A stretch of DNA of 64,000 bases. Source: Lentzea kentuckyensis. Lineage in GTDB: Bacteria; Actinomycetota; Actinomycetes; Mycobacteriales; Pseudonocardiaceae. The DNA is taken from NCBI RefSeq assembly GCF_002150765.1, contig NZ_MUYM01000050.1:1-64000 (forward strand), written 5' to 3'. Below are positions 1-64,000 of the stretch, one piece after another (positions within the stretch are counted from its first letter, which is position 1; every line of letters starts with the position of its first letter). The translations under genes were made by a program, and so were the position numbers. The notes under the pieces are model-generated. The model was given only the letters and a program-made list of their open reading frames with translations. It was not told the origin of the DNA and did not search any database.

Positions 1-152
1 AGACGCGCGACCACGTGGTCGAGGCGCTGCTCGGACTCGGGTTTCCGGCCAAGGCGGCGGAGCAGACGGTCGACGGTGTGCTCGCCGACAACCCGGACCA
101 GTCCACGTCCGCCGTCCTGCGTCGTGCGCTCGCGTCCCTGGGGCGCAAGTGA
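1..152 (+). CDS. ruvA: Holliday junction branch migration protein RuvA (3' end only)
   Basis: This is the C-terminal tail of RuvA, cut by the window edge. The open frame gives about 49 residues ending [11 protein letters not shown] before TGA at 150-152. The segment with [18 protein letters not shown] looks like the small three-helix domain III that contacts RuvB. RuvA tetramers bind four-way junctions and load the RuvB motor. The identity rests on this tail plus the adjoining ruvB, whose GTG start (149) overlaps the ruvA stop, the usual actinobacterial coupling. The start and any promoter lie outside the window. Confidence 0.9.
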
Positions 153-1162
153 CCGAGGACGAGCTCAGCCCCTACGTCGCGCCGGCCGAGCGCGATGTCG
201 AAACGTCGCTTCGGCCCGCTGACCTGCACGAGTTCGTCGGGCAGCAGCGTGTGCGCGAACAGCTCGAACTCGTGTTGCACGGCGCCATGCGACGGGGGAC
301 CGCGCCGGACCACGTGCTGCTCAGCGGTCCGCCCGGCCTCGGCAAAACGTCGCTGGCCATGATCATCGCGAAAGAGCTGAACAGCGCCATCCGCATCACC
401 AGCGGCCCCGCGCTCGAACGTGCCGGAGACCTGGCGGCGATGCTGTCCAACCTGGTCGAAGGCGACGTGCTGTTCATCGACGAGATCCACCGCATGGCCC
501 GGCCGGCGGAGGAGATGCTGTACCTCGCGATGGAGGACTTCCGCGTCGACGTCGTGGTCGGCAAGGGGCCCGGAGCGACCAGCATTCCGCTCGACATCGC
601 GCCGTTCACGCTGGTGGGAGCCACGACCAGGTCGGGCGCGCTGACCGGGCCGCTGCGCGACCGGTTCGGCTTCACCGGGCACATGGAGTTCTACAGCGCC
701 GACGAGCTCGACCTCATCGTGAAGCGCAGCGCGAAGATCCTCGGGGTGGACCTCGACGAGGACGCCGCGATCGAGATCGCCGGGCGCTCCAGGGGCACCC
801 CCCGGATCGCGAACCGGCTGCTGCGCCGGGTCCGCGACTTCGCCGAGGTCAGGGCCGACGGCAAGGTGACGGAGGCCATCGCGAAGCAGGCCCTCGTCGT
901 CTACGACGTCGATGAACTCGGCCTCGACAGGCTCGACCGCGCGGTGTTGAACGCCCTGGTCAAGAGCTTCAACGGGGGACCGGTCGGGGTGTCCACGCTC
1001 GCCGTCGCCGTCGGTGAGGAGCCCACCACGGTGGAAGAGGTGTGCGAACCGTATTTGGTGCGGGCTGGCATGCTGGCCCGGACACCGCGCGGCCGGGTGG
1101 CGACACCTGCCGCGTGGTACCACCTGGGGCTGGAACCGCCCGCCGGTGATCAACTGTGGTGA
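149..1162 (+). CDS. ruvB: Holliday junction branch migration ATPase RuvB
   Basis: RuvB is the hexameric AAA+ motor that drives branch migration of Holliday junctions with RuvA, before RuvC cleavage. The 337-residue product has normal family length. Visible motifs are Walker A GPPGLGKT (about residues 60-67), Walker B FIDEIHR, the sensor segment LVGATTRSG, and the arginine-finger context GPLRDRFG. The C-terminal winged helix ends in [11 protein letters not shown]. The GTG start overlaps the TGA of ruvA, so translation is coupled. In related genomes ruvCAB is a LexA target; any SOS box would lie upstream of ruvC, outside this window. Confidence 0.97.
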
Positions 1163-1231
1163 CCTGGCACAATCGGTGAAAGCACCTGGACATATCGGAC
1201 GTGCGTCGAGGCATGTCCACTTGATCGGAGA

Positions 1232-1600
1232 ATGATGGGCAACCTTGGCTCTTTGATGTTCCCGTTGCTGCTGGTTCTGCTGGCCGTGCCGCTGTTCCTC
1301 AGCGCGCGCAAGCAGAAGCGCGCAATGGCCGAGCAGCAGAAGTTGCAGAACGATCTCGCCCCCGGTGACAAGGTGATGACCACTTCTGGTCTGTACGGCA
1401 CCGTCGCCGACGCGAGCCACGACACCACCATCGACATCGAGATCTCCGAGGGTGTCGTCACGCGCTGGCTGCGCGCCGCCATCCGCGAGAAGGTCGCCGA
1501 GACCGACGAGGCCGTGGTCGAGGAGAAGGCGGACGAGGACGAGGCCGAGGTGACCACCGCACAGGTCGCCGAGCCCCTCGACCACAACGCCAAGAAGTAA
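1232..1600 (+). CDS. yajC: Sec translocon accessory subunit YajC
   Basis: YajC is a small single-span membrane protein that associates with SecDF and the SecYEG channel. The product has a hydrophobic N-terminal helix (SLMFPLLLVLLAVPLFLSA, about residues 7-25), then the conserved RKQKRAMAEQQKLQ and LAPGDKVMTTSGLYGTVAD segment typical of YajC. The C-terminal tail is Glu/Asp-rich, as is common in actinobacteria. Two consecutive ATG codons occur at 1232 and 1235; GGAG at 1227-1230 is too close to the first, so 1235 may be the true start. It lies directly upstream of secD and secF, the standard order. Confidence 0.93.
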   Translation: MMGNLGSLMFPLLLVLLAVPLFLSARKQKRAMAEQQKLQNDLAPGDKVMTTSGLYGTVADASHDTTIDIEISEGVVTRWLRAAIREKVAETDEAVVEEKADEDEAEVTTAQVAEPLDHNAKK

Positions 1601-1614
1601 ACGCATAAGCTCGG

Positions 1615-1657
1615 CTACCTGGAGTTGGCAACTGTGAAATCCGCCGACTCCAGGTAG
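1615..1657. terminator. Inverted repeat between yajC and secD
   Basis: An 11-bp perfect inverted repeat, CTACCTGGAGT (1615-1625) and ACTCCAGGTAG (1647-1657), encloses a 21-nt loop. It lies in the 129-bp gap between yajC and secD and is not followed by a T run. It could be a weak terminator, an mRNA stability hairpin or an operator. Function is inferred only from position. Confidence 0.4.
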
Positions 1658-1729
1658 TGACGCGCAGCTCACGCGGCGCGCGTTACGCTGCGCGCTCGGA
1701 AACCATCGCTACTAGGAGACGGACGGATC

Positions 1730-3523
1730 GTGGCACCTCCGGCCGGGCAAATTCGCCCTGCGAAGTATTTGGCGAGTTTTGTCCTCATCGTGGTCGCGCT
1801 CTACGCCCTGGTGTTCCTCACCGGGAACGGTTCGGCCAAACCCAAGCTCGGAATCGACCTCCAGGGCGGCACCATCGTCACGCTGACCGCGCGTCAGGAA
1901 GACGGGGCCCAGCCCAGCGAGGAGGCGCTGAACCGCGCACGTGACCTCATCGAGGTCCGCGTCAACGGTCTCGGTGTCTCCGGTGCCGAGGTCGTGCGCG
2001 ACGGCAACAACCTGACGATCACCGTGCCCGGTGCGGACAGCGAAGGCGCGAAGGGCCTCGGCCAGACCGCCCGCCTCGCGTTCCGCAAGGTCATCGGCCA
2101 GCCGGTTCCGGCTGCCATGCCGACCACGCCGGAGACGTCGTCGTCGGGCACCCCGTCGGGCAACGCCAGCACACCGCCGTCCACGCCGCCGAGCCAGAGC
2201 GCGGGCACCCCCTCGTCGAGCAACGCTCCGCAGGGCCGCCCCGCGCCGAACCTGGCCGCGCAGCCGTCCAGCACGCCGCCGTCGGGCAGCAGCACCGCTC
2301 CGTCGTCCAGCGCTCCGACGAGCACGCCGTCGGTCCCCTCCAACGTCGACCCGAAGGTCGCGAAGGAGATCCAGGAGGCCAAGGCGCTCCGCCAGAGCAC
2401 GGACCCGCAGATCCTGCAGCAGGCGGCGATCATGCTCGACTGCTCGAAGCCGGACCCGCTGCGCGGCAACGACGACCTCGACAAGCCGCTCGTCACCTGT
2501 GACGAGAAGGGCGAGTTCAAGTACACGCTGGCTCCGGTCAACCCTCCCAAGGAGGACACCGAGACCAAGCCGGACGACTACAAGAACTACTCCCGCCTGA
2601 CCGGTGAGGACATCAACAACGCCGCGGCCAACAACAACCCGAACGGCACCGGCTACGTCGTCAACCTCGACTTCAAGTCCGAGGGCGGCTCGAAGTGGGC
2701 CAAGTTCACCTCGGCCAACGTCCAGCAGGCCGTCGCGGTCGTGCTCGACGGCGAGGTCATGTCCGCGCCGACCATCCAGTCGGCCATCGAGGGCGGCTCG
2801 ACCGAGATCAGCGGCAAGTTCACGCTGAAGGAAGCCCAGAACCTCGCGAACACGCTGAAGTACGGCGCGCTGCCGCTGTCCTTCGACTCCTCCGAGGCGC
2901 AGACGATCTCCCCGACGCTCGGCCTGCAGTCGCTCAAGGCGGGTCTGATCGCCGGCGGCATCGGCCTCGCGCTGGTCTTCGTCTACTGCATGTTCTACTA
3001 CCGCCTCCTGGGCATCCTGACGATCCTGTCGCTGGCCCTGTCCGGCGTGATCATCTACGCGGTGCTGGTCCTGCTGGGCCGCCTCATCGGGTTCACCCTC
3101 GACCTCGCCGGCATCGCGGGCTTCATCGTCGCCATCGGTATCACCGCGGACTCGTTCATCGTCTTCTTCGAACGACTGAAAGACGAAGTGCGTGAAGGCC
3201 GCACGTTCCGTTCGGCCGTCCCGCGCGCGTGGATTCGTTCCCGCCGCACGATCCTGAGCGCCGACGCGGTCAGCTTCATCGCCGCCGCCGTGCTGTACAT
3301 CATCGCGGTCGGCCAGGTGAAGGGCTTCGCGTTCACCCTGGGCATGTCGACGGTCCTCGACCTCGTGGTCGTGTTCCTCGTGACGCACCCGCTGGTCGCG
3401 ATGGCGTCGAAGTCCAAGTTCCTGTCCAACCCGAAACTGTCCGGGCTGGGCGGCGCCTTCCGTGAAGGTGCTGCCCACCGCGCGGGCACGTCCGGCAAGA
3501 CCGCTGCCGTGAAGGAGGCCTGA
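1730..3523 (+). CDS. secD: Protein translocase subunit SecD
   Basis: SecD uses the proton motive force with SecF to complete protein export through SecYEG. The 597-residue product has an N-terminal membrane helix (about 13-30), the conserved LGIDLQGG segment, a periplasmic P1-type domain, and a C-terminal block of five helices containing GIAGFIVAIGITADSFIVF, the family signature. Between about residues 128 and 205 it carries a Pro/Ser/Thr-rich low-complexity insert, usual in actinobacterial SecD and the reason for the length. The GTG start at 1730 is preceded by AGGAG at 1714-1718. The stop is 1 nt before the secF ATG, so the two are cotranslated. Confidence 0.96.
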   Translation: MAPPAGQIRPAKYLASFVLIVVALYALVFLTGNGSAKPKLGIDLQGGTIVTLTARQEDGAQPSEEALNRARDLIEVRVNGLGVSGAEVVRDGNNLTITVPGADSEGAKGLGQTARLAFRKVIGQPVPAAMPTTPETSSSGTPSGNASTPPSTPPSQSAGTPSSSNAPQGRPAPNLAAQPSSTPPSGSSTAPSSSAPTSTPSVPSNVDPKVAKEIQEAKALRQSTDPQILQQAAIMLDCSKPDPLRGNDDLDKPLVTCDEKGEFKYTLAPVNPPKEDTETKPDDYKNYSRLTGEDINNAAANNNPNGTGYVVNLDFKSEGGSKWAKFTSANVQQAVAVVLDGEVMSAPTIQSAIEGGSTEISGKFTLKEAQNLANTLKYGALPLSFDSSEAQTISPTLGLQSLKAGLIAGGIGLALVFVYCMFYYRLLGILTILSLALSGVIIYAVLVLLGRLIGFTLDLAGIAGFIVAIGITADSFIVFFERLKDEVREGRTFRSAVPRAWIRSRRTILSADAVSFIAAAVLYIIAVGQVKGFAFTLGMSTVLDLVVVFLVTHPLVAMASKSKFLSNPKLSGLGGAFREGAAHRAGTSGKTAAVKEA

Positions 3524-3524
3524 C

Positions 3525-4679
3525 ATGAGCAACGTGTTCACGCGCCTCTATGTCGGCAACGGCGCTTTCGACATCGTCGGCAAGCGCACCCGCTGGTACA
3601 TCGTCTCGGGCATCATCCTGCTGGTCTGCATCGGCTCGATGGTGTTCAAGCAGTTCAACCTCGGCATCGACTTCGAGGGCGGCACCAAGATCTCGATGCC
3701 GTCGGTCTCCGAGTCCAGCCAGACCATCTCGACGAAGACCGTCGAGGAGGCGTACGCGAAGGCACTGCCCGGCAAGAAGCCGAACGCCGTGCAGGCGGTC
3801 GGTTCCGGTGGCAGCGCGACGATCCAGATCAAGTCGCCCGCGCTGAACATCGGCGAGGTCGCGACCCTCAAGACGGCTCTCGCGCAGGACACCAAGCCGC
3901 GCGGCGGTCAGACGGCGATCTCCGACAGCGCCGTCTCCGCGTCCTGGGGTGGTGAGATCAGCGGCAAGGCCCTGTGGGCCCTGTTCTGGTTCTTCATCGC
4001 GGTCACGGCGTTCCTGGCGTTCTACTTCGAGTGGCGCATGGCCGTCGCGGCTCTCGTCGCCGTCTTCCACGACGTCATCATCACCGCGGGCGTCTACTCG
4101 CTCAGCGGCTTCGAGGTGACGCCGGCGACGGTGATCGGTCTGCTCACCATCCTCGGTTTCTCCCTTTACGACACGGTCGTCGTGTTCGACAAGGTCAAGG
4201 AGAACACCCGAGGCCTGCTGGGCCTGACCCGCCGCACCTACGCCGAGGCCGCCAACCTGGCGCTCAACCAGACCCTGATGCGCTCGATCAACACCTCGCT
4301 GATCGCGCTCCTCCCGGTCATCGGCCTGCTGGTCGTCGGCGTCGGCATCCTGGGCGTCGGCACGCTGCAGGACCTCGCGCTGGTGCAGCTGGTGGGCATG
4401 TTCATCGGTGCCCTGTCGTCGATCTTCATCGCGACGCCGGTGCTGGTCGACCTCAAGATGCGCGACCCGAAGTACATCGCGCAGGCCAAGCGCGTGTCCG
4501 CCCGCCGCGCCAAGGCGTCGGGTCCCCAGGTCGCCGAGGGCATCGAGTCGATGGACGAGGACGCGCTCTCCGCGGACCTGCGCAAGGAAGAGGCGATGGC
4601 CGCCGCCGCGTCGGTGCCCCACCGCACCGCCAAGGCCGGCGACGCCCGTCGCCGCCCGACCGGAAAGCGTCAGCGTTGA
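3525..4679 (+). CDS. secF: Protein translocase subunit SecF
   Basis: SecF is the partner of SecD in the SecDF export motor. The 384-residue product has an N-terminal helix (IVSGIILLVCIGSMVF), the family hallmark FNLGIDFEGGTKI, and a C-terminal membrane block with FHDVIITAGVYSL and LGFSLYDTVVVFDKVKEN, the conserved SecF signatures. The cytoplasmic C-terminal tail is Arg/Lys/Ala-rich. The start is 1 nt after the secD stop. The TGA stop at 4677-4679 overlaps the probable TTG start of apt, giving one continuous yajC/secD/secF/apt transcription unit. Confidence 0.96.
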   Translation: MSNVFTRLYVGNGAFDIVGKRTRWYIVSGIILLVCIGSMVFKQFNLGIDFEGGTKISMPSVSESSQTISTKTVEEAYAKALPGKKPNAVQAVGSGGSATIQIKSPALNIGEVATLKTALAQDTKPRGGQTAISDSAVSASWGGEISGKALWALFWFFIAVTAFLAFYFEWRMAVAALVAVFHDVIITAGVYSLSGFEVTPATVIGLLTILGFSLYDTVVVFDKVKENTRGLLGLTRRTYAEAANLALNQTLMRSINTSLIALLPVIGLLVVGVGILGVGTLQDLALVQLVGMFIGALSSIFIATPVLVDLKMRDPKYIAQAKRVSARRAKASGPQVAEGIESMDEDALSADLRKEEAMAAAASVPHRTAKAGDARRRPTGKRQR

Positions 4680-5194
4680 AATTGGATCGTGCTCTGGGAC
4701 TGATGCGTGAAGTCCCCGACTTCCCCCAGCCGGGGGTCGTCTTCCGGGACTTCACGCCCATTCTCGCCGACCCGGACGCCCTGCGCGCCGTGGTCGACGC
4801 ACTTCAGGACAAGATCGACGACAGCACCCAGGTGATCGCCGCCATCGAGTCGCGCGGCTTCCTCCTGGGTGCTGCCCTGGGCTACGGCTGGCGCTACGGC
4901 GTCGTGCCGCTGCGCAAACCGGGCAAGCTCCCGGTGGTCGCCGACTCCCAGTCCTACGACCTGGAGTACGGCACCGCCTCGCTGGAACTGCCCGCGGACG
5001 CCATCCAGCCCGGACAGCGCGTGGTCGTGGTCGACGACGTGCTCGCCACGGGTGGCACCGCAGAGGCCGCCTGCACGCTCGTGGAGCGTGCCGGCGGCAT
5101 CGTGACGGGTGTGTCGGTGGTGCTGGAGATCGCCGCTCTGGGCGGCCGCTCCAGGCTCGCCGGACGTGAGGTCAGCGCGCTGCTGGCGGTCTGA
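4676..5194 (+). CDS. apt: Adenine phosphoribosyltransferase
   Basis: Apt salvages adenine by condensing it with PRPP to AMP. The PRPP-binding signature VVVVDDVLATGGTAEAA is near residues 116-132, and the N-terminal VPDFPQPGVVFRDFTPIL is the conserved adenine-site strand pattern. The open frame runs upstream inside secF without a proper start. The best start is TTG at 4676, overlapping the secF stop as TTGA; it gives 172 residues, the normal length, and a family-like N-terminus (LKLDRALGLMREVPDF). ATG 4703 is possible but would cut the first helix. secF-apt-rel order is common in actinobacteria. Confidence 0.93.
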   Translation: MKLDRALGLMREVPDFPQPGVVFRDFTPILADPDALRAVVDALQDKIDDSTQVIAAIESRGFLLGAALGYGWRYGVVPLRKPGKLPVVADSQSYDLEYGTASLELPADAIQPGQRVVVVDDVLATGGTAEAACTLVERAGGIVTGVSVVLEIAALGGRSRLAGREVSALLAV

Positions 5195-5197
5195 CGG

Positions 5198-5560
5198 TCA
5201 CATCTGGCTCAGCAGGAACAGGTAGACGCCCCTGAACCCGCCCACGATCGCGCTGATCACGAGCGCCACCGCGAGGTAGATCGGCACCGCGAGCGGGACC
5301 AGGGCCCACGCCCCGAGGCGCTTCCTCATCAGGAACAGCCACATCAGCGGCGTGGCGATCACGAACAGGATCCCGCCGACGATCAGCGCCGGCATCACGC
5401 CGCCCCAGCCGGTCCCCTTAGCCAGCGTGGCACCGGTGTTGGCGGCGATGATCAGGGCGTACCAGATCCCGGTGGCTGCTGCGACGTGGAGAAACGGCGT
5501 GCCCTGCGGAACGGGCCGCGTCATGGAAGGTGGCGGCGGTGCGAACGGGTTCGGCTGCAT
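5198..5560 (-). CDS. Hypothetical four-helix membrane protein
   Basis: I do not recognise this family. The 120-residue product has a Pro-rich cytoplasmic-looking N-terminus (MQPNPFAPPPPSM) and about four hydrophobic segments: ATGIWYALIIAANTG, MPALIVGGILFVIATPLMWLFLM, WALVPLAVPIYLAVALVISAI and a short C-terminal one. GIWYA also occurs near the start of the next minus-strand protein (5630-5917), so the two may be distant paralogues. A G-rich stretch (GGGGGGACC) precedes the ATG. It ends 3 nt from the convergent apt gene without a visible terminator. Confidence 0.75.
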   Translation of the reverse strand: MQPNPFAPPPPSMTRPVPQGTPFLHVAAATGIWYALIIAANTGATLAKGTGWGGVMPALIVGGILFVIATPLMWLFLMRKRLGAWALVPLAVPIYLAVALVISAIVGGFRGVYLFLLSQM

Positions 5561-5629
5561 ATCGGTCCCCCCAGACCTGTCGTCAACTCAGAACGAGTGG
5601 CCAAGCATGTCAGAGGAGTGGCAGCGGCG

Positions 5630-5917
5630 TCACGAACTCGTGATCGGCACGACGAACCGGTAGGCGACGACGACGGTCAGCGCCCACAGGAAGTAGAAGA
5701 TCGGCAGGCCCAGCAGGATCAGCCGCCACGCCTTCATGCCGCCGTGCGCGACCCGCAGCAGCGCGACCGACGTGCCCAGCCACGGCACGACGCCGAGCAA
5801 CAGCGTGCTGAAGCCGTTGTCGTTCAACGCGTTGAGCAGAACGATCGCGGCGTACCAGATGCCTGCGAACGCGAGACATTGCCAGTACGGCCGGTGGACG
5901 TGCGTGTGCTGCTGCAT
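5630..5917 (-). CDS. Small hypothetical membrane protein (GIWYA type)
   Basis: A 95-residue product starting at ATG 5917 has a His-rich N-terminus (MQQHTHVHRP) and three to four hydrophobic segments, including FAGIWYAAIVLLNAL, WLGTSVALLRV and LILLGLPIFYFLWALTVVVAY. The frame stays open to 6238 upstream, but that part runs antisense through the neighbouring gene, is Arg-rich and does not look coding, so the internal ATG is chosen. The FAGIWYA motif resembles the GIWYA motif of the 5198-5560 protein, suggesting a local duplication. No function can be assigned. Confidence 0.7.
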   Translation of the reverse strand: MQQHTHVHRPYWQCLAFAGIWYAAIVLLNALNDNGFSTLLLGVVPWLGTSVALLRVAHGGMKAWRLILLGLPIFYFLWALTVVVAYRFVVPITSS

Positions 5918-5931
5918 CGCGACTGATTGTC

Positions 5932-6219
5932 TCAGGCCGGCGGCGGTGCCAGGAAGGCGGCGCCGATGCTCACGAACACCAGCGTCACCAGCGACGCGGG
6001 TGCGGTCACCACGGCGAACTCCCACAGCTTCGGGGCGTCGGCGCGGCGTAGCAGCAGCCAGCTGATCGTGGTGGCGAGCAGCCAGCCGACGGACGAGCCG
6101 ATGATCGACCTCGGGTCGATGTAGCTGGGGTCGTCCAGGGCGAGGTACGCCATCGTGCCGAGCCACACGAACGTCATCGCGGCGCACCAGAACAGGGTCC
6201 TCACGGTGCGAGTGTGCAC
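5932..6219 (-). CDS. Small hypothetical membrane protein
   Basis: A 95-residue product from a GTG start at 6219. It has a short basic N-terminus (MHTRTVR) and three predicted membrane segments: TLFWCAAMTFVWLGTMAYL, IIGSSVGWLLATTISWLLL and FAVVTAPASLVTLVFVSIGAAF. It ends 14 nt before the next minus-strand gene, so 6219-5630 may be one transcript. No family signature is recognised. Confidence 0.65.
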   Translation of the reverse strand: MHTRTVRTLFWCAAMTFVWLGTMAYLALDDPSYIDPRSIIGSSVGWLLATTISWLLLRRADAPKLWEFAVVTAPASLVTLVFVSIGAAFLAPPPA

Positions 6220-6304
6220 TAACGGAACCTATGGCCATTGACCAGGTGGTTCACCCGAACGTGTAGTCGCTGACGTGCATTTTCGTCGTGATCTTGCGGT
6301 AATG

Positions 6305-6320
6305 TCGAACACGTGATCGA
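6305..6320. promoter_or_regulatory. Possible degenerate SOS (LexA) box
   Basis: TCGAACacgtGATCGA differs at one position from the actinobacterial SOS palindrome TCGAAC-N4-GTTCGA. It lies 84 nt before the XRE/DUF5753 gene. One mismatch in a GC-rich genome is easily reached by chance, so this is a weak call. Confidence 0.22.
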
Positions 6321-6403
6321 ACGAATTCGCAAGCGAATGGGAGCATCGTTTTCACCCGAAGGAGCTGGTTCGTGGAGCAGGTCCAATCCCTACGGTCGGT
6401 CGC

Positions 6404-7258
6404 ATGACTGCGATCACCTCCACCGCCTACAGCCGCGACCTGGGCGACGAACTGCGTCGGCTGCGCGAGAAGTTTACGACATTGACCGGCGCGGGCTTTG
6501 CCGAGGAACTCGGGTGGGATCCGAGCAAAGTCTCGAACATCGAGAAGGGCAAGGCGCGTGCGAGCGAGATCGACCTGGTGCAGTACCTGATGGTCTGCGG
6601 CCGGGACAGCGTGTTCTTCGAGGCTTTTCGCGAGCGTTATCGCCACGCCTTCGATCCGAACGTGGTGCTGGTGTCGGACAACCTCCGCACACTCGCCATG
6701 GCGGAGGCGCAGGCCAAGAAGATCACGACCTTCGACGCCCTGACAGTGCCTGGTCTCATCCAGATTCCGGAATACGCGCGGGCGTTGTTCACGGAGGGTG
6801 GTCACGCGGCCCTGGCGGACGTCGAGAAGTACGTTCAGTTTCGTGGCGACCGGCAAGCGGTTCTGAGGCGTCCGGATCGCCCGGAATGTCTCTTCTACGT
6901 GCATGAGCTCGCGTTGCAGATTCAGGTGGGCAACGCGCGGATCATGGAAGAGCAGTACCTGCGCCTGCTCTTTCACACCCACATCCTTCGCATCGTGCCC
7001 ATGTCGGCAGGCGCGGCCATCGCGACACGGTCTGCTCGCATGCTGTTCAGCTTCGAGAAACACCCGCCCGTCGCCTACACGGAGACCGACGTGGCCCAGG
7101 TGTTCGCACACGACGGCAGGGCCATCGCGAAGAGCCGGGAGTTCTTCAAGTGGTTGGAGACGCACGCTTTGGATGAGGGACAATCGCGGAGCCTGCTGGC
7201 GAGCTACGTCAACAGACTGCGGGAGGACTTCAATGGGCCCCGAACGGAGCTGGCGTAA
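6404..7258 (+). CDS. XRE-type regulator with DUF5753 (Scr1-like)
   Basis: A 284-residue helix-turn-helix regulator. The N-terminal third (about 10-65) contains the HTH, with AEELGWDPSKVSNIEKGKARASEIDLVQYL as helices 2-4. The rest matches DUF5753: FDALTVPGLIQIPEYARALF, then RQAVLRRPDRPECLFYVHELAL and YLRLLFHTHILRIVPMSAGA. Such proteins pair with small DUF397 proteins and are numerous in Streptomyces and Pseudonocardiales; some resemble toxin-antitoxin pairs, and BldB/WhiJ-type pairs influence development. The next gene is a DUF397 protein overlapping by 26 nt. The specific target is unknown. Confidence 0.9.
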   Translation: MTAITSTAYSRDLGDELRRLREKFTTLTGAGFAEELGWDPSKVSNIEKGKARASEIDLVQYLMVCGRDSVFFEAFRERYRHAFDPNVVLVSDNLRTLAMAEAQAKKITTFDALTVPGLIQIPEYARALFTEGGHAALADVEKYVQFRGDRQAVLRRPDRPECLFYVHELALQIQVGNARIMEEQYLRLLFHTHILRIVPMSAGAAIATRSARMLFSFEKHPPVAYTETDVAQVFAHDGRAIAKSREFFKWLETHALDEGQSRSLLASYVNRLREDFNGPRTELA

Positions 7259-7409
7259 GAGCACTTACAGCGGCGATACGGGCAGCGGCTCGTGCGTTGA
7301 GGTGTCGCTCGCCCAGGACGCTCTCGTGCGTGACTCGAAGGCCACTGGCGGTGACGCCCTGGTCTTCTCGATTCAGGCGTGGCGCGCGTTCGTGGTGAGC
7401 GTCGCCTGA
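7233..7409 (+). CDS. DUF397 domain-containing protein
   Basis: A 58-residue DUF397 protein beginning MGPERSWRKSTYSGDTGSG. The family core is visible: W-R-K-S-T-Y-S-G, then CVEVSL, VRDSKATGGDALVFS and the terminal W-R-A-F. It overlaps the DUF5753 regulator by 26 nt in another frame. The ATG at 7233 is preceded by GGGAGG at 7221-7226. DUF397 proteins are the usual partner of this regulator class and are thought to modulate it. The gene was recovered inside a longer frame with no other coding signal. Confidence 0.9.
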   Translation: MGPERSWRKSTYSGDTGSGSCVEVSLAQDALVRDSKATGGDALVFSIQAWRAFVVSVA

Positions 7410-7531
7410 TCGGCCCAGCAAAAGTTTGGGCGGCGTTCACCGTGTGAGCTGTGCCGCTCAGCGCGCCATCGGAAGTTTCGTCAGCGTAAACGCGTTATCC
7501 TCGGTACTCGCGAGACCCGAGGAGCGTGGGG

Positions 7532-9817
7532 TTGAGTCAAGACACCGAACCCGCTGCGACGGTTGTTCAACCGTCGGCTACCCGGCGTGTGCGCGCCCGC
7601 CTTGCGCGGCGTATCACCGCCCAACGTGCGGCCCCGGTGAAGCAGGTCCTCGAACCTCTCGCCGCCGTGCACCGTGACCTCCATCCCAAGGCCGATCTGG
7701 CGCTTCTGCAGCACGCATATGACGTCGCCGAGGAGAAGCACCGCCCGCAGCGCCGCAAGTCCGGCGACCCGTACATCACCCACCCGCTCGCCGTGGCGAC
7801 GATCCTCGCCGAGCTGGGCATGGACACCACGACGCTGGTGGCCGCGCTGCTGCACGACACAGTTGAAGACACCGATTACTCACTGGGGCAGCTGAAGGAC
7901 GACTTCGGCGAGGAAGTCGCTCGTCTCGTCGACGGCGTCACGAAGCTCGACAAGGTCAAGCTGGGGGCAGCGGCCGAGGCCGAGACCATCCGCAAGATGG
8001 TCATCGCGATGGCGAAGGACCCGCGGGTCCTGGTCATCAAGCTGGCCGACCGGCTGCACAACATGCGCACCATGCGGTTCCTGCCGCCCGAGAAGCAGGC
8101 CCGCAAGGCCCGTGAAACGCTCGAAGTGCTCGCGCCGCTGGCCCACCGCCTGGGCATGGCGACCGTGAAGTGGGAGCTGGAGGACCTCGCGTTCGCGATC
8201 CTGCAGCCGAAGAAGTACGACGAGATCGTCCGCCTGGTCGCGAAGCGCGCGCCGAGTCGCGACACGTACCTGCGGACCGTCGTCGACGAGCTGAACGCCC
8301 AGCTCGAGGGTGCGCGGATCGTCGCGAAGGTCGAGGGGCGGCCGAAGCACTACTACTCGATCAACCAGAAGATGATCGTCCGGGGCCGGGACTTCGACGA
8401 CATCCACGACCTCGTGGGTGTGCGGATCCTGGTCGACGAGGTGCGCGACTGCTACGCCGCGATGGGTGTCGTGCACGCCGCGTGGCAGCCGATGCCCGGA
8501 CGGTTCAAGGACTACATCGCGCAGCCGCGGTTCGGCGTGTACCAGTCGCTGCACACGACCGTGATCGGTCCCGACGGCAAGCCTCTTGAAGTGCAGATCC
8601 GCACGCAGGAGATGCACCAGCGGGCCGAGTACGGCATCGCGGCGCACTGGCGCTACAAGGAGACCAAGGGCACGCACAACGGCAAGTCCGTCGAGATCGA
8701 CGAGATGGCGTGGATGCGTCAGCTCCTCGACTGGCAGCGGGAAGCCGCGGACCCCGGTGAGTTCCTGGAGGGCCTGCGCTGGGACCTCGCCGCGCGCGAG
8801 ATCTTCGTGTTCACCCCCAAGGGTGACGTCGAGACGTTGCCGACGGGGTCCACGCCCGTCGACTTCGCGTACTCGGTGCACACCGAGGTGGGTCACCGGT
8901 GCATAGGCGCCCGCGTGAACGGTCGTCTGGTCGCTCTCGAACGCAAGCTCGAGAACGGCGAGGTCGTCGAGATCTTCACCTCCAAGGCGGAGGGAGCGGG
9001 CCCGTCCCGCGACTGGTTGAGCTTCGTCGCGTCCCCGCGGGCCAAGGCGAAGATCAAGCAGTGGTTCGCCAAGGAGCGCAAGGAAGAGGCGATCGAGCAG
9101 GGCAAGGACGCGATCACCAAGGAGGTCCGCCGGGTCGGTCTGCCGATCCAGCGCCTCGTGTCGGTCGACTCCATGCAGGCCCTCGCGAAGGAACTGCACT
9201 ACCCGGACATGAGCGCGTTGTACGCGGCGGTCGGCGAGGGGCACACCTCGGCGCGGCACGTGGTGCAACGTCTCGTGGCCCAGCTCGGCGGGGTGGACCA
9301 CGCCGAGGAGGAGCTGGCCGACCGCGCCACCCCGTCCACGGTCACCCGGCGCCGGCCCACCGGCGACGCGGGCGTGATCGTCAAGGACGCGGGCGACGTG
9401 TGGGTGAAGCTCGCCCGTTGCTGCACTCCGGTGCCGGGCGACGACATCCTCGGGTTCGTGACGCGGGGTGGCGGTGTCTCCGTGCACCGGACCGACTGCA
9501 CGAACGCGGACGAGCTGCTGAAGTCGCCGGAGCGGCTGCTCGACGTCGAGTGGGCGCCGTCGGCCTCCAGCGTGTTCCTGGTGGCCATCCAGGTGGAGGC
9601 GCTCGACCGGCACCGGCTGCTCTCGGACGTCACGAAGGTGCTGGCCGACGAGCGCGTGAACATCCTGTCGGCGTCGGTGACGACGTCGCGGGACCGCGTG
9701 GCCGTCAGCCGGTTCTCCTTCGAGATGGGCGACCCGAAGCACCTGGGCCACGTCCTCAAGGCCGTGCGCAGCGTAGAGGGCGTCTACGACGTCTACCGCG
9801 TGACCTCAGCCTCGTAA
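7532..9817 (+). CDS. rel: Bifunctional (p)ppGpp synthetase/hydrolase Rel
   Basis: Rel makes and degrades (p)ppGpp in the stringent response. In order: an HD hydrolase domain with LHDTVED (near 110); the synthetase domain with [11 protein letters not shown] and [19 protein letters not shown]; a TGS domain ([25 protein letters not shown]); a zinc-finger-like region with [11 protein letters not shown]; and a C-terminal ACT domain ([20 protein letters not shown]). About 761 residues is full length. TTG at 7532 is preferred over GTG at 7526, because GAGGAG (7519-7524) lies 7 nt before the TTG and only 1 nt before the GTG. The HD residues are intact, so both activities are expected. Confidence 0.95.
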
Positions 9818-9830
9818 CCCCCTCGCAAAC

Positions 9831-9879
9831 GATGAAGGGCTCCTTCATCCACCTGAGGTGGATGAAGGAGCCCTTCATC
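9831..9879. terminator. 24-bp perfect palindrome, bidirectional terminator candidate
   Basis: Two 24-bp arms (9831-9854 and 9856-9879) are exact reverse complements around a single G. The element sits in the 72-bp gap between convergent rel and the cyclophilin gene, so it would end transcripts from both sides. It has no long T run. A second palindrome of the same 47-bp core length and related sequence lies at 13544-13590, also between convergent genes. Confidence 0.75.
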
Positions 9880-9889
9880 GCGCTAAGAG

Positions 9890-10744
9890 TTAGTTCGCTA
9901 CCAGGGCCGACTTGATGTCGACCGGGGTCTTCGGCTTGCCGTCACCCTGGCCGGGCGACTGCGAGAGCGCGCCGGTCTTCGCGACCTCGTCGATCTTCTT
10001 CAGCGACTCCTCGTCGACCGTGCCGAACACGGTGTACGCGGGCTTCAGGTTCGCGCCGTCGCCGTAGACGATGAAGAACTGCGAGCCGTTGGTGTCCGGG
10101 CCCGAGTTGGCCATGGCGAGCACGCCGCGGCCGTAGGTGAGCTCCGGGTAGACCTCGTCCTTGAACGAGTAGCCGGGGCCGCCCATGCCGTTGCCGCCGG
10201 GGTCGCCGCACTGCAGGACCTGGATGCCGGTCACCACGAGGCGGTGGCAGGTGGTGTTGTCGAAGTACTTCTGCTTCGCCAGGTTGACGAAGTTGTTCAC
10301 CGTGCACGGCGCGAGCGCGCGGTCCAGGTTGAACTTCAGGTCGCCGATGGAGGTGCCGAGCGTGACGCCGACCGTGCCGGTGGCGGGCTGCTCGCCGTTC
10401 GCGGGCGGGGTGTTCTCCTTCGCCGCCGGCTCCTGGCCCTTCGTGTATTCACAGTTCACCTTTTCCGGCAGCGCGGTCGGGCGCTTCGGAATCTGGTGCA
10501 GTGCGGTGGGAATGTTCTCCGCCTTGTCCACCGACTCCTGCTTGGGAGTCTCCGAGGCGGCGGCGTCGCCGTTACCGAAGTCGTGGGTCGCGAGCCACCA
10601 CACGCCACTTCCGACGAGCGCAACAACGACGACCGTCGAGACGACGGCGATGATGCGACGCTTCTTGGCCCGCTCCTGGCGGTAGACCATCTGACGCTCA
10701 AGCTTGCGCTTGGCTGCCGCGCGTCGCTGCTCGTTGGTGGGCAC
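9890..10744 (-). CDS. Membrane-anchored cyclophilin-type peptidyl-prolyl isomerase
   Basis: A 284-residue protein with a basic N-terminus (NEQRRAAAKRKLERQMVYRQERAKKRR), one membrane helix (IIAVVSTVVVVALVGSGVWWLA), a linker, and a C-terminal cyclophilin domain facing outward. Cyclophilin motifs are YFDNTTCHRLV, GGPGYSFKDE and GVLAMANSGPDTNGSQFFIV. It probably assists folding of exported proteins. The GTG start at 10744 follows GGGAGGGAG, and the open frame further upstream is antisense to the MBL gene. The two cysteines in NCEYTKG and LAPCTVNNF could be redox-active or structural. This gene follows rel in many actinobacteria. Confidence 0.9.
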   Translation of the reverse strand: MPTNEQRRAAAKRKLERQMVYRQERAKKRRIIAVVSTVVVVALVGSGVWWLATHDFGNGDAAASETPKQESVDKAENIPTALHQIPKRPTALPEKVNCEYTKGQEPAAKENTPPANGEQPATGTVGVTLGTSIGDLKFNLDRALAPCTVNNFVNLAKQKYFDNTTCHRLVVTGIQVLQCGDPGGNGMGGPGYSFKDEVYPELTYGRGVLAMANSGPDTNGSQFFIVYGDGANLKPAYTVFGTVDEESLKKIDEVAKTGALSQSPGQGDGKPKTPVDIKSALVAN

Positions 10745-10858
10745 GTGCTCCCTCCCCAGGGACTCATGCGAATAGGGCGGTCGGCTCGGCAGTCTAGGGC
10801 CTGGGCATATGAGCTTTGTGTGGTGGTTAGGCTGTGGTTGAACAGGGAGGTCATTTTC

Positions 10859-11554
10859 GTGCTCGTGATCGGGTTCCCCACTGGTGCGCTCCAGGCGAAC
10901 TGCTTCGTCCTGGCGGCCGGTGAGGGCGAGCCCTGCGTGATCATCGACCCCGGTCAGGACGCGGTCGAGCCGGTCGAGCAGGCGTTGCGGGAGTACAAGC
11001 TCGCGCCGGTCGCCGTGCTCCTCACGCACGGGCACTTCGACCACACGTTCTCCGTCACCCCGGTCTGCGACGGCAACGACATCCCCGCCTACATCCACCC
11101 GGACGACGTAGCGATGCTCTCCGACCCGTTGAAGGGCGTGAGCCGCGAGTCGGCCGCGTTCTTCGGCGGCAACCTGGAGATGCGCGAGCCGTCCGAGGTG
11201 CGCGAGCTGACCGACGGCGTCGAGCTCGACCTCGCCGGGTTGCGGATCGCCGTCGACCACACGCCGGGCCATACCGGCGGGTCGGTGATGTTCCGCTCCG
11301 GCGTGCAGGAAGGGGGTCGCCTGGTGATCTCGGGTGACACGCTCTTCGCCGGTTCCATCGGACGCACCGACCTGCCTGGCGGTGACCACTCGCGCATGTT
11401 GTCGTCTCTGCAGAACAAGGTCCTGACCTTGCCCGACGACACGGTGGTGCTGCCCGGCCACGGCCCTTCGACGACCATTGGCCGCGAACGCGTGACGAAT
11501 CCGTACCTGCTCCAGCTGCAGAACGCGCCGGCCGCCCCGCACCGAGGACTTTGA
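10859..11554 (+). CDS. MBL-fold metallo-hydrolase (glyoxalase II-like)
   Basis: A 231-residue metallo-beta-lactamase-fold hydrolase. The metal motif THGHFDHTF (HxHxDH, about residues 60-66), the downstream HTPGHTGGS and [19 protein letters not shown], and the final [14 protein letters not shown] are all present, as in glyoxalase II-like enzymes. GTG 10859 has AGGGAGG 8 nt upstream, so the much longer open frame reading upstream is not used. Its stop overlaps the TTG start of hisS (TTGA), so the genes are coupled. The substrate is not determined; S-2-hydroxyacyl thiols are typical. Confidence 0.9.
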
Positions 11555-12903
11555 GAAACGTGTTTTCCGCACCCAAAGGCGTTCCCGACTACATCCCGCC
11601 GACGTCCGCCGCTTTCGTGCACGTCCGGTCGACCCTGACGAAGGCCGCCGAGCTCGCGGGCTACGGCTACGTCGAGCTGCCGGTGTTCGAGGACACCGCG
11701 CTGTTCTCGCGCGGCGTCGGCGAGTCGACCGACGTCGTGACGAAGGAGATGTACACCTTCCTCGACCGCGGTGACCGGTCCATCACGCTGCGCCCCGAGG
11801 GCACCGCCGGCGTGATGCGCGCCGTGATCGAGCACAGCCTCGACCGCGGCTCGCTGCCGGTGAAGCTCTACTACGCGGGTCAGTTCTTCCGCGCCGAGGC
11901 ACCGCAGGCCGGCCGGTACCGGCAGTTCCACCAGGTCGGCATCGAGGCGATCGGTGTCGACGACCCCGCGCTGGACGCCGAGGTCATCGCGGTCGGCGAC
12001 GCGGGGTTCCGCGCGCTGGGCCTCACCGGATACCGGCTGGAGCTCACCTCGCTGGGTGACGCCAACTGCCGTCCGGCGTACCGCGAGCTGCTGCAGGCGT
12101 TCCTGGCGAAGCTGCCGCTGGACGAGGCGACCCGGCAGCGCGCCGAGCTGAACCCGCTGCGGGTGCTCGACGACAAGCGGCCAGAGGTGCGCGCGCTGGT
12201 CGCGGACGCGCCGTTGATGGTGGATCACCTGTGCGACGCGTGCCGTGAGCACTACGAGCTGGTCAAGGGCTACCTGACCGAGCTGGGCGTGAAGTTCGTC
12301 GAGAACCCGCGCATGGTCCGCGGCCTCGACTACTACACGAAGACGACGTTCGAGTTCGTCCACGACGGTCTGGGCGCGCAGTCGGGCATCGGCGGCGGTG
12401 GTCGCTACGACGGCCTGATGGCGCAGCTGGGCGGCCAGGAGCTGTCCGGCGTCGGGTTCGGCCTCGGCGTCGACCGGGCGCTGCTGGCGGCGCAGGCCGA
12501 GGGCGTGCTGCCGGAGTTCAGCCGGGTCGACGTGATCGGCGTGCCGCTGGGCGAGGCCGCGCGGGCCCGGCTGGTGGCGGTCGCCGGTGAGCTGCGTGCC
12601 GCAGGGGTGCGGACGGACCTCGTGTACGGCGGCCGGTCGATGAAGGCCGGGTTCAAGGCGGCGGACAAGTCCGGTGCACGGCTGGCGCTGGTGCTGGGCG
12701 AGCGCGACCTGGAGGCCGGGCAGATCGGCATCAAAACCTTGGCGACGGGCGAGCAGGTGACGGTCAGGCTGGCCGACGTGGTCTCGGTTGTGCGGGATGT
12801 GCTGGATCCCAGCGTGTGGATCGATCTGGATTCGCGGGGCGAGCAGCGCCCGGTGGTCGAGTTCTCGGACACAGTGGCCGAGGCGGTGCGAGAGACCCCG
12901 TGA
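11551..12903 (+). CDS. hisS: Histidine--tRNA ligase
   Basis: HisRS charges tRNA-His. The N-terminus [13 protein letters not shown] and class II motif 2 ([22 protein letters not shown]) are clear. The histidine-specific motifs [13 protein letters not shown] and GGGGRYDGL are present, and motif 3 is [10 protein letters not shown]. The C-terminal anticodon-binding domain contains [19 protein letters not shown]. At 450 residues it is full length; TTG 11551 overlaps the upstream stop, and GTG 11560 is an alternative that would give VFSAPKGV. The downstream membrane gene starts inside its stop codon (GTGA). Confidence 0.95.
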
Positions 12904-13526
12904 ACGACGACAAGCTCGTTCTCGACCTGCTGGACAAGACGACGGTCCGCAAGCGTGCGCGCATGGTGGCCATCGGCGGCATCATGGTCGCGCTCGCTTT
13001 CGGCGCGATCGTGGGCCTGATCGGCGGGCGCTGGCCGGGCGTCATCGCCGGGGTGATCGTGTCGGTGCCGGTGATCCTGCTGGCGCTGTCCGAGGCCCGC
13101 CGCACGGTGTGGCTGGAGGGCGCGACGGTCTACGTCCGCGCGTTCGGCACGCGCAAGGTCGACCTGGCCACCGCCGACGGGCTCGACCTGCTGGTCACGG
13201 ATCTGCGCGGGGCACGGACGGTCGGGCTGTTCGTGCGCGGCGGCAAGAAGGCGATCAACATCGCGTTGTCGATGTACGCGGGTACCGGTGGGCGGGAGCT
13301 GGGGATCTACCAGCTCCGCCGGCTGGCGGACGCGCTGGCGGCCCGTGGCGACACGCCCGGGCTGGTGTTCTCGGAGCTGCTGGTGGCCCAACTCAGGGCC
13401 GAGGCGCGGGGACTGGCGGCGGCCGAGCGGCCGTTGTACCGGCTGGGGTCGCTGGCGCCGGCCGGGCGGATGGCGCAGAAGCTCCATCCGGAGGCCGTGT
13501 CGAAGTTCGTCACTTCGCTGGACTAG
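12900..13526 (+). CDS. Hypothetical membrane protein after hisS
   Basis: A 208-residue protein from GTG 12900, overlapping the hisS stop. It has two adjacent membrane helices ([22 protein letters not shown] and [19 protein letters not shown], about residues 20-65). The soluble part, [30 protein letters not shown], resembles a PH-like beta-sheet domain. It is coupled to hisS, so it probably shares its expression. I cannot assign a function. The longer open frame beginning at 12816 lies within hisS. Confidence 0.78.
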
Positions 13527-13536
13527 GCGCCCGCGA

Positions 13537-13597
13537 GCTGGCCATGAACGGCGCTTTTGTGGACCTGGGGTCCACAAAAGCGCCGTTCATGGCCAGC
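13537..13597. terminator. 29-bp perfect palindrome, bidirectional terminator candidate
   Basis: Arms at 13537-13565 and 13569-13597 are exact reverse complements around TGG. The element lies between two convergent genes. Its inner 47 bp (13544-13590) aligns without gaps to the palindrome at 9832-9878, with seven differences per arm that are all compensated in the opposite arm. The arms contain TTTT, giving a weak T tract near one end. Confidence 0.75.
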
Positions 13598-13600
13598 GGC

Positions 13601-14437
13601 TCAGGTGCCCCAGAGGCCGGACGGCGGCGCGGGGGACAGGGTCGCGGTGGCATCGGTGGTGACAGGTGCGCCACCGATGAACTTCGTCAGGCCCGTGCCG
13701 TGTTCGACTCGCCCCGGGAACGGATCGCCGGCCGTCGCGCGGGTCAGCTGCTGCATCGGCAGGCCGTTGTGCGACGCGAGGATCACGAAGTTGCCGAACC
13801 TGCGACCCCGGAACACGCCCGGTTCGGCGAGCACGCAGACATGTTCGAACACCGCGCGCACGGTGGCGCACTGGGCGCGGGCGAACTGCAGGCCGTTGCC
13901 GTCGCCGATGTTCACGGCGTAGATGCCGTCGTCGGCCAGCGCGGCGGACGCCTGGCGCACGTACTCGACCGAGGTCAGGTGGGCGGGGGTGCGGGCGCCG
14001 GCGAAGCAGTCGCTCACGATCAGGTCGAACGAGCCGGGGCGTGCCTTCACGAGCACCGCGCGGGCGTCGCCGGTGGTGATCCTCACCCGTGAGGGCGGGG
14101 GGAGCTCACGGCGGATGAACGCGATCAGGCCCGCGTCGATCTCGGCCACCTGCTGAGACGCCCGAGGCAGCAGGTCGGCCACGTAGCGCGCTAGCGTGAG
14201 GGCGCCACCGCCCAAGTGGAGAACCCGCGAAGGCGCGGTGAGATCGACGATGTGACCCAGCCTGCGGACGTACTCGAACTCCAGGTAGGTCGGGTCGTCC
14301 AGGTCCACATGCGACTGTGGGGTTCCGTTGACTCGCAACGTCCACGAGTTCCGGCCACCGAGATCGGGGACCAGCTCGGCAACGCCTGAGTCGATCGACT
14401 CGGTGATCGCCTCTGTGTCGGGCCGCTGTCTTCCCAC
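13601..14437 (-). CDS. Spermidine synthase-like methyltransferase-fold protein
   Basis: A 278-residue Rossmann-fold protein related to spermidine synthases. The nucleotide-binding loop VLHLGGGALTLARYVADL, the acidic strand end AEIDAGLIAFIRREL, TGDARAVL and the FDLIVSDCFAG segment match the spermidine synthase/methyltransferase layout. The substrate-gate region of true spermidine synthases is not convincingly present, so it may be a fused-type, non-polyamine enzyme. Actinobacteria carry many such proteins annotated only by fold. It is convergent with the hisS-linked membrane gene and divergent from the DUF1304 gene by 45 bp. Confidence 0.82.
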   Translation of the reverse strand: MGRQRPDTEAITESIDSGVAELVPDLGGRNSWTLRVNGTPQSHVDLDDPTYLEFEYVRRLGHIVDLTAPSRVLHLGGGALTLARYVADLLPRASQQVAEIDAGLIAFIRRELPPPSRVRITTGDARAVLVKARPGSFDLIVSDCFAGARTPAHLTSVEYVRQASAALADDGIYAVNIGDGNGLQFARAQCATVRAVFEHVCVLAEPGVFRGRRFGNFVILASHNGLPMQQLTRATAGDPFPGRVEHGTGLTKFIGGAPVTTDATATLSPAPPSGLWGT

Positions 14438-14482
14438 TGCTCTATTGTCTCACCGGGTGTGTCAGTCCTGAGGAGGGCCTAA

Positions 14483-14836
14483 GTGCAGGTTATCGCGAAC
14501 ATCCTGATCGCCTTGGTGGCGTTGATCCACATCTACATCGTGGTGCTGGAGATGTTCCTCTGGACGACTCCGCGCGGCCAGAAGGCGTTCGGGCTCACGC
14601 CCGAGTTCGCACAGGCGTCCAAGGCGCTCGCCGCGAACCAGGGCCTCTACAACGGCTTCCTCGCCGCCGGCTTGATCTACGCGCTGATCCGGCAGGACTT
14701 CGGCGCGTCCGTGCTCTTCACGGTGTTCGTGATCGTCGCCGGTGTCTACGGCACGTTCACGGCGAGCCGGAAGATCTTCTTCGTGCAGGTGGTGCCTGGC
14801 GTGCTGACGCTGCTCTTCGTGCTCTTGGCTCGCTAG
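14483..14836 (+). CDS. DUF1304 family membrane protein
   Basis: A 117-residue four-helix membrane protein of the DUF1304 family. Diagnostic features are HIYIVVLEMFLWTTPRGQKAFGL near the N-terminus, then LAANQGLYNGFLAAGL, and a third and fourth helix rich in Val/Phe. The start is GTG 14483 with AGGAGG at 14471-14476. Function in the family is not established. Its last 80 nt overlap, in antisense, the 3' end of the yibEF-like gene. Confidence 0.88.
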   Translation: MQVIANILIALVALIHIYIVVLEMFLWTTPRGQKAFGLTPEFAQASKALAANQGLYNGFLAAGLIYALIRQDFGASVLFTVFVIVAGVYGTFTASRKIFFVQVVPGVLTLLFVLLAR

Positions 14837-16151
14837 GTCGTTCCCACGGCCCCTTGTCGGGGTCGTACCCGATGAAGAGGTCGCCCTCGATCCGCGCGGG
14901 CCTGGGTTTCTCAGGCTTCGCGCGTTTCACGGTCTTCGGCGCAGGGGCGGGCTCGGGCTCGGGTTCCGGTGTCGCGGTCGGGGCGACCTCCTGGCGCACG
15001 GCGACCAGGGCGGCCAGCGCGGTCGTCACCGGGATCGCCGCCACCAGGCCGATGCTGCCGACCAGCGTGCGCACGATCTCCTGCGCGATCTGCTGTGCGG
15101 TCAGGATCTCGCCCATCGACCGCCCGGACAGCGAGATCGCCAGCAGCAACGGCAGCGCCGCGCCCGCGTAGGCCATCACGAGCGTGTTCACGACGGACGA
15201 CATGTGGTCGCGCCCGATCCGTGAGCCCGCCGCGAACAGCTCGCGCCACGTCAGCTTGTCGTTGGCCCGCCGCAGTTCCCACACCGCACTGGTCTGCGTG
15301 ACGGTCACGTCGTCGAGCACGCCCAGCGCGCCGATCAGGGTGCCCGCCAGCAAGAGTCCGCGGGTGTCGATGTCGGTGCCGAGGATGGTGACGAGGTTGA
15401 TCGTGTCCTCGTCGAGCCCGGTGAGCGAGGCGAAGGCCGAGAACAACGCGCCGAGCACGCCGATCAGCGCGAGGCTGACCAACGTGCCGAGCACCGCTGT
15501 CGATGTTCGGGCGCTGACCCCGTGGGTCAGGTAGAGGACCGCGAACATGATCAGTCCGGCGCCGACGACCGCCACCATCAGCGGGCTCTTGCCGGCCAGG
15601 ATGGACGGCATCACGAACAGCACGAGCACCACGAAGCTCAGCAGCAACGCACCCAGCGCCGCGAGCCCCTGCCATCGTCCGAGCAGCAGCACGGCCGCGG
15701 CGAAGAGCACCGCCAGGATCACGAGTGACCAGTCGCGCTGGAAGTCGACGATCTGGTACGACTCGGCGGCCTGCGGCTGGCTGCCCGAATAGGACAGAAC
15801 GACCTCGTCGCCGATCTTGAAGCGCGGGGCTCCCGGTCCGTTCACGCTCGGGATCGTGATGCTCTGCCCGCTCGCTTCGCCGTCGGTCATCCGCACGGTG
15901 ATCGCGATGCACTTCTCGCCGCAGTTCGCCTGCTCGCCGGTCACGACGGCGTTGACGGGCTTCTGGTGCAGGCCGATCTCCGCGCCGGTTTTCTGCTCGT
16001 GCCCGAACGGGTAGAGCAGCGCCGCGCCGACGAGCGTGGCCAGTGCCAACGGCACCAGCAGCCACATCAGCAACGTGCGTACGCGCTCCGATGCGGGTTC
16101 TTCGTCCTCCAGCGCGTGGCTATGCCCGTGACCGTGACCCACGCGAGACAT
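14757..16151 (-). CDS. YibE/F family membrane protein
   Basis: A 464-residue YibE/F protein with about eight membrane helices. The His-rich N-terminus (GHGHGHSHALEDEE) and the extracytoplasmic domain with ANCGEKCIAITVRM precede the membrane block, whose signature TLIGALGVLDDVTVTQTSAVWEL is clear. The C-terminus is a long Pro/Glu/Arg-rich tail. Family function is unclear; some members are associated with amino acid export or osmotic responses. The start overlaps nadR by 32 nt, so pnuC, nadR and this gene form one transcript. The 80-nt tail overlap with a convergent gene is unusual but both frames look real. Confidence 0.86.
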   Translation of the reverse strand: MSRVGHGHGHSHALEDEEPASERVRTLLMWLLVPLALATLVGAALLYPFGHEQKTGAEIGLHQKPVNAVVTGEQANCGEKCIAITVRMTDGEASGQSITIPSVNGPGAPRFKIGDEVVLSYSGSQPQAAESYQIVDFQRDWSLVILAVLFAAAVLLLGRWQGLAALGALLLSFVVLVLFVMPSILAGKSPLMVAVVGAGLIMFAVLYLTHGVSARTSTAVLGTLVSLALIGVLGALFSAFASLTGLDEDTINLVTILGTDIDTRGLLLAGTLIGALGVLDDVTVTQTSAVWELRRANDKLTWRELFAAGSRIGRDHMSSVVNTLVMAYAGAALPLLLAISLSGRSMGEILTAQQIAQEIVRTLVGSIGLVAAIPVTTALAALVAVRQEVAPTATPEPEPEPAPAPKTVKRAKPEKPRPARIEGDLFIGYDPDKGPWERPSEPRARRAASARQAPPARRRSSGSP

Positions 16152-17181
16152 CCTGCCTCATGAGTTGTTCGATCGCCGTTGTGGCTGTGACGAATCTGTC
16201 CTCGGTCAGCTTCAGCCACGGCACGCCGCGCCGCGTCAGCTCCTGTTCGAACAGTCCGGTCATCCACTCCCGCAGGTGTTCGCCGTCACGCCAGCCGTCC
16301 TGTTCGAACGGGACGCCGACGTGGTCGGTCAGCAGGTAGAGGTCCGGTTCGGACCCGAGGAAGATGTCCGGCCGGAAACCGAGGTAGCGCTCTCCCCAGA
16401 CGGTCGCGGCGAACGCGTCGTTGTCCGCGATCACCAACGGCGCGGTCGACGCCTGGATGCGGCGTTCCTGCTCGTGTGCCACGTCTTCGAAGTCGCCCTG
16501 AGTCCACACCAGATCATCCACAGTGGACGAGGGTGTGAACGCTCGCGCTGCGGCCAGCTTGAGTTCGGTGTGTTCGCGGCCGTACTCGGCGATCCACGGC
16601 GCGGAGAAGTGGTCCGCGAGCTGCCGGGACAGGGTCGTCGTGCCGGTGCTCTCGGCGCCGACGACCACGACCTTCCGGCCCAGACCGCGCTGGGTGGCGG
16701 GCGCGAGGTGGTGCCAGTTCGCGATCGGGTCGGTGCGGACAGCGGTCCCGGAGACCGGGTGCGCGAGGCGGTCCGGGTCGACCAGAACGTGCCGCGCGCC
16801 CAGCCGGCCGGCCAGCTCGTCGCCGTACTTCTCGCTGGAGAACACGACGTCGACCGGCGCCTTCGAGGGATCTCCGTCCGCGATCGCGCGCCGGGCGAGG
16901 ACGGCACGGGTCAGTTCGACGTGCAGGTTCCAGATCTCGTCGGAGTCGAAGTCCATCGGGTGGTCGTCGAGATCGCCGATGATCCGTACGCCGGGCGTCG
17001 CGCGGTGCGTCTCCGTCAGCCAGTGCACGCGGTGTTCGAGAGGGATGGTCTCCGACGACGCGGCGAGCACAGTGACCGTGGTGCGCTCACTGCGTGCGGC
17101 TGCCGTCTCGATGAGGTGGTGGTGTCCGTTGTGTGGCGGATAGAACTTGCCGAGCACCAACGCGTGTTCGAACTCCTTCAC
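16120..17181 (-). CDS. nadR: NadR-like nicotinamide-nucleotide adenylyltransferase/ribosylnicotinamide kinase
   Basis: NadR-type enzymes phosphorylate nicotinamide riboside to NMN and adenylate it to NAD+. The N-terminal half has the adenylyltransferase motif LGKFYPPHNGHHHLI at residues 9-23 and SSEKYGDELAGRLGA. The C-terminal half is the kinase domain, starting KVVVVGAESTGTTTLSRQL. The P-loop reads GAESTGTTT where GxxxxGK[ST] is expected, so the Lys is Thr here. Length is 353 residues from GTG 17181, which overlaps the pnuC stop (GTGA). The adjacent pnuC transporter supports nicotinamide riboside salvage. No N-terminal repressor HTH is present, unlike E. coli NadR. Confidence 0.88.
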   Translation of the reverse strand: MKEFEHALVLGKFYPPHNGHHHLIETAAARSERTTVTVLAASSETIPLEHRVHWLTETHRATPGVRIIGDLDDHPMDFDSDEIWNLHVELTRAVLARRAIADGDPSKAPVDVVFSSEKYGDELAGRLGARHVLVDPDRLAHPVSGTAVRTDPIANWHHLAPATQRGLGRKVVVVGAESTGTTTLSRQLADHFSAPWIAEYGREHTELKLAAARAFTPSSTVDDLVWTQGDFEDVAHEQERRIQASTAPLVIADNDAFAATVWGERYLGFRPDIFLGSEPDLYLLTDHVGVPFEQDGWRDGEHLREWMTGLFEQELTRRGVPWLKLTEDRFVTATTAIEQLMRQDVSRGSRSRA

Positions 17182-17738
17182 ACGCGCACCTCGTCCTTGA
17201 GCCACGAACGCAACCCGATCACGCACAGCACCATGAATCCCACGTACAACACAGCCGTCAGGTACAGCTCCTTGTAGGCGTAGAGCGGCACGTAGATGAC
17301 GTCGGCGGCGATCCACAGCCACCAGCACTCGATCTTCTTGCGGGCTTGGCCCCAGGTCGCGAGCAGCGACAACACCGTCGTTACGGCGTCCCAGAACGGC
17401 ACGGTCGACTCGGTGAACGCCACCAGGATCCAGTGCAGCAGCCCGGTGCCGAGCACACCGGCGACCGCGAGCCAGATCCACTGCTGCCGTGTCGTGCGGC
17501 TGACGTGCAGCGTCGTGTGCTGTTCGCCGCCGCGCAGCCACGCCCACCAGCCGTAGACCGCCAACACGACGTACACGACCTGCAGCCCGGAGTCGGCGTA
17601 CAGCCCGCTGCCCCAGAACAGCACGAAGAACGCGATGTTGTTGGCGATGCCGATCGGCCAGTTCCAGGGGTTTTGCCGGGCGACGAGCCACACGCACAGA
17701 GCGCCGGTGATGAAGCCTGCTACCTCAACGGGTGACAC
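17178..17738 (-). CDS. pnuC: Nicotinamide riboside transporter PnuC
   Basis: PnuC facilitates uptake of nicotinamide riboside, trapped inside by phosphorylation. The 186-residue product has about six to seven helices and the family segment NPWNWPIGIANNIAFFVLFWGSG, with the Trp-rich motif VYGWWAWLRGG. The GTG start at 17738 is preceded by AAGGAG, giving a firm start. It is followed by nadR with a 4-nt overlap, matching the transport-then-phosphorylation logic. Its start is 45 bp from the divergent radical SAM start, and an SOS box lies in that gap. Confidence 0.92.
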   Translation of the reverse strand: MSPVEVAGFITGALCVWLVARQNPWNWPIGIANNIAFFVLFWGSGLYADSGLQVVYVVLAVYGWWAWLRGGEQHTTLHVSRTTRQQWIWLAVAGVLGTGLLHWILVAFTESTVPFWDAVTTVLSLLATWGQARKKIECWWLWIAADVIYVPLYAYKELYLTAVLYVGFMVLCVIGLRSWLKDEVRV

Positions 17739-17757
17739 GCGCTCTCCTTGACCGCCG

Positions 17758-17775
17758 TTCGAACATGTGTTCGAA
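17758..17775. promoter_or_regulatory. Perfect SOS (LexA) box in a divergent promoter
   Basis: TTCGAACatgtGTTCGAA is an exact 7-bp palindrome around ATGT and matches the actinobacterial LexA consensus TCGAAC-N4-GTTCGA. It lies in the 45-bp gap between the pnuC GTG (17738) and the proposed GTG start (17784) of the radical SAM gene. This argues against the upstream TTG at 17748 as that gene's start, since the box would then be coding. From memory, the mycobacterial homologue Rv2578c is in the LexA regulon; that should be verified. Confidence 0.75.
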
Positions 17776-17783
17776 TCGATGAT

Positions 17784-19760
17784 GTGCGATGGGACGGACA
17801 GAAACTCGAGGCAGAGCCGCAGCAGGCACTACCGGGGCTACCGGGACTGGTGCGCAGCGTACGAACTCCTGAGTTCGCGGACGTGGTGTTCCACGAGGTC
17901 CGCGCCAAATCCGTGCTCAACGGGGTACCGGGTTCGTCGCTGCCCTTCTCGTGGACCGTGAACCCGTACCGGGGCTGCTCACACGCCTGCACCTACTGCC
18001 TGGCGGGCGACACCCCGATCCTCATGGGCAACGGCCGCACCAAGCCGTTGGCCGAGCTGCGGGAGGGCGATGAGATCTACGGCACCGAACTCGTCGGCAA
18101 CTACCGGCGTTACAAACTCACGACCGTTCTCGCGCATTGGGAGACGCGCAAGGACGCGTACCGGCTGACGCTGGAGGACGGCACGTCGGTGATCGCGTCC
18201 GGTGATCACCGCTTCCTGACCGACCGCGGCTGGAAGCACGTGACCGGCGAGACCGCGGGCACGGGTCGCCGTCCGCATCTCACGACCGGCAACAAGCTGA
18301 TGGGCACGGGGGCTTTCGTCGAGCAGCCCGCCGTGACCGACGACTACCGCCGCGGCTACCTGCGCGGCATGGTGGACGACGAGAACGAGTTCCGGATCCC
18401 CTTGGCCGACATAGAGGCCATGGACCGCACACAGGAGTATCTCGACTACTTCGGTGTGCGAGAAGGGAGTGGATTTCTGCACCAAGTGCGCGAGCTCGCG
18501 CACTGGCAGATAGCCCCGAACCCGGACTGGCTCAAGGGATTCCTGGCCGGTGCGTTCGACTACCTCGGGACCTGCTCGCGCAGCATCCTGCGCCTGTCGA
18601 CGCGCAACGCCACGATGCTCGAAGCGATCTGCCTGGCGCTCAAGCACTTCCACTTCGACTTCGCGATCGAGGAACTGCGCCGCCGTCGTGGCGTGCGGGT
18701 CGTGCGACTGCGCGGCGGGTTGCGGGAGAACCTGCGCTTCTTCCACACCGTCGACCCGGCGATCACGCGCAAGCGGGACATCGACGGCGTGGCGATCAAG
18801 TCGCAGCAGCCGCTGGGCGTCGTGTCCGTGGAACCGTTGGGGGAGATGACGCTCTACGACATCTCGACCGGCACGGCCGACTTCATCGCGAACGGCGTGG
18901 TGTCGCACAACTGTTTCGCCCGCAAGACCCACACCTACCTGGATCTGGACTCGGGCAAGGACTTCGACAACCAGCTGATCGTCAAGGTCAACGCCGGGGA
19001 GGTGCTGTCGCGTCAGCTGCGGTCGTCCAAGTGGAAGCAGGAGCACGTCGCGCTGGGCACCAACACCGACCCGTACCAGCGGGCGGAGGGGCGGTACTCC
19101 TTGATGCCAGGGATCATCGAGGCCCTGACCGCCTCCCGCACGCCCTTCTCGATCCTGACGAAGGGCACCCTGCTGGCCCGTGATCTGCCGCTGCTGTCCG
19201 CCGCGGCCGAGGTCGTGCCGGTCGGGATCGCGGTGTCGCTCGCGTTGATGGACCGCGATCTGCACAGGTCGCTGGAGCCCGGCACGCCGACGCCGGCCGC
19301 GCGGCTGGACCTGGTGCGGAAGGTGCGGGAGGCCGGGTTGCCCTGCGGGGTGTTCGTGGCTCCTGTGCTGCCCGAGCTGACGGATTCCGTTGAGCAGCTG
19401 GACTTCCTGCTGGAACAGATCGCCGCGGCCGGGGCCACGGGCGTGACGGTGCTGCCGTTGCACCTGCGTCCGGGAGCGAAGGAGTGGTTCGCGGCCTGGT
19501 TGCGCCGCGAGCATCCCGACCTCGTCGAGACGTACCGGCACCTGTACGGCAGAGGGTCCTATGTGGACAAGCGGTACCGGAAGTGGTTGACCGCGCGGGT
19601 CGTTCCGTTGATCGAGAAGCACGGACTGGCGCCGCGGGGCAGGTCCACCGACGCCGTCACCGGTGTGCCCGGTGACGACGAGGGCGTGTGGCCCGACGGC
19701 AGTCTGCCGGTGGGTGTGCCGGCGCCGCGCGTGGATCAGGAACAGCTCACTCTGCTCTGA
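17784..19760 (+). CDS. Intein-containing Rv2578c-family radical SAM protein
   Basis: A radical SAM protein of the Rv2578c family interrupted by an intein. After splicing the host protein would be about 353 residues with the motif CSHACTYC (C-x3-C-x2-C). The third Cys is the +1 Cys (after HN), restored by splicing. The downstream core includes GTNTDPYQRAEGRYSLMPGI and DLPLLSAAAEVVPVGIAVSL. Members are SplB-like and linked to DNA damage responses, but the substrate is not known. I chose GTG 17784 (VRWDGQKL) over TTG 17748 because the SOS box lies between. The 3' end overlaps the convergent zinc-ribbon gene by 14 nt. Confidence 0.85.
   Translation: MRWDGQKLEAEPQQALPGLPGLVRSVRTPEFADVVFHEVRAKSVLNGVPGSSLPFSWTVNPYRGCSHACTYCLAGDTPILMGNGRTKPLAELREGDEIYGTELVGNYRRYKLTTVLAHWETRKDAYRLTLEDGTSVIASGDHRFLTDRGWKHVTGETAGTGRRPHLTTGNKLMGTGAFVEQPAVTDDYRRGYLRGMVDDENEFRIPLADIEAMDRTQEYLDYFGVREGSGFLHQVRELAHWQIAPNPDWLKGFLAGAFDYLGTCSRSILRLSTRNATMLEAICLALKHFHFDFAIEELRRRRGVRVVRLRGGLRENLRFFHTVDPAITRKRDIDGVAIKSQQPLGVVSVEPLGEMTLYDISTGTADFIANGVVSHNCFARKTHTYLDLDSGKDFDNQLIVKVNAGEVLSRQLRSSKWKQEHVALGTNTDPYQRAEGRYSLMPGIIEALTASRTPFSILTKGTLLARDLPLLSAAAEVVPVGIAVSLALMDRDLHRSLEPGTPTPAARLDLVRKVREAGLPCGVFVAPVLPELTDSVEQLDFLLEQIAAAGATGVTVLPLHLRPGAKEWFAAWLRREHPDLVETYRHLYGRGSYVDKRYRKWLTARVVPLIEKHGLAPRGRSTDAVTGVPGDDEGVWPDGSLPVGVPAPRVDQEQLTLL
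17997..18911 (+). other. Intein (305 residues) with LAGLIDADG-type homing endonuclease domain
   Basis: The intein begins at Cys (17997-17999, CLAGDTPIL) and ends at His-Asn (VVSHN, to 18911), with Cys as the +1 residue. Block B is SVIASGDHRFLTDRGW and block F is YDISTGTADFIANGVVSHN. Two LAGLIDADG-like helices are present: GYLRGMVDDENE and GFLAGAFDYLGT. The second has Leu where the catalytic acid is expected, so endonuclease activity may be lost while splicing residues look intact. It sits exactly at the third cluster Cys of the radical SAM motif. Confidence 0.88.
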
Positions 19761-21855
19761 TCTTCCCGAGCTCTGGCTCAGTGAAGTGCTGGACTCCGCG
19801 GGCACCCTCTTCCCCAGGGTGCTTCACGCTCCGCCTCAGCTTCCACCCCTTCTTCAGATTGCAGGAGCGGCATCCCGGCCGCCTGCGGGTCTGCGGTGCC
19901 ACCGTCCACTCGTGGCCGCACGTGCATCTCCACAAGCACTTGAACTTCGTTCCTGGCGTCAGGGTCTGCGCTGTCAGTTCGGGGCGATCGACGCAGGCGA
20001 TGAACTCGGCGGCGATCTCCGGACGCACTTCGGCGAGGCTCTTCTTGGCACTGTTTTGACGCCGCCGGTCCCACCCTGCCTTTGAGTTGCACGATTCGCA
20101 CCACGGCCGCTTCCGGTCCGCGGCCACCGCAGTCCAGTTGTGGCCGCATCTGCCGCAACACCAGGAACACTCGTACTTCGAGTGCGGTTTGAGCGTGTGT
20201 GTTGTCAGTTCTGGCCGGTCGATGCAGGCTAAGAACTCGGCCGCGATCTCCGGGCGCTTGTCGGCGAGTGCTTCACCAGGCTTCGCGATACCGCGGCTCT
20301 TCCAACCTTCGGCCTGCGCGCAGTCGGGACATCTCGTGCCGTTGGGCTTCGACCTGTTGTTAGCAAGGGCTTCCCATTCATGCCCGTGGTCGCAGAGCCA
20401 CCGACACCGAAGCTCCGCACCGGGTTTCATCGTGTGCTCCGTCAGTTCGGGGCGATCGATGCAGGCGACGAACTGGGCGGCAAGATCGGGACGCCGGTCG
20501 GCGAGTGACTCGCCCGGTGCGGCGATGGCCCTCTCCCTGGCTTTGCGACCCCGTGCGGCGCGGTCGCAGTCCGGACAGCCAGTGCCCTGCGGCTTTGTGC
20601 GATCCCTGACCTTCGTTTCCCATTCATGCCCGTACACACACCGCCACCGGCACTTGTCCCCAGCGCCCGGCGGAAGCATGCAGAGCTCGACACCCGGACG
20701 ATCCTTGTTGATGACGAACTCCGCGGCCAGTTGAGGCGTGGCGTCGAGTGCGGACACCTTCGGCCGAGAGCCGGGGAGCTCGAACCAGCGCAGGGTGGCG
20801 CGGTGGACGGCCTCGGCTTGCTCCGCGTCGGTCAGGTCGCGCCACGGCAGTCCGCGGTTCGTCAGTTCGTGTGCCAGCGCTTGCGCCCATTCCCACGGCC
20901 TGTACCAGGGTTCGTTTTCGGCGACCACGATCGACCGAGGGATGAGTGGTGCGTTCGTCGACCTGATGCGCACGTATTCCGCGTCCGCCATCGCGTCGTT
21001 CTTGCGCAGGTCGGCAGGAAGCTTGTCGGGGCCGTGCGTGAAGTCGGGATCGAGGTCGACGAACAGGTCGATCGCCGGCAGGTGCAGGTCGACTCGCACC
21101 TTGTTGCCCTTCGCGACAGGGCGGCGGGCGTCGACCTCGATCTCGGCCCCGGTCGCGGCCATCAGCAACTCGGCGATCTTCAACTCCAACAGGGACGTCC
21201 CTGCCGTTCCGCATCCAGGGCACCCGTTCCTGGCGCGGCTCTTGACGACGATCTCCCGCTCGTGTCGCAGCGGACATCGCCAGACGCACCTGTCGTTCGA
21301 CCCGTAGCTCAGCTGGTCGGGCGTGCTGCCGGGGCTCGTGAGGTTTCGGACGAACTGGGCGGTCAGATGCGGATGGGTGTCGGCGAGCGACCTGCCTGGC
21401 TTGGGCTTGCGGCGGGCTGCGCCGGCACGTGCGGCTCCGCAGTCCGGGCAGCCGCTTCCCTTGGTGCGGGTGTTGAGGCGCATCGGATAGTCGCTATGTC
21501 CGGAGGGACAGCGCCACAGGCATTTCACCTCGGAGCCGGAAGGAATGTCGTGCAGGCTGCGGTGGGATTTCTTGACGAACTCGACGAACTCCGGCACCAG
21601 GTGCGGGCGGGCCTCAGCGAACGAGACCTGGCCTCGGCAGGACAGGGTCGGGCACACGCGCCCGCGGCCTTTCGTCCGCTCTTCCGGCCGGGCCGGCCAC
21701 GGCTTCTCACACGTCGGGCAGAGCCAGGTGCAGTCGAGGCCTGAGTTTGGGCTGAGCAGGTCCGGTGTCAGCTCCGGGTACTTCACGCAGCCGACGAACT
21801 CGGGCACCAGGTGCGGGAAGAGTGCGGCGATTGACTTCTCACGGGGGACCACCAC
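19747..21855 (-). CDS. Seven-repeat zinc-ribbon (DUF4379-like) protein with PD-(D/E)XK-like nuclease domain
   Basis: A 702-residue protein (start GTG 21855; GTG 21864 and upstream starts are possible). It has seven copies of a treble-clef zinc ribbon with pattern C-x-W-x-C, then (C)GHEW, then C-P-x-C. They lie at about residues 7-73, 77-139, 156-215, 366-430, 449-512, 528-589 and 606-665. Between repeats 3 and 4 (about 221-304, genome 20944-21197) lies a domain with LLELK, VRVDLHLPAIDLFVDLDPDF and DLRKNDAM...YVRIRS, which reads like a Vsr/DUF559-type endonuclease fold. Such DUF4379 proteins are seen in actinobacteria without known function. The last three repeats share ACIDRPELT-type segments, suggesting recent duplication. 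A nucleic-acid-targeting role is an inference. Confidence 0.8.
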   Translation of the reverse strand: MVVPREKSIAALFPHLVPEFVGCVKYPELTPDLLSPNSGLDCTWLCPTCEKPWPARPEERTKGRGRVCPTLSCRGQVSFAEARPHLVPEFVEFVKKSHRSLHDIPSGSEVKCLWRCPSGHSDYPMRLNTRTKGSGCPDCGAARAGAARRKPKPGRSLADTHPHLTAQFVRNLTSPGSTPDQLSYGSNDRCVWRCPLRHEREIVVKSRARNGCPGCGTAGTSLLELKIAELLMAATGAEIEVDARRPVAKGNKVRVDLHLPAIDLFVDLDPDFTHGPDKLPADLRKNDAMADAEYVRIRSTNAPLIPRSIVVAENEPWYRPWEWAQALAHELTNRGLPWRDLTDAEQAEAVHRATLRWFELPGSRPKVSALDATPQLAAEFVINKDRPGVELCMLPPGAGDKCRWRCVYGHEWETKVRDRTKPQGTGCPDCDRAARGRKARERAIAAPGESLADRRPDLAAQFVACIDRPELTEHTMKPGAELRCRWLCDHGHEWEALANNRSKPNGTRCPDCAQAEGWKSRGIAKPGEALADKRPEIAAEFLACIDRPELTTHTLKPHSKYECSWCCGRCGHNWTAVAADRKRPWCESCNSKAGWDRRRQNSAKKSLAEVRPEIAAEFIACVDRPELTAQTLTPGTKFKCLWRCTCGHEWTVAPQTRRRPGCRSCNLKKGWKLRRSVKHPGEEGARGVQHFTEPELGKIRAE

Positions 21856-21943
21856 ATGAGCCACTCTGCTGCGGTGATCATCCAACTCTGCGGGCACGGC
21901 TGGACCATAGCGACGAGCACCGACAGAAAACCGAGCCCTCGAG

Positions 21944-21978
21944 GTGAGGTGCCTGATTGGCGTGATCAGGCACCTCAC
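21944..21978. terminator. 14-bp hairpin after the SnoaL-like gene
   Basis: GTGAGGTGCCTGAT (21944-21957) and its reverse complement (21965-21978) flank a 7-nt loop. It lies 12 nt past the stop of the minus-strand SnoaL-like gene and about 90 nt upstream of the zinc-ribbon start, so it probably ends the upstream transcript. On the minus strand a short T run (GGTTTTC) follows some 13 nt later. Confidence 0.55.
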
Positions 21979-21990
21979 GCGGTCCAGGGT

Positions 21991-22344
21991 CTAGGCCCAG
22001 CCGCCCTGGACCATCGTCTGGAACTGCCACTCGCCGCCGACCTTCACCAGAAGGTCGCCGTAGCGAACCGTCATCCCGTTGATCGTTCCGTCCGTGATGA
22101 CGAAGACCAGGTTGTCGTTGATGAAGTGCGGCGTGCGCACGGACTCCATCTGCACCTCACCGCCCAGTTGGGCCCCCATTTCGGTCAGGAACCGCTCCCG
22201 GTCCCACGACGTCGCCGAGCCGTCGGTGACGGTGTTGATCGGGAACAGGGCCATGTCGGCCATTTTCTCGACCTCTCCCACCACCGCGAGCTCGTCCCAG
22301 GTTGCGAACCACTGCATGACCTCGTCGTACGACATACCGTACAT
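21991..22344 (-). CDS. SnoaL-like (NTF2-fold) protein
   Basis: A 117-residue alpha+beta protein with the pattern of the SnoaL/NTF2-like superfamily: an N-terminal helix (YDEVMQWFATWDELAVVGEVEKMADM), then beta strands ending VRYGDLLVKVGGEWQFQTMVQGGW. Members include ketosteroid isomerases, polyketide cyclases and uncharacterised stress proteins; the cavity residues cannot be judged here. ATG codons at 22344 and 22335 are both possible, with no strong ribosome-binding site. It starts 7 nt after the DUF4082 gene stop on the same strand, so coupling is likely. Confidence 0.72.
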   Translation of the reverse strand: MYGMSYDEVMQWFATWDELAVVGEVEKMADMALFPINTVTDGSATSWDRERFLTEMGAQLGGEVQMESVRTPHFINDNLVFVITDGTINGMTVRYGDLLVKVGGEWQFQTMVQGGWA

Positions 22345-22350
22345 TGTACG

Positions 22351-25134
22351 CTACAGCTGGAAGATCACGTCCACCCAGTAGTTCAACGCCCGATACGTCT
22401 GGTCCGGGAAGTTGCTGCCGAGGGCGTAGACCCCGTTCCCGCCGCTGCCGATGGACGACGGCGCGGTGAGCGGACCGCTGGTGCGGGCCTGGGTGAAGAA
22501 GTCGTATTCGTACGAGTAGCGGCCGCCGGGGCAGAAGTACGACGCGATGTACGTCTGGCCCGCGGTGACGTTGAGCGGCGCCGGCAGCGCCACGGTCTGC
22601 CAGCCGGCCGCCGTCTCGTTGGTCGCCGTGGCCGTGGCGAGCCGGGTGCCGGTGGACGACCACACGCTCACCGTGTGCGTGCCGAGGTTCTGCGGGCCCT
22701 TGTGGAACTTGACGTGGGTGATCTTGCCGTTCACCGCGGGGACGAACTTGAACCCGAGCTCGCCGGCGCTGGTGTCGGTCGTCGTGACGTTCGTCGGCAG
22801 GGACTGGGCGAAGAGCGACGCGGGGAACGTGTGCGGTGTGTAGGCCGCGCTGAAGTTCCCCGAGGCGGCCGGGAACATCGCGTACGTGACGCCCTTGATC
22901 GTCTCCTGCGTGTGGGCGACGGCCGCGCCGTTGCGGGTGAGTCCCGTGAGCGCGCCCTTGACCGACTGCACGGGCAGCATGCCGCGCAACATGCCGTTCG
23001 TTCGTCCGTCCGCAGTGGCCGTGAACGTCAGGTTGTTGCCGCTCCAGGCGATCTGTGAGAAGAACGACGCGTTGCGGCCGTCGGTCCAGTCGAGGATCTG
23101 CTTGCCGGTGATCATCGGCACGCCACGGGCCTTCGCCGACGTGATCACCTGCGTGCCGAAGTTGTCCCCGCTGATGTAGTAGTGCGTGCCGAAAACGCCG
23201 TAGTAGCCCTCGAAACCGAGCGCGCGGTCGAGCATGGCGTCGATGCCGGCCGGGTAGGCGATGCCGTTCTCGTCGACGAGCTGCGAGACGACCTGGTAGA
23301 CGTCGATCATCGAGCCGTCGAGGTCGGCGAACCGCATCGGCAGGCCGGAGCCGGTGAACATGCCGGGCCGGTTCTGCACCCACCAGTCCGGCGCGTAGTA
23401 GTAGTTGAGGTCCATCCGGATGCCCTTGCCCAGCTCGACCTTGGGCTGCGTCGCCCAGTCGCTCCACACGATGCAGTGCGTCCGGTTGCCCGTCTGCGCG
23501 GGCAGGCTCGGGTAGTGCGAGGCCCACAACGCCAGTTCCGAGGTGAACGTCGCCTCCAGTGAGGCGGGTGTCCAGTCCGCGCAGCCGGTGTTGACGTGGA
23601 TGCCCAGATCGAAGCCCTGCGAGTTGTATGTCCCCGCCTGCGCGTTGGTCATGGTCGCGCCGTCGACGAACATCCAGGACGTGGCGCGCAGGCACTCCCA
23701 CTGGTTCAGCTGCGCGCCGGCGGGCGTGTTGGCGAGGAGCTCGTTGAAGTACGTCTGGGTGCCGTCCGGGACGCCGTGGTCGTCGAGGGCCATGACGATG
23801 GCGGCCTTGAGGCCCTTGGGCAGGTACCAGGTCTTCGGGATCGGCTTCTTGGCGCGGTTGATCAGCGCGAGGACGTTCGTCAGCAGGCGCTGCTGCTCGT
23901 CCGCCTGCGGGATGGCGACCTTGCTGAAGTCGATCCAGTCCGGCTGCACGTCACCTTGTTTCGCGCCGAAGAACAGGTCCACCGGACGCAACGGGTCGTC
24001 GCCGTCGCGTTCCATACCCGCCCACGCCGGGTTTCCCTGCCGGGTCTGGACTACCGAGCGCGCCAGGTCGTAGGTGAACGCCACCGCGTGCCCGCCGCCT
24101 GCCGTCTGGCGGATGGTGACGGCCGGGCTGTTGGTCGCGGTCGTGGCGTTGCTGTAGAGCGTGGCCACGGTCGTCGCACCCGTTGCGGTGTAACGGTCTG
24201 CGGTGCTGTGGAACTGCAGGGTCGTGTTCGGCAGACCGGGCACCTGTGCGGGGTCGATCAGCACGTACGCGTTGCTGAGCGTGGTGTTCTGGTCGGTCAG
24301 CCCGAGCAACGCGCTGAGCTTCTTGTCCGGCCGGGAGGCGATGAGGTTGCCGCCGGCGTTGACCCAGTCGGTGAACATCGTGGCCTGCGCCTGGGTCAGC
24401 GGGATCTCGCCGAGGATCGCCACGTCGTGCTGCCCGAGGACGGTGGCGGTGACGGACGCCAGGTCGGCCGTCGTGAACGAGCCGATGCCCTCGGCGCGCA
24501 GGATCTCGCTGAAGTACCGGCTGAACGGGTGCGCGTCCGACTTGACCAGCAGCACTGGCCCGCCGAACCCCTGGTCCAGCGGCACGGACTCGAAGATCAC
24601 GTCGACCCAGTAGTTGGCGCTCAGGTGCGTCGAGTCCGGGAACGCGCTCGTGGTGCCGTAGCGGAAGACGCCGTTCGGCTCGGCCGTCTTCGACGCGGGC
24701 GCGGTCAGCGGCCCGTTGACCCTGGCGGTGGTGAAGTAGTTGTAGCTCGTGCTGTAGCGGCCCTGCGGCGCGAAGTACGAGGCGATGTAGGTCGTGTTGG
24801 GCTGAACCTGCACCGGCGTCGCGAACGTCGCCGTCTGCCAGCCCGCGGCGGTCTCGTTCGTGAAGGTCGCGGTCGCGAGCCGGATGCCGTTCGTCGTCCA
24901 CACCGATCCGGTGTGGGTACCGCCGTTGCCGGCGCCTTTGTAGAACCTCACACCGGTGATGCGACCGGCGGTGTTGGCCCGGAATCGAACGCCTAACTCG
25001 AGCGAGTCGGTGTCCGACTCGGAAATGACCGCTGGCGTGTCAGTCGGTCCCCAAATGCTGTACGGCCCGTCGGCGGCGACCAGGTTTCCCCCCTGGGCGG
25101 CGGCCACTGAACCAGTCGTGTTTTCAGCTGCCAT
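22351..25134 (-). CDS. DUF4082 protein with polysaccharide deacetylase-like core
   Basis: A 927-residue multidomain protein. Two copies of a DUF4082-type beta domain flank the core. The N-terminal copy has GVRFYKGAGNGGTHTGSVW and the C-terminal copy has VKFHKGPQNLGTHTVSVW; both share ATATNETAAGWQT-like segments and YIASYF, and each ends NYWVDVIFE or NYWVDVIFQ. The core has a ThuA-like segment (GPVLLVKSDAHPFSRYFSEIL), then a NodB-like segment with MALDDHG and DLGIHVNTG. It looks like a cell-surface carbohydrate-acting protein. However, neither the ATG at 25134 nor the TTG at 25182 gives a recognisable signal peptide, and no obvious RBS decides between them. Confidence 0.75.
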   Translation of the reverse strand: MAAENTTGSVAAAQGGNLVAADGPYSIWGPTDTPAVISESDTDSLELGVRFRANTAGRITGVRFYKGAGNGGTHTGSVWTTNGIRLATATFTNETAAGWQTATFATPVQVQPNTTYIASYFAPQGRYSTSYNYFTTARVNGPLTAPASKTAEPNGVFRYGTTSAFPDSTHLSANYWVDVIFESVPLDQGFGGPVLLVKSDAHPFSRYFSEILRAEGIGSFTTADLASVTATVLGQHDVAILGEIPLTQAQATMFTDWVNAGGNLIASRPDKKLSALLGLTDQNTTLSNAYVLIDPAQVPGLPNTTLQFHSTADRYTATGATTVATLYSNATTATNSPAVTIRQTAGGGHAVAFTYDLARSVVQTRQGNPAWAGMERDGDDPLRPVDLFFGAKQGDVQPDWIDFSKVAIPQADEQQRLLTNVLALINRAKKPIPKTWYLPKGLKAAIVMALDDHGVPDGTQTYFNELLANTPAGAQLNQWECLRATSWMFVDGATMTNAQAGTYNSQGFDLGIHVNTGCADWTPASLEATFTSELALWASHYPSLPAQTGNRTHCIVWSDWATQPKVELGKGIRMDLNYYYAPDWWVQNRPGMFTGSGLPMRFADLDGSMIDVYQVVSQLVDENGIAYPAGIDAMLDRALGFEGYYGVFGTHYYISGDNFGTQVITSAKARGVPMITGKQILDWTDGRNASFFSQIAWSGNNLTFTATADGRTNGMLRGMLPVQSVKGALTGLTRNGAAVAHTQETIKGVTYAMFPAASGNFSAAYTPHTFPASLFAQSLPTNVTTTDTSAGELGFKFVPAVNGKITHVKFHKGPQNLGTHTVSVWSSTGTRLATATATNETAAGWQTVALPAPLNVTAGQTYIASYFCPGGRYSYEYDFFTQARTSGPLTAPSSIGSGGNGVYALGSNFPDQTYRALNYWVDVIFQL

Positions 25135-25263
25135 GCTGGACCCTACCTCGGCAATTGCGGCTGTTGCCCGGAATGTTGCCAAATCAGTGGATAAGGATGC
25201 GCCGATTAGGTGACTATTTGTTGAACCGGATAACGCTCGGGCTGAAAAAGCGATACCGACCGT

Positions 25264-25995
25264 TCAACTGCGGCCGACAACTGCGGCCGAGTCTTCTCCG
25301 GTGATCAATTCGGCGTCGAGTCCGGCTGTTCTGAAGGCATCCAGTGCCGCGGGTGCCTGGCGGGCGCTCGTCTCGCTCATCAGGCGACCGCCGGGGCGTA
25401 GCCAGGTTGTCGCCTGGGCCGCCACTCGGCGCATGACTTCGAGTCCGTCCGTGCCGCCGTCGAGGGCGACGCGGGCCTCGTACTCGCGTGCTTCAGGCGG
25501 CATGAACTGGATGTCGTCGGTCGGCACGTACGGCACGTTGGCGACCACGACGTCGATGTGTCCCTTTAGGTGTGCGGGTAGCGCGTCGAACAGGTCGCCC
25601 TCGAACACGTTGGTCAGGTTCTGGCGTGCGCACTCAACGGCCGTGGGGTCGATGTCGGCTGCGTAGACCGTGGCGTTCGGAAGCCTGTGTTGCAGCACCG
25701 CGCCGACCGCGCCGGAGCCGCAGCACAGGTCGACGATCAGCTCGGGCTTCAGGTCGGTGGCGAGGTCGACGAGCAGTTCGGTGCGGTGGCGCGGCACGAA
25801 CACGCCTTTGGTCACCACGATCCGTTGCCCGCAGAACTCCGCCCAGCCGACGACGTGCTCGAGCGGCAGGCCGCCGACCCGTTGGGCGACCAGTTCTTCG
25901 AGGTGTTCGGGGGAGGTGGCAGCCTCGGCGAGCAGGGCGGCTTCTTCCTCGGCGAACACGCAGCCCGCGGCCCGGAGGCGATCAACGACGTTCAT
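25264..25995 (-). CDS. PrmC-like protein N5-glutamine methyltransferase
   Basis: A 243-residue class I methyltransferase related to PrmC/HemK, which methylates Gln in release factors. The SAM loop VDLCCGSGAVGAV, the acidic strand VYAADIDPTAVECARQN and the substrate motif VVANVPYVPTDD are present. The usual NPPY appears as NVPY, typical of the actinobacterial putative N5-glutamine methyltransferase group rather than canonical prmC. ATG 25995 (MNVVDRLRAAGCVF) is chosen as more family-like; an in-frame ATG at 26019 is possible. It diverges from the TetR gene. Confidence 0.82.
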   Translation of the reverse strand: MNVVDRLRAAGCVFAEEEAALLAEAATSPEHLEELVAQRVGGLPLEHVVGWAEFCGQRIVVTKGVFVPRHRTELLVDLATDLKPELIVDLCCGSGAVGAVLQHRLPNATVYAADIDPTAVECARQNLTNVFEGDLFDALPAHLKGHIDVVVANVPYVPTDDIQFMPPEAREYEARVALDGGTDGLEVMRRVAAQATTWLRPGGRLMSETSARQAPAALDAFRTAGLDAELITGEDSAAVVGRS

Positions 25996-26031
25996 CGCTG
26001 CCGACGCTAACACCGGCATTTACAAGCAGGC

Positions 26032-26060
26032 TTGACTGTTTGTTTGTGGGCCGGAACACT
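26032..26060 (+). promoter_or_regulatory. Sigma70-like promoter of the TetR operon, probably leaderless
   Basis: TTGACT (26032-26037), a 17-nt spacer and AACACT (26055-26060) form a plausible -35/-10 pair. The GTG at 26068 starts 7 nt after the -10, so the transcript would begin at or near the start codon. The in-frame TTG at 26032 would be the -35 itself. The -10 departs from TANNNT. Confidence 0.4.
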
Positions 26061-26067
26061 CGGGACC

Positions 26068-26649
26068 GTGGAGACGAGGCAACGCCAGGCCGACCGCAGC
26101 CGCGGGACCAAGCGGAAGCTGATGGAGGCGACGGTCCAGTGCCTGGTGGAACGTGGCTGGTCAGGCACTACGACGACCGAGGTGGCCGAACGTGCCGGGG
26201 TGTCGCGGGGCGCGCAACTGCACCACTTCCGCACGCGCGGTGAGCTGGTGGCGGCGGCCGTGGAGCACGTGGGCGCGGAGAGCGTCGAGGTGCTCAAGCG
26301 GCGCGCGGAGATCGCGGACAAGAGCACGCACGCCGTGGTGGAGCTGATCGCGGACTTCCACGCCAGCGACCTGTTCACCGCGGCCCTGGAGCTGTGGGTG
26401 GCCGCGCGTACCGACCCCGAGCTGCACGGGCAGGTGCTGGAGCTGCAGGCACGGCTCGGGCGTGAGGTGTACGAGCTGGCGTTGGAACTGCTCGACGTCG
26501 ACGACACCAAGCCCGGGGTGAAGGACGCCGTGCAGGCGACCCTGGATCTCGTGCGCGGACTGGCGCTGGCCAACCAGCTCGCCGACGACGCCAAGCGCCG
26601 CGCGCACGTCGTGCGCTACTGGGCGAGGATGCTGGAGGAACAGCTGTGA
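26068..26649 (+). CDS. TetR family transcriptional regulator
   Basis: A 193-residue TetR regulator and first gene of the acyl-CoA operon. The N-terminal HTH is TVQCLVERGWSGTTTTEVAERAGVSRGAQLHHFRTRGELVAAAVEHV (about residues 20-65). The rest is a helical ligand domain (ELWVAARTDPELHGQVLELQARL). GTG 26068 is chosen because it fits the promoter spacing; the open frame extends to TTG 26032. Its stop overlaps the next gene's GTG. A local autoregulator responding to an acyl-CoA or terpenoid ligand is a reasonable inference; no operator palindrome is certain. Confidence 0.88.
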   Translation: METRQRQADRSRGTKRKLMEATVQCLVERGWSGTTTTEVAERAGVSRGAQLHHFRTRGELVAAAVEHVGAESVEVLKRRAEIADKSTHAVVELIADFHASDLFTAALELWVAARTDPELHGQVLELQARLGREVYELALELLDVDDTKPGVKDAVQATLDLVRGLALANQLADDAKRRAHVVRYWARMLEEQL

Positions 26650-27380
26650 TCACGGAACTGCTGGCCGACCTCGACGCCGAGTCGCGGGAGCTGGACGACC
26701 TCGTCGCGGGCGCACCGGACTGGACGGTGCCGACGCCCGCGCAGGGGTGGACGGTCGGGCACCAGATCGGTCATCTCATGTGGACGGACCGGGCGGCGAT
26801 CCTCGCGATCACCGATCCCGAGGCGTTCCAGGCTCAGCCGTTGACCGGGGACATCGTGGACCGGACCGCGGCAGAGGGCGCGGCCATGCCGGACCTGCTG
26901 GAGCAGTGGCGTTCCGGGCGCGCGGCGTTGCGGGCCCAGTTGGCGCGGGCGTCCGGGAAGATCGTGTGGTTCGGGCCGCCGATGAGCCCGGCGTCGATGG
27001 CGACCGCGCGGATCATGGAGACGTGGGCGCACGGGCAGGACGTGTTCGACGCGCTGGGAGTGGTGCGGGAGCCGTCCGCGCGGATCCGGCACGTGTGCCA
27101 CATCGGGGTGCGGGCCATGGGATTCGCGTTCCTGCTCAACGGCCTGGCGGCACCGGAGGCCGAGGTTCGCGTCGAGCTGACCGGGCCTGGTGGCGAGCTG
27201 TGGACGTGGGGGCCCGAGGGCGCGGAGAACCGGGTTTCCGGGCCCGCGCTGGACTTCGCGTGGCTGGTGACGCAGCGGCGCAACCGCAAGGAGCTGGCGA
27301 TCGAGGCCGTCGGGCCGGTCGCGCAGGAGTGGGTGCCGATCGCGCAGGCCTTCGCGGGTCCGCCAGGAGGTGGCCGATGA
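26646..27380 (+). CDS. TIGR03084 family metal-binding (DinB/MDMPI-fold) protein
   Basis: A 244-residue protein of the TIGR03084 group, with an N-terminal helical-bundle domain like mycothiol-dependent maleylpyruvate isomerase. Visible cues are ELLADLDAESRELDDLV, TPAQGWTVGHQIGHLMWTDRAAI and ETWAHGQDVFDALG, where His residues (VGHQIGH and WAHGQD) would hold a divalent metal. The C-terminal half is a beta-rich SCP2-like domain. The GTG start overlaps the TetR stop. Members recur beside AtuA and acyl-CoA carboxylase genes, so a mycothiol-linked role in the same pathway is inferred. Confidence 0.82.
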   Translation: MITELLADLDAESRELDDLVAGAPDWTVPTPAQGWTVGHQIGHLMWTDRAAILAITDPEAFQAQPLTGDIVDRTAAEGAAMPDLLEQWRSGRAALRAQLARASGKIVWFGPPMSPASMATARIMETWAHGQDVFDALGVVREPSARIRHVCHIGVRAMGFAFLLNGLAAPEAEVRVELTGPGGELWTWGPEGAENRVSGPALDFAWLVTQRRNRKELAIEAVGPVAQEWVPIAQAFAGPPGGGR

Positions 27381-28582
27381 TCCGGATCGGCAACGCGTCC
27401 GGGTTCTACGGCGACCGCCTGTCCGCCATGCGCGAGCAGCTCGAAGGTGGCGAGCTCGACGTCCTGACCGGTGACTACCTCGCCGAGCTGACCATGCTGA
27501 TCCTCGGCCGGGATCGCCTGAAGGACTCGTCGCTGGGATACGCCAGGACGTTCCTGCGGCAGATGGAGGACTGTCTGGCGCTGGCCCTGGACCAGGGCGT
27601 CAAGATCGTCGTGAACGCCGGCGGGCTCAACCCCGAGGGGCTGGCGCGCAAGCTGGACGCCAAGGTCGGGTACGTCACGGGTGACGATCTCAAGGCGCGG
27701 TTCCCGGAGGCGTTGACCGCCAACGCTTATCTGGGCGCGTGGGAGATCGCGGACTGCCTGAACCAGGGCGCGCAGGTCGTGGTCACCGGGCGGGTCACGG
27801 ATGCGAGCCTGGTGGTCGGGCCGGCGGCCGCGCACTTCGGCTGGGCGCGGGACGACTGGGACCGGCTCGCCGGGGCGACGGTCGCCGGGCACGTGCTGGA
27901 GTGCGGGACGCAGGCGACCGGCGGGAACTACTCCTTCTTCACCGAGATCGACGCGACCCGGCCAGGGTTCCCGATCGCGGAGCTCGACGAGGACGGGTCG
28001 TGCCTGATCACCAAGCACGACGGGACAGGTGGCGCGGTCACCGTCGACACCGTCACGGCCCAGCTGCTCTACGAGATCGGGGCGCCGGAGTACCTGGGGC
28101 CGGACGTCACCACGCACTTCGACACCATCCGGTTGGACGGGCACGAGCGCGGCGTGAGGATCAGCGGCGTCAAGGGGAGTCCGCCGCCGGACACGCTGAA
28201 GGTGTGCCTGAACACGTTGGGCGGCTTCAAGAACGCCACGACGTTCGTCCTCACCGGACTCGACGTCGAGGAGAAGGCCGAGCTGGTCAGGCGGCAGCTG
28301 CACGACGCCATCGGTGCCGAGGGCCTGAGCTGGACGCTGGCACGCACGGATCACGCGGACGCGGACACCGAGGAGCGGGCCAGCGCGTTGCTGCACGTGA
28401 CGATCAAGACGACGGATCCGAAGCGGGCAAAGGGGTTCAGCCGGGCGGCGATCGAGCTGGCGCTGGCGAGCTATCCGGGGTTCCACGTGACGGCACCGCC
28501 GAGTGACGGAACGCCGTTCGGCGTCTACCGGGCGGCGTACGTGAACCGTGACGAGGTCAGCGCCAAGGCGGTGTTGCTGTGA
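27377..28582 (+). CDS. AtuA-family protein (acyclic terpene utilization, DUF1446)
   Basis: A 401-residue AtuA/DUF1446 protein. The start IRIGNASGFYGDRLSAMREQLEGGELDVLTGDYLAELTM is diagnostic, followed by VVNAGGLNP and TGRVTDASLVVGPAAAHFGW. AtuA is needed for citronellol/geraniol growth in Pseudomonas, but its biochemistry is not settled. The ATG at 27377 overlaps the previous stop and has AGGAGG upstream (27365-27370). The frame upstream belongs to another reading frame of the previous gene. The C-terminal ferredoxin-like part is encoded by the next, separate gene, whereas some relatives fuse both. Confidence 0.88.
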   Translation: MIRIGNASGFYGDRLSAMREQLEGGELDVLTGDYLAELTMLILGRDRLKDSSLGYARTFLRQMEDCLALALDQGVKIVVNAGGLNPEGLARKLDAKVGYVTGDDLKARFPEALTANAYLGAWEIADCLNQGAQVVVTGRVTDASLVVGPAAAHFGWARDDWDRLAGATVAGHVLECGTQATGGNYSFFTEIDATRPGFPIAELDEDGSCLITKHDGTGGAVTVDTVTAQLLYEIGAPEYLGPDVTTHFDTIRLDGHERGVRISGVKGSPPPDTLKVCLNTLGGFKNATTFVLTGLDVEEKAELVRRQLHDAIGAEGLSWTLARTDHADADTEERASALLHVTIKTTDPKRAKGFSRAAIELALASYPGFHVTAPPSDGTPFGVYRAAYVNRDEVSAKAVLL

Positions 28583-28899
28583 AGAGGCCGTTGGGAACGA
28601 TCGCCGGGGCGCGCAGCGGTGACAAGGGCGGAGACGCGAACCTCGGAGTCTGGGTTCGGTCAGAAGAAGCGTACGAGTGGCTCAACGGGTTCCTGACGAC
28701 GGAGAAGCTGCGCGAGCTGCTGCCGGAGGCCCAGGAGGTCAGCCGGTACGAGCTGCCGAACCTCAAGGCGCTCAACTTCGTGCTGCACGGGCTGCTCGGC
28801 GACGGCGTGGCCGCCGGCACGCGGTTCGACCCGCAGGCGAAGGCGCTCGGCGAGTGGTTGCGCAGCAGGGAAGTCGAGATCCCGGAGGAGCTCCTGTGA
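28579..28899 (+). CDS. AtuA C-terminal ferredoxin-fold-like protein
   Basis: A 106-residue protein matching the small C-terminal part of AtuA-type proteins. Cues are GTIAGARSGDKGGDANLGVWVRSEEAYEWLN, then VSRYELPNLKALNFVLHGLLGDGV. The GTG start overlaps the AtuA-N stop and its stop overlaps the next GTG. It is most likely a partner subunit of the preceding protein. No catalytic residues can be named. Confidence 0.83.
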   Translation: MKRPLGTIAGARSGDKGGDANLGVWVRSEEAYEWLNGFLTTEKLRELLPEAQEVSRYELPNLKALNFVLHGLLGDGVAAGTRFDPQAKALGEWLRSREVEIPEELL

Positions 28900-30008
28900 T
28901 CACCAAGGACCTGTACGAGCGCAAAGAGCTGAGGGAACTCGTCCGCGACTTCACCCGCAAGGAGATCGCGCCGCACCTGGACGAGTGGGAGAAGCAGGGC
29001 GAGGTGCCGCGCGAGCTGCACAAGAAGGCGGCCGAACTCGACCTGCTCGGCATCGGGTTCGAGCACGGCGACCTGCTCGACTCGGTCGCGCTGACCGAGG
29101 AGATCATCCAGAACGGCGGCTCGTCTGGACTGATGGCGGCGTTGTTCACGCTCGGCATCGCGATCCCGCACATCTGGCAGTCCGGGAACGAGGACCTGAT
29201 CGACCGGTTCGCGAGGCCCGCCATCCGGGGCGAGAAGATCGGCAGCCTCGCGGTCACCGAACCCGGTGCGGGCTCCGACGTCGCGGCGATCAGGACCACG
29301 GCCGTCCGGGACGGCGATCATTACGTCGTCAACGGCACCAAGACGTTCATCACCTCGGGACACCGGGCGGACTTCGTCACGACGGCAGTGCGCACCGGCG
29401 AGAAGGGCTACAAAGGCATTTCGCTGCTCGTCGTCGAGGACGGGTTCACCCGACGCAAGCTCGACAAGATGGGCTGGCACTGCAGCGATACCGCCGAACT
29501 GCACTTCGACGACGTGCGGGTGCCGGCGAAGAACCTGGTGGGCGAGGAGAACCAGGGGTTCGCGCAGATCATGCGGCAGTTCCAGGTCGAGCGCGTGACG
29601 ATGGCGGTCGAGGCGTACGCGACGGCGCAGCGCGCCCTCGACCTGACCGTCGACTGGACGCGCAACCGCGAGACGTTCGGCAAAGCGCTGATCAAGAACC
29701 AGGTGGTCGGTCACCGGCTCGCCGACATGGCGCAGCGGATCGACCTGGCCCGGACCTACACACGCGAGGTCGCGGCGCGGATCAACCGCGGCGAGGACTG
29801 CGTCACGGAGGTCTGCTTCGCCAAGAACGCCGCCGTGGACGCGTGTTCGTTCGTGGTGGACGCGGCGGTGCAGTTGCACGGCGGCATGGGCTACATGCGG
29901 GAGTCCGAAGTGGAGCGTCATTACCGGGACGCCCGCATCCTCGGCATCGGGGGCGGGGCGAGTGAAGTGATGACCGAGCTCGCGGCACGACGATTGGGGT
30001 TCGCCTGA
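28896..30008 (+). CDS. Acyl-CoA dehydrogenase, isovaleryl/citronellyl type
   Basis: A 370-residue FAD acyl-CoA dehydrogenase. FAD and substrate motifs include TEPGAGSDVAAIRT and NGTKTFITSGHRADF, and the C-terminal region has QLHGGMGYMRESEVERHYRDARIL. The MCAD-type catalytic Glu (YEGT) is absent (IGGGAS), but a Glu sits in FQVERVTM, the position used by isovaleryl-CoA dehydrogenase. This fits branched or terpenoid acyl-CoA substrates. The GTG start overlaps the previous stop; the TGA overlaps the carboxylase ATG (TGATG). Confidence 0.9.
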   Translation: MITKDLYERKELRELVRDFTRKEIAPHLDEWEKQGEVPRELHKKAAELDLLGIGFEHGDLLDSVALTEEIIQNGGSSGLMAALFTLGIAIPHIWQSGNEDLIDRFARPAIRGEKIGSLAVTEPGAGSDVAAIRTTAVRDGDHYVVNGTKTFITSGHRADFVTTAVRTGEKGYKGISLLVVEDGFTRRKLDKMGWHCSDTAELHFDDVRVPAKNLVGEENQGFAQIMRQFQVERVTMAVEAYATAQRALDLTVDWTRNRETFGKALIKNQVVGHRLADMAQRIDLARTYTREVAARINRGEDCVTEVCFAKNAAVDACSFVVDAAVQLHGGMGYMRESEVERHYRDARILGIGGGASEVMTELAARRLGFA

Positions 30009-31558
30009 TGGGCAACAGGGAGGCGCTGCTCGCGAAGATCGCGGGACTCGACGCCGAACACGCCAAAGCGCTCGCGGGAGGTGGGCCGAAGTACGTCGAA
30101 CGGCACCACAAGCGCGGCAAGCTGCTGGCCCGCGAACGGGTCGAGCTGCTCATCGACGAGGACAGCCCGTTCCTGGAGCTGTCCCCGCTCGCCGCGTGGG
30201 GCACGGACTTCCCCGTCGGAGCCAGCGTCGTCACCGGCATCGGGCGGGTCGAAGGCGTCGAGTGCGTGATCGTCGCGAACGACCCGACCGTGCGCGGTGG
30301 CTCGTCGAACCCGTACACGCTGCGCAAGTCGTTGCGGGCCAACGACATCGCGCTGCAGAACCGGTTGCCGCTGATCAGCCTCGTCGAGTCCGGTGGCGCC
30401 GACCTGCCGACGCAGGGCGAGATCTTCATCCCCGGCGGGCGGGCGTTCCGCGACCTGACCAGGTTGTCGGCCGCGGGCATCCCGACGATCACGGCGGTGT
30501 TCGGCAACGCGACGGCCGGTGGCGCGTACGTACCGGGCATGTCGGACTACGTGATCATGATCAAGGACCGGTCCAAGGTGTTCCTCGGTGGGCCGCCGCT
30601 GGTGAAGATGGCGACCGGCGAGGACGCCGACGACGAGTCGCTGGGCGGCGCTTCGATGCACGGCACGACGTCCGGGCTCGCGGACTTCGTGGCGGAGGAC
30701 GAGACCGACGCGATCCGGTTGGCGCGCAGGGTGGTCGCGCGGCTGAACTGGCGCAAGCTCGGTCCCGAACCGGCACCCGTCGAGGAGCCGTTGTTCGACG
30801 CCGAAAGCATCCTGGACGTCGTCTCCGAGGACCAGCGGGTGCCGTTCGACCCGCGCGACGTCATCGCGCGGCTCGTCGACGGGTCACTGTTCGACGAGTT
30901 CAAACCGTTGTACGGCAACAGCCTCGTCACCGGGTGGGCCAGGATCCACGGCTACCCGGTCGGCATCCTCGCCAACGCGCGCGGCGTGCTGTTCAGCGAG
31001 GAGTCGCAGAAGGCCACGCAGTTCATCCAGCTCGCGAACTCCAGCGACACCCCGCTCGTCTTCCTGCAGAACACCACCGGCTACATGGTCGGTGCCCAGT
31101 ACGAGCAGGGCGGCATCGTCAAGCACGGCTCGATGATGATCAACGCCGTGTCGAACAGCCGGGTGCCGCACCTGACGATCACGATGGGCGCGTCGTACGG
31201 CGCGGGCAACTACGGGATGTGCGGGCGGGCGTACGACCCGCGGTTCCTGTTCACCTGGCCCAACGCCAAGTCGGCCGTGATGGGCCCGGCGCAGCTCGCG
31301 GGCGTGCTCTCGATCGTCGGGCGGCAGGCCGCCCTCGCGAAGGGCCAGGAGTACAACGAGGAGCACGACGCGGCCATGCGGAAGATGGTCGAGGCGCAGA
31401 TCGAGGAGCAGTCGCTGGCGCCGTTCCTGTCCGGGAAGCTCTACGACGACGGCGTGATCGACCCGCGCGACACCAGGACCGTGCTGGCCCTCTGCCTCTC
31501 CGCTATCCACAGTGGACCGATCAAGGGCGCCGACGGCTTCGGCGTCTTCCGGATGTGA
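30008..31558 (+). CDS. Biotin-dependent acyl-CoA carboxylase, carboxyltransferase (beta) subunit
   Basis: The beta subunit moves CO2 from carboxybiotin to an acyl-CoA. The 516-residue product has N- and C-terminal crotonase-like halves with FIPGGRAFRDLTRLSAAGIPTI, GNATAGGAYVPGMSDY, FLQNTTGYMVGAQYEQGG and MGASYGAGNYGMCGRAYDPRFLF. These match methylcrotonyl/geranyl-CoA carboxylase beta subunits more than propionyl-CoA ones. The exact substrate cannot be read from sequence. It is followed by the alpha subunit with a 4-nt overlap. Confidence 0.9.
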   Translation: MGNREALLAKIAGLDAEHAKALAGGGPKYVERHHKRGKLLARERVELLIDEDSPFLELSPLAAWGTDFPVGASVVTGIGRVEGVECVIVANDPTVRGGSSNPYTLRKSLRANDIALQNRLPLISLVESGGADLPTQGEIFIPGGRAFRDLTRLSAAGIPTITAVFGNATAGGAYVPGMSDYVIMIKDRSKVFLGGPPLVKMATGEDADDESLGGASMHGTTSGLADFVAEDETDAIRLARRVVARLNWRKLGPEPAPVEEPLFDAESILDVVSEDQRVPFDPRDVIARLVDGSLFDEFKPLYGNSLVTGWARIHGYPVGILANARGVLFSEESQKATQFIQLANSSDTPLVFLQNTTGYMVGAQYEQGGIVKHGSMMINAVSNSRVPHLTITMGASYGAGNYGMCGRAYDPRFLFTWPNAKSAVMGPAQLAGVLSIVGRQAALAKGQEYNEEHDAAMRKMVEAQIEEQSLAPFLSGKLYDDGVIDPRDTRTVLALCLSAIHSGPIKGADGFGVFRM

Positions 31559-33411
31559 GTCCCGTGATCAAAACTCTGCTGATCGCCAACCGCGGCGAGA
31601 TCGCTCGCCGGATCATCCGCACCTGCCAGGCCAACGGAATCCGCACGGTCGCGGTGTTCTCCGACCCGGACGCCGACGCGCCGCACGTGCGGGAGGCCGA
31701 CTTCGCGGTGCGGTTGCCCGGTGCGTCGCCCACCGAGACCTACCTGCGCGCCGACCTGCTCGTCGAAGCGGCGGTGAAGGCCGGAGCGGACGCCGTTCAC
31801 CCCGGCTACGGGTTCCTGAGTGAGAACGCCGACTTCGCGCGGAAGGTCCAGGCGGCGGGCCTGACCTGGGTCGGCCCCGAACCGGACTCGATCGAGTCGA
31901 TGGGCTCCAAGGTCGCCGCGAAGAAGCGCATGGCGGCCGCCGGTGTGCCGACGCTGCCGGAACTGGATCCGGAGACCGTCACGACGTTCCCCGTGCTGAT
32001 CAAGGCTTCCGCCGGTGGTGGCGGGCGCGGTATGCGGATCGTGCGTGAGAAGTCCGAGTTCGCGGACGCGTTGGCCAGCGCACGCCGTGAGGCCGAGTCC
32101 GCGTTCGGCGACCCGACGGTGTTCTGCGAGCCGTTGCTGGAGCACGCACGACACGTCGAGGTGCAGATCCTGGCGGACGCCCACGGAACGGTGTGGGCGC
32201 TCGGCGAACGCGAGTGCTCGATCCAGCGCCGGCACCAGAAGATCGTCGAGGAGTCGCCCAGCCCGGCGGTGACCGACGACGTCCGCAGGCGGTTGTTCGC
32301 GGCGGCGACGGCAGCGGCCGAGTCGATCGGCTACGTGGGCGCCGGCACCGTCGAGTTCATGCTGAAGGGCGAGGACTTCCACTTCCTGGAGGTCAACACG
32401 CGGCTACAGGTCGAGCATCCGGTCACCGAACTGGTGCACGGCGTCGACCTGGTCGAGTGGCAGCTGCGGATCGCGGAGGGCGCCGCGCTGCCGGTTGAGG
32501 TGCCGGAACCGCGCGGCCACGCCATCGAGGTGCGGCTTTACGCCGAGGACCCGGCGAACGACTGGCGTCCGGCGAGCGGCACGCTGCACCGGTTCCACGT
32601 GCCCGGTGACATCAGGCTGGACAGCGGGGTGGAGGACGGCTCGGTCGTCTCCGTGCACTACGACCCCATGCTGGCCAAGGTGATCGCGTACGCGCCGACG
32701 CGGGCCGCGGCCGCCCGCAAGCTCGCGACGGCGTTGGCGGGCGCGCGGATCCACGGCCTCGTCACGAACCGCGCGCTGCTCGTGGACATCCTGGAGAGCG
32801 ACGCGTTCCTCAACGGGGACACGCACACCGGGTTCCTGACCGAGCACGACTTCGTCCGGACCGTTGACCCGCAACCGTTTGCGCTCGCCGCCGCGCTCGC
32901 GTCCGCCGCGAGTCGCAAGATCGGGCACCTGCCCCTCGGCTGGCGCAACGTGCGGTCGCAGCAGCCGAAGGCGAGGTTCCTGTTCGGGGAGGAACTGGTC
33001 GAGGTCGAGTACGACCCGAAACAGGCCGCTCCCGACGTGGTGACCCTGGACCTGGACGGCGTGCGGACGCCGTTCCACGTTGCCCGGTACGGCGATCTGG
33101 TCGAGGTCGACTCGCCGCGCGGGTCGGTGACGTTGAAGGTCGTGCCGCGCTTCCCCGAACCGGAGACCAGGCTCGCACCGGGCGCGACCGTCGCGCCGAT
33201 GCCCGGCACGGTCGTCCGGGTCAGCGTCCGGCAGGGCGATCAGGTCGAGGCCGGTGCCGAACTCCTGGTGCTGGAAGCGATGAAGATGGAACACCGGGTG
33301 CTCGCCACCAACGCGGGCACCGTCACCGAGCTCCTCGTCGAGAATGCCCAGCAGGTCAATGCCGGCGATGTCCTGGCCGTAGTAGCCGAAGAGAGTGGAG
33401 ACGAACAATGA
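31555..33411 (+). CDS. Biotin-dependent acyl-CoA carboxylase, biotin carboxylase/BCCP (alpha) subunit
   Basis: The alpha subunit carboxylates biotin with ATP. In order: biotin carboxylase N-domain (LLIANRGEIARRII), ATP-grasp (KASAGGGGRGMRIV, HVEVQILADAHG, FLEVNTRLQVEHPVTE), and a C-terminal biotinyl domain with the lysine motif LEAMKMEH near the end. Length is 618 residues from GTG 31555; GTG 31564 is a good alternative and starts VIKTLLIAN. The first start overlaps the beta stop (GTGA). The stop overlaps the last acyl-CoA dehydrogenase ATG, so all genes of the cluster are coupled. Confidence 0.9.
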   Translation: MSPVIKTLLIANRGEIARRIIRTCQANGIRTVAVFSDPDADAPHVREADFAVRLPGASPTETYLRADLLVEAAVKAGADAVHPGYGFLSENADFARKVQAAGLTWVGPEPDSIESMGSKVAAKKRMAAAGVPTLPELDPETVTTFPVLIKASAGGGGRGMRIVREKSEFADALASARREAESAFGDPTVFCEPLLEHARHVEVQILADAHGTVWALGERECSIQRRHQKIVEESPSPAVTDDVRRRLFAAATAAAESIGYVGAGTVEFMLKGEDFHFLEVNTRLQVEHPVTELVHGVDLVEWQLRIAEGAALPVEVPEPRGHAIEVRLYAEDPANDWRPASGTLHRFHVPGDIRLDSGVEDGSVVSVHYDPMLAKVIAYAPTRAAAARKLATALAGARIHGLVTNRALLVDILESDAFLNGDTHTGFLTEHDFVRTVDPQPFALAAALASAASRKIGHLPLGWRNVRSQQPKARFLFGEELVEVEYDPKQAAPDVVTLDLDGVRTPFHVARYGDLVEVDSPRGSVTLKVVPRFPEPETRLAPGATVAPMPGTVVRVSVRQGDQVEAGAELLVLEAMKMEHRVLATNAGTVTELLVENAQQVNAGDVLAVVAEESGDEQ

Positions 33412-34547
33412 GCTTCGTCGAGTCCGAAGAGCGGATCGCGCTGCGCAAGGCCGTGTCCGAGCTGGGCGCCAAGTACGGTCACGAGTACTTCATCACCAAG
33501 GCCAAATCGGGGGAGAAGGCCACCGAGCTGTGGGAGGAGGCCGGCAAGCTCGGCTACCTCGGCGTGGCCGTGCCAGAGGAGTACGGCGGCGGTGGCGGCG
33601 GCATCGGTGACCTCGCCGCGGTGTGCGAGGAGCTGGCGGCGGCGGGATGTCCGTTGCTGCTCATGGTGGTGTCGCCGGCGATCTGCGCCACGGTGATCGC
33701 CCGGTTCGGCACCGAGGAACAGAAGTCCAAGTGGCTGCCCGGTTTCGCGGACGGCACGCTCAAGATGGCGTTCGCGATCACCGAGCCGGACGCCGGATCG
33801 AACTCGCACCAGCTGAAGACGCACGTCCGCCGCGACGGTGACGACTGGATCCTCAAGGGCAGCAAGACGTTCATCTCCGGCATCGACGAGGTCGACGCCG
33901 TGCTCGTCGTGGCGATCCAGAAGACCGGGCCGGTGCTCGTGGTCGTCCCGACGAACGCCGAGGGCTTCACCTGGCACCGGATCGAGATGGACCTGGTCGC
34001 GCCGGAGAAGCAGTTCACGCTGTTCTTCGACGACGTCCGGCTGCCTTCGGACGCTGTCGTCGGTTCCCCGGACCAGGGCCTGCTGCAGGTGTTCGCGGGC
34101 CTCAACCCCGAACGGATCATGGGCGCGAGCATGGCCACCGGCTCGGCCCGGCTGGCGATCAGCAAGGCCGTGACCTACGCCCAGCAGCGCAAGGTGTGGG
34201 ACAGCCCGATCGGCTCGCACCAGGGTCTGGCGCACCCGCTGGCGAAGATCCACGTCGAGATCGAACTGGCACGGCTGATGACGCAGAAGGCCGCCGCGCT
34301 GTACGACTCGGGCCGCGACAAGCAGGCTGGTGAGGCCGCGAACATGGCCAAGTACGCGGCGGGTGAGGCCATCGCGGCCGCCGTCGACCAGGCGATCCAG
34401 ACGCACGGCGGCAACGGACTGACCACCGAGTTCGGGCTGGCGTCGATGCTCGGCATGTCCCGGCTGTCCCGCATCGCGCCCGTCAGCAGGGAGATGGTCC
34501 TCAACTTCGTCGCGCAGAACAGCCTGAAGCTGCCCAGGTCGTACTGA
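33408..34547 (+). CDS. Acyl-CoA dehydrogenase (second copy)
   Basis: A 379-residue acyl-CoA dehydrogenase. Motifs are AFAITEPDAGSNSHQLKTH, GSKTFISGIDEVDAVL and IQTHGGNGLTTEFGL. The MCAD-type Glu site is not Glu (SRIAPVSREM), whereas LNPERIMGASM offers the isovaleryl-type Glu. It differs clearly from the first copy, so the two likely act on different chain lengths or steps. It is the last gene with overlapping start; the alpha/beta hydrolase follows after a 13-nt gap and may or may not be cotranscribed. Confidence 0.88.
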   Translation: MSFVESEERIALRKAVSELGAKYGHEYFITKAKSGEKATELWEEAGKLGYLGVAVPEEYGGGGGGIGDLAAVCEELAAAGCPLLLMVVSPAICATVIARFGTEEQKSKWLPGFADGTLKMAFAITEPDAGSNSHQLKTHVRRDGDDWILKGSKTFISGIDEVDAVLVVAIQKTGPVLVVVPTNAEGFTWHRIEMDLVAPEKQFTLFFDDVRLPSDAVVGSPDQGLLQVFAGLNPERIMGASMATGSARLAISKAVTYAQQRKVWDSPIGSHQGLAHPLAKIHVEIELARLMTQKAAALYDSGRDKQAGEAANMAKYAAGEAIAAAVDQAIQTHGGNGLTTEFGLASMLGMSRLSRIAPVSREMVLNFVAQNSLKLPRSY

Positions 34548-34560
34548 CAGACTGCGGGGC

Positions 34561-35376
34561 ATGGGGACCTTCAAGACCTTCGACGGCATCACGCTCGCGT
34601 ACCACGGCCCGGCAGGGGATGACCCGCTCATCTGCCTGCCGGGCGGGCCAATGACGGCGTCGTCCTACCTCGCACCACTGCCGTTGGACAACATGCTCAG
34701 GCTCGACCTGCGCGGCACCGGTGAGTCCGAGACGGCGCCGGCGGAGTCCTACCGCGTGGACCGCCAGGTCGACGACGTGGAAGCACTCCGCCGTCACCTC
34801 GGGCTCGACCGGATCAGGCTGCTCGGGCACTCCGCCGGCGGCACCCTCGCGATCCTCTACGCCACGCGATACCCGCAGCACGTCAAGGAACTCGTCCTCG
34901 TCGCACCGAGCCCGCGCGTCGTCGGCATCGACGTCACCGACGACGATCGCCGGGTGATCGCGCACAGCCGCAGCGGCGAGCCCTGGTACGCGGAAGCCAT
35001 CAAGGGGTTCGAGGAGATCTGGGCGGGCAACGCGACGCCCGAGGCGTTCGACACGATCGCCCCGTTCTGGCACGGACGCTGGGACGACGAGATCAGCAAG
35101 CTCGACGACGAGCACCCGACCAACGAGGACGCCGCCGAGATGTTCTACGCCGAGGGTGCGCTCGACCCCGAGGCGACCCGCGCGGCACTCGAATCCCTCG
35201 ACGTGCCAACGCTTCTGCTCGTCGGTGAGATCGACATCGCACTTCCGCTCAACCGCGCGCACGAGTACGCGGAACTGCTCCCGCACGCGCGGTTCGTCGT
35301 CCAGAAGGCGGCCGGTCACGCCCCCTGGCTCGACGACCGGGAGGCGTTCGCGGCGGCGGTCCAGCGCATCCCGTAG
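34561..35376 (+). CDS. Alpha/beta hydrolase (proline iminopeptidase-like)
   Basis: A 271-residue alpha/beta hydrolase. The oxyanion region PLICLPGGPMTASSYLAP, the nucleophile elbow GHSAGGTLAIL (Ser near 88), the acid region LLLVGEIDIALPLNRA and the His in KAAGHAPWLDD are all in order. The N-terminal GGPM...D-L-R-G-T-G-E-S resembles proline iminopeptidases and epoxide hydrolases. The substrate is unknown. Its 3' end overlaps a convergent HTH gene by 61 nt. Confidence 0.86.
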   Translation: MGTFKTFDGITLAYHGPAGDDPLICLPGGPMTASSYLAPLPLDNMLRLDLRGTGESETAPAESYRVDRQVDDVEALRRHLGLDRIRLLGHSAGGTLAILYATRYPQHVKELVLVAPSPRVVGIDVTDDDRRVIAHSRSGEPWYAEAIKGFEEIWAGNATPEAFDTIAPFWHGRWDDEISKLDDEHPTNEDAAEMFYAEGALDPEATRAALESLDVPTLLLVGEIDIALPLNRAHEYAELLPHARFVVQKAAGHAPWLDDREAFAAAVQRIP

Positions 35377-36233
35377 AGGCCAGGACCGAAGTCGAGCGCG
35401 GCGGCGTGCGCGTAGCCCCACGAGTCCACCGGGGCAGGGCGCGTGCCGCCGAACATTTCCGTTCCCGCCGGACCGGACGCGAATTGCTCGCACGAAGCGG
35501 GCGGGGACCCGGCCGGGAATTTGATCTCCAGCACGTAGTCGTGCACGCGTTCGGCGAACCGGCGGAAATGCGTGTGCTCGACCGTCGGATGTGGATAGAT
35601 CAATTCGTACTCGATCGCGACCGACTCGCCGGGAGAGATCGGTTCGTCGAACAACAACTCCGCGACGAGCACGCCGTTCGTGCGTTCCCTGGCGATCCGG
35701 CCGACCCGGCAGGACCGCACGGCGGTCAGCGCGGGCTGTGCCGTGCCCTGGGCGGAACCCGTTTCGTGGCAGAGGATCCATCGGTCCACATTGGCCGCCC
35801 TCGCCTGCATGACCTGGCGGGACCGGACGCCGCGCACACCGCCGCAGGGCGCGACCTCGACCCGGTCGTGCTGGGCGGTCAGGACCAGCCCGGAACCGTC
35901 CCACGGTGCCCGTGCCGACTGCTCCCGCCTGCGGGAACGCCCGCGCGGCCGGGGTGGGCCGAGCAGCCGCGACAGGGCGGTCTCCGGTAGTCCGAGCACG
36001 TCCTCGAGCTGGGTGAGCGCCATCAACGACTCGGGTCTCTCGGGTCTGCGGCGACCCGACTGCCAGTAGCTCAGCGCCGTGACGCTGATGGGCGCGCCGC
36101 GCACCTTGAGCCGGTGCTGCAGCCGTTCCAGACTGAGCCCCCGCACCTGGATCGCGACCCGCAACGCGTCCGCGAACGGACCCGTCACCAAGAGGTCGGC
36201 GAGCTCCTCGCGCGGTGGGTAAATCGTCAGCAT
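35316..36233 (-). CDS. Helix-turn-helix protein with unknown C-terminal domain
   Basis: A 305-residue protein whose N-terminus (about residues 15-90) reads as an XRE-like HTH: FADALRVAIQVRGLSLERLQHRLKVRG and VTALSYWQSGRRRPERPESL. The linker is Arg-rich. The C-terminal half is beta-rich, with QVMQARAANVDRWILCHETG and ISPGESVAIEYELIYPHPTVEHTHFRRFAERV, and I do not recognise it. A GGAGG lies 6 nt before the ATG (36233), so the start is supported. It overlaps the hydrolase gene tail by 61 nt. It could be a developmental or surface-linked regulator. Confidence 0.7.
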   Translation of the reverse strand: MLTIYPPREELADLLVTGPFADALRVAIQVRGLSLERLQHRLKVRGAPISVTALSYWQSGRRRPERPESLMALTQLEDVLGLPETALSRLLGPPRPRGRSRRREQSARAPWDGSGLVLTAQHDRVEVAPCGGVRGVRSRQVMQARAANVDRWILCHETGSAQGTAQPALTAVRSCRVGRIARERTNGVLVAELLFDEPISPGESVAIEYELIYPHPTVEHTHFRRFAERVHDYVLEIKFPAGSPPASCEQFASGPAGTEMFGGTRPAPVDSWGYAHAAALDFGPGLYGMRWTAAANASRSSSQGA

Positions 36234-36412
36234 CCACCCCTCCGTTTCCCGGGGTCAAGCTGGGAAGGCTATCGGCAGCAAAGGGAACGCGGTACAGCCG
36301 ATCGGCGGTTTCGGGCCGCTGGGAAACCCGGAAAGTTCAGATCTCGGGTCTATTACGCCGCCAATAGTCTCGATTGGGTTCCTGAGCATCCCTGCGACGA
36401 ACAGGACGACGA

Positions 36413-37576
36413 ATGCGCAAGACAGCGACCCTGCTCGGCTCGGCGGTCATGATCGCGGCCTTCGCGGTACCCGCACAGGCCGCAGTGGGCGAGATCCTCA
36501 CCTTCCAGGGCGTCCAGAACATCCCCGGCAGCTTCGTCGTGAAGCTGAAGGACAACGCCGTCACCGCGAGCGCCGCGACTCTCGGTACCCGCTTCGGCGG
36601 CCAGATCGGGTACGTCTACGACGCCGCGTTCAAGGGCTTCTCGGTCAGGATGTCCGACGCCCAGGCACGCAGACTGGCCGCTGACCCCTCGGTCGATTTC
36701 GTGGAACGCGACCAGGTGCTCAGCGTCCAGGCCACCCAGGTCAACCCGCCCTCGTGGGGCCTGGACCGGATCGACCAGCGCAACCTGCCCCTCGACCAGC
36801 GCTACACCTACAACTCCACCGGCTCTGGCGTGAACGCCTACGTGATCGACACCGGTGTCCGGATCACACACCAGACGTTCGGCGGCCGTGCGAAGAACGG
36901 GTACGACTTCGTGGACAACGACGCCGTCGCGCAGGACGGCAACGGCCACGGCACGCACGTCGCCGGAACCATCGCGGGCTCTCAGTACGGCGTGGCGAAG
37001 GCCGCGAACATCATCGCGGTGCGCGTGCTGAACAACTCGGGTTCCGGCACGCTCGCCGGTGTCAACGCGGGCATCAACTGGGTGGCCGCGAACCACGTCA
37101 AGCCCGCGGTGGCCAACATGTCGCTGGGCGGCGGCGCGAACGCCTCCCTCGACAGCGCCGTGCAGGGCGCGATCACGCGGGGCGTCACGTTCGCGGTGGC
37201 GGCCGGCAACTCGAACACCAACGCTGCCAACACCTCGCCCGCACGGGTGGCGGCGGCGATCACCGTGGGGTCGACCGACCGCAACGACGCGCGGTCGTCG
37301 TTCTCCAACTTCGGCCCCGTCGTCGACGTGTTCGCACCCGGCCGCGACATCACGTCGGCGTGGAACACCAGTGACACGGCCACGAACACCATCTCGGGCA
37401 CCTCGATGGCGACGCCGCACGTCGTCGGCGTGGTGGCCCGTTACCTGCAGGGCAACTTCAACGTGACGCCCGCGCAGGTCTCGGCCGCGATCACCTCCAA
37501 CGCCACCAACGGCAAGGTCACCAACCCCGGCGCCGGCACGACGACCAGGCTCCTGTACTGGCCGTCGACCAGCTGA
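36413..37576 (+). CDS. Secreted S8 serine protease (subtilisin/proteinase K-like), copy 1
   Basis: A 387-residue extracellular S8 protease with signal peptide ([23 protein letters not shown]), an I9-type propeptide ([12 protein letters not shown] to [12 protein letters not shown]), and the catalytic domain. The triad is Asp in YVIDTGVRI, His in [13 protein letters not shown] and Ser in [10 protein letters not shown]; the oxyanion Asn is in VAAGNSNTN. The closest type is aqualysin/proteinase K. It is the first of three tandem paralogues, each with its own signal peptide and terminator. The gene lies 180 bp from the divergent HTH gene and may have its own promoter there. Confidence 0.92.
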
Positions 37577-37594
37577 TCGGTTTTGAAGATGTGC

Positions 37595-37625
37595 GGCCCC
37601 GGCTCCCTTCGAGCCGGGGCCGTTT
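37595..37625 (+). terminator. Rho-independent terminator after protease copy 1
   Basis: GGCCCCGGCTC (37595-37605) pairs with GAGCCGGGGCC (37611-37621) around a 5-nt loop, followed by GTTTT. This is a strong intrinsic terminator between protease copies 1 and 2, which argues that the copies are separate transcripts. Confidence 0.85.
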
Positions 37626-37652
37626 TCCCTGCAAATGAAAGGAAATCCGCCT

Positions 37653-38726
37653 GTGAGAGCCCTGCTGGCAGTCGCCGCCCTGGCGGCAGCGGTCGTGGTC
37701 GCCCCGGCGTCCGCGGCCACGTCCTCGTACATCGTGGTGCTCAGAGATGGAGCCGTGTCGTCGTTCGGTGGCACGGTCGAGCACACGTATTCGAGTGTTT
37801 TCAACGGTTTCAGCGCCCGGATGACCGCTGCACAGGTTCGTGCGCTGAAGGCGGACCCGAACGTGTCCTCCGTGGAACGTGACGGGATCGTGCACGCCAA
37901 CAGCGTCCAGCTCAACCCGCCCTGGGGACTGGACCGGATCGACCAGCGCGCGCTGCCGTTGGATCAGCGCTACGAGTACACGAGCACCGGCCGTGGCGTG
38001 AACATCTACGTGCTCGACACCGGTCTCCGTGTGACGCACACGGACTTCGGTGGGCGTGCTCGCAACGGTTGGGACACCGTCGACAACGACGCGATCGCGC
38101 AGGACGACAACGGTCACGGCACGCACGTCGCCGGCATCGCCGCGGCCACCACCTACGGCGTGGCCAAGCGCGCGACCGTGTGGGGCGTGCGGGTGCTGAA
38201 CGGCTCGGGCTCCGGCACCATTTCCGGTGTCATCGCGGGCGTGGACTGGGTGACGCGCAACGCCGTGAAGCCCGCCGTGGCGAACATGTCGTTGGGCGGC
38301 AGTGCTTCCGCGGCGCTGGACACCGCGGTGAAGAAGTCGATCGACTCAGGGATCTCGTACACGGTGGCGGCCGGTGGCAGCAACACCGATCCCGGTGGGT
38401 CGTCGCCCCAACGGGTTTCGCAGGCGATCTGCGTGGGTGCGTTGACGCCGACCGACACCAAGTCGTCGTCGTCGAACTTCGGGCCGTTGGTGGACATCTG
38501 GGCGGCGGGCGTCAACGTCCCGTCCACCTGGAACACTTCGGACACCGCGACCAACACGCTGAGCGGTTCGTCGATGGCGGCCCCGCACGCGGCCGGTGTC
38601 GCGGCCCGATACCTGGAGTTCAACCGTGCGGCCACGCCCGCGCAGGTGGAGCGCGCGCTGGTTACCACGGGCACTCCGGGAACGCCACCCGTCACTCGTA
38701 TTCTCCATTGGCCGTCTTCCCTGTGA
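37653..38726 (+). CDS. Secreted S8 serine protease paralogue with altered oxyanion site, copy 2
   Basis: A 357-residue subtilisin-like protein starting at GTG 37653, 7-8 nt after AAAGGAAA; an in-frame ATG at 37635 lies before that site. It has a signal peptide ([21 protein letters not shown]), a short I9-like propeptide ([17 protein letters not shown]) and the catalytic domain. Asp (YVLDTGLRV), His ([13 protein letters not shown]) and Ser ([12 protein letters not shown]) are present, but the oxyanion segment reads VAAGGSNTD, so Asn is Gly (GGC for AAC). Copies 1 and 3 keep Asn. Reduced activity is possible. Confidence 0.88.
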
Positions 38727-38836
38727 AAGGTGAATACACAGGTTCGTCCTAATCTTTAGGACACCCTTGGCAGGAACCGGATCGATCCATAACGTCGAAA
38801 GTGCTTCGTTCCCCTGCAAAGAACGGAATGCACATC

Positions 38837-40006
38837 ATGACGCGAAAGATCCGGTTCCTGGCCGGTGCCGGCGTGGCGAGCCTCGCCATGTCGGTTCTCC
38901 TGGTTCCCAACGCCTCCGCAGCGGAAGGCGAGGTCCTGTCCCTCGGCTCCCCCGACAAGATCGCCGGCAGCTTCATCGTGAAGCTGAAGGAGGGCAAGGG
39001 TTCCTCCCACGCCCTGGCGTCGCGTTTCGGCGCGAACGTCGAGCGGGACTACACCAGCTTCGGCGGCTTCAACGTGAAGCTGACGGAGAAGCAGGCCAAG
39101 CACCTGGCCGCCGACCCGTCCGTCGAGTTCGTCGAGGCCGACCAGGTCGTCCACGCGCAGGCGACGCAGACGAACCCGCCGTCGTGGGGTCTCGACCGCA
39201 TCGACCAGAAGAACCTGCCGCTGGACTCCAAGTACAGCTACACGTCGACCGGTTCGGGCGTCACCGCGTACGTCATCGACACCGGCGTGCGGATCAGCCA
39301 CTCCACGTTCGGTGGTCGCGCTTCCAACGGCCGTGACTTCGTGGAGAACGACAACGTCGCGCAGGACGGCAACGGCCACGGCACGCACGTCGCCGGCACC
39401 ATCGCGGGCTCGCAGTACGGCGTCGCGAAGGCCGCGAAGATCGTCGCCGTCCGCGTGCTCGACAACGACGGCTCCGGCACCCTCGCGGGTGTCGCGGCGG
39501 GCATCGACTGGGTGGGCGCCAACGCCGTCAAGCCGGCCGTCGCCAACCTGTCGCTCGGCGGCAGCTCCAACGCCACCCTCGACACGGCCGTGAAGAACGC
39601 CATCGCCAAGGGCGTGACCTTCGCGGTGGCGGCTGGTAACTCGAACGCGAACGCGTCCGGGTTCTCGCCGGCCCGTGTGGCTGAGGCGATCACGGTGGGC
39701 GCCACCACCAACACCGACGCCCGCGCCTCGTACTCGAACTACGGCGCGATCCTGGACATCTTCGCTCCGGGCAGCAACATCACGTCGGCTTGGAACACCT
39801 CTGACAGCGCTACCAACACCATCTCGGGTACGTCGATGGCGACCCCGCACGTGGCCGGTGCCGCGGCGCGCTACCTGTCGACGAACAAGACGGCGACTCC
39901 GGCTCAGGTTGCTTCTTACCTGATCGCGCAGTCGACGCCGTCGAAGGTCACCTCGCCGGGGACCGGGTCGCCGAACCGGCTGCTTTACCTCGCGCCTACT
40001 GCGTGA
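38837..40006 (+). CDS. Secreted S8 serine protease (subtilisin/proteinase K-like), copy 3
   Basis: A 389-residue S8 protease. ATG 38837 ([12 protein letters not shown]) is preferred, as GGA-rich sequence lies about 9 nt upstream; ATG 38828 and GTG 38801 are further in-frame starts. The signal peptide ends at NASA-AEGE, then an I9 propeptide ([24 protein letters not shown]). The triad is Asp (YVIDTGVRI), His ([13 protein letters not shown]) and Ser ([18 protein letters not shown]), with the normal VAAGNSNAN oxyanion. It is closer to copy 1 than to copy 2. The protease is probably extracellular and nutritional. Confidence 0.92.
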
Positions 40007-40020
40007 GTCGAGTCTCTAGG

Positions 40021-40050
40021 AGAAGGCCGCGGCTTCGGTCGCGGCCTTCT
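40021..40050 (+). terminator. Terminator after protease copy 3
   Basis: AGAAGGCCGCG (40021-40031) pairs with CGCGGCCTTCT (40040-40050) around GCTTCGGT, just after the protease stop (40006), followed by TCTGTT. This is a typical stem-loop terminator. Confidence 0.82.
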
Positions 40051-40066
40051 TCTGTTGGTGGCGGCT

Positions 40067-40216
40067 GGCGTCTGCAAGTACCACCAACTCTTGATCGAAT
40101 CGCAGCTAACTACACCCAACTCGTTCGTCGCACGCCGTGCCCTCGCGGGCCAGAACGGCCCTGTTGGTAGTAGAAAAGTGTCTGTTGATGATGAGTTGGT
40201 GGTACTTGCAGACGCC
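40067..40216. repeat. 150-bp element with 24-bp perfect terminal inverted repeats
   Basis: The left arm (40067-40090, starting GGCGTCTGCAAG) and right arm (40193-40216) are exact reverse complements over 24 bp, around 102 nt of unrelated sequence. It lies between protease copy 3 and a minus-strand membrane gene. No target-site duplication or transposase is visible. It resembles a non-autonomous MITE-like element or a very long hairpin. The short frames across it, which encode VCKYHQL on both strands because of the symmetry, do not look like genes. Confidence 0.7.
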
Positions 40217-40236
40217 TTCAGGGCCGGTCGGCGCGG

Positions 40237-40524
40237 CTAGAGGACCTGTTCCGCGATCTTGAGTGACACCAGGTAGAGCACGACGATCAGTAGTGCTCCG
40301 ATCCATGGCCAGTACGCGCGCGGCTCGCGTAGGGCGCGGAACCACGTTGCGAACATCGTGGACAGCCAGATGACACCGGTGCCGACCAGGACCAGGGCCA
40401 GCGGTACGTGGCACGGCCCGGTGCACGGGTTCACCGGGGTGAAGCCGAGGATGCCCAGGAAGAGCACGCCGATGCTGAGCACGAACATCGCCAGCGTGCC
40501 GAACAGAGCCACCGCGATCCGCAT
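40237..40524 (-). CDS. Small hypothetical membrane protein
   Basis: A 95-residue product with three membrane segments: RIAVALFGTLAMFVLSIGVLFLGILGF, VPLALVLVGTGVIWLSTMFATWF and YWPWIGALLIVVLYLVSLKI. The loop between helices 1 and 2 contains NPCTGPCHVP with two Cys. I do not recognise the family. It begins 20 bp from the palindrome element and is divergent from aspS by about 120 bp. Confidence 0.68.
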   Translation of the reverse strand: MRIAVALFGTLAMFVLSIGVLFLGILGFTPVNPCTGPCHVPLALVLVGTGVIWLSTMFATWFRALREPRAYWPWIGALLIVVLYLVSLKIAEQVL

Positions 40525-40643
40525 GATCGAAAGCTAGCCAACGGCGGGCGTCCCCGCTGGAGAAAGCACCTGAGTGAAAAACGGGAGGCGGGTCCGGCTA
40601 GCCTTGACGGCAAAGCTGACTTCGTCTACAAGGAGCCACCACC

Positions 40644-42428
40644 GTGTTGCGCACGCACGAGGCCGGATCACTCCGGGCCGAGCACGCCGGGCAGTCCGTC
40701 ACCCTCACCGGGTGGGTCGCTCGCCGGCGTGATCACGGCGGTGTCATCTTCATCGACCTCCGTGACGCCTCCGGTGTCGCCCAGGTCGTGTTCCGCGAGG
40801 GTGAGATGGCCGAGCGCGCGCACCGGTTGCGCAGCGAGTACGTCATCAAGGTCACCGGCGACGTGAGCAAGCGGCCCGAGGGCAGTGAGAACCCCGAGCT
40901 GCCCACCGGGGCCATCGAGGTTTACGTGAGCGACCTCGAGGTGCTCAACGAGGCAGCGCCGCTGCCGTTCCAGGTCGAGAGCGATGTCGAGCCGGGCGAG
41001 GAGGCCCGTCTCAAGCATCGGTACCTCGACCTGCGTCGTTCCGCCCCGGCCAAGGCCATCCGGTTGCGCAGTGAGGTCAGCCGGATCGCTCGTGAGGTGC
41101 TGCACGGCGAGAAGTTCGTCGAGATCGAGACGCCGACGCTGACGCGGTCCACGCCCGAGGGCGCGCGTGACTTCCTGGTGCCCGCGCGGCTGCGTCCTGG
41201 GTCCTGGTACGCGCTGCCGCAGTCGCCGCAGCTGTTCAAGCAGCTGCTGATGGTCGGTGGGCTGGAGCGGTACTACCAGATCGCGCGTTGCTACCGGGAC
41301 GAGGACTTCCGCGCCGACCGTCAGCCGGAGTTCACCCAGCTCGACATCGAGATGAGCTTCGTCGAGCAGGACGACGTCATCGGGTTGACGGAGAAGTTGC
41401 TCGCCGCGATCTGGAAGGAGACCAAGGGCGTCGAGCTGCCGCTGCCGTTCCGCCGGATCTCCTATGCGGACGCGATGGCCAAGTACGGTTCGGACAAGCC
41501 GGACCTGCGCTTCGAGCTCGAGCTGACGGACCTGACCGAGTACTTCAAGGACACGACGTTCCGCGTGTTCCAGGCGCCGTACGTCGGTGCCGTGGTGATG
41601 CCGGGTGGTGCCTCGCAGCCGCGGCGCACGCTCGACGCGTGGCAGGAGTTCGCCAAGCAGCGTGGTCACAAGGGGCTCGCGTACGTGCTGGTCCAGGAGG
41701 ACGGCACGCTCGGCGGGCCGGTCGCCAAGAACCTCACCGACACCGAGCGCGACGGTCTCGCGAAGGCCGTTGGTGCCAACGCCGGCGACTGCATCTTCTT
41801 CGGTGCGGGCGACCCGCGGGACGCGCGGGCGCTGCTCGGTGCGGCCCGGGTCGAGATCGCGCACCGCGTTGGCCTGATCGACGAGAACGCGTGGGCGTTC
41901 GCGTGGGTCGTCGACTTCCCGATGTTCGAGTCGGTCGACAAGCTCGAGGCCGGTGACGTCGCGGTCGGCGGTAGCAACTGGACGGCGTTGCACCACGCGT
42001 TCACCTCGCCGACGCCGGAGTGGATCGACAACTTCGAGTCCGACCCCGGCAACGCGCTGGCCTACGCCTACGACGTGATCCTCAACGGCAACGAGCTCGG
42101 TGGTGGCTCGATTCGTATCCACCGCGCGGACGTGCAGCAGCGCGCGTTCAACGTCATGGGCATCGGTGCCGAGGAGGCGCAGGAGAAGTTCGGCTTCCTG
42201 CTCGACGCGTTCAAGTTCGGTGCGCCGCCGCACGGTGGCATCGCGCTCGGCTGGGACCGCCTCTGCATGCTGCTCGCGGGTGCCGACTCGATCCGCGAGG
42301 TCATCGCGTTCCCGAAGAGCGGCGGCGGCTACGACCCGCTGACCGCGGCCCCGGCGCCGATCACGTCGCAGCAGCGCAAGGAAGCCGGCGTCGACTTCAA
42401 GCCGGAGCAGAAGGACCAGAAGGCCTGA
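40644..42428 (+). CDS. aspS: Aspartate--tRNA ligase
   Basis: AspRS charges tRNA-Asp; bacterial-type enzymes without AsnRS may also charge tRNA-Asn for GatCAB. The 594-residue product has the OB-fold anticodon domain ([21 protein letters not shown]), motif 2 ([24 protein letters not shown]), the GAD insert and motif 3 ([16 protein letters not shown]). The GTG at 40644 has AAGGAG at 40630-40635. The stop TGA overlaps the next ATG (TGATG), coupling the DUF389 gene. Confidence 0.95.
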
Positions 42429-43369
42429 TGCTGCGGCTGCGGGTGGTCTGTCCGGCAGACCAGACCGAGGCCGCCACGAAGATCCTCCGCGACCACGCGG
42501 GAGCCACCCACCTGGTGCTCCTGCGTGGCGCGGCGATCGACCCCGAGGGCGACCTGATCACCGCCGACGTGGCCCGCGAGGCCGTCGACGAGATCGTCGG
42601 CGCGCTCTGCGACCTCCACATCGACCACACCGGCGGCGTGACGATCGAGACGATCGACACCTCGCTGTCCGACAGCGCCGACCGCGCCGAGGAGAACGCG
42701 CCGGGCGAGGGCTCGGACGTGATCGTGTGGGAGGAGCTGATCGCGAAGTCCGGCGAGGAGTCCCGGCCGAGCGTCACCTTCCAGGCCTTCCTCACCATCG
42801 CCTGCCTGCTGGCGGCGGTGGGCGTCGCGACGAACTCGCCGGTCACGATCGTCGGCGCGATGGTCGTCGGGCCGGAGTTCGGGCCGCTCGCCGCGATCGC
42901 CGTCGGGCTCGTCGCGAAGCGGTGGGACCTGGTCAAACGGGCATCGATCGCGCTGGGCGTCGGGTTCCCGCTGGCGATGGTGATCACGTCCGTGCTGACG
43001 TGGTTCGGCGAGCTCGGCGGGCTGTTCGACAGGACCGCGTTGGTCAACGGTCACCAGGTCGACTTCGTCTACCAGTTCGGGCCGTTCTCGCTGATCGTGG
43101 CACTGCTGGCGGGTGCGGCGGGCATGCTCTCGATGACGTCCGCGAAGTCGGCGGTGCTCGTCGGCGTGTTCATCTCGGTCACCACCGTTCCGGCCGCCGG
43201 GTACGCCGCGCTGGCCGCGATTCTCGGAGTGTGGGACAGAGTCGGGCCCGCTGTTGCTCAGCTGGGCATCAACTTGATCGGTATTGTCGTCGCCGCCGCG
43301 CTCGTTCTGTTGATCCGCAGGCGCCGGGCAACGGATGGTGTTTCCACACGTCCACTGTCCAAGGGGTGA
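42428..43369 (+). CDS. DUF389 family membrane protein
   Basis: A 313-residue DUF389 protein. The N-terminal soluble part (LRVVCPADQTEAATKILRDHAGATHLVLL) precedes about six membrane helices. The family signature TNSPVTIVGAMVVGPEFGPLAAIAVG is clear, and SMTSAKSAVLVGVFISVTTVPAAGYAALA follows. The function is unknown. The ATG overlaps the aspS stop. The C-terminus is Arg-rich (LLIRRRRATDGV). Confidence 0.88.
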   Translation: MLRLRVVCPADQTEAATKILRDHAGATHLVLLRGAAIDPEGDLITADVAREAVDEIVGALCDLHIDHTGGVTIETIDTSLSDSADRAEENAPGEGSDVIVWEELIAKSGEESRPSVTFQAFLTIACLLAAVGVATNSPVTIVGAMVVGPEFGPLAAIAVGLVAKRWDLVKRASIALGVGFPLAMVITSVLTWFGELGGLFDRTALVNGHQVDFVYQFGPFSLIVALLAGAAGMLSMTSAKSAVLVGVFISVTTVPAAGYAALAAILGVWDRVGPAVAQLGINLIGIVVAAALVLLIRRRRATDGVSTRPLSKG

Positions 43370-43471
43370 TCCGGAAACGGCGCGAGCCGTTATCAACGAG
43401 TGGTGGTGGTCGCAGCCTGGCCGGATTAGCGTCGGTCCGGCTCACGGACATGGGGAGTAGGGTCGGAGGGG

Positions 43472-44644
43472 ATGAGCGTGGAGATCACCGCGGGCCCTCC
43501 CGACACGACTTCACCTGAGATTGCCGAAGCTGTCGACGCCGCCGAGCGGGTACTGACCAGGCGACTGGGCGCACAGGTGCGCCTCTCGGACCCCGAGACT
43601 CTCGGGGGTACCGGTCGTTCCGTCGTCATTCGCGTGAGAGTCGCGTCCTCGCCGTTCTCCATGCCGCGCACGCTGGTCGTGAAGCGCTATCCGGAGGCGA
43701 GCGGCGACCGGGACCCGTGGGCGCACGAGGCGGTCAGCCATCAGCTGCTCACCGCGCTTCCGTCCGAAGAGCGCGCTACGCCAGAACTGTTCGCACACGA
43801 CGCCGCAGCGCGTCTGGTCGTACTGGAAGACCTGGGCCGTGCGCCGCGTTTGTCCGAGAAGCTGCACGCCCCGGACGCGCGCGCCGCGGAACGCGGGCTG
43901 TTGTCGTGGGCTCACGCCATGGGCCGTCTGCACGCCACGACGGCCGGTCGTGACGCGGACTTCGACGCGTTGATGCGCCGGGCCGGTGCGCAGTGCTGCC
44001 AGGACCCGATCGCGGTCGACGTGCACGCGGCGATCGTGGGCTTACCTGCGTTGCTCGCGTCCACACTGGGCATCGAGACGTCCCCGCAGGCCAGCGAGTT
44101 CGCCGCCGACGCCGCACGGTCGTTCAGCACCTCGCGTCGCCGTGCGTTCAGCCCGTCGACGTCCTGTCCGGACAACCACCTGGTCACCTCGCGCGGTGTC
44201 CGGTTCGTCGACTTCGAGGGCGGCTGCGTCCGCGACATCGTGTTCGACGCCGCCGCGCTGCGCGTGCCGTTCCCGTCCTGCTGGTGCGGCTGGGGTCTGC
44301 CGCCGGGCATGTCCGAGGCCATGGTCGCCGCGTGGCGGGCCGAGGTCGGGTCGGTGTGGCCGGAGATGGACGACGACGCGGTGCTCTTACCTCGCCTGCT
44401 GGAAGCCCAGCTGCTGTGGGTGTGGCTCGCGACGTGGCGGGCGCTGTCCAAGCCGATGCCGAGCGTCGTCAACGCGCCACCGCGCAGCGTCGTGCTGACC
44501 GGGCGGTGGGTCCGGCTGCGGTCCGACGCGCTGATCCTGGGCGAGAAGACCGTTGCTTCGCACGCCGACGCGGTGATCGGCGCACTGGCCGACCGCTACG
44601 GCCCTGAGGTGCTCGAACTCCCGCTTTACCCAGCATTTCGCTGA
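43472..44644 (+). CDS. Phosphotransferase-like protein lacking the catalytic Asp
   Basis: A 390-residue aminoglycoside/choline kinase-like fold protein. Kinase-like cues are LVVKRYPE (ATP-lysine region), LVVLEDLG and ERGLLSWAHAMGRLHATT. The catalytic loop HGDxxxxN appears as FSPSTSCPDNHLV: the Asn is kept, but Thr occupies the Asp position and His is lost. The metal-binding Asp is present in VRFVDFEGG. Similar loops occur in some actinobacterial phosphotransferases. It is likely a pseudo-kinase or an enzyme with a changed mechanism; the substrate is unknown. GGAGG lies 2-3 nt before the ATG. Confidence 0.75.
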   Translation: MSVEITAGPPDTTSPEIAEAVDAAERVLTRRLGAQVRLSDPETLGGTGRSVVIRVRVASSPFSMPRTLVVKRYPEASGDRDPWAHEAVSHQLLTALPSEERATPELFAHDAAARLVVLEDLGRAPRLSEKLHAPDARAAERGLLSWAHAMGRLHATTAGRDADFDALMRRAGAQCCQDPIAVDVHAAIVGLPALLASTLGIETSPQASEFAADAARSFSTSRRRAFSPSTSCPDNHLVTSRGVRFVDFEGGCVRDIVFDAAALRVPFPSCWCGWGLPPGMSEAMVAAWRAEVGSVWPEMDDDAVLLPRLLEAQLLWVWLATWRALSKPMPSVVNAPPRSVVLTGRWVRLRSDALILGEKTVASHADAVIGALADRYGPEVLELPLYPAFR

Positions 44645-44661
44645 ACCGTTCCCGCACGGCC

Positions 44662-45468
44662 ATGCCGAGATCACCAGGCCCGCTGATGCTGAGGCGTGTG
44701 CTGGTGTTACTCGGTGACTCGACCGCGGTCGGGATCGGCGACCTCGTTCCCGGCGGCTGGCGCGGGTTCGGTCCCATCCTCTCGTCCGCCTACCCGGACA
44801 ACGGCTACCGCAACTACGCCGTCTCCGGCGCGCGGCTGGCCGACGTCAGACGCACCCAGTTGCCGCAGGCGTTGCGGGACAAGCCCACCGCCGCCGTCGT
44901 CATCGCCGGCGTCAACGACACGCTGCGTTCGGACTTCTCCACGCGGCAGATGCACGAGGACCTCGACCACGTCTGCCGCGAGCTGACGAGCGTCGGCGTT
45001 TCCGTGGTCACCGTGCGGTTCCACGACCAGGGCCGCGTGTTCAAGCTGCCCGGCAAGCTGCGGCGGGTGCTCAAGGAGCGCATCGACGAGTACAACCGCG
45101 TGATCGACGTCGTGGTCGCGCGGCACGGCGTCCGTTGCGTCGACCTGCACACCCTGCCCGGCGCGTACGAGCTGGAGACGTGGGCGGTCGACCGGCTGCA
45201 CCCGTCCGAGCTCGGTCACCGGATGCTGGCGCGGGCGTTCGCCGACGAGTTGCGCGCGCTCGGGCACCCGGTCGGCGAGGTGAGCCTGGAGTGCTCCGGC
45301 GGGCGCGAGCTCACGGTGTGGCACCACGTCGCGTGGCTGATGCTGAAGGGGATTCCGTGGCTGTGGAAGCGGGGTGCGGACCTGCTGCCGTTGTTGTGGA
45401 CCGGCGAGGCGCCGGCCGAGATGTTCCCGGCCGGCGCTGACGATCAGGCGGCGACCGTCAGGTCGTAG
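44662..45468 (+). CDS. SGNH/GDSL-family hydrolase
   Basis: A 268-residue SGNH hydrolase with the four blocks: LVLLGDSTAVGIGD (Ser), NYAVSGARLADV (Gly), VVIAGVNDTLR (Asn) and VDRLHPSELGHRML (Asp-His). There is no signal peptide, so it is probably intracellular or membrane-peripheral. ATG 44662 and ATG 44686 are both in frame; the latter starts MLRRVLVLLGDS. The C-terminus (VAWLMLKGIPWLWKRGADLL) is hydrophobic and amphipathic. It overlaps the convergent glycosyltransferase tail by 25 nt. Confidence 0.86.
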   Translation: MPRSPGPLMLRRVLVLLGDSTAVGIGDLVPGGWRGFGPILSSAYPDNGYRNYAVSGARLADVRRTQLPQALRDKPTAAVVIAGVNDTLRSDFSTRQMHEDLDHVCRELTSVGVSVVTVRFHDQGRVFKLPGKLRRVLKERIDEYNRVIDVVVARHGVRCVDLHTLPGAYELETWAVDRLHPSELGHRMLARAFADELRALGHPVGEVSLECSGGRELTVWHHVAWLMLKGIPWLWKRGADLLPLLWTGEAPAEMFPAGADDQAATVRS

Positions 45469-47276
45469 ATGGACTCGCCACCCGCCGTCACGGCCTTGAA
45501 GTTCGCCGCGACCCACTCGCCGATCTCGCTGTTGCCACCACCGGGTCCGCCGCGGCCACCCGCGACGAAGTAGCGGACCTCGCCCTCGGCGACGAGCGCC
45601 TTGAACTCGTCGAGCGTGGGCGCGGGATCGCTGCCGTTCCAGCCGCCGATCGCGATCACCGGCCGGCCCGACGAGAGCTGCAACGACGCCGCGCTCTGCG
45701 CGCCGACGGTCGCGGCCGCCCACTGGGTGTCCGTGGCCTTCAACAACTGCACGACCTCGGTGGAGGAACTGCCTCCGCCCATTCCGCCACCACCTTGCTG
45801 GGAGCGCGGGCCGGACAACGGGATCGAGCCGCTGTGCGTGGTGGCTGCGGTCGCGAACGCGTAGCCGGAGGTGCCGAGCAATGCCGTCACCAGAAGAGCG
45901 GCGGCGACCCAGCGGCGCGCGTTCACGCCGAACACCAGCGCGAACACCGCGACCGCCGTGACGGCCAGCAGAACCCAGCGCAGCCAGGGCATCCAGGTGG
46001 GCGTGCGGTCGAGCAGGATGAAGCCCCAGACACCGGTCGCGGCGACCATCGCCGTCAACGCCATCCGCACCGGGAAGTGCGCGCGGCCACGCCACAACTC
46101 ACGCCCGGCAACGCCCACGAGCGCGGCGATTCCGGGTGCCATGGCGACCGTGTAGTAGGGGTGCGTGATGCCGCTCATGAAGCTGAACACCAGACCGCTG
46201 ACGATCGTCCAGCCACCCCAGATCACCAGCGCCGCGCGCGTGCGGTCGGTGCGCGGTGCCCTGCGGCTGAACCACAGCCCGGCGGCGAGCCCGATCAACG
46301 CCGCGGGCAGCAGCCAGGAGATCTCCGGGCCCATGCTGGCGCCGAACAACCGGCCGATGCCCGTCGAGCCGCCGAAACCGATGTTCCCGTTGCCGCCCAT
46401 GCCCCCGCCGTCGCCGCCGGGTCCGCCGCCGCTGTTGCCGAAGATGCGGCCGAGGCCGTTGTAGCCGATCGCCAGCTCCCACAACGAGTTGTTGGTGGAG
46501 CCGCCGATGTACGGGCGGCTGTCCGCCGGCCACAGCTCGACCAGCGCGATGAACCACCCGGCCGACACGACCACGGCGAGACCGGCGCCGAGCAGGTGCA
46601 CGAGCCGCCTGAGCGGTGACGTCGGCGCGGCGATCAGGTAGGCCAGCGCGAGCGCGGGCAGCACCAGGAACGCCTGCAACATCTTGGTGAGGAACGCGAA
46701 TCCGATCGCCGAACCCGCGAGCGCCAGCCAGAGCGGGCTCGCCTTCTCCAGCGCCCGCACCGTGCAGTACGCGGCCGCGACCATCAGCAGCACCAGCAAC
46801 GCGTCCGGCAGGTTGAACCGGAACATCAGCGTGGCCACCGGGGTCAGCGCGAAGGCCGCTCCGGCGAACAGGGCGGCGACCGGACCGGACGTGCGCTTCA
46901 CGGTCGCGTACAGCAGTCCCACCGCCGCGACGCCTTCCAGCGCCTGCGGGGCCAGCACGGTCCAGCTGGAGAAGCCGAACGCCTTGGCGAACAGGCCGCT
47001 CACCCACAGGAACGCGGGCGGCTTGTCGACGGTGATCGTGTTGCCGGGGTCGAGTGAACCGAACAGCAGCGCCTTCCAGCTCTGGGAGGCCGCCTGGGTC
47101 GCCGCCGCGTAGAACTCGTTGCCGTAGCCGGACGCGGTGAGGTTCCACAGGTACAGCACGGCGGTACCGGCGAGCAGGCAGAGGAAAGCGATGCGGTGCA
47201 ACGTCTTCGCGTTCACCTTCCGGCGCTCGGCCGGGGCCGGCGCGGCCGGTGCCGCGGGTGCGAGTGTGGCGGTCAT
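45444..47276 (-). CDS. YkcB-like family-39 glycosyltransferase, copy 1
   Basis: A 610-residue membrane glycosyltransferase of the ArnT/PMT superfamily (GT39), with about 11 helices. The YkcA/YkcB-type hallmarks are YAAATQAASQSWKALLFGSLDPGNTITVDKPPAFLWV and RFNLPDALLVLLMVAAAY. A Gly/Met-rich loop lies near 310-345, a second Gly/Met-rich linker (GGGGMGGG) precedes an extracellular C-terminal domain with WAAATVGAQSAASLQLSSGRPVIAIGGWNG. It would transfer a lipid-linked sugar to a surface acceptor. ATG 47276 overlaps the stop of copy 2. Copies 1 and 2 are clear paralogues. Confidence 0.88.
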   Translation of the reverse strand: MTATLAPAAPAAPAPAERRKVNAKTLHRIAFLCLLAGTAVLYLWNLTASGYGNEFYAAATQAASQSWKALLFGSLDPGNTITVDKPPAFLWVSGLFAKAFGFSSWTVLAPQALEGVAAVGLLYATVKRTSGPVAALFAGAAFALTPVATLMFRFNLPDALLVLLMVAAAYCTVRALEKASPLWLALAGSAIGFAFLTKMLQAFLVLPALALAYLIAAPTSPLRRLVHLLGAGLAVVVSAGWFIALVELWPADSRPYIGGSTNNSLWELAIGYNGLGRIFGNSGGGPGGDGGGMGGNGNIGFGGSTGIGRLFGASMGPEISWLLPAALIGLAAGLWFSRRAPRTDRTRAALVIWGGWTIVSGLVFSFMSGITHPYYTVAMAPGIAALVGVAGRELWRGRAHFPVRMALTAMVAATGVWGFILLDRTPTWMPWLRWVLLAVTAVAVFALVFGVNARRWVAAALLVTALLGTSGYAFATAATTHSGSIPLSGPRSQQGGGGMGGGSSSTEVVQLLKATDTQWAAATVGAQSAASLQLSSGRPVIAIGGWNGSDPAPTLDEFKALVAEGEVRYFVAGGRGGPGGGNSEIGEWVAANFKAVTAGGESIYDLTVAA

Positions 47277-48994
47277 GAGGCGTCCAGTCGGTAGAGGGTG
47301 GTACCGGCGACGGTGGTCGCGGTGTAGTTCTGCGCGACCCAGTCGGCGATCTCGTGGGCTGCGTCGCTGCCGGTGTTGCCCTGCATCATCCGGCCGGCCG
47401 CGACGTAGTAGTGGATCTGTCCATTTCGGACCATCTCCTGGAACTCCGCCAGGGTCGGTGCGGGGTCGGTGCCGTTGAAGCCGCCGAGCGCCATCACCGG
47501 CTGCCCGCTCGCGAGCTGCAGGCCCGCCGCGTTGTTGGACCCGATCGTCGCCGCGGCCCACCTGTAGTCAGCCGCGTTGTCCTGCAACAGGGTCACGACT
47601 TGGGAGTCCGGCGTCGTGGCGTCGAGCAGGCCGCCGCCCATGCCACCCATCCGCCCGCTCGACGGGCCCGCGACGGGCAGCGCGCCGGTGTGCGGAGTGG
47701 TCACGGTGGCGAAGGAGTACGTGGTGGGGCCGAGCAACGCGGCGACGAGCGCGACCGGGATGGCCCAGCGCATCGACAGCACCAGGCCCACCGCCGCGAT
47801 CAGCCCGGCCATCAGCGCCAGCACGGCGACGGGCGTGGAGAAAGCGTTGATCAGCACGTAACACTGCAGCGCGCTCAACGCGACGGAGCCCGAAAGCACC
47901 GCTGCGGCAACGGGTTCGTGCCGGCGCGCCCACAGTTCGGTGGCGGCGATGCCGACGATCGCGGCGATCGCGGGAGCCAGCGCCACGGTGTAGTAGGAGT
48001 GGATGATCCCGTTCATGAAGCTGAACACCGCGGCGGTGACCACGAGCCAGCCGCCCCACAACGCCAGCGCGGTGCGGGTGCGGCCCCTGGTCAGCCACAG
48101 CCCGGCGATCAGCAGCACCAGAGCGGCCGGCAGCAGCCACGCGATCTGACTGCCCATCTCCGCGCCCAGCAGGCGGCTCCAGCCGGCCGAGCCCCAGCCG
48201 CGACCGCCGCCGACGCTGCCGACCTCGTCCCCGGTGAGCCGGCCGAGACCGTTGTAACCCAACGCCAGTTCGAGCACGCTGTTCGTCTGCGAGCCGCCGA
48301 TGTAGGGCCGGTCCGGCGTGAGCTCGACGGCGAGGATCCACCAGCCGCCCGCGACGATCATCGCTCCCAGCGCGCCGAGCAGGTGCAGCAAGCGTTTGCC
48401 CATGCTCGTCGGTGCGGCGATCAGGTAGACCAGCCCGAACGCGGGCAGTACCAGGAACGCCTGCAGCATCTTCGTCAGGAACCCGAACCCGACGGCGACA
48501 CCGGCGAGGGCGAGCCAGAACGGGCTGGCCTGCTCGACCGCGCGGGTCACGCAGCAGGTGCCCGCGATCAGCAGCAGGACCAGCAGCGCGTCCGGGTTGT
48601 TGAAGCGGAACATCAGCACCGCGACCGGGGTCAGCGCGAGCACGGCGCCGGAGATCAGCGCGGCGGCGGGGGAGAACCAGCGGCGGACGGTCGCGTACAG
48701 CAACCACACGCTGCCCACGCCCATCAACGCCTGCGGCACCAGGATGCTCCACGCGTTGACGCCGAACAGCCGGGCGGACAGGCCCATCACCCACACCGAG
48801 GCGGGTGTCTTGTCGATGGTGATCGCGTTCGAGGCGTCCGACGAACCGAAGAACCACGCCTTCCAGCTCGTGGCACCGGCCTGGGCGGCGGCGGAGTAGT
48901 AGGCGTTGGCCCAGCCCGAGTCCCCCAGCCGCCACAGGTACAGCGCGCCGGTCGCGATCAGCAGGACCGCCAGCGCCAGGCGTTCTCGTCTCAT
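47273..48994 (-). CDS. YkcB-like family-39 glycosyltransferase, copy 2
   Basis: A 573-residue paralogue of the downstream enzyme. Equivalent signatures are YSAAAQAGATSWKAWFFGSSDASNAITIDKTPASVWV, RFNNPDALLVLLLIAGTC and GGSQTNSVLELALGYNGLGRL. A Gly/Met-rich linker (GGMGGGLLDATTPDSQ) leads to a C-terminal domain with WAAATIGSNNAAGLQLASGQPVMALGGFNG, matching copy 1. It starts 18 nt after the histidine kinase stop, so the four genes look like one operon. The acceptor and the sugar donor are unknown; a polyprenyl-linked mannose-like donor is the family expectation. Confidence 0.88.
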   Translation of the reverse strand: MRRERLALAVLLIATGALYLWRLGDSGWANAYYSAAAQAGATSWKAWFFGSSDASNAITIDKTPASVWVMGLSARLFGVNAWSILVPQALMGVGSVWLLYATVRRWFSPAAALISGAVLALTPVAVLMFRFNNPDALLVLLLIAGTCCVTRAVEQASPFWLALAGVAVGFGFLTKMLQAFLVLPAFGLVYLIAAPTSMGKRLLHLLGALGAMIVAGGWWILAVELTPDRPYIGGSQTNSVLELALGYNGLGRLTGDEVGSVGGGRGWGSAGWSRLLGAEMGSQIAWLLPAALVLLIAGLWLTRGRTRTALALWGGWLVVTAAVFSFMNGIIHSYYTVALAPAIAAIVGIAATELWARRHEPVAAAVLSGSVALSALQCYVLINAFSTPVAVLALMAGLIAAVGLVLSMRWAIPVALVAALLGPTTYSFATVTTPHTGALPVAGPSSGRMGGMGGGLLDATTPDSQVVTLLQDNAADYRWAAATIGSNNAAGLQLASGQPVMALGGFNGTDPAPTLAEFQEMVRNGQIHYYVAAGRMMQGNTGSDAAHEIADWVAQNYTATTVAGTTLYRLDAS

Positions 48995-49012
48995 GGAGAC
49001 GAGAATCGCCGG

Positions 49013-50404
49013 TCACCCTGGGTCGGTCGTGTGCTGTTGCTGTGAACCACCTGTGTGCAGTGAGACGGTGAAAGTCGTGTGACCTGGCGCGCTCGTCACC
49101 GACACGTCACCGTTGTGCGCGCCGACCACAGCGGACACGATCGACAGGCCCAGCCCGGTGCTGCCCGCCGCGCGCGACCGTGAACTGTCGCCGCGCGCGA
49201 ACCGTTCGAACACTTCCAGGCCCTGCGGGACACCGGGTCCGTCGTCGGTGACGGTCAGGTCGACGCGTCCGTTGTGGACGGACAATCCGGTGGTGACGGT
49301 GGTGCCCGGCGGGGTGTGCGTGCGGGCGTTGGACAGCAGGTTGCCGAGCACCTGGTGCAGCCGCTGGACATCACCGGGGACGACCACGGGTTGCTGTGGC
49401 AGCTGGAGCTTCCAGCTGTGGTCGGGACCCGCGATCCGCGCGTCGCCGACCACGTCCAGCACCAGCCGGGAGAGGTCGACGTCCTCGCGCTCCAGCGGAC
49501 GGCCCGCGTCGAGCCGGGCGAGCAGCAGCAGGTCCTCGACGAGCGAGGTCATCCGCAGCGCCTCGGACTCGACCCGGTTCATCGCGTGGGTGACCTCGGG
49601 CGGCAGGTCCTCGCCGGTCCGCCTGGTCAGTTCGGCGTAACCCCGGATCGCGGCAAGTGGTGTCCTGAGCTCGTGCGAGGCGTCGGCGACGAACTGCCGC
49701 ACGCGCGTTTCGCTGTCGTGCCGGGCTTTCAACGCCTCATCGATGTGGCCGAGCATCCGGTTCAGCGCGAGCCCGACCTTGCCGATCTCGGTCGCCGGGT
49801 CCGTGTCCTCCTCCGGCACGCGTTCGGCGAGCGCGACCTCGCCCTCGTGCAGCGGCAGTTCGGACACGCGGGTGGCGGTCTCGGCGACGCGGTCGAGCGG
49901 CACCAGCGCGCGCCGCACGACGACCCGGCCTGCCAGCGCGACGGCCGCCGCTCCCGCGATGATCAGCCCGGCGAGGATCCACACCATCTGCCAGACGATG
50001 TCCATCACGGGGGAGAGCGACAGGCCCCTGATGCCCCGGCCGTCGGTGAGCACGCGGAACTCGCCCGCCTCGCCCATGTCGATCGTGTGCAGGCCGGACG
50101 GCACCGCCTCCAGTGCCGTGATCTCCTCGTCGGTGAGGGCACGCGGCTGCAGCCAGCCGGGCAGCTCGATCGTGCCGTTGATGGTGCCGTCGCGCTGGAC
50201 GATCGCGTTGAGGCCGATGGAGTACGGGGAACCCGGTGGTGGCGGTCGCATCGTCGTGACCTGGCGGTCGAGGTTGTCCATCAGGAACGCGTGCAGGGCG
50301 AGCACCGCGATCCCGCCGATCACCAGGCACAGTGCGGTGAGCAGGACGATCTGGCCGGAGACCAGCTGGGCCCGCAGGGTTCTAGGTCGCAGGCTTGAGG
50401 ACAT
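49013..50404 (-). CDS. Sensor histidine kinase
   Basis: A 463-residue histidine kinase. Two helices flank an extracellular sensor (about 45-150), followed by HAMP (VVRRALVPLDRVAETATRVSE), the dimerisation box FVADASHELRTPLAAIRGYAEL, and the ATPase N/G boxes LGNLLSNARTHTP, VTDDGPGVP and GLGLSIVSAVVGAHNG. It phosphorylates the response regulator encoded just upstream, with a 23-nt overlap. The sensor contains Pro-rich MRPPPPGSPYSIGLNAIV, whose ligand is unknown. Confidence 0.93.
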   Translation of the reverse strand: MSSSLRPRTLRAQLVSGQIVLLTALCLVIGGIAVLALHAFLMDNLDRQVTTMRPPPPGSPYSIGLNAIVQRDGTINGTIELPGWLQPRALTDEEITALEAVPSGLHTIDMGEAGEFRVLTDGRGIRGLSLSPVMDIVWQMVWILAGLIIAGAAAVALAGRVVVRRALVPLDRVAETATRVSELPLHEGEVALAERVPEEDTDPATEIGKVGLALNRMLGHIDEALKARHDSETRVRQFVADASHELRTPLAAIRGYAELTRRTGEDLPPEVTHAMNRVESEALRMTSLVEDLLLLARLDAGRPLEREDVDLSRLVLDVVGDARIAGPDHSWKLQLPQQPVVVPGDVQRLHQVLGNLLSNARTHTPPGTTVTTGLSVHNGRVDLTVTDDGPGVPQGLEVFERFARGDSSRSRAAGSTGLGLSIVSAVVGAHNGDVSVTSAPGHTTFTVSLHTGGSQQQHTTDPG

Positions 50405-51107
50405 ATCCGGCGCCTCGCATCGTGTGGATCATCGGGGCGCGCCCGGCGTCGATCTTCTTGCGGAGATAGGAGATGTAGAGCTCGACGATGTTCGCCTGGC
50501 CGCCGAAGTCGTAGCTCCACACGCGGTCCAGGATCTGCGCCTTGCTCAGCACCCGGCGCGGGTTGCTCATCAGGTAGCGCAGCAGTTCGAACTCCGTCGC
50601 CGTCAGCTCGATCGCCGCGCCACCGCGGTTCACCTCGCGCGTCTCCTCGTTCAGCGACAGGTCGCCGACGACCAGCCGGGCACCCGCGTCCGCGTCCGTC
50701 ACGCCCGTGCGGCGCAGCAGCGCGCGCAACCGGAGCACGACCTCCTCCAGTGAGAACGGCTTGGTGACGTAGTCGTCGCCGCCCGCCGTCAGCCCGGCGA
50801 TGCGGTCCTCCACGGCGTCCTTCGCCGTCAGGAACAGCACCGGCAACGCGGGGAAGTCCGCGCGCATCTTGCGCAGCACCTCGAACCCGTTGAAATCCGG
50901 CAGCATCACGTCGAGGACGACGACGTCCGGCCGGAACTCACGCGCGGTCCGCACCGCCGTCTGACCGTCGAGCGCCGTGCGGACGTCCCACTTCTCCATC
51001 CGCAACGCCATCGACATCAGCTCCGCCAGGGTGGACTCGTCGTCCACCACGAGCACCCGCACGGGCTGCCCGTCGGGCCTGCGGAGTTCGGATTTCATCG
51101 CGCGCAT
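50382..51107 (-). CDS. OmpR/PhoB-family response regulator
   Basis: A response regulator with receiver (VRVLVVDDESTLAELM; phospho-Asp in VVLDVMLPDFNGFEVL; Lys in DDYVTKPF) and a winged-helix DNA-binding domain (ELTATEFELLRYLMSNPRRVLSKAQIL, then HTMRGAGYVLKP). ATG codons at 51116, 51107 and 51098 are in frame; 51107 (MRAMKSELRRP) has AGGA 8 nt upstream. It is the first gene of the regulator-kinase-GT39-GT39 operon, and divergent by about 110 bp from the Gly/Met-rich anchored protein. Confidence 0.93.
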   Translation of the reverse strand: MRAMKSELRRPDGQPVRVLVVDDESTLAELMSMALRMEKWDVRTALDGQTAVRTAREFRPDVVVLDVMLPDFNGFEVLRKMRADFPALPVLFLTAKDAVEDRIAGLTAGGDDYVTKPFSLEEVVLRLRALLRRTGVTDADAGARLVVGDLSLNEETREVNRGGAAIELTATEFELLRYLMSNPRRVLSKAQILDRVWSYDFGGQANIVELYISYLRKKIDAGRAPMIHTMRGAGYVLKPAT

Positions 51108-51216
51108 GGCTCCCATCCTGAATGCCGATTCTGTGTACCAGCTGTGAGCGAGGTGCACAGCTCAGGCCTACTTCAGGCACAGGTTCGGCACAGAAAACGC
51201 CGACACGGTGGCTGAC

Positions 51217-51747
51217 ATGACCGAACAACAGCCCCCGGAGTGGGGCGCACCAGCACCCGCACCCCAGCCCGAAGCGCAGCGCCCGGCCTGGACCGCGAAG
51301 AAGACAGTCGCCGCCGTGGCCATCGCCGTCGGCATCGCGGCGGCCGGTGGCGTCGCGATCTACGCCGCCAGTGGCACGAACCAGCAGAACGGCATGGGAG
51401 GCCCCGGCGGCATGGGCGGAGGGCCGCCCGGCGGTGGCTACGGCATGGGCGGCATGCGCCAGGGCGGACCCGGCTTCGGCCTCGGGTCCGGGTCGGCCAC
51501 GCACGGCGAGTTCCAGACCGGTGAGGTCACCGCGATCAGCGACACGTCCGTCGAGGTGAAGTCGACCGACGGCTACACGAAGACCTACGTGATCGACGCC
51601 GACACCGTGGCCGAAGGTGTCGAGAAGGGCGACACGGTGACGGTGATCGCCACCACAGAGGACGGCAAGTCGGTCGCTTCGAGCGTCGTCGAGCCTGGTC
51701 AGCGCGGTCAACAGGGCCAGCAGGGGCAGCAGCCTCCGACCCGGTAG
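51217..51747 (+). CDS. Gly/Met-rich anchored membrane protein (DUF5666-like)
   Basis: A 176-residue protein with one membrane helix (VAAVAIAVGIAAAGGVAIYAA, about 34-54) after a Pro-rich cytoplasmic start. A Gly/Met-rich stretch (NGMGGPGGMGGGPPGGGYG) follows. The C-terminal part (FQTGEVTAISDTSVEVKSTDGYTKTYVIDADTV) resembles a DUF5666-type OB-like domain, then ends in QGQQGQQ. It is divergent from the two-component operon and shares the Gly/Met-rich character of both glycosyltransferases, suggesting a common surface target. A GTG at 51208 is an alternative start. Confidence 0.75.
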   Translation: MTEQQPPEWGAPAPAPQPEAQRPAWTAKKTVAAVAIAVGIAAAGGVAIYAASGTNQQNGMGGPGGMGGGPPGGGYGMGGMRQGGPGFGLGSGSATHGEFQTGEVTAISDTSVEVKSTDGYTKTYVIDADTVAEGVEKGDTVTVIATTEDGKSVASSVVEPGQRGQQGQQGQQPPTR

Positions 51748-51771
51748 CCGGCTGCTTGGTCAAGTGTGAGT

Positions 51772-51802
51772 GGTTATGGTCGGGTTATGCCCGACCACAA
51801 CC
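51772..51802. promoter_or_regulatory. Long palindrome immediately upstream of the phosphoesterase
   Basis: Two 13-nt arms (51772-51784 and 51790-51802) are reverse complements except one internal mismatch (51776/51798), with inner stem TGGTCGGG and 5-nt loop. It sits 4 nt upstream of the probable GTG start (51807). It may be an operator or a translational hairpin. The arms carry no T run, so terminator function is unlikely. Confidence 0.5.
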
Positions 51803-51806
51803 GGAG

Positions 51807-53489
51807 GTGAGCGGTCTGCGCACGTTCACACTGACTGTGTTGGGGACCACTGACCTGCACGGCAATCTCTTCAACTGGGACTACTACCTCGATCGCGAGT
51901 TCGACGACTTCGCGCACAACGACGTCGGGCTCGCGAAGATCTCGACGTTGGTCAACGAGGTACGTGCTGCCGTGGGGCGCCATCGGACGTTGCTGCTCGA
52001 CGCCGGTGACACCATCCAGGGCACACCGCTCGCCTACTACTACGCGAAGGTCGAGCCGATCACGCGTACGCACGTGCACCCGATGGCGGCCGCCATGAAC
52101 GCCATCGGGTACACGGCGGCGGCGTTGGGCAACCACGAGTTCAACTACGGGTTGGACGTGCTGCGGATGTTCGAGCGGCAGCTGGAGTTCCCGCTGCTCG
52201 CGGCCAACGCGCTGGACGTGTCCACCGGTCAACCGGCGTTCCCGCCGTACGTGATCCACACGGTGTGGCGGACGGACGGGCCGCCGTTGCGGGTCGGGAT
52301 CCTCGGGCTGACCAACCCCGGCATCGCGGTGTGGGACCGCGCTCACGTCGAGGGCGTGCTGACGTTCCCCGGTCTGGTGGAGCAGGCGCTGCACTGGGTG
52401 CCGGAGGTGCGGTCGAAGTCCGACCTGGTGATCGTGGCGGCGCATTCCGGGGCCGATCTGTCGTCGTCGCTGGGCGACCAGGTGCCGTTCCCGGAGAACT
52501 GCGCCGAGCTCGTGGCCGAGACGGTGCCGGGGATCGACGCCGTGCTGGTCGGGCACGCGCACGTGGAGATCCCGGAGCGGTTCGTCACGAACAAGGTCAC
52601 CGGACGGCCGGTGCTGCTGACCGAGCCGCTGTACTGGGGCAAGCGCCTGTCGCTGATGGAGTTCGACCTGCGGCACAACGGCCGCTGGGAACTCGTCGGG
52701 GCGCGGTCGTCGGTGCTGTCCACCGCGTCGGTCGAGGAGGATCCGCGGATCGTGCGACTGCTGCGGCACGACCACGAGAAGGTCGTCTCCTATGTGAACG
52801 CGCACATCGGCACGTGCTCCGCGGCCATGTCGGCCGCCCGGTCGCGGTTCGAGGACACGCCCGCGCTGCGGTTCATCAACCACGTGCAGGCGCTGGAGGT
52901 CGCGAACTCCACGTCGTTGCCCGTGGTGTCGCTGTGTGCGCCGTTCAACCGCGCGGCGGCGATTCCGTCCGGCGAGGTGTCCATCCGGGACGTCGCCGGG
53001 CTCTACATCTTCGACAACACGTTGGTGGGCGTGCGGCTGACCGGGGCGCAGCTGCGGGACTTCCTGGAGGAGTCGGCGCGGTACTTCCTCCAGGTCGGTG
53101 GTCCAGGACCGTTCACGGCCGACGAGATCTCCGCGGACGTGCCGGACTACAACTTCGACATCGCGTACGGGTTGTCCGCGCCGTTGACGTACGACATCGA
53201 CATCTCGCAGCCGGTCGGGTCGCGGATCGTGGGGCTGGCCTACGACGGGGTGCCGGTCGCGGATGGGTTCGAGTTCGCGGTGGCCGTGAACAACTACCGG
53301 CAGGCGGGTGGCGGCGACTTCCCGCACATCGCGTCCGCGCCCGTGCTGCACAACCAGCGGCAGGAGATCCGGCAGTTGCTGATCGACTGGGTCAAGGCCG
53401 CGGGCGTGCTCGACCCCGCTGACTTCGCCGGTTCGGACTGGCGCCTGGTGGCTGGCGGCATACCAGTGGTGGTCTCCACCAACGGGTGA
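51807..53489 (+). CDS. 5'-nucleotidase/2',3'-cyclic phosphodiesterase family protein
   Basis: A 560-residue metallophosphoesterase of the UshA/CpdB type. The metal motifs are TTDLHGN (D-x-H), LLDAGDTIQGTPLA, GNHEFNYGLDVL, VAAHSGAD and VGHAHVEI. The C-terminal substrate domain includes NSTSLPVVSLCAPFN and VAVNNYRQAGGGDFP. There is no signal peptide with GTG 51807 or with upstream starts, which is unusual because relatives are exported. The frame upstream to 51756 is open but lies partly in the palindrome and lacks homologous sequence. The longer open frame on the other strand is a shadow. Confidence 0.87.
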   Translation: MSGLRTFTLTVLGTTDLHGNLFNWDYYLDREFDDFAHNDVGLAKISTLVNEVRAAVGRHRTLLLDAGDTIQGTPLAYYYAKVEPITRTHVHPMAAAMNAIGYTAAALGNHEFNYGLDVLRMFERQLEFPLLAANALDVSTGQPAFPPYVIHTVWRTDGPPLRVGILGLTNPGIAVWDRAHVEGVLTFPGLVEQALHWVPEVRSKSDLVIVAAHSGADLSSSLGDQVPFPENCAELVAETVPGIDAVLVGHAHVEIPERFVTNKVTGRPVLLTEPLYWGKRLSLMEFDLRHNGRWELVGARSSVLSTASVEEDPRIVRLLRHDHEKVVSYVNAHIGTCSAAMSAARSRFEDTPALRFINHVQALEVANSTSLPVVSLCAPFNRAAAIPSGEVSIRDVAGLYIFDNTLVGVRLTGAQLRDFLEESARYFLQVGGPGPFTADEISADVPDYNFDIAYGLSAPLTYDIDISQPVGSRIVGLAYDGVPVADGFEFAVAVNNYRQAGGGDFPHIASAPVLHNQRQEIRQLLIDWVKAAGVLDPADFAGSDWRLVAGGIPVVVSTNG

Positions 53490-53563
53490 ATTTGGGCGTG
53501 TTGTCCAGGGAGTTCCGCGGCAGGCGGTGGCACGCGATCGCCCGAATGAGATAGGCCAAGCGC

Positions 53564-54019
53564 GTGCAGTTGCCGCAACGCGTCTTCGTCGGCGCTCTCA
53601 TCGTGCCCGCGTTGCTCGCCACGGTGGGTGTCGCGGCCCATCCCGCGCCGGACGTGACGCCCGGCCACCTGGTGTTCGCCGTGCGGTCGTCCGAGATCGT
53701 GCTGGCCGGCACCGCCGCGTCCGCTCGTGAACGGCAGGACCTGGTCGACGCCGTCCGCGCGCTGACCGCCGCCCACCGGATCACCGACATGATCACCCCG
53801 AACGCGGGCGAGCGCATGCCGGTCAGCGCGGCCGCGGCGGCGGGCTTGCTGGCGGCGGTGCTCGACCAGGACGTCACCGACTTCACCGGCGTGGTCGACA
53901 AAGGACACCTGACCGCGTCGGCCCGCGTGGCGGACCCGGACCGCGCGGGCGCCCTGAGCGACGCCCTGCGCGCCGCCGTCCCCGGCCTGCGCGTCGACGA
54001 GGACTTCACTTCGGACTAG
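53564..54019 (+). CDS. Hypothetical exported protein before the sunset-domain gene
   Basis: A 151-residue protein with an N-terminal signal-like helix (RVFVGALIVPALLATVGVAAH) and an alpha/beta domain (GHLVFAVRSSEIVLAGTAASARERQDLVDAVRALTA), which has the rhythm of a BON domain as in mycobacterial ArfA/OmpATb. The next gene is an ArfC-like sunset-domain protein 10 nt downstream. The link to ArfA rests on this context and on weak pattern matching, so it is a hypothesis. GTG 53564 is the start. Confidence 0.6.
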   Translation: MQLPQRVFVGALIVPALLATVGVAAHPAPDVTPGHLVFAVRSSEIVLAGTAASARERQDLVDAVRALTAAHRITDMITPNAGERMPVSAAAAAGLLAAVLDQDVTDFTGVVDKGHLTASARVADPDRAGALSDALRAAVPGLRVDEDFTSD

Positions 54020-54029
54020 GAGCTGTTCG

Positions 54030-54341
54030 TTGTTCGGGTTCTTCTTCCAGATGTTCCTGCTGTGCGCGGGCGCCTTCCTCGCCGGCGTGCTGCTGACCTG
54101 GCTGACCATGCGCACGCGGGGAGCGGAGGCCCCGGCAGAGGCCCGCCTGTCGATCATGGAGGAGCCGCCGGCGGTGGTGCCCGCGATCAAGGCGAACTCG
54201 CGCACGATGATGTACCACACGCCTGAATCGCCCTACTACAAGCGGATGAAGGGCGACGCGTTCTTCCACTCACCGGAGGACGCGCGCCGAGCCGGCTACA
54301 CGATGTGGACGCCTCGACCGCGCGTGCCGGCGGTTCCCTAA
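54030..54341 (+). CDS. ArfC-like membrane protein with sunset domain
   Basis: A 103-residue protein with one membrane helix (FQMFLLCAGAFLAGVLLTWLTM, about 6-27) and a C-terminal sunset domain: IKANSRTMMYHTPESPYYKRMKGDAFFHSPEDARRAGYTMW. Such proteins are found beside ArfA-type channel genes in actinobacteria. TTG 54030 has GGAG 7 nt upstream (54019-54022). The 3' end overlaps the following fragment by 37 nt. The precise role is unproved. Confidence 0.75.
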   Translation: MFGFFFQMFLLCAGAFLAGVLLTWLTMRTRGAEAPAEARLSIMEEPPAVVPAIKANSRTMMYHTPESPYYKRMKGDAFFHSPEDARRAGYTMWTPRPRVPAVP

Positions 54342-54538
54342 AACCTCTCCGCCCCGGCGACGCGATGGCCGCCGTGCGCGATGCACTGCGCTCCCACGGC
54401 GTGTCCGACGCGGCGGTTGAACGCTCCCAACTCGGCCTGCGCAGCTCGTGGACCTACGGCTCGGAGCGCCAGTTCCCCGGCTACGAGCGCGAGGCGACGT
54501 TCGCAATGGAGTCCACGTGGTGGTGTCGGCGGCGGTGA
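54305..54538 (+). pseudogene. Fragment resembling a SIMPL (DUF541) domain
   Basis: A 77-residue frame (GTG 54305) with VRDALRSHGVSDAAVERSQLGLRSSWTYGSERQFPGYEREATF, which has the rhythm of the SIMPL family (A-x-L-x-x-x-G-V, then S-x-L-x-L, then G-Y-x-A-x-x-F). It then stops at WWCRRR. The rest of a SIMPL protein (about 120 residues) is missing, and the +1 frame continues briefly as VVVSAAVILGFSIN. It overlaps the ArfC-like gene by 37 nt. It may be a decayed gene or spurious. Confidence 0.35.
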
Positions 54539-54553
54539 TCCTGGGGTTCTCGA

Positions 54554-54808
54554 TCAACCGCGAGTGAGTTCGGTCGCGGTGCGGAGCCAGGCGTCGAGCT
54601 TCAGGTAGTCGGCGTCGGTCAGCCCGTGCCGTGGGTCGTTCGCGTCGTCCATCCACGTCGTGGCCCAGATCAGCTCGCACGGCAGAGCGGCCAGCCACGG
54701 GCCGTGCATCGGGTCGAGGCGGGAGAGGCCTGGAGTGCCGGCAACGCCGTCTCCGAAGGGGAGGAGCGGGCCGTCGACGTCGAGGAAGAGGAGGGGGAGC
54801 CCGGCCAT
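54554..54808 (-). pseudogene. HAD-like protein with internal deletion
   Basis: An 84-residue product starting at ATG 54808. The N-terminus GLPLLFLDVDGPLLPFGD is HAD motif I (DxDG), and LPCELIWATTWMDDAN matches the second conserved block of a Streptomyces-type HAD family. It then jumps directly to DPRHGLTDADYLKLDAWLR, the usual C-terminus. About 60 residues, including motif III, appear to be missing, and the region between motifs I and II is short. It is probably inactive unless an undescribed short form exists. Confidence 0.6.
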
Positions 54809-54845
54809 GGCGGGCACGGTAGGCGGCGTCTCGTAGGCTCGGCGA

Positions 54846-55340
54846 GTGATTTCCGATGTGATCAAGCCCGGGCTGGACGTGCTCTTCTGCGGCATCAACC
54901 CCGGCCTCGTGTCGGAGGCGACCGGGCACCACTTCGCGCGGCCCGGAAACCGGTTCTGGCCCGCACTGCATTTGTCCGGTTTCACGCCTCGGCTGTTCGC
55001 GCCGGCCGAGCAGGAGGAGTTGCTCGGGCTCGGGCTGGGCATCACGAACGTCGTCGCGCGGCCCAGTGCCAAGGCCGATGAATTAACAATTGACGAACTC
55101 AAGGCCGGTGGCGTCGAGCTGGCCGAAAAGGTCGCGCGGTATTCACCGAAGGTTCTCGCGGTGCTCGGGGTGACGGTGTACCGGGCGGCGTTCGGCCGCA
55201 AGAAAGCGCAGGTCGGGCCACAGGAGGAGCTGGTGGGTGGGGCGCGGGTGTGGTTGCTGCCCAATCCGAGCGGGTTGAACGCGCACTGGCAGCTTCCGGC
55301 GTTGGCCGAGGAGTTCGCGCGACTCAGGGCAACTCTCTGA
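54846..55340 (+). CDS. mug: G/U mismatch-specific uracil-DNA glycosylase (Mug)
   Basis: Mug removes U or T from G:U/T mispairs. The 164-residue product is normal length and has motif 1 CGINPGLVSEATGHHFARPGNRFW and motif 2 LLPNPSGLNAHW. It is divergent from the truncated HAD gene. The start, ATG 54846 or GTG nearby, gives MISDVIKPGLDVLFCGINPG. It may protect the GC-rich genome from cytosine deamination. Confidence 0.92.
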   Translation: MISDVIKPGLDVLFCGINPGLVSEATGHHFARPGNRFWPALHLSGFTPRLFAPAEQEELLGLGLGITNVVARPSAKADELTIDELKAGGVELAEKVARYSPKVLAVLGVTVYRAAFGRKKAQVGPQEELVGGARVWLLPNPSGLNAHWQLPALAEEFARLRATL

Positions 55341-55364
55341 AACGGAACAAAAGTTCACATTTAT

Positions 55365-55381
55365 GCCCACTGAAAGTGGGC
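55365..55381 (+). terminator. Short hairpin after mug
   Basis: GCCCACT (55365-55371) and AGTGGGC (55375-55381) form a 7-bp stem around GAA, 25 nt after the mug stop. No T run follows. It may be a weak terminator. Confidence 0.35.
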
Positions 55382-55531
55382 TGGACGGAACCAAGTCTGG
55401 TCTACTTGCATCCGGAACTGCGTCCGTTCGAGTGCATTCACCCGGAAGTGGAACCTGGTCACGTCGGACTGCGTCAGAATTTGGCGATTCCGCGTATTAC
55501 TTGGTGAATCTTCAACACTGGTGGGGGCACA

Positions 55532-58360
55532 GTGGAGATCAGGATTCTCGGGCCGGTCGAGCCGTCGGTACCGCCGAAGCCCGCGCAGATCCTAGCTGTT
55601 CTGGCGGTCGAATGCGGGAAGATCGTGCCCGTCGAGCGCCTCATCGATCTGATCTGGGGTGAGGAGCCGCCGCCGCAGGCGCGCAAGTCGCTGCAGGTGC
55701 ACATCTCGAGTCTGCGGCGGGCTGGGCTGCCGGTCGAGCACCGGGCGGCGGGGTACGTGCTCAACGCCGAACCCGAGAGCGTCGACCTGCACCTGTTCCG
55801 CAAGCTGGTGGCGAAGGCGGGCGACGAGACCGACCTCAGGGTCAAGGCCGAGGCGCTCAACAACGCGTTGCAGCTCTGGCGGGGTGCGCCGGCGGTGTTC
55901 GCGCAGACGCTGGACGTGCAACGGCTCGCCGCGGCCGAGCAGCTGGTCGACGTCGAGCTCGCGCTGGGCCGGCACGCCGAGCTGATCGAGAAGGTCGGCA
56001 CGTTCGTCGCCGAGTACCCGCTCGCCGAACGGCTGCGGGGTCAGCTCATGACCGCGCTCGCCAGGGCGGGGCGTCGCGCGGACGCCATGCGGGTGTTCCG
56101 GGAGACGCGCAAGGTGCTCGTCGACGAACTGGGCGTCGAGCCGGGCGAGCAGCTCCAGCAGCTCTACCGGGACGTTCTGGAGGGCGCGCGGGACAGCCGG
56201 CGCAACTACCTGCCACGCGACGCGGGCGACTTCACCGGGCGGGACCGGGAGCTGAGCCGGCTGCTGGACGGCGACGGCGGCGTCTGGTGGATCGAGGGAC
56301 CGGCGGGCGTGGGCAAGTCGGCGCTGGCGGTGCACGCGGCGCACCGGCTGGCCGAGCGGTATCCGGACGGGCAGCTGTTCGTGGATCTGCACTCGCCGTC
56401 CGGGGCGCTGGACGCGTTGCTGCGGGCCATGGACGTGCCGAGCGAACGGATTCCGGAGTCGGCCGAGGAACGCGCGGCGCTCTGGCGGGCGACGGTCGGC
56501 GGGCGGCGCGTGGTGATCGTGCTGGACGGCGTCACGAGCGTGTCGCAGGTCAGGCCGCTGCTGCCGGGTAGTCCGGGGTGCCTGACGCTGATCACCAGCC
56601 GCAGCCGGTTGTGCGGGCTGGAGGGCGTGCGCCGCATCCCGCTCGACGTGCTGAGCAGCGACGAGGCCGTCACGCTGCTCAAGCGCATCCTCGGCGACGA
56701 CCGGGTGTCCGACGAACCCGACCAGGCCAACGAGGTCGCGCGGCTGTGCGGGTATCTGCCGCTCGCGGTGCGGATCACCGGCGCGCGGCTGGCCGGGCGG
56801 GCGCACTGGCCGGTGTCCAAGCTGGTGCGCCGCCTCTCCGACGAGCGGTCGAGGCTCGACGAGCTGGTCGCGGACGACCTCGCCGTGCGGTCCAGCCTGG
56901 AGCTGACGTACCGGGCGCTCGACGAGAACGTGCGCAGTGCCTACCGGATCTTCGGGTTCCTCGGGCTGCCCGAGGTGCCCAGCTTCCTGTGGGCGCACCT
57001 GCTCGACGAGGACGTGCTCGACCAGCTCGTCGACGCCCGGCTGCTCGACGTCATCGGCAGCGCGCGGTACCGGATGCACGAACTGGTACGCCTGCACGCC
57101 CGTGAGCTCGCCGAAGCCGAAGACCCGCAAGAGGAACGCGAGGACATGGTGCGAAGGGCCGTGGTCGCGGCTCTGTCCACTGTGGATGGACTGACCGAAC
57201 AGCTCTTCCTCGCCGTGCCGCGGATGCAGGACTCGCTCGGCGTGGTCACGCCGGGAGCACGTCCCACGGACAAGGACGCCTGGTTCGCCCGCGAGGAGTC
57301 ACTGCTGACCAGACTCGTGGAACGCGCCGCGGAACTCGGGCTCGCGGAGATCGCGTCGCAGCTCGCCGAGGTGCTCGTGTTCGCCTGGTTCGGGCTCCGC
57401 AACCGGTACGAGGCCTGGGAACGAACACACACAGCGGCGCTGGAAGCCGTGTGGAGGACCGGGAACGTGCGGCTCGAAGCGGTCCTGCGCTGCAGCCTCG
57501 GGCAGATGCACTACAAGCGCGACAACCTGGTCGAGGCGCGGTCGTGGTTCGACACCGCGCAGACGTTGTTCGTGAACCTGGGCGACAAGCACGGCGAGGC
57601 CGTCGCGATGAACGGCATCGGCATGGTGTGCCGCGATCTCGGCGAGTACCCGTGCGCGCTGGAGGCCCTCGGCAGGGCCCGCGAGCTGCTGGAGTCGCAG
57701 GACCCGGAAGGCCTCGCGCACGCGCTTTACGGAATCGGCTCCATCAAACGAGAACTCGGCGACGACCAGGGTGCGTTCGACACGTTGAGACACGCGGAAT
57801 CGGTCTACCGTCAGGCGAAGAGCAGACGGGGTGAGGCGTTGGCGGCCCGCGGGATCGGGCTCGTGCACCGCGCTCGCGGCGAGCTGGACCTGGCCGAGGA
57901 GCACATCGTGCGTGCCTACGAGATGGTGGCGGGCACCGGCGACGAACTGCTCGGCTGCTACACTGCCCAGGCGTGGGCGAAGGTGTTGCTGCGCAAGGGT
58001 TTGCTCGACCCGGCCGAGGAGCTGCTGCACACCGCGCTGAACGGCTGCCGCGACGTCGGTGACCGGTTCGGCGAGGCGCTCGTCCGCCGCACGCTGGGGG
58101 AGTGGCGGCTCGCGGCCGGCGACCACACCGGTGCGCGGGTCGTGCTGACCGAGGTGCTGTCCACCTGGAACGACCTCGGCCTGCCGTTGTGGCGGGCACG
58201 GACCCTCAGAGACCTCGGAGCGGTCCACGCCTGCCTGGGGGACATGGCAGGCGCGGACCGCCTTTGGGACGAGGCCGCCGGGCTGTTCGCGCGACTGGGC
58301 ACCCGTGAACGGGGGGAGGTGCGCCAGTGGCCAGCTCAATGGGGCCTCGCGATCAGCTGA
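55532..58360 (+). CDS. AfsR-like SARP transcriptional regulator with NB-ARC and TPR domains
   Basis: A 942-residue pathway or global regulator. The N-terminal SARP winged helix (MEIRILGPVEPSVPPKPAQILAVLAV and DLIWGEEPPPQARKSLQVHISSLRR) is followed by a BTAD helical domain (about 90-230). A P-loop ATPase has IEGPAGVGKSALAV near residue 255. The C-terminal half is TPR-like (AVAMNGIGMVCRDLGEYPCAL and ALAARGIGLVHRARGELDLAEEH). AfsR homologues are phosphorylated and ATP-dependent, and bind 11-bp direct repeats. Such repeats occur near 58969. GTG 55532 follows GGTGGGGG. The convergent NlpC/P60 gene ends 3 nt away. Confidence 0.92.
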   Translation: MEIRILGPVEPSVPPKPAQILAVLAVECGKIVPVERLIDLIWGEEPPPQARKSLQVHISSLRRAGLPVEHRAAGYVLNAEPESVDLHLFRKLVAKAGDETDLRVKAEALNNALQLWRGAPAVFAQTLDVQRLAAAEQLVDVELALGRHAELIEKVGTFVAEYPLAERLRGQLMTALARAGRRADAMRVFRETRKVLVDELGVEPGEQLQQLYRDVLEGARDSRRNYLPRDAGDFTGRDRELSRLLDGDGGVWWIEGPAGVGKSALAVHAAHRLAERYPDGQLFVDLHSPSGALDALLRAMDVPSERIPESAEERAALWRATVGGRRVVIVLDGVTSVSQVRPLLPGSPGCLTLITSRSRLCGLEGVRRIPLDVLSSDEAVTLLKRILGDDRVSDEPDQANEVARLCGYLPLAVRITGARLAGRAHWPVSKLVRRLSDERSRLDELVADDLAVRSSLELTYRALDENVRSAYRIFGFLGLPEVPSFLWAHLLDEDVLDQLVDARLLDVIGSARYRMHELVRLHARELAEAEDPQEEREDMVRRAVVAALSTVDGLTEQLFLAVPRMQDSLGVVTPGARPTDKDAWFAREESLLTRLVERAAELGLAEIASQLAEVLVFAWFGLRNRYEAWERTHTAALEAVWRTGNVRLEAVLRCSLGQMHYKRDNLVEARSWFDTAQTLFVNLGDKHGEAVAMNGIGMVCRDLGEYPCALEALGRARELLESQDPEGLAHALYGIGSIKRELGDDQGAFDTLRHAESVYRQAKSRRGEALAARGIGLVHRARGELDLAEEHIVRAYEMVAGTGDELLGCYTAQAWAKVLLRKGLLDPAEELLHTALNGCRDVGDRFGEALVRRTLGEWRLAAGDHTGARVVLTEVLSTWNDLGLPLWRARTLRDLGAVHACLGDMAGADRLWDEAAGLFARLGTRERGEVRQWPAQWGLAIS

Positions 58361-58363
58361 TGA

Positions 58364-58915
58364 TCAGTCGCGGATCTTCTTGTACTCCCACGGCGCGTAG
58401 CCGCCGTCCTTCAGCGCCTCGATCGAGATGGTCTCGTGGTCCATGTCGTCGCGGGTGTTGCCCTCCTCGTAGATCCACACGGAGGTGTGGGCCGAGTTCG
58501 CCCACTTCTCGAACAGCTTCACGTGGCCGTTGCGCAGGATCATGTCGCCCGGCTCGAGGCTCGTCCACGAGATCCGCGTGGCGACCTCGTCCAAAGTGGA
58601 CGTGGTGCGGCTCGAGGTGAGCTTCCACGCCATCGAGACGAAGCCGGAGCAGTCCTGGCGGTACTTCTTGCCGTGGTTGACGTCCCACGCGTAGGCGCTC
58701 TGCGAGTACGGAACCCTGCGGTTCCACCAGTCCTTGGCCCGGCTGATGACCTCGGACCGCTTGATGGTGCCGCCGTACCCGGCGGCCGCCTGCTCCTGCG
58801 AGATGGGCGTCTCCTGCTCGGCGGGACCCTCGGGCATCGCGTTGGCGATGCCGCTGAGGCCGGACAGCAGTCCGAGCGAGAGTGCGGTCGCCGCGACGGC
58901 GTGGCGGATGCGCAT
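58364..58915 (-). CDS. Secreted NlpC/P60-like peptidase
   Basis: A 183-residue exported protein. The signal peptide is MRIRHAVAATALSLGLLSGLSGIANA. The core AKDWWNRRVPYSQSAYAWDVNHGKKYRQDCSGFVSMAWKL places the catalytic Cys in DCSGFV, and the His is in ILRNGHVKLFEKW. It may cleave peptidoglycan cross-links or act as a toxin-like amidase, which is typical for small actinobacterial NlpC/P60 proteins. CGGAG lies 8 nt upstream of ATG 58915. It is convergent with the SARP gene and divergent from the next secreted protein. Confidence 0.85.
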   Translation of the reverse strand: MRIRHAVAATALSLGLLSGLSGIANAMPEGPAEQETPISQEQAAAGYGGTIKRSEVISRAKDWWNRRVPYSQSAYAWDVNHGKKYRQDCSGFVSMAWKLTSSRTTSTLDEVATRISWTSLEPGDMILRNGHVKLFEKWANSAHTSVWIYEEGNTRDDMDHETISIEALKDGGYAPWEYKKIRD

Positions 58916-58968
58916 CGTTGTTGCTCCGATCGACTTGATGTTGACGACCGGGACTGTCCACGGAGGCG

Positions 58969-58990
58969 CCAAAGATCGGCCAAAGGTCGA
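58969..58990. promoter_or_regulatory. Tandem 11-bp direct repeats, SARP-type operator candidate
   Basis: CCAAAGATCGG and CCAAAGGTCGA are consecutive 11-bp units (58969-58979, 58980-58990), giving heptamers CCAAAGA/CCAAAGG spaced by 4 nt. SARP proteins typically bind heptamer repeats with 11-bp period. They are in the 144-bp gap between two divergent secreted proteins next to an AfsR-like gene. Confidence 0.45.
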
Positions 58991-59059
58991 TTTAGGCGTC
59001 TCTTTACCGCTCGTTCCTACCTTCTGCCGCACCTTGCTTTGGGCATAAGGAGAGAGAGC

Positions 59060-59527
59060 ATGTTCGTTCGCACGATCGCAGCCGTGATCGCGATGTTCGC
59101 CGCTCTGCTGATGGGCGCGTCCATCGCCTCGGCGGCCCCGGCCAAGTACACCCACGCGCAGGCGACCGCGCAGTTGCGCGCCGCCGGCATCGCCTGGGAC
59201 TCGAGTGGCAACTGCAGCGACCGCAACCGTTCGAACTGCACCTCGTTCGAGCAGATCAACCAGACGACCATCGCGGGTGCGAAGACGTTCAAGCGGGCGT
59301 CGGGCTGCGCGCTGACCATCACCGGCGGCACCGAGACCGGCCACGCGTCGGGCACCTACTCGCACTGGAACGGGTACAAGGTCGACTACCGGCTGTCGAG
59401 CTGCGTCACCAACTACATCACCGGGACCTTCACGTCCATCGGTGGCAACAAGTGGAAGTCGGCCGCTGGCAACATCTACTACCGCGAGTCGAACCACTGG
59501 GACGTCACCTACCACAGCGCCGGCTGA
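59060..59527 (+). CDS. Secreted M15-like protein (probable zinc peptidase)
   Basis: A 155-residue exported protein starting ATG 59060, with AAGGAG at 59047-59052. The signal peptide (VRTIAAVIAMFAALLMGASIASA) precedes a domain with CSDRNRSNCTSFEQI, TITGGTETGHASGTYSHWNGYKVDYRLSSC and YYRESNHWDVTYHSAG. SHWNGYKVD matches the M15 zinc motif HxxGxAxD apart from Lys for Ala, and ESNHWD could give the third ligand. Several Cys suggest disulfides. It could cleave D-Ala-D-Ala or similar bonds. The family assignment needs a profile search. Confidence 0.65.
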   Translation: MFVRTIAAVIAMFAALLMGASIASAAPAKYTHAQATAQLRAAGIAWDSSGNCSDRNRSNCTSFEQINQTTIAGAKTFKRASGCALTITGGTETGHASGTYSHWNGYKVDYRLSSCVTNYITGTFTSIGGNKWKSAAGNIYYRESNHWDVTYHSAG

Positions 59528-59591
59528 ACCAACGCTGTTGCTGAACCGCGGTGCTTGCTGAATGAAGGCCGGGGCCGGTAGTAGTTGTCGG

Positions 59592-60350
59592 GTGACCACA
59601 CTCGGCGCTGTCTACCGGCCCCAGCTTCCGCCTGAGAACCTGCGTTCCGTCGTCCTCGCCGCCGAGGAGTCCGGTGTGGACTCGTTGTGGCTGTGGGAGG
59701 ACTGCTTCCTGGAGAGCGGTATCGCGGCCGCTTCCGCCGCGCTGGCCTGGACTTCCCGGCTGAAGGTCGGCGTCGGGCTGCTGCCGGTGCCGTTGCGCAA
59801 CGTCGCGCTGACCGCGATGGAGGCCGCGACGCTGGACCGGTTGTTCCCCGGACGCGTGACGATCGGCGTCGGGCACGGACTGCAGTCGTGGATGGGACAG
59901 GTCGGCGCACGGGTGTCGTCGCCGCTGACCCTGCTGCGCGAGTACACGGACGCGCTGCGCGCCCTGCTCGCGGGCGAACGGGTGACGTGCTCCGGCAGGT
60001 ACGTGTCGCTCACCGAGGTCGCGCTGGACTGGCCGCCACCCGCGCCGATGCCGATCTACGTGGGCGGACTCGGCCCGAAGACCCTCGACCTCGCCGGCGA
60101 GGTCGGCGACGGCACGATCCTGGATGCCTCCGCCGACGTCGCGCGGGTGCGGGAGACGCGGGCGACCCGCGAGCACCCGATCGTCGTCTACGTCGAGACG
60201 GACTCGCGCGACCGTGCGTTCGTCACGGACCTGGTGTCGTCGGTGGCCGCGGCGGGCGCCACCAGCGTGATCTTGCAGCAGTCCGCCACGAGCGAGGACC
60301 CCGAAGGATTCGTTCGTTTCGTGGGATCACTCGATGGAGTGAGTGCATAG
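59592..60350 (+). CDS. LLM class flavin-dependent oxidoreductase
   Basis: A 252-residue luciferase-like monooxygenase family protein. Cues are GVDSLWLWEDCFLESGI, AAASAALAWTSRLKVGVGLLPVPLRN, FPGRVTIGVGHGLQSWMGQVG and PMPIYVGGLGPKTLDLAGEVGDG. The start at GTG 59592 (VTTLGAVYRPQLPPENL) is chosen over ATG 59562 because it matches the conserved start. It is short for the family, lacking some C-terminal helices. F420 or FMN use cannot be decided. No strong RBS is present, so the mRNA may be leaderless. Confidence 0.82.
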   Translation: MTTLGAVYRPQLPPENLRSVVLAAEESGVDSLWLWEDCFLESGIAAASAALAWTSRLKVGVGLLPVPLRNVALTAMEAATLDRLFPGRVTIGVGHGLQSWMGQVGARVSSPLTLLREYTDALRALLAGERVTCSGRYVSLTEVALDWPPPAPMPIYVGGLGPKTLDLAGEVGDGTILDASADVARVRETRATREHPIVVYVETDSRDRAFVTDLVSSVAAAGATSVILQQSATSEDPEGFVRFVGSLDGVSA

Positions 60351-60425
60351 CGCGAGAGATAACGGCGGATACCTCCTTGCGATGGAACGGGCATGGGCCT
60401 TTCGTCGCTGTTCGGGGAGGTAAGC

Positions 60426-61055
60426 ATGCTCGGGCGCAAGAACCGCCGGATCGTTGAGCTGGAACGGGCCGTCGAAGGCCTGCAGGAGCTGCTCGCTCGA
60501 ATCGGTGACGCCCGAACAGCGCAGACACACGCGCTGGAGGAGGTCGACCGGGCCGGCGCCGAGCTCGTCGCGCTGCGGCACCGCATCAAGAGCGCGCGGG
60601 CCGAGCTGCAGCCGTTGAAGGAGGAGCTGACCTTCCAGCGGGCCGGCGTCTTCCGCACCGGGGAGTCGGTGGACCACCAGACCCAGCTCGACCTGATCCA
60701 CGACGAGATGAAGACCCTGATCAAGAACGGCCAGGCGGTCGAGGGTGGCGGGCAGGTCACCTACAACGGGTCGGACGCCACGGGGCGCCGGCTCGTCGAC
60801 GACTGGTCGGCGCTGATGCTCCGCTCGTACAACTGCGAGGCCGAGAACTGCCTGCGCATGTTGCGAGCCGGTGGCCTGGACGCCGCCCGCAGGCGGCTCG
60901 ATCGCGCGGCGTCGGCGATCGAGCGGCTCAGCGGCACGTTCGCCCTCCGGATCTCGCCGCGCTACCAGGCGTTGCGAACCTACGAGCTGGAGCTCACCGC
61001 CGACCACCTGCAACGCAAGGCAGAAAGCCGCCGCACGCGCCGGATTGCTTCCTGA
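60426..61055 (+). CDS. Standalone DUF4041 protein lacking the GIY-YIG nuclease part
   Basis: A 209-residue protein with a coiled-coil N-terminus (RIVELERAVEGLQELLARIGDARTAQTHALEEVDRAGAEL) and a DUF4041 domain: QVTYNGSDATGRRLVDDWSALMLRSYNCEAENCL and ISPRYQALRTYELELTADHLQRKAESR. In most relatives DUF4041 is followed by a T5orf172/GIY-YIG nuclease domain; this one stops right after the coiled segment. GGGGAGG lies 5 nt before ATG 60426. No nuclease remnant is visible downstream before the next gene at 61077. It could be a real short form or a truncation. Confidence 0.72.
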   Translation: MLGRKNRRIVELERAVEGLQELLARIGDARTAQTHALEEVDRAGAELVALRHRIKSARAELQPLKEELTFQRAGVFRTGESVDHQTQLDLIHDEMKTLIKNGQAVEGGGQVTYNGSDATGRRLVDDWSALMLRSYNCEAENCLRMLRAGGLDAARRRLDRAASAIERLSGTFALRISPRYQALRTYELELTADHLQRKAESRRTRRIAS

Positions 61056-61076
61056 TTCACGGGGTACCTCGGGGGC

Positions 61077-61514
61077 GTGGCTGAGGTTTCCCTGAACGTC
61101 GAAGCGCCCGTCGACGCCGTGTGGACGGTGCTCGCCGACGGCTGGTCCTACGCGGGCTGGGTGGTGGGCGCGTCGCACATCCGCGACGTGGACACCGGCT
61201 GGCCCGCGGCCGGCACGCGCATCCACCACAGCGTGGGGCCGTGGCCGCTGGTCATCCAGGACACCACCGAGGTGGTGCGCTGCGAACCGGGCGGGTTGTT
61301 GGAACTGGACGCGCGGCTGTGGCCGGCCGGGGCCGCGCGGATCACCCTCACCCTGCAGCCGCGGTCGGAGTCGATCACGCACGTGCGGATGGCCGAGCGC
61401 GTGGTGCGCGGTCCGTCGGCACTGCTGCCGTCGTTCTTGCAGGACATGCTGCTCATCCCGCGCAACAAGGAAACCCTGCAACGCCTTGACGCACTGGCGC
61501 GCGGACGCTCCTGA
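61077..61514 (+). CDS. SRPBCC family protein (START/polyketide cyclase-like)
   Basis: A 145-residue SRPBCC fold protein. Hallmarks are VSLNVEAPVDAVWTVLADGWSYAGWV at the N-terminus, TRIHHSVGPWPLVIQDTTEVV, and a long C-terminal helix (SALLPSFLQDMLLIPRNKETLQRLDALA). It binds hydrophobic ligands. It lies 21 nt after the DUF4041 stop. The function in this setting is unknown; a link to the convergent CrtI-like gene is possible since both may act on lipids. Confidence 0.82.
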   Translation: MAEVSLNVEAPVDAVWTVLADGWSYAGWVVGASHIRDVDTGWPAAGTRIHHSVGPWPLVIQDTTEVVRCEPGGLLELDARLWPAGAARITLTLQPRSESITHVRMAERVVRGPSALLPSFLQDMLLIPRNKETLQRLDALARGRS

Positions 61515-61524
61515 CCGCAGCGCG

Positions 61525-63063
61525 TCAGTAGATCGATTTGTGCAGGCCCTGGACCAGGGTCCGGTACAGCTCACCCGCCGCACCCCAGCGCGTGAGCGCC
61601 GCCCGTGCCGCGTTCGCGCCCGCCGCGCCGTGCACGCCGCCGCCCGGCCACGCCGACGAGCCCGCCAGGTAGAGGCGGTCGAACGGGGTGTCCGCGCGGC
61701 CGAGGCCCGGCACCGGGCGGAAGATCAGCTGCTGGTGGATGGCCGCGGTGCCGCCGTTGACCGTGCCGATCTCGTCCGGGCCGAGGACCGAACGGTTGAG
61801 GATGCGGGAGCGGAAGCCGGGGGCGCGTTCCTCGATCATCAGCTCGATGCGGTCGGCGCGGCGCTTCAGGCGGTCTGGGGTCCAGTTGCCGTTGAGCGGT
61901 ACGTGTGTGTACGCCCAGGCGGCTTCGGTGCCGGCGGGGGAGCGTGACGGGTCGGTCGTCGTCATCTGGCCCATGACCATGAACGGGTTGCGCGGGACTT
62001 TGCCGCACGCGAGTTCGTGGGCCGTGGTGGCCATGCCGTTGACGTCGCCGCCGAGGTGGACCGTGCCCGCCTGCGCGGCTTCCGGGTTGGTCCACGGGAT
62101 CGGGCCGGACAGCGCCCAGTCGACCTTGATCGTGTCGCCGTCCCACTGGAACTTCTTCAGGTCGTCTGCCAGTTTGCCGGGCAGGGCGTCGCCGCCGATC
62201 AGGTCCAGGTAGAGCGACGGTGCGGGGATGTCGGCCAGGACGGCGCGGCGTGCGCGTACGACGGAACCGTCTGCCAGATGCACGCCAACGGCCACGCCGC
62301 GTGCGTGGAGCACTGAGGTCACACGGGCGTTGGTGTCGATGCGTCCAGCGAAGCGGCGCACGAGAGACGCGGACAGCTCGCCCGCGCCGCCGCGGGGCAC
62401 CGGGTTGCCTACGTCCTGGCCGAGCATGGCCAGCAGCCAGCCGAAGCCCGCGCCGCCGGCCTGGTCCGGGCCGAGGTCCGTGTGCATCGTGTTGCCCGCC
62501 AACAACACACGGGCGCCTTCGCCGTCGAACAGTTCCTCGCCCAGACGGCGCACGGGCAGCGTGAGGGTGCGCGCGAGCCGTAAGGCGTCGCCTACTCCGG
62601 CGGCCTTCAAGAGAGACAGTGCGCCACGCACCGGTGGGAAGGGGCGCAGCAGCGAGCTGAGCACGGCGTCACGAACGGTGCGCCAGCGCGCGTACTCCGC
62701 CTCCCACCGGTCGGCGTCGGCGTGAGAGAACGCGCCGACCGACTTCGCCGTGGTCTCCACCTCGCGCGAGAGCAGCGCCACGCGGTCGTCGGGCAGCACA
62801 TGGGCCAGCACGGCAGGTGCGTGTTGCCACTGCACGTCGAGGTTCAACGCGCCGAGGACGGGCGAGCCGAGTCCGAGGGGGTAGAACGCGCTGTAGACGT
62901 CGTTGGTGAAGCCGGGGGCGGTGATCTCGGCCGATGTGACGGCGCCGCCGGGGGTGGCGCGCTGTTCGAGCACCAGCACGTCCCAGCCCGCGTCCGCCAG
63001 CAGTGCCGCCGCGACCAGGCCGTTCGGGCCGGAGCCGATGACGACCGCGTCCACCTCGTTCAC
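61525..63063 (-). CDS. CrtI/phytoene desaturase-like FAD oxidoreductase
   Basis: A 512-residue flavoprotein of the phytoene desaturase/NAD(P)/FAD superfamily. The FAD motif VDAVVIGSGPNGLVAAALLADAGWDVLVLEQRATPGGAVTS is at the N-terminus, and VWHGAAGANAARAAL-like FAD contacts end the protein (ARAALTRWGAAGELY). True CrtI would act on carotenoids, but no crtB or crtE is seen, so the substrate is uncertain. The GTG start at 63063 overlaps the stop of the epimerase gene. It is convergent with the SRPBCC gene by 10 bp. Confidence 0.87.
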   Translation of the reverse strand: MNEVDAVVIGSGPNGLVAAALLADAGWDVLVLEQRATPGGAVTSAEITAPGFTNDVYSAFYPLGLGSPVLGALNLDVQWQHAPAVLAHVLPDDRVALLSREVETTAKSVGAFSHADADRWEAEYARWRTVRDAVLSSLLRPFPPVRGALSLLKAAGVGDALRLARTLTLPVRRLGEELFDGEGARVLLAGNTMHTDLGPDQAGGAGFGWLLAMLGQDVGNPVPRGGAGELSASLVRRFAGRIDTNARVTSVLHARGVAVGVHLADGSVVRARRAVLADIPAPSLYLDLIGGDALPGKLADDLKKFQWDGDTIKVDWALSGPIPWTNPEAAQAGTVHLGGDVNGMATTAHELACGKVPRNPFMVMGQMTTTDPSRSPAGTEAAWAYTHVPLNGNWTPDRLKRRADRIELMIEERAPGFRSRILNRSVLGPDEIGTVNGGTAAIHQQLIFRPVPGLGRADTPFDRLYLAGSSAWPGGGVHGAAGANAARAALTRWGAAGELYRTLVQGLHKSIY

Positions 63064-63923
63064 GCACGCCCTCCCATTGCCGTGACGACTTCGCGCAGCA
63101 CATCACGCGCGTCGTGTTCGGGCCACCATTCCAGATCATCGTGTGCGCGTGTGGTCCGCACGAGAGGTGCCTGATCGGCCATCCGGACCCACTCCGGGGT
63201 CAACGGCTGCAACCCGAGCCGCGCCGTCGCCCCTGCCAGCTTCTCGATCACCGGGTACGGGACGGGCAGGCGGCCGGCGCCGACGCGTTCGGCGATCATC
63301 GGCGCGGTCAGCACCGGTTCGGCGGCGAGGTTGAAGGTGCCCAACGCCCTGCGGCGCACTATCTCCACGATCGCGCGCGCCACGTCGTCGGAGTGCACGA
63401 GCTGTAGGCGCAAGTCGTTCCACAGCGGGATCGGCAACAACGGCAACACCGCCGGTGGCAGCCAACGGCCGAGCAGCCAGCGTCGCAGCTGCGGGGCCGC
63501 AGACGCCTGGGCGATGCCGCACGGCCTGATGACCGTGCACGGCAAGGGATAGCGGCTGATCATCTCTTCCAGCCGCACCTTGTGCGCGCTGTACGTGCTG
63601 CCGGAAATGCCCGTCACCGGCCACGACTCGTCGATGCGGGACCAGCGCGCCGCCGGTGCGTAGGCCGCGACCGACGACGCGCACACCAAGTGGCCGACCT
63701 CTTCCTTGAGGCACGCGGCGAGGACGTGTTCGCTGCCGTCGACGTTCGTCTGCCGATCGGTGGGTTTGATCGCCCACGCCAAATGCACGACGACGTCGGC
63801 ACCGCGGATGGCGTCCCTCAACGACGACAGCGTGCGCACGTCCACACCGACGTCCTCGAAGTCGAGGTGGCGGCGGAGCGCCGTGCCGACGTTGCCGGAG
63901 CCGCCGGTGACGACGATCCTCAC
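63060..63923 (-). CDS. NAD-dependent epimerase/dehydratase family protein
   Basis: A 287-residue short-chain-like NAD(P) enzyme of the extended SDR type. The cofactor loop is VVTGGSGNVGTALRRHL and the active-site motif is SSTYSAHKVRLEE (YxxxK). VVHLAWAIKPTDRQTNVDGS follows. The substrate is unclear; relatives act on nucleotide sugars or lignin-type compounds. The GTG start at 63923 overlaps the stop of an upstream gene, and its stop overlaps the CrtI-like start, so the three form an operon. Confidence 0.85.
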   Translation of the reverse strand: MRIVVTGGSGNVGTALRRHLDFEDVGVDVRTLSSLRDAIRGADVVVHLAWAIKPTDRQTNVDGSEHVLAACLKEEVGHLVCASSVAAYAPAARWSRIDESWPVTGISGSTYSAHKVRLEEMISRYPLPCTVIRPCGIAQASAAPQLRRWLLGRWLPPAVLPLLPIPLWNDLRLQLVHSDDVARAIVEIVRRRALGTFNLAAEPVLTAPMIAERVGAGRLPVPYPVIEKLAGATARLGLQPLTPEWVRMADQAPLVRTTRAHDDLEWWPEHDARDVLREVVTAMGGRA

Positions 63924-64000
63924 CCGAGCGCCTTGCGGATCGCGTCCCTGGCCTTGTCCACCACCGCCACGACCGGGCCGAGCGCCAGGTTCGCGATCGG
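63920..64000 (-). CDS. C-terminal end of an unidentified protein
   Basis: The last 26 codons of a minus-strand gene end ...VVAVVDKARDAIRKALG before TGA at 63920-63922, overlapping the GTG start of the epimerase gene. The rest is outside the window. Nothing about function can be said, beyond the coupled operon. Confidence 0.6.
   Translation of the reverse strand, partial: PIANLALGPVVAVVDKARDAIRKALG

Follow-up and report, generated by a model that had tools for sequence, protein, structure and literature searches.

A putative DNA-damage-inducible nuclease cassette with a zinc-ribbon array in Lentzea kentuckyensis and other Actinobacteria

Introduction

CapR/DUF4379/DUF723-like domains occur together with EDxHD/Vsr-like domains in homing endonucleases of phage group II introns, a group that the pages describing it call a large unrecognised outgroup of the EDxHD/Vsr endonucleases (PMC12350094, NAR 2025). 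The MTES_1575 family is listed as a Vsr-type REase in the relevant section of PMC3710099. The RecA-NDp promoter, which is bound by PafBC (PMC8223512, PMC6789036), has the consensus tTGTCRgtg - 8 nt - TannnT (PMC5656591) or, alternatively, TGTCGG-10N-TA-3N-T (PMC8151990), as given in the parts of these papers that deal with promoter sequence.

Here we analyse a gene from Lentzea kentuckyensis in which these elements are found together. The window is the whole stretch of DNA under analysis, 64,000 nucleotides of contig NZ_MUYM01000050.1. Proteins of the DUF4379 plus EDxHD/Vsr, homing-endonuclease-like kind were already in print in 2025; what is new is the link to the promoter, the placing of the cassette boundaries at this promoter, and a clade with a DLDP active site.

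Results

The single 702-residue protein proposed for positions 19747-21855 in the original prediction is present and is encoded by the minus strand, where the open frame yields the 702 residues; plus frame 1 over the interval has stops. The quoted motifs are found in the translation. Because the frame remains open further upstream, and because the promoter position and the homologues point there, the upstream GTG is the likely start (Table 1). Residue numbers below refer to the longer protein; subtracting 14 gives the earlier numbering. GC3 is 80.6% in the nuclease gene versus 87.8% and 93.5% in two neighbouring genes.

Table 1. Features of the nuclease locus, in window coordinates
Feature	Position	Strand	Remarks
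RecA-NDp/PafBC-type DNA-damage promoter	21904..21925	(-)	TGTCGGTG-N8-TATGGT; ends 6 nt before the GTG start
Nuclease gene	19747..21897	(-)	716 aa from GTG 21897; previously 702 aa from 21855
Zinc ribbon 1 (DUF4379)	21631..21777	(-)	Pfam match
Zinc ribbon 2 (DUF4379)	21436..21573	(-)	Pfam match
Zinc ribbon 3 (DUF4379)	21208..21363	(-)	Pfam match
EDxHD/Vsr-type nuclease core (predicted)	20893..21204	(-)	E238, D270, D281, D283, H288, D296, K299; DLDP variant of the usual E-x-D-G
Zinc ribbon 4 (DUF4379)	20560..20730	(-)	Pfam match
Zinc ribbon 5 (DUF4379)	20314..20451	(-)	Pfam match
Zinc ribbon 6 (DUF4379)	20083..20217	(-)	Pfam match
Zinc ribbon 7 (DUF4379)	19855..19989	(-)	Pfam match
C-terminal tail resembling the end of a DUF4865 gene	19747..19821	(-)	Presumed remnant of a former site occupant, read in frame
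Stretch absent from G020 (L064)	19761..21986	.	G020 has 42 bases here instead
Left neighbour, intein-bearing radical SAM protein	17748..19760	(+)	Convergent, with tail-to-tail overlap; shows no link to the nuclease gene
Right neighbour, 117-aa ORF	21991..22344	(-)	No Pfam match

Pfam DUF4379 (PF14311) matches seven stretches of the protein (E 1.5e-60, 201.6 bits against a curated cut-off of 24.5). This supports the treble-clef/zinc-ribbon array of DUF4379 type that had been read from the sequence, and the positions of the matches bear out its layout, with three ribbons N-terminal and four C-terminal of the middle domain. Identity is 54-58% for the neighbouring pairs 5-6 and 6-7, 43% for 5-7 and 21-46% for the other pairs. 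The further claim that the last three ribbons look recently duplicated is partly right; the duplication is not new to the window genome, since seven DUF4379 matches are also found at L122, a locus of another genus. At locus L042 three ribbons could be read after the nuclease. A model of the full-length protein reached a pLDDT of 80.6 with a pTM of 0.39, so that the arrangement of the ribbons cannot be read from it; pLDDT falls below 50 at residues 684-704, where the tail joins. The final ~24 residues look host-derived: two relatives have a DUF4865 gene at this site whose tail is similar, and L042 and L122 lack these residues.

In the middle domain, the columns S, E, D, D, H, D, R and R are invariant among 18 aligned relatives, window included, a chosen set that leaves out several near-identical Streptomyces loci, L043 (which has an X) and L039. 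The pattern EDxHD (E238, D270, D283, H288 and D296) is kept in all 18. The members of one clade, to which the window protein belongs, read DLDP in place of the usual E-x-D-G. A classical PD-(D/E)xK motif is not found: D281-x-D283 is present, but the K of LLELK, which had been taken for part of a (D/E)xK motif, is not conserved, and this reading consequently fails in favour of EDxHD. A profile of the 18 relatives gave one match below E 0.4 in the PDB, the homing endonuclease I-Bth0305I (3r3p, E 2.6e-4). The window protein by itself had no PDB match better than E 0.51, and its nuclease segment matched no Pfam family; among the 18 relatives, Pfam matches were to MTES_1575 (12), DUF559 (6) and, weakly, Vsr (1).

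An AlphaFold2 model of the core, built from 13 clade sequences (pLDDT 86.2), has the order helix-strand-strand-strand-helix-strand. VIA-align 2 aligned it with Bax1 (Z 9.8), I-Bth0305I (8.5) and Vsr (7.0), values which lie little above the stated chance range of this tool and which, near 8, can reflect a common arrangement. Foldseek found no PDB match at E <=0.001, the best being Bax1 at 2.4e-3. Family profile, Pfam matches of the relatives, predicted fold and structural alignment all speak for an embedded nuclease-like domain of the Vsr/DUF559 kind, as originally predicted, with an alpha-beta-beta-beta-alpha-beta core in the model and invariant acidic and histidine positions; neither of the outcomes named beforehand as refuting that prediction was seen. 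On alignment and model together, the middle domain is of the EDxHD/Vsr nuclease type and retains its active-site residues. The whole protein also matches phrog_559, 'HNH endonuclease' (E 2.5e-22). This label was not followed, because the matched stretch takes in ribbons and the nuclease segment alone gave one weak PHROG match (E 0.16).

A RecA-NDp/PafBC-type element stands at a leaderless distance before the nuclease start (Table 1), and it matches the published consensus exactly except for the first, lower-case t, which is a c here. We searched for TGTCR-N11-(T/C)AnnnT located 3-15 nt before an in-frame start. This pattern was present at 15 of 21 distinct loci of the DLDP clade, at 1 of 21 other DUF4379 nucleases and at none of 24 DUF559-type controls, and the reversed pattern at none of 67 loci. 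The motif is not a general property of DUF4379 nucleases, given the single case outside the clade. The six clade loci counted as lacking it include L051 and L092, with near-miss motifs, and L036, with the motif at the wrong distance. A first grouping had given 14/21 for the DLDP type and 2/22 for the E-x-D-G type, before L097 (same region as L051) was dropped and L122 (DLDP type) moved; without L048, nearly a copy of L034 (99.4% identity across the locus), the clade count is 14/20. The 15 hits are not independent events, since they fall into related groups: a trio that includes the window, a Streptomyces set and a Geodermatophilaceae set. The upstream sequences of these groups are alike in the motif only. 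At fixed starts, 14 of 17 loci carried the motif, versus 0.02 on average, and never more than 1, over 300 shuffles. The -10 position has a strict T in only three of the 15 (window, L042 and L122) and a C in the remainder.

The genome to which the window belongs contains the strict motif 23 times, versus once for the reversed control; in 11 of these 23 cases the longest ORF start follows at a distance of 6-9 nt. Nine proteins encoded behind strict motifs were scanned: UvrD, DNA ligase, RecQ, a proteasomal ATPase (32 nt away), DinB_2, a YgjP/SprT-like peptidase, two OrfB_IS605/TnpB proteins and one without a family. The relaxed motif occurs 7 times across the whole window versus 3.7 expected, which is unremarkable by itself. 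Since the gene brings its own DNA-damage promoter, it is probably DNA-damage-inducible, and cells with broken DNA would then produce the nuclease.

The same genomic scan showed a strict motif 9 nt before the starts of both OrfB_IS605/TnpB genes (L102, G000:C27:7575-7596; L108, G000:C113:17541-17562), mobile nucleases of the RNA-guided type that also look damage-inducible from their sequence, and another 6 nt before a long ORF without a Pfam family (L111, G000:C192:147062-147083).

In the closest relative, G020, which is 95% identical around the site, the nuclease gene is absent and window positions 19760 and 21987 correspond to 5065 and 5108. All 13 relatives read, among the 23 of the genus, have the flanking genes without the nuclease; the gap between these genes is 39-83 nt in nine of them, holds a DUF4865 gene in two, and holds inserts of 743 and 1302 nt in two. 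Promoter and ORF are a recent arrival at the window site. Because the last residues of the window protein resemble the DUF4865 tail, the cassette appears to have replaced a DUF4865 gene and to read into its remnant. Homology between the window and L122 begins three bases outside the promoter, at 21928, and extends to 19833. For the window clade this is the only occupied site known. Between the radical SAM gene and the 117-aa ORF (19760-21991; L064-L076) the genus is variable, the interval being empty or occupied by DUF4865 or by other inserts. The radical SAM neighbour has a weak Pfam Intein_splicing match and a full-length match in 24/24 genomes of the genus.

Members of the DLDP clade were found at 14 loci in Saccharopolyspora, Frankia, Janibacter, Streptomyces, Blastococcus, Klenkia and Modestobacter, as well as on Streptomyces plasmids, on a Rhodococcus plasmid and at L122, in a genome of the window's family. 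The Saccharopolyspora copy sits among integrase genes. Such proteins are rare: 5 of 394 genomes in a sample of the class match at E <=1.3e-40 and 4 more match weakly, and among 24 genomes of the genus a strong match is confined to the window's own genome, with one other genome matching weakly. Two scans of viral contigs yielded no clade member, and a single phage record gave a match, at 25.5% identity; a phage origin was rejected on these grounds. Relatives of the E-x-D-G type have the nuclease either in the centre (L027, L038, L041, L129) or at the C-terminus (L029, L030, L031, L033, L039, L040). L033 (G000:C57) is a paralogue in the window genome, with an E-x-D-G active site, a C-terminal nuclease and no damage motif. 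L129 (835-3255), a DUF4379 nuclease of the E-x-D-G type, combines a central nuclease with eight ribbon matches and has a damage motif 6 nt before its start.

Insertion sites differ from clade to clade. The Streptomyces copies have in common a sharply bounded unit of ~1.7-1.8 kb with 87-92% identity, and the shared part starts at the TGTC element. The flanks of L034 are unrelated to those of L035, L045, L047 and L049, and other Streptomyces copies share one flank. Neither inverted repeats nor target duplications were seen by eye in the aligned Streptomyces ends, and two plasmid searches for an empty site gave flank matches and no clear empty site. Promoter and ORF behave as one conserved unit whose flanks differ. 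A second, inverted and broken cassette that retains the promoter motif lies on the same Streptomyces laculatispora plasmid as L035 (L035:2624-4450).

In a set of 112 Geodermatophilaceae genomes, some match was found in 12 and an orthologue (E <=2e-142) in 7. All seven orthologues, under three genus labels, adjoin the same transglycosylase-like gene, which is present in 102 of 108 genomes searched; at nine unoccupied loci that were read, no such nuclease gene was found at the site. The G210 copy is split into two frames, and the G206 match runs through a stop, its 552-aa frame holding most of the protein. Identity between these nucleases is 44-69%, with a rho of 0.08 with the downstream flank (six loci) and 0.17 with the upstream flank, versus 0.53 between the two flanks (6-7 loci). 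This sequence pattern agrees with repeated, homing-like arrival at a single site; repeated loss combined with fast evolution could imitate it in a sample of seven.

Nei-Gojobori dN/dS is 0.15-0.20 for six Streptomyces copies, 0.17-0.22 for the window trio and 0.25-0.30 for three Geodermatophilaceae copies, where it reaches 0.55 in the nuclease core. Selection on the nuclease gene is purifying.

Discussion

The damage promoter and the cassette-like behaviour of the locus together suggest a mobile nuclease linked to DNA damage. With a confidence slightly above even, we favour a gene-sized mobile cassette encoding a DNA-damage-inducible endonuclease, as sequence comparison and structural models suggest. 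Once the DNA-damage response is on, PafBC would switch on the nuclease gene; the ribbons would read a long DNA target and position the central domain, which would cut or nick it. Repair of the break by recombination, at a time when repair proteins are abundant, could then copy the cassette into sites lacking it, and this homing-like spread is the least certain step. We are more hesitant about a generalisation that in our judgement falls somewhat short of an even chance: that there is a class of actinobacterial self-spreading nuclease cassettes with their own PafBC promoter, which would cut and be copied only when the host recombination machinery is induced, and whose ribbon arrays, of variable length on both sides, would act as modular DNA readers aiming the central nuclease.

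The same promoter stands before UvrD, DNA ligase and RecQ genes in the window genome, and the protein might accordingly be a host-serving repair nuclease of the PafBC regulon, Vsr-like, whose ribbons find damaged or mismatched DNA that the central domain nicks, with horizontal spread being incidental. Purifying selection fits a host-serving role as well, and so does the structural likeness to Vsr and to Bax1, the partner nuclease of XPB. However, one would expect to find a core repair factor widely, whereas this gene is rare in the class, is strongly matched within the genus in a single genome and occurs as gene-sized units at many sites. We regard the repair role as rather unlikely. A role as an accessory nuclease against phages, switched on when an attack damages DNA, appears improbable too. 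Homologues in defence islands had been raised as a point to check. Gabija genes adjoin L049 (GajA E 9.5e-203, GajB 8.8e-182), with diverged pairs at L045 and L035 and a weak match at L046; L047, which shares the L045 flank by DNA, is followed downstream by Lamassu genes. In contrast, the window protein matches none of the PADLOC model families. Its ten neighbours gave two matches only, to the methyltransferase part of mad2 and to Type II methyltransferase models, which does not support a defence island at the window; a single weak match came from nine Geodermatophilaceae neighbours, and the L042 neighbour had no match. The outcome of the viral-contig scans bears little on defence.

That the clade reads DLDP where E-x-D-G is usual could indicate a binding protein with a dead nuclease fold. 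We consider this very unlikely, as E, D, D, H and D have all been retained, the change from E to D is conservative, and the core is under purifying selection in the Streptomyces and window groups. Free-standing EDxHD enzymes occur beside split inteins, and the intein-bearing radical SAM gene overlaps the nuclease gene tail to tail, which brings to mind a collaborative homing endonuclease of that intein. This idea is largely refuted and hardly credible: the neighbour is matched over its intein-bearing length in all 24 genomes of the genus and the nuclease in one, and the radical SAM gene was not seen at L042 or L122 in the stretches read.

A damage-linked mobile cassette would be a case, accessible to experiment, of a mobile nuclease coupled to the DNA-damage response of Actinobacteria, and would offer a reason why such cassettes switch on when recombination is possible. 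The ribbon arrays, whose number varies between close homologues, may be a natural modular means of reading DNA. Genes annotated only as 'zinc-ribbon domain-containing protein' thereby acquire a hypothesis for both function and regulation. A literature search, with subscription journals mostly outside its scope, found no paper joining PafBC and homing endonucleases and none on a 'DNA damage-inducible' homing endonuclease in Actinobacteria.

Among known systems, the phage intron enzymes resemble the window protein in joining several zinc-ribbon-type domains of ~60 aa to an EDxHD/Vsr-like nuclease; as described in PMC12350094, they have three to five such domains and a C-terminal nuclease and lie inside introns. 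The window protein differs from them in its seven ribbons, central nuclease, free-standing gene, DLDP active site and own RecA-NDp promoter. I-Bth0305I (PDB 3r3p) has the same acidic and K positions as the window domain in the aligned part, but is an intron-encoded phage enzyme for which no DUF4379 array is reported, whereas the window nuclease is a free-standing bacterial gene. Vsr, DUF559 and MTES_1575 are of the same fold class as the window domain, although the window segment itself matches neither DUF559 nor MTES_1575, and Vsr is not known to carry a zinc-ribbon array. Finally, the PafBC/RecA-NDp regulon of Actinobacteria, known for repair genes in the parts of the literature consulted, has a promoter consensus identical to that at the nuclease start (PMC5656591, PMC8151990, PMC8223512).
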